Positions 1-42,129 of a DNA stretch of 42,129 nt are shown in pieces. How positions within the stretch are numbered: the first letter of the stretch is position 1; the number at the start of each line of letters is the position of its first letter. The stretch is from Dehalococcoidia bacterium. GTDB lineage: Bacteria; Chloroflexota; Dehalococcoidia; E44-bin15. Made by a program: the position numbers and the translations under genes. The stretch lies in assembly GCA_030610655.1 (NCBI GenBank), contig JAUWRG010000007.1, positions 1 to 42,129 on the forward strand, given 5' to 3'. The notes under the pieces are model-generated. The model saw nothing but the letters and a program-made list of their open reading frames with translations. It was not told where the DNA came from and made no database searches.

Positions 1-469
1 ATGGGCAACAAGATAAATCGTGGTTATATAAAATTCATGGTAGGATTCGACCCGATTTTGCGATTCGTAACAGCCTTGCATCTTTCCCTGGTAACCCCTG
101 AGGAAATGTGCCGCATCAAAGTGTTCCCGAACCGATACCTCGAACATCAAAAGCCCCGCAAAGAAAACTGCCTACATCTCTTAGTGGCCTTGTTATTCTA
201 ATCCCTCGACCTCCATTCAGCTATATTTCGGGAAGCCGACCTTTGGTCTTCCCTCCGATTTTTCAAGTATCTGACCGAACCCTATGGACGATTGTGCAAC
301 TAGGTAACAAAACAAGCAATTGTGCAGGCTTTTCAGATCGTCTAGCGTTCCGGGGCTTTGCGAAGTGTCCCAAAGGGTATTTGGGTGAGCGCACCGAACC
401 GCAAACACGCTGTTGACCGATGCGGCAGCATTAGCTTGGTCTATTATTATGACTGTACAACCACTGACC

Positions 470-1012
470 TTAAGCATGCGATGTCGAACTTTGCTTCTTG
501 TTTATCTCCTCTTTTAATAATCTGCTGGTAACAAATTGTGCTTTGCCTTTACTAGCAGATAAAATCTGGTTGCCAAATTCTTTGACTATTGACGGGAAGA
601 CCTTGTTTATGTCATCCTCCAGCGGCAAAATTCTGCGAGTACTGAACCTGCCGAGGCGAACAGCACCCGATTTGATATTCTTGCTTGAGGCTATGAACCA
701 ATCAGATAATAGACTAACCTTTAAAATTGCATAACCAGTTACTCCTCCATGTAGTAGCTCGCATTGTTTCAAACCACTAACATCTTTTCCCCCTATGATG
801 ACTTCGTCTTGGTCAGTTGTTTTAACCTCGAGCCAATATTTCAAATCATTCTTCACTGCCTCTATATCCACGTCTTGGACACTGCGTTCCTTTACTTCAA
901 AGCACAGTCGACAAAACGCGATGGCAAGAAGCTTTTGTGCAACTTTGCCAAATTCACCGGGGCCATGCTTGTCCCTTATTTGTCTCAGAGTTTCAAAAAC
1001 GATCGGTTCCAT
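470..1012 (-). CDS. Putative PD-(D/E)XK-fold nuclease / restriction endonuclease-like protein, 180 aa
   Basis: ORF with ...VQDVDIEAVKNDLKYWLEVKTT..., compatible with the D...ExK core; 9 bp downstream of the ATPase gene on the same strand. Confidence 0.55.
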   Translation of the reverse strand: MEPIVFETLRQIRDKHGPGEFGKVAQKLLAIAFCRLCFEVKERSVQDVDIEAVKNDLKYWLEVKTTDQDEVIIGGKDVSGLKQCELLHGGVTGYAILKVSLLSDWFIASSKNIKSGAVRLGRFSTRRILPLEDDINKVFPSIVKEFGNQILSASKGKAQFVTSRLLKEEINKKQSSTSHA

Positions 1013-1021
1013 GCCCTACTA

Positions 1022-3169
1022 CTAAATCTCCTTGGGTTGAGCACCCCTATCATTAGACCGTAGATCAAACCGATAGCACTTCTTTTTCCTAACTACATTT
1101 GTTAGAATCAAATGACTAAAGTCGGCTTCGGAAGTCGAAATCAAAATTTGTTTATCATCGGGTATAGAGTTCAAGATGCCAACCAGATTTTCCTTATGCA
1201 AACTATCTAGGCTTTGTGAAGGATCGTCCAAAATAATGAACCCAAGGTTATGCGATAAATCTTGTGCTACCCCCAGACCAAGAAAAATACTTAATCCGGC
1301 ACAATTCAAATCACCTTGGTTAAAAATCGACAGAGCTGGAATTTTTTCACTGCCTTTGACTGCAAAAATCTCAAAGTTATCGGGGTCAATTTCTAGTTCC
1401 GAAAAATCAGCCCGGTTTGCCAAGTTCTTAAATATACTAGCAATACTATCTTTTGCAGCTTCTAATTTTGCCTCAGCGCTTGTCTGAAGGACGTTCTCTA
1501 TAGCTTGACCGATTAACTCAACGCCTTCAGCAAACTTCTCAAGCTTGAATTTGTAATTTTCCACCTCTTCATATTCATCTGTTTCTTTTATCTTCACTAA
1601 ATTGTAGCTCTCGGCTTCTAAGGTCAACACCCTTAATATCTGCTCCAACTTAGAAATATCATCTTCAATAGCATTCAGCGTCTGATTGCTTTCTTTTACT
1701 ACACTTTCGAGTTTTTTAAGTTCCTCTTGGATATTTTCGAGTTCCTTTCTCACAACAACAATAGGATCCTCTGTCTCTTTTATTTCATATCCAAGTGCGG
1801 TCTCTGTATCTGATTTGTGTTTTATAAGCAGTTCAGTTTTACTGTTTATCTTTTTGTCCAAACCGTTTAGGCTTTCTATTAAATCTTCCAAACGCTTAAT
1901 TTCTAGCCCATATTTCTCGATCTCTTCCCTAATTGGGGCTAAATCGTCATCCAAATTTGCCCTCAATTCTTTTAGATGTGTCTGTAAGTGCATTATATCA
2001 TCAATAGGTTTATCGCAGACGGGACAAGGCTGCTTTTTGGTGGGAGGTTTGAGAGCCTCGAAGTATTTGATAGCCTCTTCAATCGTGCCGGCTCGCTTAT
2101 CGATCTCATTCCGCCTGTCTTTTGCGTCATCAAGTTTAGGATTCAATTCATTTGATATTCGGAGGCGCATTTTCTCCTGATCGCCGTCGGTTTCGTGGAT
2201 ATGCTTTCTCTCTCCATTAAGCTCCTGAAGTCCACCTAATAGATCTTTATAGGTTTGTTGTGCCTTTTGCAATTGACTCTGTTTTTCAAGCAACTCCTTT
2301 TGCCGTTGTAGGTCGGGCTGTTCATCACGAAGCCTTCTAAGCGATTGCTTAGCTGAATCGGCAAAGTTTTGTTGCTCATCTAATGTGCGCGCCAAAGGTA
2401 GATCCGGCATAGTTAGGCCAGTCTGATTCGCAAAGTTAACAAGCGCAGTTTTTACCGTCTCACACTTCTGACCGGCACCAGTTTCTGAGAAGTCACTAGA
2501 TGTAAGACCTTTCAGGATTCCTGTCTCTTTCTCTCTTTGAATATCAGTCTGTTTGCTTGTTATAACAGCGTTTAGTTTGGTTTCGATTAGTCCAAATCTA
2601 TAATCGACATCCTTCAGAGTCTCAGAAATCTTTGCCGATTTTATCCCCTCAATGATATTCCGCAATTCTGATAGTCCCAATAGTCGATCGAGTGAATCCC
2701 GTCGGCTCTTTGGTTCCTCAGTGAGAAACGCTCTTATGATTTCTTGGTGTAGGTGGACTGAACTGAAATAGTCCTCGGGTTGAATTCCGAGCATCGCTCG
2801 CAATTTCTTTTCATCTGTGTCCTGAATCCTATTCAGCTCAAAATAGAAATCTGAACCGCTCCTCCTTTTCTTATCTGAACGAACAATCTTAAGAATGTCT
2901 TGTTCCTTCTGTAAAACCATTTCGACCCGAGCTTCATCTGCGTTGGTATTCCGAATCTTCCAACCTCTACGCTCATCAATCCCAATGGCTTTCTTCGCAA
3001 TCTCGTCGCCAAAGAGCCCCCACTCTATGGCAACTAATGCACTGCTTTTTCCTGAACTCTGGGGACCATCAAAAAGGATAAGAGGTTCCGAAGTCGAGAA
3101 AGTTTTTTCTTCAATAAAACCTCTAAACCCTTTAATAGTTATTTCTTTTAGTATCCAACGGTCTCCCAT
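1022..3169 (-). CDS. Rad50/SMC-like ATPase with zinc-hook motif, 715 aa
   Basis: N-terminal Walker A-like FDGPQSSGKSSALVAIEWGLFG, long coiled-coil region with CPVC hook (KQPCPVCDKPIDD), C-terminal Walker B LGFIILDDPSQSLD. Confidence 0.85.
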   Translation of the reverse strand: MGDRWILKEITIKGFRGFIEEKTFSTSEPLILFDGPQSSGKSSALVAIEWGLFGDEIAKKAIGIDERRGWKIRNTNADEARVEMVLQKEQDILKIVRSDKKRRSGSDFYFELNRIQDTDEKKLRAMLGIQPEDYFSSVHLHQEIIRAFLTEEPKSRRDSLDRLLGLSELRNIIEGIKSAKISETLKDVDYRFGLIETKLNAVITSKQTDIQREKETGILKGLTSSDFSETGAGQKCETVKTALVNFANQTGLTMPDLPLARTLDEQQNFADSAKQSLRRLRDEQPDLQRQKELLEKQSQLQKAQQTYKDLLGGLQELNGERKHIHETDGDQEKMRLRISNELNPKLDDAKDRRNEIDKRAGTIEEAIKYFEALKPPTKKQPCPVCDKPIDDIMHLQTHLKELRANLDDDLAPIREEIEKYGLEIKRLEDLIESLNGLDKKINSKTELLIKHKSDTETALGYEIKETEDPIVVVRKELENIQEELKKLESVVKESNQTLNAIEDDISKLEQILRVLTLEAESYNLVKIKETDEYEEVENYKFKLEKFAEGVELIGQAIENVLQTSAEAKLEAAKDSIASIFKNLANRADFSELEIDPDNFEIFAVKGSEKIPALSIFNQGDLNCAGLSIFLGLGVAQDLSHNLGFIILDDPSQSLDSLHKENLVGILNSIPDDKQILISTSEADFSHLILTNVVRKKKCYRFDLRSNDRGAQPKEI

Positions 3170-3184
3170 TATGTATCTCCTATG

Positions 3185-3400
3185 CTACAAGCCCATTTTC
3201 TTTAAGAGCTTGGTATGCGCATCATCAAACTTATCCTTTATAGGGTTAAGCTTTCCTTGCAGGAAGTCAGATACAGCTTGCTTAGTCCCCTCATCATATG
3301 CCGCAAAAATTGCGTCGCAGATACTGAGTAGACGGTTTTGCTCGTCTACTCCTGTAATGTTCTTTTCTAACTCCCCTATGATTTGTTCCCTATCAGTCAT
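3185..3400 (-). CDS. Small hypothetical protein (71 aa) co-oriented upstream of the Rad50-like gene
   Basis: ORF 15 bp upstream of the ATPase gene, same strand; acidic, helical-looking composition. Confidence 0.5.
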   Translation of the reverse strand: MTDREQIIGELEKNITGVDEQNRLLSICDAIFAAYDEGTKQAVSDFLQGKLNPIKDKFDDAHTKLLKKMGL

Positions 3401-3663
3401 GAAATAAGCTCCCCTTTAATGCGTAATGGTTATATGATACCGTCGTTTCGCGAACTCCTATCGTCTTCCTCTCATCTACATAAAATGAAATAGGAAACAC
3501 GACCCGCCTCCCCTACTACTTTACGGATAGATAGTCCTTTAACATCATTCTTGGCTCTCATTCTTTCCACATTTGATTTGAATAATCCCATTTCTGACAA
3601 TTTAGCTCTTCCAACCCGTCGAGTCAAGGCAAGCAGGATAGGAGGATTTTCCCCAGTAAGTAC
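3393..3663 (-). pseudogene. Frameshifted remnant of an upstream gene of the cassette (family unknown)
   Basis: Minus-strand reading VLTGENPPILLALTRRVGRAKLSEMGLFKSNVERMRAKNDVKGLSIRKVVGEAG continues in another frame as RRVVFPISFYVDERKTIGVRETTVSYNHYALKGSLFHD*, whose stop overlaps the start of the 71-aa ORF. Confidence 0.4.
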
Positions 3664-3757
3664 TTAACATTCCGCCCAATTGTTCAGGCTTCTAGTATTA
3701 CACGGCATGGAACCTGACCAGCAGCGCAGGGCATACTATCTGGGCTTGCTAGGAAGC

Positions 3758-4573
3758 TCAAAAAGTAATCCCGCCGTCTTTATGAACAGTAAGTCCACCA
3801 CCATGTTTGAAGCAGCATGAAACTACATTATTCAGAGGGCCAGTAGTCTGCTTGGATGTCAGGTTCACCTGAATAGGCCAAACGAAAACCCCTTCGATTG
3901 TGCAAACTGCAACGGGCCATTCCGAAATGCACCCACGTATTGGTTCCCAGATGAAATACGTACATTTTTGTATTATTCTCTCACGCAACTTGACCTCTGT
4001 GAGGGAGCGAAATCTAAGGTTTAGCCTGATGCCTTTCTTGGGGACTCGGATAAGGAGCACATTCGCACTGGGTGGGCACTCCACGTCCTCCACTTCACCT
4101 AGAAGTACCCAATCATTCGCTTCCATCTTCAAGATAGAGTCGCCATTCGCTGTCCGTAAATTCAGGGAAACAGCCTGTAGTCCAAAGCTGTCATGACTTA
4201 TCCATATGACATCCTTATCAGCAATGCGTAGTATGTGATTAGGGCTTATATAGTAATTGCTGCCCACCTCCAAGAGTATTAGTTGTCGTCGCCAGTTGAA
4301 CTTCGCTGTTAGCTTCGCGTTTCTCAGATATGGATACCTCTTCAGGGCTTTAAGCTGCGGTATTGTGTAAGCACCGGCATCAGCTTCCTTGTGGTGCTGT
4401 AGGCATAACGCTACCATACCCTCTGGCCTATAATGAGGGGAAACCCGCTTCGGAGGATCGAAGTGATGCCAAGTCAGGAAAGGACTCCCGCATACCGGAC
4501 AACCGAAGTTGACCTCCTGCCTAAGGATCTTTCTCACTTCTGCTGGGGGCGTTTGAGGAACCGCTCTATCCAT
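3758..4573 (-). CDS. HNH endonuclease domain protein, 271 aa
   Basis: CPVCGSPFLTWHHFDPPKRVSPHYRPEGMVALCLQHHKEAD, HNH/CxxC pattern near the N-terminus, followed by an uncharacterised C-terminal region. Confidence 0.75.
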   Translation of the reverse strand: MDRAVPQTPPAEVRKILRQEVNFGCPVCGSPFLTWHHFDPPKRVSPHYRPEGMVALCLQHHKEADAGAYTIPQLKALKRYPYLRNAKLTAKFNWRRQLILLEVGSNYYISPNHILRIADKDVIWISHDSFGLQAVSLNLRTANGDSILKMEANDWVLLGEVEDVECPPSANVLLIRVPKKGIRLNLRFRSLTEVKLRERIIQKCTYFIWEPIRGCISEWPVAVCTIEGVFVWPIQVNLTSKQTTGPLNNVVSCCFKHGGGLTVHKDGGITF

Positions 4574-4597
4574 GTCTCTTGTTACTCACTCAGAAGA

Positions 4598-4780
4598 TTA
4601 TGCCTCTTCCCTCCAAACCATGTCCTTCTTATCGTAGCTTTCTAATCTCCCTGTCTTTGGGCACTGGAAACTATTGCCAACCAGAGTGCTCGATTCAAAG
4701 GATTTCTTATCGCTAAACGCTATCGGGGACCGGTGTTCTTCACCACATATCTTACATTTATAGTGGACGGTCATCATCAC
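4598..4780 (-). CDS. Small zinc-ribbon-like protein, 60 aa
   Basis: YKCKICGEEH...FQCPKTG: CxxC and a single further Cys; adjacent and co-oriented with the HNH gene. Confidence 0.4.
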   Translation of the reverse strand: MMMTVHYKCKICGEEHRSPIAFSDKKSFESSTLVGNSFQCPKTGRLESYDKKDMVWREEA

Positions 4781-4930
4781 TACCTCTTGCGGTGTAACGA
4801 TTCGAATTTCTCCCTATGGCTCTCATTCTACGCTGGCGCTTCCTTGATGGCAATAGGGAAAGCAGTGAGGCTACCCAATTGAACGAAACGCTATTTTGTT
4901 AAATCCTCTCCTTTGATACTGGCACAGGCA

Positions 4931-5413
4931 TTATAGCTTGCCCATCTTTTTCACATCCTCTTTACCGGGAACCCTGGCCGCCAGATCACTGATACTCTCA
5001 CCGCTTACTGGATGGACTAGCTGGGGGGCGATCTCAAGGAGGGGGATAAGCACAAATGCACGTTCCTTGATCCGAGGATGTGGGATTGTTAACTCTGTTG
5101 TCTCCACAACCAGGTCGCCATAAAATAGTATGTCAACATCTATTGAGCGAGGGCTGTTAGCGAAGCCGGGCACCCTGCCCAAGGTGGCCTCGATGCCCTT
5201 TATCAATGAAAGCAACTGAAGAGGGCCGAGCTCTGTTTCAGCGCGGCAAACGGCATTGAAAAACATGGGCTGCTCCGCATGTCCCACAGGCTCAGTCTCA
5301 TAAAAGGAAGAGACCTGCTCTATTTGGAGCCGCTCGCCAAGTAGTTGAAGTGCCTTTTTCAGATTTGCCTTACGGTCCCCCAAATTCGAGCCAAGACCAA
5401 GATAGACTTTCAT
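4931..5413 (-). CDS. folK: 2-amino-4-hydroxy-6-hydroxymethyldihydropteridine pyrophosphokinase
   Basis: VYLGLGSNLGDRKANLKKAL... and RSIDVDILFYGD...IPHPRIKERAFVLIPL are HPPK signatures. Confidence 0.96.
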   Translation of the reverse strand: MKVYLGLGSNLGDRKANLKKALQLLGERLQIEQVSSFYETEPVGHAEQPMFFNAVCRAETELGPLQLLSLIKGIEATLGRVPGFANSPRSIDVDILFYGDLVVETTELTIPHPRIKERAFVLIPLLEIAPQLVHPVSGESISDLAARVPGKEDVKKMGKL

Positions 5414-5419
5414 CTAATG

Positions 5420-6259
5420 TTACCTTCTTCGGACGATGGCATCAGTCATTTTTGAGACGCGCACCATCTGGAGCACATCGTGCACCCGCACTATATCAGC
5501 GCCATTGGCAATGCCAACAGCGATAGTGGCTGCCGTCCCCTCCAAACGCTGGTCGGCAGGCAGGTCTAAGACGAGCCCAATCACAGATTTACGCGATGTG
5601 CCCAACAGGATTGGCCTACCCAGCACCTTGAGCTCACCCAACCGTCGAATAAGCTCCAGATTTCCCTCCATGGTTTTGCCAAAGCCGATGCCCGGGTCAA
5701 TGATAATGTTCCCCCAAGCGACCCCAGCGTCAAGCGCCAGATTAATGCCCTTCCTCAAAGAAGCAATGACCTCGGGGACGATCTCCTCATAGGTGATTTC
5801 CCGTTGATTTGATGCAATTACCAATGGCACCCCCCACTCAGCGGCCACCTCGGCAAGTTTGGGATCGCGCCTTAGACCCCAGACATCGTTGACCATCACC
5901 GCCCCTGCCTCAAGGGCACACCTTGCCACCTCAGGCCTGTAGGTGTCGATGCTTATCGGCACAGTTGCCTCTTTCGCTAGCTTGTCGATCAGCGGTATTA
6001 CTCTTTTTAGTTCCTCATCAGCCGAGGTGGGGGTTGACTCAGGACGGGTGGACTCGCCGCCCACATCGATGATATCGGCTCCCTCTTCAATGAAGCGCCT
6101 CGCCTGAGCCAGAGCAGCCTCGATATCGTTCCCCAGCCCATCGCCGGAGAAAGAGTCCGGGGTAAGGTTTACCACCCCCATGATGAAGGTGCGCTGTCCC
6201 CACCTGAACTCTTTATCTCCGCACCTTGTAATGCCAAGCTCGCCGTTCATCACCGTCAC
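5420..6259 (-). CDS. folP: Dihydropteroate synthase
   Basis: MGVVNLTPDSFSGDG, DIIDVGGESTRPES, IIIDPGIGFGKTMEGN; adjacent to folK. Confidence 0.96.
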   Translation of the reverse strand: MTVMNGELGITRCGDKEFRWGQRTFIMGVVNLTPDSFSGDGLGNDIEAALAQARRFIEEGADIIDVGGESTRPESTPTSADEELKRVIPLIDKLAKEATVPISIDTYRPEVARCALEAGAVMVNDVWGLRRDPKLAEVAAEWGVPLVIASNQREITYEEIVPEVIASLRKGINLALDAGVAWGNIIIDPGIGFGKTMEGNLELIRRLGELKVLGRPILLGTSRKSVIGLVLDLPADQRLEGTAATIAVGIANGADIVRVHDVLQMVRVSKMTDAIVRRR

Positions 6260-6332
6260 ACTCAGATTCTAGCACAAGCCTGGGCAGTTGAGAATACTTG
6301 ACACAAACTGGCTAAAAAAACATACTAGCTCG

Positions 6333-7232
6333 ATGGAGGGAAAGGTGGAACCACTCAGAACACTATTATCTGTCCCTAGCAATCGACAAAATATGATAGA
6401 AAAGGCAGGCAGTCTGCCCACCGATGTTCTCGTCCTGGACCTGGAAGACTCAGTGCCTGCAGCAGAGAAAGCCAATGCCAGAGCCATGGTAAGAGATGCC
6501 ATCGCCGGCCCATCTCTGAAGGGGCAAATGGTCTTTGTTCGCATTAACTCCATAGGTAGCGGGTTAGCGGAAGAGGATCTGGAGGCGGTGATTACGCCAG
6601 GTATCGATGGTATCAACATTCCCAAGCCCAAGTCAGCGGATGATATAAAGAAAGTTGAGGCGATCGTCGAGCGGTTGGAAAAAGAGAGAGGGATCGAAAA
6701 GGGCCATATTAAGCTCACTCCCTGGGTGGAGACCGCAAAGGGACTCATTAATGCCTTCGAGATCGCAAGCGCCTCGCCCAGGATTGTGGGCATCATCTTC
6801 GGCGCTGAGGATTTCACTCTGGACACAGGCATGCAGCGCACCGAAGGGGAAGATGAGCTTCTTTATCCCAGGACTATGGTGGTCGTCGCTGCCAAGGCTG
6901 CCGACGTAATAGCAATAGACACCCCCTATAACAATTTTAGAGATGATGAAGGGTTGATTAAGGAGGCAACGCTAGCACGAAGGCTTGGCTTTGAAGTCAA
7001 ATACATAATTCACCCCAGCCAAATAGAGCCGGTAAACCAGGCTTTCCGCCCCACATTTGAGGAGGTGGAACAGGCCAGGAGAATTGTGGAAGCATTTGAG
7101 GCGGCCGAGGCCCAGAGCTTCGCCTCCACCTCCGTTGATGGCAGGATGATCGATATCCCCCAAGCAAACAGGGCGCGAAAGCTGCTCATGGTGGCGGATT
7201 CCATTGAACGCAGAGAAAGAACCACGAGATAA
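6333..7232 (+). CDS. HpcH/HpaI aldolase / CitE-like CoA lyase family protein
   Basis: RTLLSVPSNRQNMIEKAGSLPTDVLVLDLEDSVPAAEKANAR..., GIIFGAEDFTLDTG, IHPSQIEPVNQAF; start chosen at the internal Met (MEGKVEPL); ORF track start is 6288. Confidence 0.85.
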   Translation: MEGKVEPLRTLLSVPSNRQNMIEKAGSLPTDVLVLDLEDSVPAAEKANARAMVRDAIAGPSLKGQMVFVRINSIGSGLAEEDLEAVITPGIDGINIPKPKSADDIKKVEAIVERLEKERGIEKGHIKLTPWVETAKGLINAFEIASASPRIVGIIFGAEDFTLDTGMQRTEGEDELLYPRTMVVVAAKAADVIAIDTPYNNFRDDEGLIKEATLARRLGFEVKYIIHPSQIEPVNQAFRPTFEEVEQARRIVEAFEAAEAQSFASTSVDGRMIDIPQANRARKLLMVADSIERRERTTR

Positions 7233-7275
7233 TACTGCTGATCTGGGCCAACTGGATAAGGATGTTCAAAGATTG

Positions 7276-7354
7276 GTAGGGTGGGTGGAGCGAAGCGAAA
7301 CCCACCATAAATGAAGGCGGTGGGTTTGCCCCTTTACGGTAGAACCCACCCTAC
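7276..7354. repeat. Small MITE-like palindromic element with 11-bp terminal inverted repeats
   Basis: GTAGGGTGGGT (7276-7286) and ACCCACCCTAC (7344-7354), with internal GTGGGT...ACCCAC complementarity. Confidence 0.75.
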
Positions 7355-7387
7355 AATAACTTATCCCGAACGAAGTTGCCCGTTCCG

Positions 7388-7415
7388 GTAGGGGCGTTCA
7401 ATTGAATGCCCTTAC
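7388..7415. repeat. 28-bp near-perfect palindrome
   Basis: GTAGGGGCGTTCAA|TTGAATGCCCTTAC, 12 of 14 positions self-complementary. Confidence 0.6.
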
Positions 7416-7599
7416 TATTTCATAGGTTTCAGGGAAAGTCCAAAAGGGACACCTCTAGCGGGGGCCTGAGGGTGCCCACCAGGAATACACCTCGCAACGG
7501 GTGGGCAAACATGGGATTGCACCGCATAATCTCGGTTGCGTTTTGAGGGTCAGCATAATAAAATAGGCGTGATACAGTGTACAAAACATGGAGGGATAA

Positions 7600-9150
7600 A
7601 TGGCAATTGAACACAAAATAGAGAATCTGGCCCAACTCAGAACGCAGTCAAAACTAGGCGGAGGCCAGAAGCGGATCGAGGCTCAACATGAGAAGGGAAA
7701 GCTTACCGCCAGGGAGCGCATCGCTCTTTTCCTTGATGAGGGGAGCTTTATGGAGCTCGACGCCTTTGTTACTCATCGTGCTACAGAGTTCGGCCTTGCC
7801 GATAAGAAATTCCTGGGTGACGCTATAGTTACCGGATATGGCAAGGTAAATGGGAGGCTCGTTTACCTCTTCGCTCAAGATTTCACCGTTTTTGGAGGAT
7901 CGCTGTCGAAAGTGGTGGCAGAGAAGATATGTAAGGTCATGGATCTGGCAGCCAAGAACGGGGCCCCTTTTATCGGACTGTTAGATTCCGGTGGAGCAAG
8001 AATCCAGGAGGGAGACGACAGCCTCGCAGGATATGGGGACATATTCTACCGTAATACCATATATTCTGGAGTGATCCCACAGATCTCGGTGGTCATGGGA
8101 CCTGCCGCTGGGGGGGCGGTATATTCACCAGCGATCACCGATTTCATCTTTATGGTGGAAGGAACAGGGCAGATGTATATCACCGGTCCTGATGTGATCA
8201 AAGCGACCACTGGCGAAGAGGTAACCCACGAAGACCTCGGAGGGGCGATGGTTCATGCCGAAACAAGCGGTAATTGCCACTTCGTCGCTGAGAATGATGA
8301 GGAATGCCTGAAGATGGTGCGCCAGCTTCTCAGCTACATTCCTCAGAGCAACAGGGAAACGACCCCCTTGGTACAACCAACAGATGACCCCAATAGAATG
8401 GATGAGGAACTCCTCCATATTATTCCAGATGATCCTACTAAACCCTACGATATGAAGGACATCATCCGGAGAGTGATAGACAATGGTGAATTTATGGAGG
8501 TTCATGAGAACTATGCCCCCAACATTATCACCGGCTTTGGCAGACTCAATGGTCAATCGGTGGGCATCATTGCCCAGCAGCCCTCGATGGCAGCAGGGTG
8601 TCTCGATATCGATGCCTCAGATAAAGCCGCCAGGTTTGTGCGTTTCCTAGATTGCTTCAATATCCCCATAATTACCTTCGTCGATGTCCCTGGATACATG
8701 CCCGGTGTTGAACAGGAATATGGGGGCATCATCAGGCATGGAGCGAAGGTGATCTTTGCCTACGCCGAGGCTACCGCTCCCAAAATTACCACCATTACCC
8801 GCAAAGCCTATGGCGGTGCTTATGTAGCGATGAGCAGCAAGCACCTCGGGACCGACATAAACTATGCCTGGCCCACAGCAGAGATTGCAGTGATGGGGCC
8901 AGACGGTGCGGTGAACATCATCTACAGAGATGCTATCAAAAATTCAGAGAACCCTGAGGAAACTCGCAAGAAACTCGTTGCCGAATACAAAGAGAAGTTC
9001 GCCAATCCCTATGTAGCCGCAGGCAAGGGATACATCGATGATGTCATCGACCCCAGGGAGACACGTCCCATGCTGATAAATGCCTTGGAAATGCTCCAAA
9101 ACAAGCAGGACTCACTCCCTCCCAAGAAGCATTCGAACATCCCTCTCTAG
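7600..9150 (+). CDS. Acyl-CoA carboxylase / methylmalonyl-CoA carboxyltransferase, carboxyltransferase subunit (PccB/MmdA family), 516 aa
   Basis: [99 protein letters not shown]. Confidence 0.93.
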
Positions 9151-9480
9151 AGGGCAATGAGCTAGCATTCGGTCTCGGCTCACGCAGGGAGCACACCGCT
9201 GTCGTCATCAAGATGGCCACGGGCAGCGTTGTCATAGCGAAATCAGCAGCGCACATCTTCTTTAGAAACGCCACCAACGTAGGGCTGCTTGTTCTCATCT
9301 ATGACGGCGATAAGATATACAATTGAGATGAGCTTGAATTCGACCTAGAGTGCAGGACGATCAGGGACCTTACCAATGGAGCCAAGCTTTCCCTGAGCAA
9401 GCTGCCCGATACAATGCTGATATTTATTGACAAGGGTAGTCTTATTTTGTATACTAGAAAGTACGGAGGCAGCGATTTCT
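9145..9480 (+). pseudogene. Remnant of LeuD-like 3-isopropylmalate dehydratase / aconitase small subunit
   Basis: Single frame FGLGSRREHTAVVIKMATGSVVIAKSAAHIFFRNATNVGLLVL...IYN*DELEFDLECRTIRDLTNGAKLSLSKLPDTMLIFIDKGSLILYTRKYGG: LeuD motifs, 5' truncated, one in-frame TGA. Confidence 0.75.
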
Positions 9481-9482
9481 AA

Positions 9483-9777
9483 ACTCGGATAAGGAAGTGT
9501 ATCCACGTGTATAGTGTCGCTCTCAGGGGGCGATCAGCAACCCGGTACGGTCAGGCTTTCGCGGCGTTAATGAAGCGCTCAGAAAGAAGCTTGGCCTGTT
9601 TCTTTGTCCTCGTATTAGCAAGACGTATCCCGAAATACCTTCATAGCACATTGGTGTGTACATCATAGTAGTCAGAGAGAATACAAGAGACCTGTGCATC
9701 GGGACCCACCGCAGTGACCCCACAGCGGTGGGCACCTCCGAGCTAGCTGGTGTAGTAATCCAGAAAATGAACGATTA
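9483..9777 (+). pseudogene. Remnant of isocitrate / 3-isopropylmalate dehydrogenase
   Basis: Frame-shifted pieces IRKCIHVYSVALRG / NPVRSGFRGVNEALRKKLGLFLCPRISKTYPEIP / IGVYIIVVRENTRDLCIG correspond to VALKGP.TPVGxGFRSxNVALRKxLxLYxxxRPxKxxPG...IVRENTEDLY of the ICDH/IPMDH family. Confidence 0.7.
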
Positions 9778-9831
9778 GAGCCATATCAACCTGCGATGTC
9801 ACGCTCTCGGCATAAGGAGGCAGCACTTTAG

Positions 9832-10239
9832 ATGAGAATAGAGATTTCAACTGAGACACTGTACAGTGATTTTGTCAAGAAGGTTGAGGCTATCAGCGAG
9901 CAAACGCTCATCTCTTGTTATCAATGCGGCAAGTGCTCAGCAGGGTGCCCCATGTGCTTCGCTATGGACCTACTTCCAAGTCAGATTATCCGATTGGCGC
10001 AATTAGGGTTGGAAGATGATATCGCCAAGGCAAACACCATCTGGATATGTGCTTCATGCATCACCTGCTCGGTTCGTTGCCCCAAGGGAGTGGACTTAGC
10101 TAGGGTGATGGAAGCCCTAAGGCTTATCACTTCGAGGAAGAATATCGATCAAGTACAAATACCAGAAATCCCTAAGGAAACCATCGCCCAACTTCCCCAG
10201 GTTGCCATGGTCGGAGGCTTCAGGAAGCTTACTGCTTGA
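9832..10239 (+). CDS. hdrC: Heterodisulfide reductase subunit C-like 4Fe-4S protein
   Basis: CYQCGKCSAGCPMCFAMDLLPSQIIRLAQLG...IWICASCITCSVRCPKGVDL, two CX2CX2CX3C-type motifs typical of HdrC; good RBS (aaggagg) upstream. Confidence 0.88.
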   Translation: MRIEISTETLYSDFVKKVEAISEQTLISCYQCGKCSAGCPMCFAMDLLPSQIIRLAQLGLEDDIAKANTIWICASCITCSVRCPKGVDLARVMEALRLITSRKNIDQVQIPEIPKETIAQLPQVAMVGGFRKLTA

Positions 10240-10249
10240 GGAGAAAAAG

Positions 10250-11131
10250 ATGAGTCTGAGCTATTATCCAGGATGCACCCTAAAGACAAAAGCCAAGAAC
10301 GCGGAGGATTCTGCAATCGCCGCTATGGCAGCGCTGGGGATAGAGTTGGTGGAATTACCAAGGTGGAACTGCTGCGGGACGGTGTATTCCTTTGCCGGCG
10401 ATGAAGAACTACACCAGTTGGCTCCAGTTCGTAATCTCATCAGGGTGAAGGAAACGGGTGGCGACAGAGTAGCAACCATCTGCTCCTTCTGTTATAACAC
10501 GTTGAAGAGAGCCAACCTGCTGGTAACCAGCAATCCTGAGAAGATGCACACTATCAATACCTTCATGGAGGAAGAGATAGACTATGAAGGTGATGTTGAA
10601 GTGGTTCACCTTCTGGAGGTATTGAGGGACGATATAGGGTGGGAAACCATCGCTGAGAAGGTGCAGGTCCCCCTGACTGGACTGAAAGTGGCACCCTACT
10701 ACGGATGCACCCTGCTCCGACCACAAGAAATAGCTATAGATGATGTGGAAAGACCCACCATAATGCACGATTTGCTCAAAGCTCTGGGCGCTGACGTTGT
10801 AGACTTCCCCTACGCCACCGAGTGCTGCGGCTCTTATCAAATTATAAGCAATCCAGATTATGTTTCGCAGCGTGTCTGGGATATTCTGAGTTCGGCAATG
10901 CGTAGGAAAGCCGATGCAATAGTCCTGAGCTGCCCGCTTTGCGATGCCAACCTCGGTCAAACGCAGAAGGAGCTGATGCAAACGCACAGCGAGTTCAAAG
11001 GAATACCGATACTCTATTTTACCCAGCTTCTCGCTCTGGCACTGGGACTGGATCCTGAGATTTGCCGGCTTGAGCTGAACTACGTAGACCCACGACCACT
11101 ACTGGAAAGTAAGGAACTATTGAGGCAGTAA
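10250..11131 (+). CDS. hdrB: Heterodisulfide reductase subunit B-like, two CCG domains
   Basis: YYPGCTLKTKAK...NCCG...CSFCYNTLK and YYGCTLLRP...ECCG...CPLCDANL; start at internal ATG after ggagaaaaag. Confidence 0.9.
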   Translation: MSLSYYPGCTLKTKAKNAEDSAIAAMAALGIELVELPRWNCCGTVYSFAGDEELHQLAPVRNLIRVKETGGDRVATICSFCYNTLKRANLLVTSNPEKMHTINTFMEEEIDYEGDVEVVHLLEVLRDDIGWETIAEKVQVPLTGLKVAPYYGCTLLRPQEIAIDDVERPTIMHDLLKALGADVVDFPYATECCGSYQIISNPDYVSQRVWDILSSAMRRKADAIVLSCPLCDANLGQTQKELMQTHSEFKGIPILYFTQLLALALGLDPEICRLELNYVDPRPLLESKELLRQ

Positions 11132-11132
11132 C

Positions 11133-12860
11133 ATGGAACGGATTGGTGTTTTCGTCTGCCATTGTAAACTTATGGCATATATGGACACTGGGACAGTTGT
11201 GGAGGCCATCAGTAAGAAACCAGACGTAGTTCATGCTGCAGCTTACGAAGATCTGTGCCTTGCGCCAGGGCTGGAGCAGGTCAAAGACACCATTAAGAAC
11301 GAAAAGCTAGACGGAGTATTGATCACCAGTTGCTCCCCGGTTCTTCACCAAGAGGTCTTGCGCCAGGCTGTAACCGCCGCTGGCCTTGAGGCTCACCAGA
11401 TGCAAGCTGTCGACATCAGAAGCCAGAATGGCGTCAAAGAGAATACAGAGAGAGCTATTGAGGCCATCTCGAGCGCCTTGGACAAGCTGAAGGCAAGCCT
11501 GCCCCCTGTGCGCACCAAGGTGCCTATCACCAAGAAGGTCCTGGTTATCGGCGGTGGCATTGCCGGGATCCGAGCATCTTTGGACATCGCTGATGGTGGC
11601 TACGAGGTTATTCTGGTGGAAAGGACCCACAGCATCGGAGGACACATGATCCAGTACTCGGAGACATTCCCCACACTGGACTGCCCCCAGTGTATTGAGA
11701 CCCCGCTGATGACGGATACCGGCCAGCACGATAACATAACCATCTATGCCTATAGCGAGATTGAGGAAGTCACGGGAAGTATCGGAAAGTTCAAGGTTAA
11801 GATAAGAAGAAAGGCAGCCTATGTCGATTGGGACAAGTGCAATGGCTGTTTAATGTGCATAGAGAAGTGTCCACCCAGGGTCTTGTCCGAATACGAACGA
11901 TATCTGGATATGCCAAAGAGACAGGCCCATCGCAGGGCAATTTGGGTCCCTCACGCTCAAGCCGTCCCCATGAGACCCATCATAGATAAGGATCATTGCC
12001 TTTACTTCACCAAAGGGAAATGTCGGGTATGTGAGCAGGCATGCCCCAGTAAGGCTATCGACTTCACTCAACAAGAGAGCTTCGTAGAAATAGAAGTTGG
12101 AGCAATCGTTGTAGCTTCAGGCTTTGACCTCATGCCCAAGAGTGCGATTAAAGAATATGAACTGGACAAAGACATCCTCGAGGGCATTGAGTTCGAGCGC
12201 ATCCTTTGTCCGGCAGGCCCCACTGCAGGCAAAGTCATAAGGCCATCCGATGGCAGGGAGCCAAAGACAGTGGCATTCATCTCCTGCTGCGGCTCCCGCG
12301 ACCCAGAGCATGGCGTCCCCTATTGCTCCAAGGTGTGCTGCATGTACTTGGTGAAGATGGCACTTCTATACATGCACGCTGTTCACGACGGTCAAACATT
12401 CATCTTCTATATAGATATTCGTACCACAGGTAAGGGGTATGAAGAGTTCGTTCAAAGAGCAGTGACGGAGGATAACGTCCTCTATCTCAGGGGCAAAGTA
12501 TCCAAAATTTTTCGGGATGGCGATAAGATCAAGGTCTGGGGCGCAGATACATTGACCGGAAAAAGAATAGAGATGGCTGTTGACCTTGTTGTCCTGGGGA
12601 TGGCGATGCTGCCCAGCGAGGGAGTAAAAGAGCTTGCCGATAAACTGGGTATCGCCACTGACGAACATGGATTTATGGTTGAGCTACATTCCAAGCTTCG
12701 TCCTATGGAGAGCTCAGTTCCCGGGATATACCTCGCTGGCTGCTGCCAGGGACCAAAAGATATCCAAGATACAGTGGCTCAGGGAGGAGGAGCAGCAAGC
12801 AAGGTTCTGGCACTATTCGCTCAAGATGAAGTTATATTGGAAGAGGCGGCAGTACGCTAA
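11133..12860 (+). CDS. hdrA: HdrA-like FAD/Fe-S subunit, 575 aa
   Basis: RIGVFVCHC, VLVIGGGIAGIRASLDIADGGYEVILVE, TFPTLDCPQC, ferredoxin insert CNGCLMCIEKCP and CRVCEQACPSKAIDF, FISCCGSRD. Confidence 0.92.
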   Translation: MERIGVFVCHCKLMAYMDTGTVVEAISKKPDVVHAAAYEDLCLAPGLEQVKDTIKNEKLDGVLITSCSPVLHQEVLRQAVTAAGLEAHQMQAVDIRSQNGVKENTERAIEAISSALDKLKASLPPVRTKVPITKKVLVIGGGIAGIRASLDIADGGYEVILVERTHSIGGHMIQYSETFPTLDCPQCIETPLMTDTGQHDNITIYAYSEIEEVTGSIGKFKVKIRRKAAYVDWDKCNGCLMCIEKCPPRVLSEYERYLDMPKRQAHRRAIWVPHAQAVPMRPIIDKDHCLYFTKGKCRVCEQACPSKAIDFTQQESFVEIEVGAIVVASGFDLMPKSAIKEYELDKDILEGIEFERILCPAGPTAGKVIRPSDGREPKTVAFISCCGSRDPEHGVPYCSKVCCMYLVKMALLYMHAVHDGQTFIFYIDIRTTGKGYEEFVQRAVTEDNVLYLRGKVSKIFRDGDKIKVWGADTLTGKRIEMAVDLVVLGMAMLPSEGVKELADKLGIATDEHGFMVELHSKLRPMESSVPGIYLAGCCQGPKDIQDTVAQGGGAASKVLALFAQDEVILEEAAVR

Positions 12861-14818
12861 TGGAGAAAAGGATTGGTGTTTTTGTCTGTCACTGCGGCTT
12901 GAACATCGCCGGCACCGTGGATGTGGAGCAGGTTGTGGAGGCGGTCAAGGATTATCCTGATGTGGTCTATGCTGGCAACTACATCTATATGTGCTCCGAC
13001 CCCGGGCAGGAACTGGTGAGGACGACAATAAGAGAACAAAACCTAAACGGCGTTGTGATGTCGAATTGCTCCCCCCTAATGCACGAGAAGACCTTCCGCC
13101 GCGTGGCAACCAAAGCGGGTTTAAACCCCTATCTCCTTGAGATAGCCAATATCAGGGAGGATGTCAGTTGGCCTCACGAAAACGAGAAGGAGCTAGCCAC
13201 TAAAAAGGCCATATCCATTGTCAAGATGGCAATTGAGAAGCTGAAGCGAAATGTAGAACTGACCCCCATGGTCGTCCCTCTTCATAAGAGAGCGCTAGTA
13301 GTCGGGGGAGGGATCGCTGGCATAACAGCAGCGCTTGAAATCGCTAGCGCTGGTTATGAGGTAATAGTGGTGGAAAAACTACCCTACGTAGGTGGACACG
13401 CCGCACAGCTAGCAGGAACTTTCCCCACCCTTGATCGCGTGCCGTGCCTTATGGCCCCCATGATAGCTAAAATGATCTCACATCCCAAAATAAAGGTCTA
13501 TACCAATGCAGAGGTGGACGAGGTCTCAGGCTATGTGGGTAACTTCATAGTAAAGATCAAGACAAGCCCTTCCTACATAGACGAAGGAAAGTGCAATAAT
13601 TGCGGGCTCTGTTTAGAAAAATGCCCTGTTACCTGCCCCTCCGAGTTTGACTGCGGGCTCGCTGAGAGGAAAGCTATCTATATCACACCACCGGAAACGA
13701 TGTCCCAAAAGGTGCTTATCGACCCTGGAAACTGCCTTCATTTGAATGGTGATGAGTGCCGCGCTTGTGAGGAGATTTGCCCTACAAAAGCCATCGACTT
13801 CCTCCAGCAAGGAATCACTGTGGAGAAGACAGTGGGGGCCATCATCGTGGCTACGGGATATGGACTCTGGGACAAAAAGAATATCCCCGAATATGAATCA
13901 GACCCCGATGTCATCGATGGGCTCCAGTTCGAGAGGATACTCTCACCCTCGGGTCCCACTGGAGGCGATATCCGAAGGCCGTCGGATGGCAAGGTCCCCA
14001 AGCAGATAGTGTTTATCTCCTGTTGTGGCTCCCGCGACCCAGAGCATGGCTTCACCTATTGCTCCAGAGTTTGTTGCATGTATATAGCGAAGCAGGCGGT
14101 GCTTTATAGCAGGACTGTGCCCGGCGGACAGGCCTATGTCTTCTACATGGATATCAGGTCTGATTCAAAGGGATACGAAGAATTCGTCAAGAGCGCAATG
14201 GAGGAGGAACGGGTATTGTACCTCAGAGGGAGGGTATCCAAGCTCTTCAGAGATGGAGATAAGATCAAAGTCTGGGGATCCGATACCCTGAGTGGCAAGA
14301 GTGTTGAGATCTCCGCTGACCTTGTAATCATGGCCACAGCTATGACGCCAAGAGAGGGAGCTATCGCGCTGGCGAGGAAGCTGAATGTTACCGTCGATGC
14401 CATAGGCTTCTTGACCGAAGCACATCCCAAGCTCCAGCCAGTGGAAACACTAACAACCGGCATTTATCTAGCTGGTACTGTGCAATGGCCGAGGGATATC
14501 CCAGATTCAATTGCTTCAACCGGCGGCGCAGTCAGCAAAGTGCTCTCCATGTTCTCCAGGAAGGAGCTGCTTCATGAGCCTACGATAGCTTGGCCCGATG
14601 AAGAGGTTTGCAGCGGGTGTGGGATTTGCGCCTCCGTTTGCACCTATAATGCCATAGAGATCGACCCAATAAAGAGGGTAGCAAAGGTCAATGAGGCGGT
14701 CTGTGAGAGCTGTGGTGCTTGCATTGCATCCTGCCCCTCAGGGGCGATGCGGCACAAGAACTGGAATGCAAGGCAGTTTATGGACATGATAGACATAGCT
14801 ACAGGAGCATATGTATAA
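12860..14818 (+). CDS. hdrA: HdrA-like FAD/Fe-S subunit with C-terminal 2x[4Fe-4S] domain, 652 aa
   Basis: RIGVFVCHCGLNIAG, ALVVGGGIAGITAALEIASAGYEVIVVE, TFPTLDRVPC, C-terminal CSGCGICASVC...CESCGACIASCPSGA; overlaps the preceding stop by 1 bp. Confidence 0.92.
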   Translation: MEKRIGVFVCHCGLNIAGTVDVEQVVEAVKDYPDVVYAGNYIYMCSDPGQELVRTTIREQNLNGVVMSNCSPLMHEKTFRRVATKAGLNPYLLEIANIREDVSWPHENEKELATKKAISIVKMAIEKLKRNVELTPMVVPLHKRALVVGGGIAGITAALEIASAGYEVIVVEKLPYVGGHAAQLAGTFPTLDRVPCLMAPMIAKMISHPKIKVYTNAEVDEVSGYVGNFIVKIKTSPSYIDEGKCNNCGLCLEKCPVTCPSEFDCGLAERKAIYITPPETMSQKVLIDPGNCLHLNGDECRACEEICPTKAIDFLQQGITVEKTVGAIIVATGYGLWDKKNIPEYESDPDVIDGLQFERILSPSGPTGGDIRRPSDGKVPKQIVFISCCGSRDPEHGFTYCSRVCCMYIAKQAVLYSRTVPGGQAYVFYMDIRSDSKGYEEFVKSAMEEERVLYLRGRVSKLFRDGDKIKVWGSDTLSGKSVEISADLVIMATAMTPREGAIALARKLNVTVDAIGFLTEAHPKLQPVETLTTGIYLAGTVQWPRDIPDSIASTGGAVSKVLSMFSRKELLHEPTIAWPDEEVCSGCGICASVCTYNAIEIDPIKRVAKVNEAVCESCGACIASCPSGAMRHKNWNARQFMDMIDIATGAYV

Positions 14819-17800
14819 ATGGTAGGAGCAGTACTCGTTATAGGTGCTGGGATCGGTGGCATTAAATGCTCCTTAGATCTCGCCGAATCGGGATTCAAGG
14901 TCTATCTCGCCGACCAAAGCCCTTTTATAGGAGGAACGCTCGCCCAATTGGATAGATGGTTTCCCGACAATCACTGTGGGATGTGCAAGATACTGCCCAT
15001 CTTCTCCAGGGATGAATCCTCCCAGTTTTGCCTCCGCCGAGGACTGTATCACCCCAATATCGAGCTTTTACCCCTTTCTACTGTGAGTCAGATAGATGGT
15101 AACACCGGCAATTTCCAGGCCACTTTAAGTATCAAGCCCCGAGGGGTGAGGAAGGAGCTTTGCGTAAGCTGTGATCTCTGCGCCCAGGTCTGTCCTGTGG
15201 AGGTACCCAGCGAGTTTAACGAAGGGCTGGAAAATCGCAAAGCAATCTACCTTCGTAACCCCCTGGCAATATCCAGTGGCTATGCTATTGATTGGGGCTC
15301 GTGCACCAAATGCGGTGCCTGTGTGGAGAAGTGCCCCACTGATGCCATAGACCTGTCACAGGAAGAGGAGACGAGGAAGCTTGACGTAGGCGCCATCGTC
15401 CTGAGCGCTGGCTTTGAGGAATTCAATCCTCGACCCTGGAGTCAGTACGGTTACAAACGCCATCCTAATGTGATAACCAGCATCCAGTTCGAGCGAATGC
15501 TTAGCGCCAGCGGACCCACGGCAGGAGAAATCCTCCGACCATCCGATAATCAGCCTCCTAAGTCCATAGCATTCCTGCAATGCGTCGGCTCCAGAACTAA
15601 GGAGAGAGATTATTGCTCTTCCGCCTGCTGTATGTATGCCCTCAAAGAAGCGGTACTGGCTAAGGAGAAAAACCCTGAGCTTGATACCGAGATCTTCTAC
15701 ATGGATTTGAGAGCCTTTGGCAAAGGCTATTACCGCTATTATGAGCAGGCAAAAGGGGAGTTTGGGGTCAAGTTTACCCGCTGCCGCATCCCCACCATAA
15801 AGCAAGACCCCGCCACTAAGAATCTGTTTTTCACCGCCATAGGTGAGGATGGTGGGTTGGTGAGACGAGAGTTCGACCTAGTGGTGCTATCTGTTGGCCA
15901 AACCCCATCGCCTCGTTTCCTTGAGTTAGGCGAAGTCTTGGGCATAGAACTCAATAAGTGGGGATTTTGTAAAACACAGGAGCTTTCTCCTACAGAAACC
16001 TCCCAAGATGGCGTATTCGTATGCGGCTCTGCCTCTGCTCCCAAAGACATCGCTGATACCCTGGTGGAAGCTAGCGCTGCGGCATGTCAGGTCTCCAAAC
16101 TGCTTTCCTCCCAGCGTGGTCAATTGATAACCACGAAAGACTATCCTGAAGAGCTGGATCTTAGCGAGGCGGAGGCACGGGCTGCTATTTTCCTCTGCAC
16201 TTGTGGTGAGGAGATCGCATCAATGCTAGATATGGAAGAGATGCTTGATTTCGCAAAAGGTCTCCCTGGTGTAGTTTATGTTGAACAAACTCCCTACCTT
16301 TGCCAAAAAGATGCCTTGGAGCAAGTGAAGGGGAAAATAAAGGAGCACGAAGTCAATCGTGTGGTCTTCGCCGCCTGTTCCGACATCACCTATGAGAAGC
16401 TTTTCATTGATGCAATGAGAGATGTGGGGCTAACCCCCTCCCTTCTAGAGTTGGTGAATTTTCGGGAGCAGCTTTGCTCGATTAATCCAGATCACAAAAA
16501 GCAGGCAATGGAAAAGGCAAAAATCCTGGTTGCTATCGCCTTAGAACGGGTTAGAACCCAAGAACCTTTGCACCTTGTCTCTCAGAATGTCGAACACCAA
16601 GCACTGGTTATTGGTGGTGGCCTGGCTGGATTGACCGCTGCTCTGTCACTGGCGGAGCAGGGTTTCGAGGTTCAGCTAGCCGAGAGAACGGCCGAATTAG
16701 GTGGTAACCTGAGGCATATTTTTTCTATCCTAGAGGGCGGCGATCCCCAAGCTCTACGCCAGAATCTAATCAAGAGGGTGGAGGAAAACCCGCTCATTCG
16801 CCTTCACACAGAAACTGAGGTCATCGAGGTCTCGGGCTATGCCGGGAACTTCGAGGCAGTCCTCAAAGACACGGACTCGACACATGAACCCATAAAGGTA
16901 GGGGCAATCATCATTGCCACCGGCGGCGAAGCCTATGAGCCCAATGAGTATTGCTATGACCAAAGCGAAAGTGTCATGACACAAGCCGAACTGGAACAGC
17001 AACTGGCCTCTGGCAAACTTGATGTCACGGAGCTCGGCTCAGTGGTGATGATTCAGTGCGTTGGTTCCAGAGACAAGGAGAGGCCATATTGCAGCCGAGT
17101 CTGCTGTTCTCAGGCAATCAAGAATTCCCTAAGTCTAAAAGAGAGAAACCCTGAGATCGACATATTTGTCCTTCATCGGGATGTTATGAGCTACGGGTTC
17201 AAAGAAGAATATTATTCTCAGGCCCGAGAAAAGGGTGTCCTTTTCGTTAATTATGACTTGGATCGCAAGCCAGAAGTGACAATCGAAGGAGAAAGGCTCA
17301 TTGTCCAGACCATTGAGCCTACAACGGGCGGCGTCCTGAAAATAGAGCCCGATTTATTAATACTGAGTACAGGAATTGTCCCCAACGATAATAATATACT
17401 TGCCCAAATGCTCAATCTGGAACTGACTGAAGATGGATTCTTCAAAGAGGCAGAGGTAAAATTCCGCCCTGTGGATTTCGTGATTAATGGTATCTTTTTG
17501 TGCGGGCTTGCCCATTCGCCGAGAGGCATCACCGAGACTATAGCTCAGGCCCAGGCTGCAGCGCAGCGGGCAGCATCTATCCTTTCCCGAGAGCGATTGG
17601 AGTCGGGGAGAGTCGGCTCTGAGGTCAATGAGAGGCGCTGCAGCGGCTGTGAGCTTTGCGTCTCAGCTTGTCCCTATAATGCGCGGTTTAAAGATACCGA
17701 TAAAGGAGTGGTTGTTGTAATTGAGGCGCTTTGTCAGGGCTGCGGCGCTTGCGTCGCCATCTGCCCTAGCGGTGCAGCAAAGCTAAGGGGATTCACCGAT

Positions 17801-17836
17801 AAGCAGGTCTTCTCGGTGATGGATGCCGTGATCTAA
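14819..17836 (+). CDS. hdrA: Fused tandem HdrA-like protein (two HdrA modules), 1005 aa
   Basis: First module VLVIGAGIGGIKCSLDLAESGFKVYLAD...CGMCKILP; second module begins AAIFLCTCGEEIASMLDMEEMLDFAKGLPGVVYVEQ and ALVIGGGLAGLTAALSLAEQGFEVQLAE; C-terminal CSGCELCVSACP...CQGCGACVAICPSGA. Confidence 0.9.
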   Translation: MVGAVLVIGAGIGGIKCSLDLAESGFKVYLADQSPFIGGTLAQLDRWFPDNHCGMCKILPIFSRDESSQFCLRRGLYHPNIELLPLSTVSQIDGNTGNFQATLSIKPRGVRKELCVSCDLCAQVCPVEVPSEFNEGLENRKAIYLRNPLAISSGYAIDWGSCTKCGACVEKCPTDAIDLSQEEETRKLDVGAIVLSAGFEEFNPRPWSQYGYKRHPNVITSIQFERMLSASGPTAGEILRPSDNQPPKSIAFLQCVGSRTKERDYCSSACCMYALKEAVLAKEKNPELDTEIFYMDLRAFGKGYYRYYEQAKGEFGVKFTRCRIPTIKQDPATKNLFFTAIGEDGGLVRREFDLVVLSVGQTPSPRFLELGEVLGIELNKWGFCKTQELSPTETSQDGVFVCGSASAPKDIADTLVEASAAACQVSKLLSSQRGQLITTKDYPEELDLSEAEARAAIFLCTCGEEIASMLDMEEMLDFAKGLPGVVYVEQTPYLCQKDALEQVKGKIKEHEVNRVVFAACSDITYEKLFIDAMRDVGLTPSLLELVNFREQLCSINPDHKKQAMEKAKILVAIALERVRTQEPLHLVSQNVEHQALVIGGGLAGLTAALSLAEQGFEVQLAERTAELGGNLRHIFSILEGGDPQALRQNLIKRVEENPLIRLHTETEVIEVSGYAGNFEAVLKDTDSTHEPIKVGAIIIATGGEAYEPNEYCYDQSESVMTQAELEQQLASGKLDVTELGSVVMIQCVGSRDKERPYCSRVCCSQAIKNSLSLKERNPEIDIFVLHRDVMSYGFKEEYYSQAREKGVLFVNYDLDRKPEVTIEGERLIVQTIEPTTGGVLKIEPDLLILSTGIVPNDNNILAQMLNLELTEDGFFKEAEVKFRPVDFVINGIFLCGLAHSPRGITETIAQAQAAAQRAASILSRERLESGRVGSEVNERRCSGCELCVSACPYNARFKDTDKGVVVVIEALCQGCGACVAICPSGAAKLRGFTDKQVFSVMDAVI

Positions 17837-17848
17837 AAGGAGGCCGCC

Positions 17849-18277
17849 TTGCAAGAAGACGAGTTTGAACCTAATATCGTGGGTTTGCTATGTCACTGGT
17901 GTACATATACCGCTGCCGACTTGGCTGGCACTACGAGAACGCAATATCCCACCAATATCCGCCCAATTCAAACCATGTGCAGTGGAATGGTGGACCCTGT
18001 TTACGTGCTATGGGCTCTCCTCGGTGGAGCCGACGGAGTTATGATCGGGGCATGTCACCCCGCCGACTGCCACTACGTATCGGGCAACTATAAGTGTAGA
18101 AGGAAGACCGCCGTCCTTAAAAGCATTCTCAATACCTTGGGGCTCGAGGATGATCGCGTTTGGCTCTGCTGGATTAGCGCCGCTGAAGGGCAAAAGTTCG
18201 CCAATACGGTGGCCAAGATGGTCGATGAACTGAAGAAAAAGGGGCCTAACCCCATAAATGCATATTGGTCTACTTAG
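17849..18277 (+). CDS. mvhD: MvhD/FlxD-like iron-sulfur subunit (hydrogenase delta family), 142 aa
   Basis: LLCHWCTYTAADLAGTTRTQYPTNIRPIQTMCSGMVDPVYVLWALLGGADGVMIGACHPADCHYVSGNYKCRR; probable TTG start after aaggagg. Confidence 0.92.
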   Translation: MQEDEFEPNIVGLLCHWCTYTAADLAGTTRTQYPTNIRPIQTMCSGMVDPVYVLWALLGGADGVMIGACHPADCHYVSGNYKCRRKTAVLKSILNTLGLEDDRVWLCWISAAEGQKFANTVAKMVDELKKKGPNPINAYWST

Positions 18278-18286
18278 GAAGATACA

Positions 18287-19423
18287 ATGACGAGATCTGC
18301 AATATTAGAGGTTCAAAACGGAAATCTGATCGAGACCCTTAACAACCTTTGGCGTCAGCTATTGGAAAAAGGGCTTGTAGATGCCCTACTTATTCCCCAG
18401 GAGCTTCCTTCTGGAATCAATGTAGTGCAAACTCTAGTGAGCGACGTCCAGAAGCTTGAGTCCCCTAATCCCCTTTCTCCAGTTATGCCGGTAAACACGG
18501 CGAGGATCGTCTCCCAGATGACTAAGGTTACACCTAGCCCAAAGAAAGTGGGGGTGGTACTCAGATCATGCGAACTTAGGGCTCTCATCGAGTTGGTAAA
18601 ACTGAAGCAGGCATCGCTGGAGAACATAGTTTTGATAGGGATAGATTGCTTCGGCACCTATTCTGTGAAGGACTATAAGAACCTTGCCCAAGACGGTTCC
18701 TCTCCCAAAGACGCTTTCATAAAGGCGGTAAGGGAGGGAAAGGAAGACCCATCCCTGAGGCAGGTTTGCCAGATGTGCGAATACCCCATCCCTATGAACG
18801 CCGACATAACAATTGGACTGATAGGTATTGACTTTGAGAAAAGCATCCTTATCCAGGCATCCAGTACAGAGGGAGAGGCAATCCTAGAAGCCCTGGAGCT
18901 TACGGACAGCCCAGAAGCAGAGGTTACCAAGCGAGACGAAGCCATCGCCAAACTTATCGAACAACGAACTAAAAAGAGAGACGAGATTCTGGAGCAGACC
19001 CAAAAAGATATATCTGGGATAGACAATCTCATGAGGACACTCGCCCCCTGCATCAATTGTCATAATTGCAGGGATGTCTGCCCCCTTTGCTTCTGCAAGG
19101 AATGCTTCTTTGATTCACCCACCTTCGAAATGGAATCAGAGAAGTATCTGGGCTGGTCGGAGAGGAAAGGAACAATAAGGATGCCCACCCATACCCTGCT
19201 ATTCCATCTCACCAGGATGTCCCACATGGTCACCTCCTGTGTAGGATGTGGAATGTGTTATGAGGCTTGCCCTAATGAGGTACCTGTCGCCAATATCTTC
19301 CGCCTCGTTGGCCTAAATACACAGAAGATATTTGACTACGTCCCGGGTCGAAGCCTGGAGGATGAACTTCCTGTAACCACGTATCAAGAGCGCGAGCTCC
19401 TGGGCGTCCCGGAGAAATTGTGA
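18287..19423 (+). CDS. FrhB/FdhB-like (coenzyme F420 hydrogenase/dehydrogenase beta-subunit family) Fe-S protein, 378 aa
   Basis: VGVVLRSCELRALIELVKLKQASLENIVLIGIDCFGTYS plus Cys-rich CINCHNCRDVCPLCFCKECFF and CVGCGMCYEACPNEVPVANIF. Confidence 0.8.
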   Translation: MTRSAILEVQNGNLIETLNNLWRQLLEKGLVDALLIPQELPSGINVVQTLVSDVQKLESPNPLSPVMPVNTARIVSQMTKVTPSPKKVGVVLRSCELRALIELVKLKQASLENIVLIGIDCFGTYSVKDYKNLAQDGSSPKDAFIKAVREGKEDPSLRQVCQMCEYPIPMNADITIGLIGIDFEKSILIQASSTEGEAILEALELTDSPEAEVTKRDEAIAKLIEQRTKKRDEILEQTQKDISGIDNLMRTLAPCINCHNCRDVCPLCFCKECFFDSPTFEMESEKYLGWSERKGTIRMPTHTLLFHLTRMSHMVTSCVGCGMCYEACPNEVPVANIFRLVGLNTQKIFDYVPGRSLEDELPVTTYQERELLGVPEKL

Positions 19424-20007
19424 TGCAGCTTGTATGCGATCAATTCCAAGAGACAGGCGATCCCGCCTTCTCAAAGAGGGTAAAAGAGGTAAGTGAGTCT
19501 GGGCTTGAGCGCTGCTATCAATGCCTTACATGCACTCTGAGTTGCCCAGTTGCTTTCGCTATGGATTATCCCCCTCACCAGATAGTAAGGATGGTGCAAC
19601 TTGGACTCAAGGAGCAGGTGCTTAGGAGTTCCACCATTTGGATTTGTGCTTCATGCCTGAGTTGTGTTACTAGGTGTCCTAACGAAATCGACATACCACA
19701 CCTCATGGACACTTTGCACCAGATCGCGCTGCACGAGGGGGTGGCAGCCAAAGAGCCGGCGGTAGCAATGTTTCATGAGGCGTTCTTGGCTCCAATTAAG
19801 AAATATGGTCGGCAATATGAAGCGATGATGACGATTGGATATATGCTGAGGGCGAGGCAGTTCTCGCCAAAAGACCTCCTCAACAATGCCTTGCTGGGAT
19901 TCAAGATGATTACAAAACGGAAGCTGAAGCTTCTGCCTCCCCATTCGATCAAGGGGGCTAAGGAGATAAGAGGCATTTTTGAGAAAACCGAGGAGCGGGG
20001 GAAATAG
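19420..20007 (+). CDS. hdrC: HdrC-like 4Fe-4S protein (second copy), 195 aa
   Basis: CYQCLTCTLSCPVAFAMDYPPHQIVRMVQLG...IWICASCLSCVTRCPNEIDI; start may be the second codon (ATG, 19423). Confidence 0.88.
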   Translation: MMQLVCDQFQETGDPAFSKRVKEVSESGLERCYQCLTCTLSCPVAFAMDYPPHQIVRMVQLGLKEQVLRSSTIWICASCLSCVTRCPNEIDIPHLMDTLHQIALHEGVAAKEPAVAMFHEAFLAPIKKYGRQYEAMMTIGYMLRARQFSPKDLLNNALLGFKMITKRKLKLLPPHSIKGAKEIRGIFEKTEERGK

Positions 20008-20009
20008 GC

Positions 20010-20864
20010 GTGCGGTATAGCTTCTACCCCGGGTGCACCCAGGAGTCAACGGCAAAGGAATTCGGAGATTCCAGCAGGGCGGTTTGCCGTGAGTTGGGAA
20101 TAGAACTGAAGGAGATTCCCGACTGGAACTGCTGCGGTGCCTCCTCCGGCCATTTCTTAAACGATGACCTCTCTCATGCTCTGCCGGGAAGGAATCTAGC
20201 AATTGCAGAGAGAGAAGGGCTTGACACTGCTGTTGTCTGCGCTGCATGTTATTTGAGGCTGAGGACGACTCAGCACGAGGCGAAGAATTCGCCTGAGTTC
20301 AGAAAACGGCTGGAAGACCTGATCGGCATGCCCTATGAGGCAAAATATGACGTGAGGCATCTGCTGGATATTTCGGTCAACGAGCTTGGAATTGAAGAGA
20401 TAGAGAAGAGAGTCAAGCACTCGCTTACAGGACTCAAAGTCGTGGCATATTATGGATGTTACCTGGTCCGCCCGCCCAAGATCGTGGCATTTGATGATCC
20501 CGAGAACCCCACCACAATGGACAGACTACTACAAGCCCTGGGAGCAGAAGTGCTCGATTGGGGAGCCAAGGTGGATTGTTGCGGGGGGAGCCTCACCCTC
20601 ACAAAAACAGGAATTGTTGAAAACCTGGTTAAAGGCCTCGCTGCGAGCGCACAGGAGGTTGGAGCTGAAGCAATCGTCGTTGCCTGTCCCATGTGTCACG
20701 CTAACCTAGACGGAAGGCAGTCGGGGAAAGATAAGCTGCCAATCCTTTATTTCACCGAGCTTATGGGACTTGCTTTCGGCGTAAGCAAAGGGGAAACCAA
20801 GGGATGGTTTCAAAAGCACCTTGTAAGCCCGTTTGCTTTGTTAGCCTCGCATAGCTTATTATAG
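20010..20864 (+). CDS. hdrB: HdrB-like CCG-domain protein (second copy), 284 aa, GTG start
   Basis: YPGCTQESTAK...NCCGASSGHFL...CAACYLRLR and YYGCYLVRP...DCCGGSLTLTK...CPMCHANLDG. Confidence 0.9.
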   Translation: MRYSFYPGCTQESTAKEFGDSSRAVCRELGIELKEIPDWNCCGASSGHFLNDDLSHALPGRNLAIAEREGLDTAVVCAACYLRLRTTQHEAKNSPEFRKRLEDLIGMPYEAKYDVRHLLDISVNELGIEEIEKRVKHSLTGLKVVAYYGCYLVRPPKIVAFDDPENPTTMDRLLQALGAEVLDWGAKVDCCGGSLTLTKTGIVENLVKGLAASAQEVGAEAIVVACPMCHANLDGRQSGKDKLPILYFTELMGLAFGVSKGETKGWFQKHLVSPFALLASHSLL

Positions 20865-20884
20865 AATTGCAAGGAGGACTGTGG

Positions 20885-21676
20885 ATGAGTAGCACAGAGA
20901 CCAAAAATGAGACGGCAACTGAGGAGATAGCAGCAGAGATAAAGGGGAAACTTATCCCTATATATATCATGGGGCACAAGTATGAGGTTCCCGAGACACT
21001 TACCATCATGAAAGCAATGGAATATGCTGGCTATAAGTTCATTCGGGGCTGCGGCTGTCGTGATGGGAAATGCGGGGCATGCTCCACAGTCTATCGCAAA
21101 CCAGGGGATTACCACATATATAACGCGCTAGCTTGCCAAACTCAGGTTGAACCCGAGATGTACCTGACACAGATCCCTTTCTATCCCGCCAATAGGGCTA
21201 TCTATAACTACGAAGAGCTGACACCTGTTCCTGAGGAGATATTCAAATTATATCCTGAGTTATTCCGCTGCGTTGCCTGCAATGCCTGCACCAAGATTTG
21301 CCCTAAAGATATCCCAGTTATGGATGTTGTCTCTTATCTAAAGCAGGGCAATATTACCAAAGCTGCTGAACTTTCCTTCGACTGCATTCAATGTGGGTTG
21401 TGTGCCAGTAGATGTATGGGGGAATTGCCCCAGTATCACATTTTCCAACTTGCGAGAAGGATTTATGGAGGCAAAATTGCCCCCAAGGCGAAGCATTTAG
21501 CTGAAGCAGTAATAGTGATTAAAGATGGTAAATATGATGAAATGCTACATGAGTTGATGAACACGGATGAGAAGGAGCTTAGAAAGATATATGAGGAGCG
21601 AGAGCTAGAACCAGAGATAACCGGTGAGGATTGGAGACCGAAGGACAGAAAGTTTCTTCTCGAAGTGGAGAGTTAA
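20885..21676 (+). CDS. Succinate dehydrogenase / fumarate reductase iron-sulfur subunit-like protein (FrdB/TfrB N-terminal-like)
   Basis: [2Fe-2S] motif CGCRDGKCGAC...C plus CVACNACTKICPKDIPV and CIQCGLCASRC; AAGGAGG RBS at about 20870 supports ATG at 20885. Confidence 0.88.
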   Translation: MSSTETKNETATEEIAAEIKGKLIPIYIMGHKYEVPETLTIMKAMEYAGYKFIRGCGCRDGKCGACSTVYRKPGDYHIYNALACQTQVEPEMYLTQIPFYPANRAIYNYEELTPVPEEIFKLYPELFRCVACNACTKICPKDIPVMDVVSYLKQGNITKAAELSFDCIQCGLCASRCMGELPQYHIFQLARRIYGGKIAPKAKHLAEAVIVIKDGKYDEMLHELMNTDEKELRKIYEERELEPEITGEDWRPKDRKFLLEVES

Positions 21677-21693
21677 CTTTATAAGGGGGGATT

Positions 21694-23364
21694 ATGGCTT
21701 ATACAGAGGAGCTTAAAAATCTAATCAAGGTTGTGGAAAAGACCAGGCCAGAACGTGTGGAAACAAAGCGAATGGGTGGAGGTTTTCCTCCTATGTCGCT
21801 AGAGGAACGCGCTGATATTTTGAAATATCATCCTGATTTCAAGGAGGAAGGGCGGAGGGAGATTAAGATAGGACCAAGCAAGGGCTATAGAATACCCAAT
21901 GAGATGGTTGATCTTCTAGAGGCTAGAAGCAGGGTTGACCCTGATGCAATCGATCTTTCTCAGATCGATTATGAGACAGATGTGCTGATAATTGGAGGAG
22001 GTGGGGCTGGCACCGCCGCTGCCCTCCTTGCTCAAGAGCATGGGGCTAAGGTCATCATAGCAAACAAGCTTCGCCATGGTGATTCCAATACCATAATGGC
22101 TGAGGGTGGGATTCAAGCAGCGAGCAAACTGGAGAAGGATTCCCCTGCCTATCACTATCTAGATACAATAGGAGGAGGACATTTCAAGAACGACCCTGAG
22201 CTACTTTTTACACTGGTTACTGAAGCCCCTGATGTTATCCAGTGGTTGGAAGACCTTGGAACTATGCTTTACAAGTTTCCCGATGGAAGACTGGAAACAT
22301 TACCTCTCGCTGGGTTTTGTCGGAAACGAGGACACACCGCCGGTGATACTACTGGTATGGAAATTATGCGAACAATACGCGATGAGGCGAGAAACCGCCC
22401 CGATGATATCACCGTGCTCGAGTTTTCGCCGGCAGTGGAATTAATCCTCAACGAGCAAGGGCATTGCGCTGGCGTCGTGCTCTACAACATGGAGACCGAG
22501 GAGTATTTCATTGCTAAGGCGAAAGCAGTAATCATGGCCACCGGAGGATGTGGTAGACTCCATATTCAGGGGTTTATGACCACTAATCACTATGGCGCCA
22601 CCGCTGATGGCTTGGTCTTGTGCTACAGAGTAGGAGTAGGGCTTCGCTTCCTTCATACGGTTCAATACCACCCCACAGGAATTATTTTCCCTGAGCAGAT
22701 AGAAGGTGCCTTAGTTACTGAGAAATTCAGAGGCGCAGGAGCCAATGTGGTAAATATCGATGGGGAGCAGTTCGTTTATGAGCGTGAGCCCCGCGATGTA
22801 GAGTCATCAGCTATTATTCGGGAATGCATGGAAAGAGGTAAAGGGGTCCCTACTCCCATTGGTAGGCTTGGAGTTTGGCTTGATTCACCTATGATTGACA
22901 TACTTCTCGGTGAGGGAACAGTGAAGAGACAATTCCCAGGGAAAGTCAATCAATTCGAGCGATATGGAATCGATATCTCAAAAGAGCCCATGTTGATCTA
23001 TCCAACTCTTCATTATCAAAATGGCGGGCTGGAATATAAGTTCAGCGGCGAAACCTCAGTACCTGGACTCTTTGTGGCTGGGGAAGTGGGCGGAGGGGTT
23101 CATGGGGAGAATCGGCTCTTCGGCAATTCGCTGTTAGATGTCTTGGTCTTCGGCAGAATCGCCGGTACAAACGCCGCCACCTATGCCCAGGAGAAAGCCA
23201 AGGAGGGGAAGCTGACTCTGGAGCATGTTAAGGCCTATCATAAGCAGCTAGAGGAGGCGGGAATAGTTACTGACAGGGTAGCCCCCATGCTCCTCCCCGA
23301 TTACACCGATCCCAAAGTTAGAGAGCGGCAGCTCACCGCCCACTATGTGGGGACCTTAAGGTAG
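21694..23364 (+). CDS. Fumarate reductase / succinate dehydrogenase flavoprotein-like subunit (FrdA/TfrA/NadB superfamily), 556 aa
   Basis: VLIIGGGGAGTAAALLAQEHGAKVII, DSNTIMAEGGIQAA, QYHPTG, TEKFRGAGA, PRDVESSAI, LHYQNGGLEY, GLFVAGEVGGGVHGENRLFGNSLLDVLVFGRIAG. Confidence 0.92.
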   Translation: MAYTEELKNLIKVVEKTRPERVETKRMGGGFPPMSLEERADILKYHPDFKEEGRREIKIGPSKGYRIPNEMVDLLEARSRVDPDAIDLSQIDYETDVLIIGGGGAGTAAALLAQEHGAKVIIANKLRHGDSNTIMAEGGIQAASKLEKDSPAYHYLDTIGGGHFKNDPELLFTLVTEAPDVIQWLEDLGTMLYKFPDGRLETLPLAGFCRKRGHTAGDTTGMEIMRTIRDEARNRPDDITVLEFSPAVELILNEQGHCAGVVLYNMETEEYFIAKAKAVIMATGGCGRLHIQGFMTTNHYGATADGLVLCYRVGVGLRFLHTVQYHPTGIIFPEQIEGALVTEKFRGAGANVVNIDGEQFVYEREPRDVESSAIIRECMERGKGVPTPIGRLGVWLDSPMIDILLGEGTVKRQFPGKVNQFERYGIDISKEPMLIYPTLHYQNGGLEYKFSGETSVPGLFVAGEVGGGVHGENRLFGNSLLDVLVFGRIAGTNAATYAQEKAKEGKLTLEHVKAYHKQLEEAGIVTDRVAPMLLPDYTDPKVRERQLTAHYVGTLR

Positions 23365-23454
23365 AGGGTGAATTAGAGGGGAAAGCCAACGGATATTACT
23401 ACACCGCCTGGGTAGAGTTGCATAACAACGCCTGGGCGGTAGGTATTTTGCGAC

Positions 23455-24228
23455 ATGGATTTGAAGGTTGACCTCGATTGGGACGACGAGGAGGTAGTAT
23501 CGGGGGTTCACTACCTGGATACCGTCTTTCTCTTTAACAGGATGACCGAGGGAACTCAGTCGATGGTTGCCCCACGAAAGGGGGAATGGATTTTGGATAT
23601 CGGTTGCGGCAAAGCTGCCGATGCACTACAGCTCGCCGAATGCGGAGGGAAGGTTGCGGGGCTTGATCCATCAGGGAGAATGCTTAGGGAGGCAAAAGAC
23701 TATTTGACCAAGTGCGATAGCGCGGTTGCCTTGGTGCGCGGCATCGGTGAGGCTTTACCCTTTAAAAAGCATTCCCTAGATAAGGTTGTATGCAAAGGCG
23801 CTCTGGACCACTTTCCCGATCCTCAGAGGAGCATTAAGGAGATGTCTCAAGTTCTTAAGCCAGAGGGAGAGGCAGTAATCGCCATTGCCAATTTCGAAAG
23901 CCTTAGTTGCCGGTTCGGAAGAGCCTCGCATTCGATAATTAAGAAGTTCATCAAAGGAGACCACCCGAGAACCCCTTGGGAGATCCCTCTAGATCATACT
24001 TACAAGTTTGATTATCCGATGATCATTGGCTTGGTAGAACGTCATTTCGAGGTTAAAAAAATCCTGCCAATCTCGTTATTGTGGACCACTCCTTATTGGG
24101 GCAAGATTATTTCGATACCGCCCAGAAGGATTTCCCAGACCATCCTGGTTTTTCTTGATATGATCGCCCGCAGGGTCCCATCGCTGAGCGATGTAATCAT
24201 CATCAAGGGCACACCTAGGTGTGATTAG
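23455..24228 (+). CDS. Class I SAM-dependent methyltransferase
   Basis: ILDIGCGKAADALQLAECGGKVAGLDPSGRML...EALPFKKHSLDKVVCKGALDHFPDPQRSIKEMSQVLKPEGE. Confidence 0.85.
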   Translation: MDLKVDLDWDDEEVVSGVHYLDTVFLFNRMTEGTQSMVAPRKGEWILDIGCGKAADALQLAECGGKVAGLDPSGRMLREAKDYLTKCDSAVALVRGIGEALPFKKHSLDKVVCKGALDHFPDPQRSIKEMSQVLKPEGEAVIAIANFESLSCRFGRASHSIIKKFIKGDHPRTPWEIPLDHTYKFDYPMIIGLVERHFEVKKILPISLLWTTPYWGKIISIPPRRISQTILVFLDMIARRVPSLSDVIIIKGTPRCD

Positions 24229-25471
24229 AGCCCGATTGAACCTCTTCATAAACGCTGAGAGTCTGCTTTGCCGCCAGTTCCCAGGAAAAGCACTTCTCCA
24301 CCCTCCTCCTTCCTTCACTGCCCATCCTGCGGCGCAAATGCTCATCCGCCTGCAGCAGTTTGATTGCCCTGGCAAGCGCAAAGGGGTCCCCCGGCGGCAC
24401 CAAAATTCCCGTCTCTCCATCTTTCACCACCTCAGGGAGCGCCCCTGAACGAGTGGCGATCACTGGAACCTCACAGGCCATTGCTTCGGCAGCAGGCAGA
24501 CCAAAACCTTCGTAGACAGACGCTGTGACCGCGATCTCTGCCCTTGAATACTCTCTCACCAACTCATCAGTGCTTACCCTACCGGTAAACTTGACCACAT
24601 CCCCAAGTCCATACTCTTTGACCAGCTTAGGGGCAAAGTTTTCGGGGATCACGTTGTCCACCACGGTTAGATTTATGTCAACATTGTCACTCTTGAGTAG
24701 CCGCAATGCCTGAAGCAGGTAGAGAATGCCTTTCTTCCGGTCTTCAGTTCTACCCACCACTATCAAGCTATTAGCCCTCTTTCCATGCCCATCGATGCCC
24801 CTAAACGCATCCGTGTCAACACCCACATAAACCATCCTCATCTTGCTCTCAGGGACCTTGAATACCCCACCCACCTCTTCTGCCGAGCTCCAGGAGTCCA
24901 CGATTACCCTATCCAACATTCTGGCCACAATGCCCTGCATCATTGGAGGGTAGAACAGACATTGCCTAATCGCCTCGAAAACGTGCCGGGCTTGGACAAT
25001 GTCTGCCTTCAAGTCAATGGGCAAGGGGTGGTGAATAGTGCCCACAACGGGAATGTTCAAGGCCTTTATGAGAAGAAGGCCGTAAGCCAGGCATTGATTA
25101 TCATGGACGACATCGAAGCGATGTCCAGGGAGGAGCTGGCGCACCCTCTGATAAGCCCTGAGGCTAAAGGTAAGCATCTCAGGGAACATGCCCATCTTCG
25201 TTGCCGCAAACTCAAAGAGATTAAAAGGACTGAAGATGCGATAGGGGTTCTCCAGTGGCAGCCAGCTTCTGCCCTCAATACTGCAATCGTACAGGTTCAA
25301 ACTCTCCAGCTTGTGCACCCTGATGCCTTCAGCGATCTCGGGGTACGGCGGCCCCACCATGACATCCACTTCGTGCCCCATCCTCTGAAACTCGCGGGTC
25401 AGGTAATACATATAAATGCCCTGGCCGCCACAATACATATTCCCTCGATAGCAGAGGAAGCATATTTTCAC
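24215..25471 (-). CDS. Glycosyltransferase family 4 protein, GTG start
   Basis: VKICFLCYRGNMYCGGQGIYMYYLTREFQRMGHEVDVMVGPPYPE... and YEGFGLPAAEAMACEVPVIATRSGALPEVVKDGETGILVPPGD; GTGA start/stop overlap with the upstream gene. Confidence 0.93.
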   Translation of the reverse strand: MKICFLCYRGNMYCGGQGIYMYYLTREFQRMGHEVDVMVGPPYPEIAEGIRVHKLESLNLYDCSIEGRSWLPLENPYRIFSPFNLFEFAATKMGMFPEMLTFSLRAYQRVRQLLPGHRFDVVHDNQCLAYGLLLIKALNIPVVGTIHHPLPIDLKADIVQARHVFEAIRQCLFYPPMMQGIVARMLDRVIVDSWSSAEEVGGVFKVPESKMRMVYVGVDTDAFRGIDGHGKRANSLIVVGRTEDRKKGILYLLQALRLLKSDNVDINLTVVDNVIPENFAPKLVKEYGLGDVVKFTGRVSTDELVREYSRAEIAVTASVYEGFGLPAAEAMACEVPVIATRSGALPEVVKDGETGILVPPGDPFALARAIKLLQADEHLRRRMGSEGRRRVEKCFSWELAAKQTLSVYEEVQSGSNHT

Positions 25472-26193
25472 CTGAGGTCCTCCTGAATCTTCCTCGTATA
25501 GACGACTATGCTCTTGGGGAAGAAGAAATTTAAGATTCGTTCCATCCAAGGAACAAACTTGGATCTGGTGGTTATTGGCAGCTCAAGGAACTTACGGTAC
25601 AGCGCAGGAATCCTTGCCTGCTCATTCTTGAGCCCAAAGATGCAACGAAGAAGCCAATAGATAGAATGAAACGCATGCTCATAGCGGATGGCATAAACCG
25701 CCAGATTGTTCCTCCTTAGAGCAGCCGTTAACTCCTGGGCTGTAAAAATCCTGACATGGCCACCAGGATGGTGGTAGTAGTCCTCATCGAGTGCCCAGTA
25801 TACCGTTTCTGTAAGATAGGTAGGAACAGTGACCGCCAGCGCCCCACCTGGCTTCAATACCCTCACGAACTCCCTGACCCCTTGCTCTTCATCGTTGACA
25901 TGCTCCAGGACCTCAGAGCAGATAATCTTATCGAAGGAGGCGTCCTTGAATGGCAAATTCAAGGCATCACCAAAAAGCACATTCCAGTTACCATTGGCCT
26001 GCTGTTGGGAATCCATGTAGTGCAGTACATAGTGTGTCTTCCTCAAGCTCAAATCATCAAGGTCCATGGCACACACGATGCCACGATTGTTGCGGCGGCA
26101 TGCCTCAAAGCTATGCCTTCCCTCGCCACAGCCTGCGTCTAAGAATATATCGCCATCTTCTACCTTGAACATGCTGAAGTTAACCGTGAGCAC
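25468..26193 (-). CDS. Class I SAM-dependent methyltransferase
   Basis: FLDAGCGEGRHSFEACRRNNRGIVCAMDL...LPFKDASFDKIICSEVLEHVNDEEQGVREFVRVLKPGGALAVTVP. Confidence 0.88.
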   Translation of the reverse strand: MLTVNFSMFKVEDGDIFLDAGCGEGRHSFEACRRNNRGIVCAMDLDDLSLRKTHYVLHYMDSQQQANGNWNVLFGDALNLPFKDASFDKIICSEVLEHVNDEEQGVREFVRVLKPGGALAVTVPTYLTETVYWALDEDYYHHPGGHVRIFTAQELTAALRRNNLAVYAIRYEHAFHSIYWLLRCIFGLKNEQARIPALYRKFLELPITTRSKFVPWMERILNFFFPKSIVVYTRKIQEDLR

Positions 26194-27414
26194 CTAGAGC
26201 ACCTCCTGATACACCTCAAGCGTCTTCCTTGCCGCCTCCCTCCAGTCAAATTGCCTTTTCACCCGCCGCCTCCCCTCCTCACCCATCGCCGTACGCAAAT
26301 GCTCATCGTTGAGCAAGCGTTTAATCGCACCCGCTAGGGCATACGAGTCCCGAGGAGGCACCAGAATGCCACCCTTGCCATCTTCTACAACCTCAGGAAG
26401 CGCCCCAGCAGTAGTAGAGACCACAGGAACGCCACAGGCCATCGCTTCAGCAGCCGGTAGACCGAACCCTTCATAAAGGGAGGGGACCACGGCAACCTCA
26501 GCCCTGGCATAATGCCTGACCAGATCCTCTAAACTCAATCTGCCGGTGAAAGAGACACTGCCATCAAGCCCGTACCTCTTTACCAAAGCCGGTGTATACT
26601 TATTTCCCGGGGCACCCTCGTCAACGATGGTGAGTTTTACATCCATCTCTTGTCTAAGCAATTGAACAGCTCGAAGCAAATAGACAACGCCCTTTTTCCG
26701 ATCCGCGCTATTAGCCACTACTATAAGACGACCACGCTCCTTCTCCTCGCCGTTAAACCCCTGAAACATCTCAGTATCGATGCCATTATAAACCACCCTT
26801 ATCTTTTCCCGCGGAACCTTAAAGGCACTCATGGTCTCCTTAGCGGCATCCTCTGAGACCGTGATTATCCGATCCATCCTTTTAGTAACTATGTGCTGCA
26901 TCACAAAGGGGTAGAAAAGTATCCTGTGTATCCTGTCTCCAACCCTCTCCATGTAGGCCAGATCGGTCTTTTTATCTATGGGTAGTGGGTGATGCACTGT
27001 AGCCACAATGGGGATACCAAAAGACTTCATAAATAACATGCCATATCCCAGGGTCTGATTGTCATGAATAATATCGAAGTGCTGATTGCGGAGGAGCTGC
27101 CGCAACTTGTCATAGGCCCTTAAGCTGAAAGAGAACATCTCGGTAAACATGCCAATTTGCGTCAACCCAAGTTCATAGAGGTTGAGGGGGGTGAAGACTT
27201 TGAACGGGTCTTGTTTGGGAAACCCGAACTCAAGGAAGTTCAGGTTTTCCACCCTATGTTCCGTGACACCGTCGGGAATATCTGGATAGGGGGGGCCGAC
27301 GATTACATGAACCTCATGCCCTAATCTTTGCAGTTCTCGGGCCAGGTAATAAAGGTAAACCCCCTGACCGCCACAGTACATATTGCCCCTATTACATAAG
27401 AGGCATATTCTCAC
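26194..27414 (-). CDS. Glycosyltransferase family 4 protein (paralog of 24215-25471)
   Basis: MRICLLCNRGNMYCGGQGVYLYYLARELQRLGHEVHVIVGPPYPD..., YEGFGLPAAEAMACGVPVVSTTAGALPEVVEDGKGGILVPPRD. Confidence 0.94.
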   Translation of the reverse strand: MRICLLCNRGNMYCGGQGVYLYYLARELQRLGHEVHVIVGPPYPDIPDGVTEHRVENLNFLEFGFPKQDPFKVFTPLNLYELGLTQIGMFTEMFSFSLRAYDKLRQLLRNQHFDIIHDNQTLGYGMLFMKSFGIPIVATVHHPLPIDKKTDLAYMERVGDRIHRILFYPFVMQHIVTKRMDRIITVSEDAAKETMSAFKVPREKIRVVYNGIDTEMFQGFNGEEKERGRLIVVANSADRKKGVVYLLRAVQLLRQEMDVKLTIVDEGAPGNKYTPALVKRYGLDGSVSFTGRLSLEDLVRHYARAEVAVVPSLYEGFGLPAAEAMACGVPVVSTTAGALPEVVEDGKGGILVPPRDSYALAGAIKRLLNDEHLRTAMGEEGRRRVKRQFDWREAARKTLEVYQEVL

Positions 27415-27950
27415 TTCTTTACCTCTTCACAGCTGAAAGCAACGGTGAAGAGGCCGACGATGCTCTTTGCATCACAAACCTCGCCTGCTACGATAAGGCC
27501 TAGTATCTGCTCCCATGGGATGGATACCACCTCAATAATCTCATCCTCGTCGGGACGAGTGGACCCCCTTTGGAGATCGGTAGCCAAGAAGAGATGCAGA
27601 AACTCGGTTGAGTATCCCGGGCTACTATAGAACCCGCCAATCCTCTCCATCTTCCCGGCCATATATCCAGTCTCCTCTTCAAGCTCCCTGAGGGCACACT
27701 GCTGCGGCTCCTCACCAAGTTCAATTACACCGGCTGGGATCTCCAGAAGTACACCCTCTACTGGCTTACGAAACTGGCGCACCATAACTACATTATCCTC
27801 TGAATCTATAGCAACGATGGCTACGCAGTTGGGATGCTCCACCACCTCCCGCACCGTCTCCCGCCCGCTGGAAAGCACCACAGCATCTTGACGAAGATTC
27901 ACCAGGCGTCCTTCATATATCCGTTCACTCTTTAAAGTCTTCTCCTCCAT
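27411..27950 (-). CDS. NUDIX hydrolase, ADP-ribose pyrophosphatase-like
   Basis: VRQFRKPVEGVLLEIPAGVIELGEEPQQCALRELEEETGYMAGKM, Nudix box GX5EX7REUXEEXGU-like. Confidence 0.92.
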   Translation of the reverse strand: MEEKTLKSERIYEGRLVNLRQDAVVLSSGRETVREVVEHPNCVAIVAIDSEDNVVMVRQFRKPVEGVLLEIPAGVIELGEEPQQCALRELEEETGYMAGKMERIGGFYSSPGYSTEFLHLFLATDLQRGSTRPDEDEIIEVVSIPWEQILGLIVAGEVCDAKSIVGLFTVAFSCEEVKK

Positions 27951-27956
27951 CGAACT

Positions 27957-28415
27957 CTATTTCTCCAACGGATAAACCAAGGCCACCTCGTCACAGTCGG
28001 GAAACTTGGGGCACTTCAGGCATTCCCCCCAAATCTTGTGTGGCAGCTCTTTCTTATCCACCTGGCGAAAGCCGAAGCGCTCAAAGAAATCGGGCTTATA
28101 GGTCAGACAGAAAATAGTATTAATACCGAGCTTTCTCGCCTCGTCAACGCAAGACTCTATAATCACAGCGCCGACCCCCTGATCTTGCATCTCATCAACC
28201 ACAGCGAGCGCCCTTATCTCAGCCAAATCCGACCAGAATACATGAAGCGCAGCGCAACCAATGACATCCTCACCACTGCGGACGACATAGAAGTCCCTGA
28301 CGTTCTCATAGAGCTCGCTCAAGGCACGGGGCAGCATCTCCCCTTTAGCAGCGAAGTGATTCACCAGCTTTTGAATTTGGGCAATATCGGCTATGCGCGC
28401 CTTTTCAGCCTTCAC
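27957..28415 (-). CDS. GNAT family N-acetyltransferase (amino-acid/N-acetylglutamate synthase-like)
   Basis: IRALAVVDEMQDQGVGAVIIESCVDEARKLGINTIFCLTYKPDFFERFGFRQVDKKELPHKIWGECLKCPKFPDCDE. Confidence 0.87.
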   Translation of the reverse strand: MKAEKARIADIAQIQKLVNHFAAKGEMLPRALSELYENVRDFYVVRSGEDVIGCAALHVFWSDLAEIRALAVVDEMQDQGVGAVIIESCVDEARKLGINTIFCLTYKPDFFERFGFRQVDKKELPHKIWGECLKCPKFPDCDEVALVYPLEK

Positions 28416-29227
28416 TTCTGCACCAATCTATTCATTAAAGTGCTGTAGAAAAAGGTGGGTGGCTGAGCCCTCAAGAATCGAGCAACGTGAGGGCTGAGCC
28501 TCACTTTAACAGAGTCCCCATCTTCTAAGTCGAGGTTGACCTGGCCATCAATGCTGAGCATCGCCTGCTGGCTAGTGTGCACCCTCAGTTCTACCGCAGC
28601 CGTGGATGGAAGCACCAGGGCATTGGCAAAGGTGAGGTGGGGGGAAATGGCGTTTAAAATAATTTCCTTAGCTTGAGGATAGAGAATAGGGCCACCGGCG
28701 GCAAGAGAATAGCCCGTGCTACCCGTCGCGGTGGACACAATCACACCATCGGCCTTGTAAGTGGTCAAATGAGCACCATCTATATAGGTGTCTACATACA
28801 CCACTCGAGGTATAGCGCCACGCCCTATAAAGAGGTCGTTGAGGGCATGAAAGGGGCCCTTGCCATCAAGCTCTACCTCAAGCATAGCTCGTTCGTCAAT
28901 CCAACCCTCCCCTTTCAGGTAAATGGGGAGCTTCTCGCGAGCCTCCGTAGGCCCAAGCTCGGTCATAAAACCGAGCCTCCCAAGATTTACTCCGACGATG
29001 GGAACAGAACACCCGAGGGCAGCGCGAACCGCCCTTAAAATGGTGCCATCACCGCCAACACTAAGCAGCAAATCTGTCCCCTCCATCTGAGCCCTTGCCC
29101 TCTCCTCTTCCCAAGCAGAACAAAGCCAAACAGTAGCTTCAAGTGAGGGCAAAAAATCTGCTAGCTCCTCGGCGAGAGCCCCCGCAGCAGCGACCTTTGG
29201 ATGATAGAGGATGCCCACCTTCTTCAA
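28412..29227 (-). CDS. nadK: NAD(+)/NADH kinase
   Basis: LLLSVGGDGTILRAVRAALGCSVPIVGVNLGRLGFMTEL, ADGVIVSTATGSTGYSLAAGGPILYP. Confidence 0.96.
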   Translation of the reverse strand: MKKVGILYHPKVAAAGALAEELADFLPSLEATVWLCSAWEEERARAQMEGTDLLLSVGGDGTILRAVRAALGCSVPIVGVNLGRLGFMTELGPTEAREKLPIYLKGEGWIDERAMLEVELDGKGPFHALNDLFIGRGAIPRVVYVDTYIDGAHLTTYKADGVIVSTATGSTGYSLAAGGPILYPQAKEIILNAISPHLTFANALVLPSTAAVELRVHTSQQAMLSIDGQVNLDLEDGDSVKVRLSPHVARFLRAQPPTFFYSTLMNRLVQK

Positions 29228-30669
29228 TGGACTAGCTCTCTCCCGATTTCCTCGATGAACTTATTATACTGGATAAGTCTGCTTACCGCTTTAGCTGCGG
29301 CCTCTATAGTAGGGTAGACAGGCAGCCGTGCCTCCAGGCACCTTTGCTGGGCTTGAGCTACGGCAGCGAGCGCATCTGGGCGAGCGCCAGGGTAGAGAAC
29401 CACGACTACCGGCTTGGTCATGGTTTTCACCGTCTCAATCAGAATATCCATAGTCTGTTCCAGTTGCTCGGCCAGCGAAGAAAGACCAACGCCACCGTAA
29501 ACATCCACCCCAATATGGATGAGGATAAAGTCGACCTGGGGGTCAGCACCGACCATCCTTAGACCCTCCTGGTAAAACTGGGAGGCACCGGCAAGCCCCA
29601 GAGCGGTCTCCACAGGATTTCTTACACTGGCCCCGGCCTCAGGGAGGACCTTCTCCAATTGACTCCTGGTCTCCTCGGTGAAGGAAGGAACGGCTAGGCC
29701 AACCTTCTCGCAACTATCAGTGCCGATAACCCCGAAACCACCACCACGGCACACAATACCCACCCTGGGCCCCCTGGGGCACGGGAAGTGCATCAGGGCA
29801 AGCACCACATCGATAATCTCCTCCAGGCTTTCCACCGATATTGCCCCTGTTTGCCTGAAAAAGGCCTCCCATACCCACTGGCTGCCGGCTAGGGCTGCGG
29901 TGTGAGATGCCGCTGCTGCCGCGCCCCCCTCAGTTACCCCAGCCTTCAATATCACTACCGGCTTCCGCTTCATGCATTTCTTGACTACTTCAAAGAATGC
30001 CCTCCCATCTCTAACCCCCTCGATGTAGCAGGCGATAACCTCAGTTTCCTCATCGTCAGCTAGGTAGTCAAGGAAGTCGGTGCCATCCAGGTCGCAGCCA
30101 TTACCATAGCTAATCACCTTGCTAAAACGAATGCCCCGTTCATTGGCCAGGTTAACAAGGCGAACAGCGCCGGCCCCACTTTGAGTGACGAAAGCAACAC
30201 TACCCGCCTCCTTGGAGAAGGTAGGAAAGAAGGTCAGGCCCTCTTTAGGGTAATAAATCCCCATGCAATTTGGACCGATAACGCGTATCCCACCCTCGCG
30301 AGCGATACTGCTGAGCTCTTCCTCTAGCCTTCTCCCCTCCTCCTTGCCTGTTTCGCTGAAGCCTGCGGTGAAAACATGAACCGCCTTCACCCCTTTAGCA
30401 GCGCAGTCGGCCATGATTTGAGGGGTGAGCCGCGCCGGGATGTTGAAAATAACGTAGTCCACAGGCTCTGGAATATCCCCGACACTGGGATAGACCTTGA
30501 GCCCCATGACCTCCGATGCCCGAGGATTAACTGGGTAAATCCGACCTTGGTAGCCAAAACTCAATAGCCTGGGTAACCACCCCATGCAGTTTTCCCTGAA
30601 CTCATTGGCGGAGACCCCCACCACCGCTATAGAGCTGGGATGAAAGATGCCATCTAACGTGGCAAACAA
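29224..30669 (-). CDS. ADP-forming acyl-CoA synthetase alpha-subunit-like (CoA-binding / succinyl-CoA ligase-like domains)
   Basis: FHPSSIAVVGVSANEFRENCMG, YPVNPRASEVMGLKVYPSV, VRVIGPNCMG-like segment, VTQSGAGAV, catalytic-His-like ASHTAALAGS; no ATP-grasp domain in this ORF. Confidence 0.87.
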   Translation of the reverse strand: MFATLDGIFHPSSIAVVGVSANEFRENCMGWLPRLLSFGYQGRIYPVNPRASEVMGLKVYPSVGDIPEPVDYVIFNIPARLTPQIMADCAAKGVKAVHVFTAGFSETGKEEGRRLEEELSSIAREGGIRVIGPNCMGIYYPKEGLTFFPTFSKEAGSVAFVTQSGAGAVRLVNLANERGIRFSKVISYGNGCDLDGTDFLDYLADDEETEVIACYIEGVRDGRAFFEVVKKCMKRKPVVILKAGVTEGGAAAAASHTAALAGSQWVWEAFFRQTGAISVESLEEIIDVVLALMHFPCPRGPRVGIVCRGGGFGVIGTDSCEKVGLAVPSFTEETRSQLEKVLPEAGASVRNPVETALGLAGASQFYQEGLRMVGADPQVDFILIHIGVDVYGGVGLSSLAEQLEQTMDILIETVKTMTKPVVVVLYPGARPDALAAVAQAQQRCLEARLPVYPTIEAAAKAVSRLIQYNKFIEEIGRELVH

Positions 30670-30751
30670 CGCTTTTATCTAAACCTAACCAAATCGACGA
30701 AATCTCTACAGTGATTTGCATTGCCAAGTCTATCACCGTAGATAAGCGCTG

Positions 30752-31353
30752 TCAAGGAAACATGCTAACAGCTGTCTCCGCAACCCTCAGGAGTACCCAG
30801 GGGTAAATCCCGAGCACCAAGACGCCGAGGCAGGCGAAGGAGAGAGCACCTCGGAGTGCCCCCGAGGAGGGCACCCGCTCCTCCGATAACGGAGCGCCCA
30901 GATACATCACGCGCACTACTAGGAGATAGTAATATGCGGAAATCACGGCAATGATCACCAGCCAGAGTAGCCCAAAGTCAATGCCGGCGCTGAAGATGTA
31001 GACCTTGGCCATGAACCCTGCGGTGAGCGGGATGACGGTAAGGGAGATGAGGCAAAGTGCCACGGCAAGGGCAAGTAACGGAGCCCGCCGCGCCATTCCA
31101 GAGTAGTCGGCGATCTGGTCGCTATCGATCTTATTGGAGATGGCGATAAATGCCCCCAGATTGGTGAGGGCGTAGCACACTAGGAAGAAGACTAAATCGC
31201 TGCTCCCCGTGTTGGTAACCAGGCACAATGAGCCCCGCAATGCTCACCACCCCCAGGAGCCACTTTCGCCCAATGAACAGGTCGAGGAGGATCACCACCA
31301 GAGCCAGGGCCAATAGGCTTACTTCAGGTGCTAATAGATAAAAGTCTAATGCT
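30752..31353 (-). pseudogene. NADH-quinone oxidoreductase subunit N (nuoN) remnant with a large internal deletion
   Basis: N-terminal piece LDFYLLAPEVSLLALALVVILLDLFIGRKWLLGVVSIAGLIV joins (frame change) C-terminal piece GSSDLVFFLVCYALTNLGAFIAIS...LISLTVIPLTAGFMAKVYIFSAGIDFGLLWLVIIAVISAYYYLLVVRVMYL. Confidence 0.82.
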
Positions 31354-31359
31354 CGCTCC

Positions 31360-31782
31360 TTAAACCACCTCTGCTATCTCCATCAACCTTCGGGTGTCCT
31401 CATGGAGCTCCCCCCAAATCCTGGGGATGTCTCCTTTAGGCACCCAGATACCTTCGCCGACATCGCTGTCAAGGCGAATCTCTCCACCCACCAGTTTCGC
31501 CAAAAAGTCGATATAAATGACATGAAGCGTCGTTTTGCCCTCAGCTTTGACGATCCGCTCGAAGGGTATGAGCGGGGTGGTGAGGCTTATCTCAAGATTG
31601 GTTTCCTCCATAACCTCCCTTTCAATCCCATCCCTGATGCTCTCCCCCAGCTCCAACTTCCCCCCGGGACATATCCACTTCCCCTGCCAGAATCCCTCTC
31701 TTTCAGGCACATGCTTTACCAGTAGGATTCTCCCTTCATCGTCCTCAATCACCGCCCCCACAGCAACCATTATTTCCTCCAT
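31360..31782 (-). CDS. NUDIX hydrolase (MutT-like)
   Basis: WICPGGKLELGESIRDGIEREVMEETNLEI Nudix box. Confidence 0.92.
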   Translation of the reverse strand: MEEIMVAVGAVIEDDEGRILLVKHVPEREGFWQGKWICPGGKLELGESIRDGIEREVMEETNLEISLTTPLIPFERIVKAEGKTTLHVIYIDFLAKLVGGEIRLDSDVGEGIWVPKGDIPRIWGELHEDTRRLMEIAEVV

Positions 31783-32042
31783 AAAAAGTCACCACCTCTC
31801 TAATCAAACCTAAACACGAATCAACACCCCATCCTCTTGATATGCCTTGTATTGAGCTTGCTTCCATTATAATCGATTATTGCAGAAAGTGAATCTATCT
31901 CATAAATGAGGGCATCTGCTTGAAGTAGCCATTGTGTCCATCACAGTTGCCCGCTCAAGCGAATCTATGATAACATATGCCTAGCTAGACAGAAAGGGCT
32001 ATGCGCCTACCTTTTTGGGATGGCTATCGTTAAGAACATCAA

Positions 32043-32681
32043 ATGCTCATTGACCTTCATACGCATACCACACCTGAGTCCGAGGATAGTTATCTGACCC
32101 CTGATGAACTCATCGTTAATGCCAAAAACACCGGCCTCGATGCCATCTGTTTCACCGAGCATGACAGGTTTTGGGATGATGAGGACATTGCAAAGCTGTG
32201 CAAGAGGCACAACTTCCTCATTTTCCCCGGTGTCGAAATAACCACTGAAGAGGCACACCTTCTGGTCTTTGGACTCAAAAAGTATGTCTTTGGCATGCAC
32301 TGTGCCGCGTTTGTGAGGCGGTTGGTCGATGAGGCTGGTGGCGTCATCATCGTCGCTCATCCCTATCACCGCGGCTCCCGTGAGGATCTCGGAGGCGAGC
32401 TATACTATGCTGCACTCACTCGCGCATGTGAAAGCCCCGTTTTTAAACTGGCAGATGCTATCGAGGTATTCAATGGCAGAGGTTCGGAGAATGAAAATGC
32501 TTTCTCAAAGGAAATCTCTGAGAGATTAAACATACCGGGCATCGCCGCTAGCGATGCCCACGAGGTCAAAGACATCGGTCGCTGTGCCACCCTCTTCGAA
32601 AGAAGAGTCACCAACCTTCGGGAGTTGATCACCGAGCTAAAGGAGGGAAGGTTCAGGGTGGCAAACCTTGACAAGGCTTAA
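32043..32681 (+). CDS. PHP domain metal-dependent phosphoesterase
   Basis: MLIDLHTHTTPESEDSYLTPDELI...ICFTEHDRFW, GVEITTEEAHLLVFG, IIVAHPYHRG, AASDAHEVKDIGRCATLF. Confidence 0.93.
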   Translation: MLIDLHTHTTPESEDSYLTPDELIVNAKNTGLDAICFTEHDRFWDDEDIAKLCKRHNFLIFPGVEITTEEAHLLVFGLKKYVFGMHCAAFVRRLVDEAGGVIIVAHPYHRGSREDLGGELYYAALTRACESPVFKLADAIEVFNGRGSENENAFSKEISERLNIPGIAASDAHEVKDIGRCATLFERRVTNLRELITELKEGRFRVANLDKA

Positions 32682-33628
32682 GCACATAGCTCGGCAACTA
32701 GGAGGTCAAGGGCAAGATCGCCCTTCCACACCCCCTTCTTTATAGAGAGGTCGGTCTCCAGTAGTTTATGGTATACCTGTTCTAGTCGTTTCATGGAATA
32801 ACGATTACTCTGTTCAATCGCCTTCGTCAACACATAATCTGAGGTTAAACCCAGTCGACCCTTAATTTCGGCCATAGACGCCCCCCTTCGACTAAGCTCC
32901 TTTGCTTGAACCAGCATGCGAAGCTGCCTGGTAATCATCACTATCAAATAGGGTGCTGATGCGCCTTGCTGAAGCAATTGGTGCAACAATGACGCCGCTG
33001 TTGGAGATCTCCCCTCTATAAGCGCATCAACCATAGCAAAAACGCTCGCCTCCCGAGCGTAGCTAACCACCTCCCTCACATCCCCGACGTCGATGCGTCG
33101 CCCCAAGGTATATAGGAGCAGTTTTTCGATCTCGCTGGCCAAGACCCACAGATTCTCCCCAACAAGCGAGGCAATCAATCTTACCGCCTGGGGGGACATG
33201 TTACCCCCTTTTTCCTTTGCTCGCCGCTGGATCCACTCTTGCAACGCTGTCCCTTTGAGGAGAGGGAATTCTTTCACCGAAGCCACCGCTTCAAGCTTTC
33301 GGAGTAGTGCATTATCCCTCTTTATCGAACCATCGATTAAGATAAGCACCGTGGTCGGGGGCATGTCAACAACTCGTTCCTTGAGAGCCACCCATTCGGT
33401 ATTGCCCCCCTTAAAGCGACCAAGCAGCCCCTCAGCAATTACGAGACGGTGAGAACCCAAGAAGGGCATCGCCATGCAGGCATCCATCAATTGGTTTAAC
33501 CCCAACCGCTGCCCTTCAAAAACTGTAGTATTGTACGCTAAGGAATCCCTATCACCCAAACCCGCCTTGATCTTTTCCACCTCCTCCTTGATGGAGAAAT
33601 CATCGGCACCAAAAAGTATGTAACGCAT
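32678..33628 (-). CDS. holA: DNA polymerase III subunit delta
   Basis: MRYILFGADDFSIKEEVEKIKAGLGD..., LMDACMAMPFLGSHRLVIAEGLLGRFK, LASLVGENLWVLASEIEKLLLYTLGRRIDVGDVREVVSYAREASVFAMVDALIEG; ORF-track start (33682) lies inside a tandem repeat, so the internal Met is preferred. Confidence 0.9.
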   Translation of the reverse strand: MRYILFGADDFSIKEEVEKIKAGLGDRDSLAYNTTVFEGQRLGLNQLMDACMAMPFLGSHRLVIAEGLLGRFKGGNTEWVALKERVVDMPPTTVLILIDGSIKRDNALLRKLEAVASVKEFPLLKGTALQEWIQRRAKEKGGNMSPQAVRLIASLVGENLWVLASEIEKLLLYTLGRRIDVGDVREVVSYAREASVFAMVDALIEGRSPTAASLLHQLLQQGASAPYLIVMITRQLRMLVQAKELSRRGASMAEIKGRLGLTSDYVLTKAIEQSNRYSMKRLEQVYHKLLETDLSIKKGVWKGDLALDLLVAELCA

Positions 33629-33677
33629 CCCTTCACTCTGTCCTTGATTCGAACATAGGATGTTTCCCATATCTCCT

Positions 33678-33870
33678 GTCATTCTGAGCCGCTTCGGCTT
33701 CCTGTCATTCTGAGCCGCTTCGGCTTCCTGTCATTCTGAGCCGCTTCGGCTTCCTGTCATTCTGAGCCGCTTCAGCTTCCCGTCATTCTGAGCCGCTTCA
33801 GCTTCCTGTCATTCTGAGCCGCTTTGGCTTCCTATCATTCTGAGCCGCTTCGGCTTCCTGTCATTCTGAG
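33678..33870. repeat. 26-bp tandem repeat, 7 full units plus a partial eighth
   Basis: Unit gtcattctgagccgcttcggcttcct starting at 33678, 33704, 33730, 33756, 33782, 33808, 33834, with a partial unit at 33860; each contains AGCCG-CTT-CGGCT or a close variant. Confidence 0.93.
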
Positions 33871-33962
33871 CCGAAGGCGAAGAATCTCTGCTCGTCCACT
33901 TGAAAAGATTCTTTGGTCGCGGAGTTTACCCTGAGTCAAACGAAGGACTCCCTCAGAATGAC
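33860..33962. repeat. MITE-like element with GTCATTCTGAG / CTCAGAATGAC terminal inverted repeats
   Basis: gtcattctgag at 33860-33870 and ctcagaatgac at 33952-33962, with internal gaagaatct / agattctt complementarity. Confidence 0.75.
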
Positions 33963-34127
33963 AGCCTATTTTATACCTGCTTCGCAGCCGTGATTTGTTG
34001 GCCGGCAGCCGCCCATGATGTCTGCTCTCCTATTCTAGTGCATAACCTGACTCCCGACTAGACCTATAACCAAGGGATTATGCCTTTTCACGATAGAAAA
34101 CTGAAAGCTCCTCATTACCCACATCTT

Positions 34128-34205
34128 CCCCCCTTTTGTAAAGGGGGCAAGGGGGATTATGCGAGAGAACACCAGTCTAAAATCCCCCTTTGTAAAGGGG
34201 GTAAA
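34128..34205. repeat. Palindromic repeat with CCCCCTTT(T)GTAAAGGGGG units
   Basis: cccccttttgtaaagggggcaagggggatta ... aaaatccccctttgtaaagggggt. Confidence 0.7.
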
Positions 34206-34217
34206 GAACCATCTTTT

Positions 34218-34319
34218 CAGGCCGTCCAAAAAGGGTAGCGTAGCCACTCCTGTGGCTACGAATTCTTCGTCGTGACAGGAGTCACGACGCTACGCGGAAT
34301 GAGGTTTTTAGACAGCCTG
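34218..34319. repeat. MITE-like element with 15-bp imperfect terminal inverted repeats and two nested hairpins
   Basis: caggccgtccaaaaa (34218-34232) versus tttttagacagcctg (34305-34319), 13/15 complementary; internal GTAGCCACtcctGTGGCTAC and CGTCGTGACaggaGTCACGACG hairpins. Confidence 0.8.
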
Positions 34320-34546
34320 TTTTGGAATATGTTATCATAAGTTTGAGCAGGTCATGCGATATTACCTAGAATAGCGGTGAGAACACAATGTTACTGGACA
34401 GAAAATCGTATGTATGGATTTACGACAGGATTCACTGCCGTTACTATAACCTTCTAATCAAATTTTTGTCTTCTGCCCTTTTGGGGCGAAGAGAAATAAA
34501 AGCTTGCCATGCAACGGGAACCAGCAATAAAGTGTAGAGTGAGAAA

Positions 34547-35641
34547 ATGGAGATCGGGATCATTGGGCTGCCCAAAAGTGGCAAGACCACTATTTTCAAC
34601 GCCTTGACCAAAGGCAAGGCTGACATTGGCTCTTATACTACAGGGGGACCAAATTTTGGGGTGGTCAAGGTGCCAGACCCCAGACTCGACGGTCTGGATG
34701 AGATATTTCACCCCAAAAAGAAGACCGCCGCCGAGGTGCGATATGTCGATGTCGGGGTTCCTCCCAAGGGCTTGGGCAAGACAGAAGGGCTCGGCGGTCA
34801 GTTCTTCGTGCATATGAGCCAAGCAGATGCCCTTCTACACGTGGTGCGCACCTTCGATGATGACAGCGTACCCCACATCGAAGGAAGCATAGATCCAGCG
34901 AGGGACATCGACATCATGAACATGGAGCTTACCTTCTCCGACCTTTCCATCTTGGAAAAGAGACTACAAAAGATTGAGCTCTCCCTCAAAGCGGCGAAAC
35001 CTCATGAGCGAGAAGGCCTTCCCAAGGAGCAATCACTTCTGGAAAGAATCAAAACGGCGTTGGAAGAAGATGTCCCGATTAGAGAGCAACAGCTACCCGA
35101 TGACGAGAAGAAACTTATCTCAGGCTATCAATTTCTCACCGCCAAGCCGCTTCTCCTAGTGGCTAACATCGGAGAAGAAAGCCTACCCCAAGCAGGCTCG
35201 CTGGAGGAAGAGTGGCGCACCCGATACCTGCGCCCTCAAGTGAACGTTGCTGCCCTTTGTGGCAAGCTTGAGATGGAACTGGCTCAGCTAGAAGATGCCG
35301 ATGCCCAGGAGTTCCGCTCCTCCATGGGACTGGAAGAGGCAGCACTAGACCGCATGATCAGGCTTTCCTATGACCTACTGGGGCTCATCTCGTTCTTCAC
35401 TGTGGTGTCTGACGAAGTGAAGGCTTGGTCTATCCAGAGAGACACCCCTGCAATAAAAGCAGCAGGGAAGATTCACTCAGACATGGAAAGAGGCTTCATC
35501 CGGGCGGAGGTCATCGGCTACCATGACATGGTGAGATACGGTAGCATCGCCGAAGGAAGAAAGAAGGGACTTGTACATGTAGAAGGGAAGAGCTATATCG
35601 TCAAAGATGGCGATGTAATCACATTCCTCTTTAATGTCTGA
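34547..35641 (+). CDS. ychF: Obg-like ATPase/GTPase YchF
   Basis: MEIGIIGLPKSGKTTIFNALTKGKA, KTAAEVRYVDVGVPPKG, C-terminal TGS-like ...AIKAAGKIHSDMERGFIRAEVIGYHDMVRYGSIAEGRKKGLVHVEGKSYIVKDGDVITFLFNV. Confidence 0.95.
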   Translation: MEIGIIGLPKSGKTTIFNALTKGKADIGSYTTGGPNFGVVKVPDPRLDGLDEIFHPKKKTAAEVRYVDVGVPPKGLGKTEGLGGQFFVHMSQADALLHVVRTFDDDSVPHIEGSIDPARDIDIMNMELTFSDLSILEKRLQKIELSLKAAKPHEREGLPKEQSLLERIKTALEEDVPIREQQLPDDEKKLISGYQFLTAKPLLLVANIGEESLPQAGSLEEEWRTRYLRPQVNVAALCGKLEMELAQLEDADAQEFRSSMGLEEAALDRMIRLSYDLLGLISFFTVVSDEVKAWSIQRDTPAIKAAGKIHSDMERGFIRAEVIGYHDMVRYGSIAEGRKKGLVHVEGKSYIVKDGDVITFLFNV

Positions 35642-35900
35642 TCTCTCACCGTCGCAACTCGTTCGGTCACAACATTACAGGCCTACTCCCTAACGCGCCA
35701 CACATTCTGACGTTTCGTGCAACCTGTCATTAGGGTCCTGAGGCTAACCCATGGTTATGATTGGCATTGGCCAAAACTAATTCCTCATTGAATTATACGC
35801 CCACCAAGGTGTAAGATGAGGATTGATTATGTAGGCTACGTACTTCATACAATTATCGTCGTATTTGAAAAATAGGGAGTATGAATTGGGGATTGCGTTT

Positions 35901-38900
35901 ATGGTTGACTTGGAGCGTCAGCAATCTGTGCATAACCTACTCAAGCGATTTACCGGACTGGAACCACTGAAGCAGTTGCTCTGGTCCGAGTTGAATTATC
36001 AGCGTGTTAATCAACCTCTTTCTCGACGGGATTGGGGCACTACAGCCGCTACGGCTCTTGCCGAAGACCCGATCCTTTTCGCCAGCGGCGGGCAAGACGA
36101 TGATTTTCATGTGATCTATGCCCGGCTAGCAAATAACCAGTTACTTCTAGGGCAAGAACGTCCGGTCATCTCCAGATTATTGCGTGACCACCCCTATGCT
36201 TTATTCGTTTGCTCTAATACAACGCAGGACCGCTGGCATTTTATTAACGTTAAGTATGAAGAGGATAGCACCAAGCGGCGTTCATTCCGTCGTATAACCG
36301 TAGGTACTGAGGAACGACTACGGACAGCATCGGAGCGGTTGGCCATGCTTGACCTGGAAACTATTAGCAGTGATCTTTTTGGTCTCCCACCGCTGTTAGT
36401 TCAGGAACGCCATGATGAGGCGTTTGATGTTGAAGCGGTAACACGAGAGTTTTTCAAAGCATATCGCGAAATATTTGAGGGCGTTGAAGAGCGTATCGAA
36501 GGGTTTGATGATCCTGGCAGCAAGAGGCTTTTCACCCAGCGATTATTCAACCGCCTCATGTTTATCGCCTTTGTCCAGAAGAAGGGATGGCTGAAATTCG
36601 ATTTGCAAACAAACTATCTCTCGGCACTATGGAAGGCTTATGGGCAAGATGCATCCTCAAAGACAAATTTCTATAGTGACCGGCTAAAGCTTCTCTTCTT
36701 CACCGGGCTCAATACCCCCAACGAAGTCAATATCGTAGACATCAATCGAAACGGCGTGCTTAAAAAACTGATTGGCGATGTGCCCTACCTCAATGGTGGG
36801 CTGTTCGAGGAGGACGAGGACGACCATAACCCCGAAATCGTTGTGCCTGATGAGTGCATTGAGGCTGTGCTCAGTGAACTCTTTAACCGATTCAATTTCA
36901 CAGTTACCGAGAGCACGCCACTGGATATCGAGGTTGCAGTCGATCCGGAGATGCTGGGCAAGGTTTTCGAGGAATTAGTTACCGGCAGACATGAAACAGG
37001 TAGTTACTACACACCTAAGCCAGTGGTCTCTTTTATGGGTCGGGAGGCGTTGAAAGGCTATCTGGAAACAACTCTCCGCAATGAATCACCCTCAGCCATA
37101 CAGCAATTCGTGGAGGAACACGACCCAGCAGAACTCCGAAACCCTGAAGCAGTTTTGGAGGCACTCCGCAGTGTCAGGGTCTGCGACCCCGCCTGTGGCA
37201 GCGGGGCATATCTACTGGGCATGCTGCATGAACTGCTGGACTTGCGAACATGCCTCTTTGCCACGAGGAATCTTGACCCCATTTCCTCCTATGAGCGCAA
37301 ACTGGAAATCATCCAGAACAATGTTTACGGCGTGGATATGGACCCCTTTGCTGTCAACATCGCCCGGCTGCGTCTATGGCTCTCCCTAGCGGTGGAATTC
37401 GAGGGTGACCGCCCACCACCGCTACCCAACCTGGACTTCAAGATAGAGGACGGCGACAGCTTGGCTGCCCCTGACCCTTCCGCTAAGATGCAGGGCAGCT
37501 TTCGCCAGCACCAGATCGAGGATTATTTGCGTCTGAAGGCTACCTATATGACAGCGCACGGTGGCGAGAAGCTGACACTGCGGAAGCAAATCAACGTTCT
37601 TAAAGGGGAAATCTCCGCCTGGACTCACGGTGGGAATCCGGTCATCGGGTTTGATTGGCCGGTTGAGTTTGCCGAGGCGTTCGCTGACGGTGGCTTCGAC
37701 ATCGTGCTGGCTAATCCACCTTATGTCCGCGCCGACGCACAGTTCAAGCACCTCAAAGATGAAGACGAACGTCAAGCTGCTATTGCCGAATGGAAGGACT
37801 ACCGCGCTACGCTTCTCAAGAGCGGCGTCTACCAGACACTCTACGAGAAGTGGGACCTGTATTTGCCATTCCTGGAACGCGCTCACCAACTGCTGCATAC
37901 AGGCGGGCGCATGGTGTTTATCATTTCCGACGCTTACAATGCTGCCAAATACGCTTACAAATCACATGAGTTCTTTTTCAGCAACGCCTGCATCGACCGC
38001 ATTGACTTCTGCACCGATATCCCGCTCTTCAAGGCGGGCATCAGCAATACCATCGTCCACTTTGCCAAAGCAACTCCTGATGCCAACCACCAACCCATCC
38101 GCGTCCACCGCTGGGGAGAGAAACAAGAGGACTTTGAGCAAAACGCTGAGGTTTTGCCCACCGCCTTGCAAGCCAAGTTTGGCAGGACGATCTTCCGAGT
38201 GGATGCGACCGAAGCAGATGGAGTAGGGGAATTCGTGCCCTTGGCTAAGGTTTGCTACCTCAGTTGGGGACTTAGACCAAACAGTGATGAGAGATACTAT
38301 CAAGGTGCATTCACAACTAGAGATATGATTTCAGACGTCGAGGATAAAGCCCACCCAAAGCCATTCGTTCAGGGTAAAGACACAGTGAAGTGGTGGGCTT
38401 ATCGTATTCGTTACTTGGAGTGGAACACAAAGCGCGCACCCGCAATGTTTGCCCGCCCTACCTTCCCTGAACTTTATGACGTGCCAGAGAAACTCTTGGT
38501 GGTAAAGGTTAGTGGTGTTGCTCCCAGAGTCGTTTTCGATAATCGTCAACTCATTTGCACAGATTCCTTTTGCTGTTGTGTGCCGTGGCACTATCTCAAG
38601 GGTGTTCGGAACAAGTCCATCCAGAAGACAGCAAGGTATCGAGATGAGCTAAAGCACAACGAAGCCTCACCCACCATATTCCGTGAGGAGTTGGAGGAAC
38701 TGTCGCAGCAATTCGCACCGAAATATTTACTGGCAGTGATGAACTCCACCTTTGCCAGGGAATGGCTGGCGACACGACGACGGCACAAAATACAACTCTA
38801 TCCCGACGACTGGAAGCAATTGCCCATTGCACCCGCTACGGCAGAGGAGCAGGCAGCGATTGTAGCGCTGGTAGACCAAATCCTTGCGCTCTATGCGAAA

Positions 38901-38993
38901 CATGGCTACCCATTGCCACCACAGGCTCAGGTGCACTTGCAGGAACTGGAAAAGGCGATAGATGAGAAAGTAGCAACGCTCTATAGTCACTAG
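35901..38993 (+). CDS. Type IIG-like restriction-modification protein / Eco57I-family N6-adenine DNA methylase, about 1030 aa
   Basis: Motif I VRVCDPACGSGAYLLGML and catalytic motif FDIVLANPPYVRAD; large N-terminal region and C-terminal target-recognition-like region; start at internal Met MVDLERQQS (ORF track 35865). Confidence 0.87.
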   Translation: MVDLERQQSVHNLLKRFTGLEPLKQLLWSELNYQRVNQPLSRRDWGTTAATALAEDPILFASGGQDDDFHVIYARLANNQLLLGQERPVISRLLRDHPYALFVCSNTTQDRWHFINVKYEEDSTKRRSFRRITVGTEERLRTASERLAMLDLETISSDLFGLPPLLVQERHDEAFDVEAVTREFFKAYREIFEGVEERIEGFDDPGSKRLFTQRLFNRLMFIAFVQKKGWLKFDLQTNYLSALWKAYGQDASSKTNFYSDRLKLLFFTGLNTPNEVNIVDINRNGVLKKLIGDVPYLNGGLFEEDEDDHNPEIVVPDECIEAVLSELFNRFNFTVTESTPLDIEVAVDPEMLGKVFEELVTGRHETGSYYTPKPVVSFMGREALKGYLETTLRNESPSAIQQFVEEHDPAELRNPEAVLEALRSVRVCDPACGSGAYLLGMLHELLDLRTCLFATRNLDPISSYERKLEIIQNNVYGVDMDPFAVNIARLRLWLSLAVEFEGDRPPPLPNLDFKIEDGDSLAAPDPSAKMQGSFRQHQIEDYLRLKATYMTAHGGEKLTLRKQINVLKGEISAWTHGGNPVIGFDWPVEFAEAFADGGFDIVLANPPYVRADAQFKHLKDEDERQAAIAEWKDYRATLLKSGVYQTLYEKWDLYLPFLERAHQLLHTGGRMVFIISDAYNAAKYAYKSHEFFFSNACIDRIDFCTDIPLFKAGISNTIVHFAKATPDANHQPIRVHRWGEKQEDFEQNAEVLPTALQAKFGRTIFRVDATEADGVGEFVPLAKVCYLSWGLRPNSDERYYQGAFTTRDMISDVEDKAHPKPFVQGKDTVKWWAYRIRYLEWNTKRAPAMFARPTFPELYDVPEKLLVVKVSGVAPRVVFDNRQLICTDSFCCCVPWHYLKGVRNKSIQKTARYRDELKHNEASPTIFREELEELSQQFAPKYLLAVMNSTFAREWLATRRRHKIQLYPDDWKQLPIAPATAEEQAAIVALVDQILALYAKHGYPLPPQAQVHLQELEKAIDEKVATLYSH

Positions 38994-39141
38994 AAGCTGG
39001 ACAGGGTGGTCTTCGAAGTCCTGAGGCTTATTGAAGAGGAGCAGCTAGCGGTCTATCAGGCGGTTGTTGAGCTGGTGAAGAACCGCTTGTCGAAGGCAGG
39101 AAGCATCTAATGGCGGGCACATTAGGAAGAAGGTAGACAAC

Positions 39142-40176
39142 ATGCCTAGAGGATTGCCCAGGATAGTGAAAAGCCTGCTAGATAAGGCACGAGAAGCAGC
39201 GCTTCTCGCAGTGGAGACATATAACAGACCAAGCACTGTCTTTCACTCAAGAGCGTATATCGTTCTCATGCAAATTGCATGGACATCTCTTTTTCTAGCG
39301 ATTTTCCACAGGCAGGGAATAAAACCATACTACCGGAAAAGAAATTCGCGCCGCTTCGAGAGGATTGATGAGGAACCTAAACCATGGGATCTCAGTGAAT
39401 GCATTCGACAATATTGGAAAGGCGCTGACAACGCTGTAGCGCAGAACCTGCGATTTTTCATTAAATTGCGCAACAAGATTGAACACAGGCTCCTACCAGA
39501 GCTAGATATTGAGATATTCGGCGAGTGTCAGGCACTCCTTTTCAACTTCGAGGAGATGATAGAGAAAGAATTCGGAATAAAGTATGCTTTGAATGAAAGC
39601 CTTGCTATTTCCCTTCAGTTTTCACGCATGAGGCAGACTGAGAAAGACAAGTCGGTACGGCAATTAATGAAGCCTCTCGCAGATGATGTTACCAGCTTCA
39701 TAGAAAAGTTTCGTAGCTCATTGAGCGATGACATCGCTGGCGATATGGATTACAGTTACAAGGTTTTTCTGTTTCCTAACACAGGTAGTCACCGTTCACG
39801 CGATTCGCTTGCTGTTGAATTCATACCCTATGATCCGAATGACCCAGAGCAGGTAAGGAAGGTGATTGCCCTTGTGAAGGAAAGGCATGTTTCCGTTGCG
39901 AATCTAGATAAACTCAAGCCGTCTGATGTAGCAGAACAAGTAGCGCAAGCATTGGGACCGCAGAAGAGGTTTAGCGTAAGTCACCATCATGTCAAGTGTT
40001 GGCGCTATTTTGAAGTGAGGCCTCCAAAAGATAGCGATAATCCTGCACAATGTAAGACTGAGTACTGCCAGTATGACGAACTTCACGAAGACTACGGTTA
40101 CACAAAGAAGTGGGTTGAATTTCTTATCGCTGAACTCCAGGATGATAACAAATACCGCACCATTCTTGGCAAGTAG
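39142..40176 (+). CDS. DUF3644-like protein, 344 aa
   Basis: LLDKAREAALLAVETYNRPSTVFHSRAYIVLMQIAWTSLFLAIFHRQGIKPYYRK...LRFFIKLRNKIEHRLLPELD, recognised as the DUF3644 pattern. Confidence 0.68.
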   Translation: MPRGLPRIVKSLLDKAREAALLAVETYNRPSTVFHSRAYIVLMQIAWTSLFLAIFHRQGIKPYYRKRNSRRFERIDEEPKPWDLSECIRQYWKGADNAVAQNLRFFIKLRNKIEHRLLPELDIEIFGECQALLFNFEEMIEKEFGIKYALNESLAISLQFSRMRQTEKDKSVRQLMKPLADDVTSFIEKFRSSLSDDIAGDMDYSYKVFLFPNTGSHRSRDSLAVEFIPYDPNDPEQVRKVIALVKERHVSVANLDKLKPSDVAEQVAQALGPQKRFSVSHHHVKCWRYFEVRPPKDSDNPAQCKTEYCQYDELHEDYGYTKKWVEFLIAELQDDNKYRTILGK

Positions 40177-40277
40177 GACGTCTTGATAGTGGAGATGCTT
40201 ATGATGGTAGAGTCCAATGAATTGGTGAGGAATCGGCTGGTTAAGGCGAGATCCACATAAAAGGAGTTTGATTTAGA

Positions 40278-40841
40278 ATGAGCGATAAAATGGAAACAGT
40301 ACCTTTCAGAATAGTCTTACAAGGTGACGTGGGGGAAGAGCCTCCCTTGGAGAATATTGCCAGCTTGCTAAGGCATTTGGTCTACTTGCATGATAGGTTA
40401 GTCATTCTAGCTTCGCCGAAGTATCGCTCTACTGCTTGGAGCTCCTATTTCTTTTACAGGACCGGAAGGCCTTTGAAAGATGACGAGCTTTTGAAGGTTT
40501 ACTATTTGAAACAAGAATCCCCTATTGAGATAGGGATAATAATCTCTGCAGCATTAGCCTTACCTTTAGCTGCAAAAGCCTTTGTAGAACTATTAAGAAT
40601 GATACGAGACAGGAGTTTAGACAGGGAATACAAAATCCTTCGAAATGAACAGCTGCGATTGGAAGTAGAGCGCCTAATAGGAAACGCAGGCATAGAAGAC
40701 GAGTATCTTCTCAAACAAGGACAAGATAATAAAAGAGAGCGACCTTCTGATGTGGTTACTAAGGATGTAATCAGAATTGCAAGGGATGAAATAAAAATCA
40801 AGGAAATCAAAGTCATAGAGACCGTTCAGCGGTCAAGATAA
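40278..40841 (+). CDS. Hypothetical protein with a hydrophobic (possible TM) segment, 187 aa
   Basis: Complete ORF preceded by aaggagt; hydrophobic IGIIISAALALPLAAKAFVELL followed by charged helical C-terminus. Confidence 0.6.
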   Translation: MSDKMETVPFRIVLQGDVGEEPPLENIASLLRHLVYLHDRLVILASPKYRSTAWSSYFFYRTGRPLKDDELLKVYYLKQESPIEIGIIISAALALPLAAKAFVELLRMIRDRSLDREYKILRNEQLRLEVERLIGNAGIEDEYLLKQGQDNKRERPSDVVTKDVIRIARDEIKIKEIKVIETVQRSR

Positions 40842-40902
40842 AAAGGTTAAAGAAAGCGGGAAGTGTTTAGGGGTTATCACTATTATTGACTTCAGGAGTT
40901 GC

Positions 40903-40940
40903 GCAGTATAAAATACTGCAATAGCAGTAAAAAGGACTGC
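40903..40940. promoter_or_regulatory. Two phased 17-bp inverted repeats upstream of the wHTH-MNT gene; candidate autoregulatory operator
   Basis: GCAGTAT-AAA-ATACTGC (40903-40919) and GCAGT-AAAAAGG-ACTGC (40924-40940), starts 21 bp apart, ending 15 bp before ATG at 40956. Confidence 0.6.
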
Positions 40941-40955
40941 AATGTGAAGTAGGCA

Positions 40956-41579
40956 ATGCTAGAGACGATTTTAGGGTCAAAGCTCAGGGTAAAAGTACTG
41001 GGGTGGTTATTTACTCATCCTGATGAGCGCTATTTTGTTCGCCAACTCACCAGCTTAGTGAAAGAAGATTCAACAAATGTAAGCCGTGAGCTTATTCGCT
41101 TGGAGAAGACCGGCGTTCTTGTTTCAACTAAAGAGGGGAAACAAAAATATTACCAGGCAAACAGGAAAAGCCCTATTTACGATGAGCTTCATGGATTGAT
41201 TCTCAAGACTGTGGGTGTAGCAGATATTATCAAGAAGGCTTTGGAGCCCCGCATTGTAGATATTAAGCTGGCGCTTATCTTCGGCTCAGTAGCCAAGAGA
41301 ACCGAGAATAGGTTCAGTGATATAGACCTGCTCGTGGTAGGAAATATCACCTTTGGTGAAGTAGTTGATCTTATTTCAACTGCAGAAGGGACTTTGAACC
41401 GTGAATCGAACCCGGTGGTGTATACGCTGTCAGAGTTCAATAAGAGATTGTCGGAAAACCATTACTTTATCAGTGATATATTATCAGGCGATAAAATATT
41501 CGTAGTCGGGGATGAGAATGAGCTTCAGTCTCTGGTTGGAAAAAGGCTGGTTAAAGGAACATACGCCGACATCTCGTGA
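40956..41579 (+). CDS. wHTH-fused minimal nucleotidyltransferase (MNT) antitoxin-like protein
   Basis: N-terminal winged-helix VLGWLFTHPDERYFVRQLTSLVKEDSTNVSRELIRLEKTGVLVSTKEGKQKYYQAN; NTase motif LALIFGSVAKRTENRFSDIDLLVVG. Confidence 0.85.
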   Translation: MLETILGSKLRVKVLGWLFTHPDERYFVRQLTSLVKEDSTNVSRELIRLEKTGVLVSTKEGKQKYYQANRKSPIYDELHGLILKTVGVADIIKKALEPRIVDIKLALIFGSVAKRTENRFSDIDLLVVGNITFGEVVDLISTAEGTLNRESNPVVYTLSEFNKRLSENHYFISDILSGDKIFVVGDENELQSLVGKRLVKGTYADIS

Positions 41580-41964
41580 AATTGCTGAGCTACTGGCAGT
41601 AGCTGATCGCTCTCTAAAGGATTGCCAGGTCGCTGGGCTAAGCAATGCGGGTAAGCTGGATATGGCGCATAATGCTGCCCTGCAATCTTCCGCTGCAGCG
41701 CTAGCTGCTGCCGGGTACAGAGCAAGTCGAGAAGCTTACCACTATTATGTTATCCAATCTCTTTCTTTTACTCTGCAGCTGGAAGAACGCATCATCCGCA
41801 GGCTTCATAAACTACGCCGCAAACGAAATATTAGCGACTACGAGCGCCCCGGCGTAGTTACTGAGCAGGAAGCATGGGAGATGGTTGAACTGGCAAAACA
41901 AATACGCCAGCAGGTTGAGGCGTGGATACGAAATAACCACTCAGAACTTGCCAGGGAGATTTGA
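41512..41964 (+). CDS. HEPN-domain toxin-like protein (partner of the MNT gene)
   Basis: All-helical, AALQSSAAALAAAGYRASREAYHYYVIQSL...LHKLRRKRNISDYERPG; overlaps the MNT ORF; true start uncertain (ATG 41512 or downstream e.g. TTG 41536). Confidence 0.72.
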   Translation: MRMSFSLWLEKGWLKEHTPTSREIAELLAVADRSLKDCQVAGLSNAGKLDMAHNAALQSSAAALAAAGYRASREAYHYYVIQSLSFTLQLEERIIRRLHKLRRKRNISDYERPGVVTEQEAWEMVELAKQIRQQVEAWIRNNHSELAREI

Positions 41965-42054
41965 ATGCCGACGCACGACATCATAGATAATCGCAGGGAG
42001 AAATTGACTGGCTGCACCCGGCTACATAATCCTGTCTCCCACTGGCAAAACTGA
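41965..42054 (+). pseudogene. Truncated N-terminus of a helicase-like protein (MPTHDIIDNRREKL...)
   Basis: MPTHDIIDNRREKLTGCTRLHNPVSHWQN*; the first 14 residues resemble, from memory, the start of large PLD/DEAD-type helicases, then diverge and stop. Confidence 0.35.
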
Positions 42055-42129
42055 GACAAGTTAAACAGGACATGAGTTTAATGAGCCAGCCAAAGAAGCG
42101 AGCCTTGCATTCCGTAACCAAAAAGGGTA

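What the first reader, a model, noticed from the sequence alone, without database searches (positions are those of the whole stretch)
470..3663. Candidate defense module: small protein + Rad50-like zinc-hook ATPase + PD-(D/E)XK nuclease
A compact minus-strand cassette pairs a 715-aa SMC/Rad50-like ATPase (Walker A GPQSSGKSS, CPVC hook, Walker B FIILDDPSQSLD) with a small putative ExK nuclease rather than Mre11. SMC-plus-nuclease cassettes are known from anti-phage systems such as Lamassu and ABC-three-component types. The 71-aa and frameshifted upstream pieces do not match a described architecture that I recognise.
Basis: partly seen in the sequence, partly recalled or inferred. Interest (0 to 1): 0.65.

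Follow-up and report, generated by a model that had tools for sequence, protein, structure and literature searches.

The report
Mobile three-gene Rad50-like ATPase–nuclease module
Three adjacent genes, for a small helical protein, a DNA-gripping Rad50-like motor protein and a DNA-cutting enzyme related to Holliday-junction resolvases, travel together between distant bacteria and archaea, and probably form an undescribed system that recognises and cuts foreign DNA.

Summary
Three tightly spaced minus-strand genes encode a 71-aa protein, a 715-aa zinc-hook Rad50-like ATPase and a 180-aa PD-(D/E)XK nuclease. The same order recurs in about 20 further loci from more than a dozen bacterial and archaeal phyla. 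The closest copy, from a Proteobacteria MAG, shares 3.03 kb at 80% nucleotide identity; the match stops at the edges of the three genes, so they move as one unit. In the window the unit sits in a 4.8-kb insertion between folK and queD, genes 9-10 bp apart in two relatives. The nuclease model (pLDDT 92.8) is closest to archaeal Hjc/Hje resolvases, with D49, E62 and K64 invariant. It is not Lamassu by the tests run: PADLOC finds LmuA and LmuC in true LmuB loci but not here, gene order differs, Walker B reads LDDP rather than LDQP, and the ATPases lie apart from LmuB in a tree. It is not the host's Mre11-Rad50, since the genome has its own SbcD. Defence genes lie near several copies (SIR2-HerA, OLD, methyltransferase, Cas3). 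Most likely it is an undescribed anti-mobile-element system that works like Mre11-Rad50 or Lamassu. Function is inferred, not shown.

The parts
3185..3400 (-). Gene 1: 71-aa small, probably all-helical protein; first gene of the unit
   Evidence: ORF with a Shine-Dalgarno-like AGGGGAG upstream. phmmer finds it in L042 (E 2.6e-25), Moorena L044-L047 and L050 at the same place. Similar 58-83 aa ORFs lie directly upstream of the ATPase in nearly all loci.
1022..3169 (-). Gene 2: 715-aa Rad50-like ATPase with CPVC zinc hook (residues 382-385), Walker A 35-43, NQGDLNC signature, Walker B LDDPSQSLD
   Evidence: Pfam AAA_23 and SMC_N; AF2 pLDDT 87.9; Foldseek best match Rad50; motifs invariant in 21 homologues
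470..1012 (-). Gene 3: 180-aa PD-(D/E)XK nuclease of the Hjc/Hje type with an extra C-terminal helical hairpin (about residues 129-178); D49, E62, K64 and Q26 invariant
   Evidence: AF2 pLDDT 92.8; Foldseek Hjc E 7.7e-6; profile against PDB Hjc E 3e-7; Pfam Hjc matched at E 0.05 or better in 12 of 18 members
410..3438 (-). The unit as transferred: the stretch shared with L042 at 80% nucleotide identity, with none outside it
   Evidence: blastn L042 655-3686 against window 3438-410, the only match
148..4930 (.). About 4.8-kb insertion between folK (4931-5413) and the start of queD (ATG at about 147) that carries the unit, an HNH-like gene and remnants
   Evidence: folK and queD are 9-10 bp apart in relatives L094 and L095. 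GC of the unit is 41% against 50.5% for the rest of the window.
3758..4573 (-). 271-aa HNH-like protein in the same insertion; not part of the conserved unit
   Evidence: phrog_6544 E 1.7e-36, HNH endonuclease phrog_8048 E 3.9e-5; outside the block shared with L042

Best explanation
A horizontally moving three-gene unit makes one DNA-sensing nuclease complex, most likely used against phages, plasmids or other invading DNA. Two ATPases pair through the zinc hook and through ATP-bound heads and clamp a DNA feature such as an end, hairpin or other unusual structure. The Hjc-type nuclease, probably a dimer docked through its C-terminal helical hairpin, is released or positioned by ATP-driven closure and cuts the DNA near the clamp, taking the place that Mre11 has beside Rad50 and LmuA has in Lamassu. 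The small helical protein is the third subunit, an adaptor or brake between ATPase and nuclease. Shown: gene content, order, co-transfer, fold of the nuclease and ATPase, invariant active-site residues, purifying selection. Inferred: complex formation, DNA-structure sensing, cutting, the role of the small protein, and defence as the purpose.
For: The same three-gene order recurs in G445 and in about 20 loci of the genome scan. The 3.03-kb block shared with L042 ends at the unit's edges. Sequence distances of the three proteins agree: Mantel r 0.92 nuclease-ATPase, 0.80 small-ATPase, 0 of 5000 permutations as high. The nuclease has the Hjc fold with invariant D/E/K. The ATPase is Rad50-like with an invariant hook. 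Spacing is tight, often -4 to +15 bp. It lies in an accessory insertion absent from relatives. Defence genes lie beside or near copies: SIR2-HerA directly upstream in G445, OLD near L043, a type II methyltransferase directly downstream in L061, Cas3e near L064. Selection is purifying.
Against: No function was tested. The neighbourhood evidence covers few loci and has no formal background control, and many neighbours are ordinary metabolic genes. The unit is rare and was not found on plasmids or phages. A few related loci have ATPase and small ORF with no nuclease seen (L062, L067, L019), so the nuclease may not be obligatory in the wider family. Hjc relatives are repair enzymes. The invariant Q26, apparently in place of Hjc's first acid, could alter catalysis.
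Confidence: 0.6

Rival explanations
1. It is a divergent Lamassu / ABC-three-component system: LmuB plus a PD-(D/E)XK effector plus a reduced middle component.
For: PADLOC LmuB PDLC03859 matches the ATPase over its full length, E 1.9e-38, and all 21 homologues. A review describes LmuB as a Rad50 relative of about 650 aa, often with a zinc hook, with PD-(D/E)XK effectors among the LmuA types (PMC10586767). LmuB structures are among the Foldseek matches.
Against: PADLOC finds LmuA and LmuC in true PDLC03859 loci but nothing for this nuclease or small protein. Order is small-ATPase-nuclease instead of effector-middle-ATPase. Walker B is LDDP, not LDQP. The cassette ATPases fall outside a supported LmuB clade (98/97), and Rad50 is the closer structure. 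No ABC-3C middle-component or CTD Pfam hit. PbeC, DndD, mad3 and other families also match the ATPases, so the LmuB hit is partly generic.
Confidence: 0.12
2. A DNA-repair or recombination complex, a horizontally spread alternative to Mre11-Rad50 with an Hjc-type nuclease in place of Mre11.
For: Rad50-like ATPase and Hjc-type nuclease are both repair-type folds; archaeal and bacterial hosts.
Against: Absent from nearly all relatives (1 of 400 phylum genomes by the nuclease; 2 of 363 class genomes hold a true member) and lies in an insertion. The host has its own SbcD. Several copies lie beside defence genes.
Confidence: 0.15
3. A function of the mobile element itself, such as element recombination, homing or exclusion of rivals, rather than host defence.
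For: The unit moves as a block. HNH genes or integrase/transposase genes lie near some copies.
Against: The neighbouring genes differ from locus to locus and no fourth gene is conserved, so no common element is seen to carry it. Not found in the phage, plasmid or viral collections.
Confidence: 0.1

Closest known systems
Mre11-Rad50 (SbcCD)
   Same: Zinc-hook coiled-coil ABC ATPase paired with a nuclease; Rad50 is the best structural and sequence match in the PDB.
   Different: The nuclease is a PD-(D/E)XK Hjc-type enzyme, not the Mre11 phosphoesterase. Extra small protein. ATPase 715 aa. Walker B LDDP. Accessory and horizontally moved; the host has a separate SbcD.
Lamassu (LmuA-LmuC-LmuB, DdmABC) / ABC-three-component
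   Same: Three genes, a Rad50-like hook ATPase of about 700 aa, a nuclease and a small protein; distant ATPase homology.
   Different: No LmuA or LmuC homologue, other gene order, DDP instead of DQP in Walker B, small protein of about 70 instead of about 160 aa, nuclease of about 175 instead of about 400 aa.
Archaeal Holliday junction resolvases Hjc/Hje
   Same: PD-(D/E)XK fold, D...ExK spacing and the stretch around LEVK.
   Different: Invariant Gln (Q26) where Hjc appears to have Glu (judged from recalled Hjc sequence, not aligned here); C-terminal helical hairpin added; next to the hook ATPase in every locus where it was found.
Wadjet (JetABCD)
   Same: SMC-like ATPase plus nuclease directed at foreign DNA (works-like comparison only).
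   Different: JetABC are a MukBEF-like SMC with kleisin and KITE (general knowledge); no such genes here. Only weak PADLOC JetC matches to the ATPase.

Membership tests
Lamassu | LmuB SMC/Rad50-like ATPase of about 650 aa, often with a zinc hook | tested here: inconclusive
   Full-length PADLOC LmuB match, E 1.9e-38, but other defence ATPase families match many members as well and in the tree the cassette ATPases lie outside the LmuB clade.
Lamassu | Glu-to-Gln change in LmuB Walker B (LDQP) | tested here: not met
   Five LmuB of control loci read DQP; all 21 cassette ATPases read DDP. The feature itself is described in PMC10586767.
Lamassu | LmuA effector gene | tested here: not met
   PADLOC finds LmuA in control loci L069, L072 and L073 (E 2e-58 or better) and none for the window nuclease or the L048 nuclease.
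Lamassu | LmuC middle component (lacking in some Lamassu systems) | tested here: not met
   PADLOC finds LmuC in the three control loci and none for the small proteins of the window and L059.
Lamassu | Order effector - middle component - ATPase | tested here: not met
   Cassette order is small - ATPase - nuclease in the loci read; control order.
ABC-three-component | Pfam ABC-3C middle component and effector C-terminal domain | tested here: not met
   No such Pfam hit in 20 small proteins or 18 nucleases at E 0.05.
Mre11-Rad50 | Mre11/SbcD phosphoesterase gene next to the Rad50 gene | tested here: not met
   The partner is a PD-(D/E)XK nuclease; the host's SbcD lies on another contig.
Mre11-Rad50 | Zinc-hook coiled-coil ABC ATPase | tested here: met
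   Invariant CPxC; model with long coiled-coil arms and the hook near residues 382-385.
PD-(D/E)XK nuclease superfamily, Hjc-like | Fold with invariant D and ExK | tested here: met
Hjc resolvase | Match above the curated family cut-off | tested here: not met
   Pfam Hjc 14.7 bits against a cut-off of 21.1; NCBIfam Hjc 12.4 against 70.
Anti-phage defence system | Protects cells against phage or plasmid | not testable with these tools
   Needs an experiment; only neighbourhood evidence here.

The most novel reading that the evidence does not exclude
An undescribed, widely spread immune system in which a Rad50-type zinc-hook ATPase recruited a Holliday-junction-resolvase-type nuclease in place of Mre11, with a dedicated about 70-aa helical subunit, to recognise and cut DNA ends or branched and hairpin structures of invaders.
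Probability: 0.5. Interest if true: 0.75.

Novelty: new variant of a known kind. Interest (0 to 1): 0.62.

Why it matters
Lamassu is said to have evolved from DNA-repair machinery (the title of a paper cited in PMC12904381; the paper itself is not held). This unit looks like a separate branch from the same stock that kept a Rad50-like, possibly hydrolysis-competent ATPase and joined a resolvase-type nuclease. It would suggest that pairing a hook ATPase with a nuclease for immunity arose more than once, and it gives a compact three-protein set in which DNA-structure sensing and cutting can be studied directly. It also shows that an LmuB profile hit alone can mislabel a different system as Lamassu.

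Tried and rejected
Single-sequence searches for ATPase and nuclease in viral, plasmid, phage and genome collections found no true relative, and the nuclease alone was unique among 400 phylum genomes. The Bradyrhizobium plasmid hit (L004) has a small ORF and a split hook ATPase but no nuclease, and falls far from the cassette in the tree. Weak class hits L039 and L041 are SbcC next to SbcD by their sequence, and L040 is a fragment. PADLOC PDLC03859 across the phylum brought in true Lamassu loci and many unrelated hook ATPases, kept as controls. Pfam HSBP1 for the small protein (E 8e-4, below the cut-off, 2 of 20 members) was rejected as a coiled-coil chance match. No target-site duplication worth naming at the insertion ends, no Rfam hit, no tRNA. 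Literature searches found no description of this gene set. A 2020 survey of ABC ATPases in conflict systems (known to me by its DOI) and the Lamassu-evolution paper are not held, so prior description cannot be excluded.

Full report
WHAT IS THERE. Window 470-3400 holds three minus-strand genes with 15- and 9-bp gaps: a 71-aa protein, a 715-aa ATPase and a 180-aa protein. Family libraries give AAA_23/SMC_N for the ATPase and only sub-threshold Hjc hits for the 180-aa protein; the 71-aa protein has no credible family.

IT IS A CONSERVED UNIT. Single-sequence searches suggested an orphan. A relatives search then found G445, another member of the class, with a 29%-identical ATPase. Its locus has the same order: 66 aa, 721 aa, 174 aa. 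A two-member alignment of the fused conserved parts, scanned against 84,980 species genomes, returned 26 loci (one of them, L059, is the G445 locus again). By phmmer with the window's own proteins, the ATPase is found in all 26 and the nuclease in 23, one of these cut off by a contig end. A 58-83 aa ORF directly upstream of the ATPase is seen in nearly all. Most nuclease and small-protein profile hits come from sequences used to build the profiles; the independent evidence is and the fixed position. Hosts span Pseudomonadota, Cyanobacteriota (Moorena), Chloroflexota, Nitrospirota, Planctomycetota, Acidobacteriota, Cloacimonadota, WOR-3, Dadabacteria, Aerophobetes, Micrarchaeota, Thermoplasmatota, Euryarchaeota and others. 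Many are MAGs, so single placements may be wrong. The scan used two short peptide patterns, so the count is a lower bound.

IT MOVES AS ONE BLOCK. L042 (Proteobacteria MAG) shares 3,036 bp at 80% nucleotide identity with the window. The match runs from window 3438 to 410 and is the only match between the two pieces, so the flanks are unrelated. dN/dS for the three genes is 0.18-0.24 (NG86; 0.34-0.51 by YN00). The unit has 41% GC against 50.5% for the rest of the window. In relatives G403 and G407, folK and queD are 9-10 bp apart; in the window 4.8 kb lies between them. Pairwise identities of the three proteins run in parallel: r = 0.92 nuclease-ATPase, 0.80 small-ATPase, 0.73 small-nuclease, 0 of 5000 permutations as high.

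THE PROTEINS. Nuclease: AF2 with 18 homologues gives pLDDT 92.8, pTM 0.90. Foldseek's best PDB matches are archaeal Hjc/Hje resolvases (E 7.7e-6, TM 0.70 by target), and the profile finds Hjc 1gef at E 3e-7. G22, Q26, D49, E62, K64 and W105 are invariant. By position in the first helix, Q26 corresponds to the Hjc glutamate (my reading from known Hjc sequence; not measured on coordinates). Two C-terminal helices (129-152, 158-178) go beyond the Hjc core and are the natural candidate for docking on the ATPase (inference). ATPase: pLDDT 87.9 with long coiled-coil arms and the hook at 382-385. Structure and sequence searches put Rad50 first; LmuB is 12th by Foldseek. CPxC, GKS and DDPxQ are invariant. 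Small protein: judged helical from its sequence pattern only; no fold was computed.

NOT LAMASSU, NOT MRE11-RAD50. PADLOC's LmuB profile matches, which alone would label the locus Lamassu. As a control I fetched Chloroflexota loci that match this profile strongly: most have a ~400-aa effector, a ~162-aa gene and LmuB, in that order, and the five LmuB inspected read DQP in Walker B. PADLOC names the first two LmuA and LmuC in the three loci tested. The cassette has neither, has another order, and reads LDDP. This agrees with a review that lists the Glu-to-Gln change as a LmuB trait (PMC10586767). In a head-domain tree LmuB forms a supported clade (98/97) apart from the cassette ATPases. Those group with two ATPases (L062, L019) that also have a short upstream ORF but no nuclease in view (this grouping, 87/97, is short of full support). 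The host carries its own SbcD elsewhere.

WHAT IT PROBABLY DOES. The accessory distribution, the block transfer and the neighbours point to defence: SIR2-HerA directly upstream in G445, a type II methyltransferase directly downstream in L061, OLD near L043, Cas3e about 1.9 kb from L064. No fourth gene is conserved. There is no formal background for the neighbour counts. By analogy with Mre11-Rad50 and Lamassu, thought to sense DNA ends or hairpins (PMC10586767, PMC12904381), the ATPase dimer should clamp a DNA end or structure and position or release the nuclease. The small subunit would be an adaptor or brake. These last steps are inference.

NOVELTY. No tested library (Pfam, NCBIfam, PHROGs, PADLOC 2023) and no held paper that the searches found names this gene set. 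A 2020 survey of ABC ATPases in conflict systems is not held, so prior mention is possible. I rate it a new variant of the SMC-like-ATPase-plus-nuclease kind.

Noticed in passing
window 1-147: The contig end holds the first about 25 codons of queD and then about 75 bases that no longer match queD of relatives: a second disruption or an assembly artefact.
   Followed up: partly
   Followed up: no
window 3758-4573: 271-aa HNH-like protein of PHROG 6544 (function unknown) in the same insertion. L042 and L058 carry HNH-family proteins, related to each other, downstream of their cassettes.
   Followed up: partly
L062 5819-8466; L019 1264-3909; L067 5786-8091: Related or cassette-like hook ATPases with a short ORF directly upstream but no detectable nuclease; may be a wider family with other effectors.
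   Followed up: partly
L051 4131-6303: The ATPase of the Dadabacteria copy is split into two overlapping ORFs, as by a frameshift, while nuclease and small genes are intact: decay or a sequencing error.
   Followed up: no
G000 contig C45 16276-22794: Two further ATPases that match the LmuB profile (819- and 853-aa frames) lie on opposite strands in the same genome.
   Followed up: no
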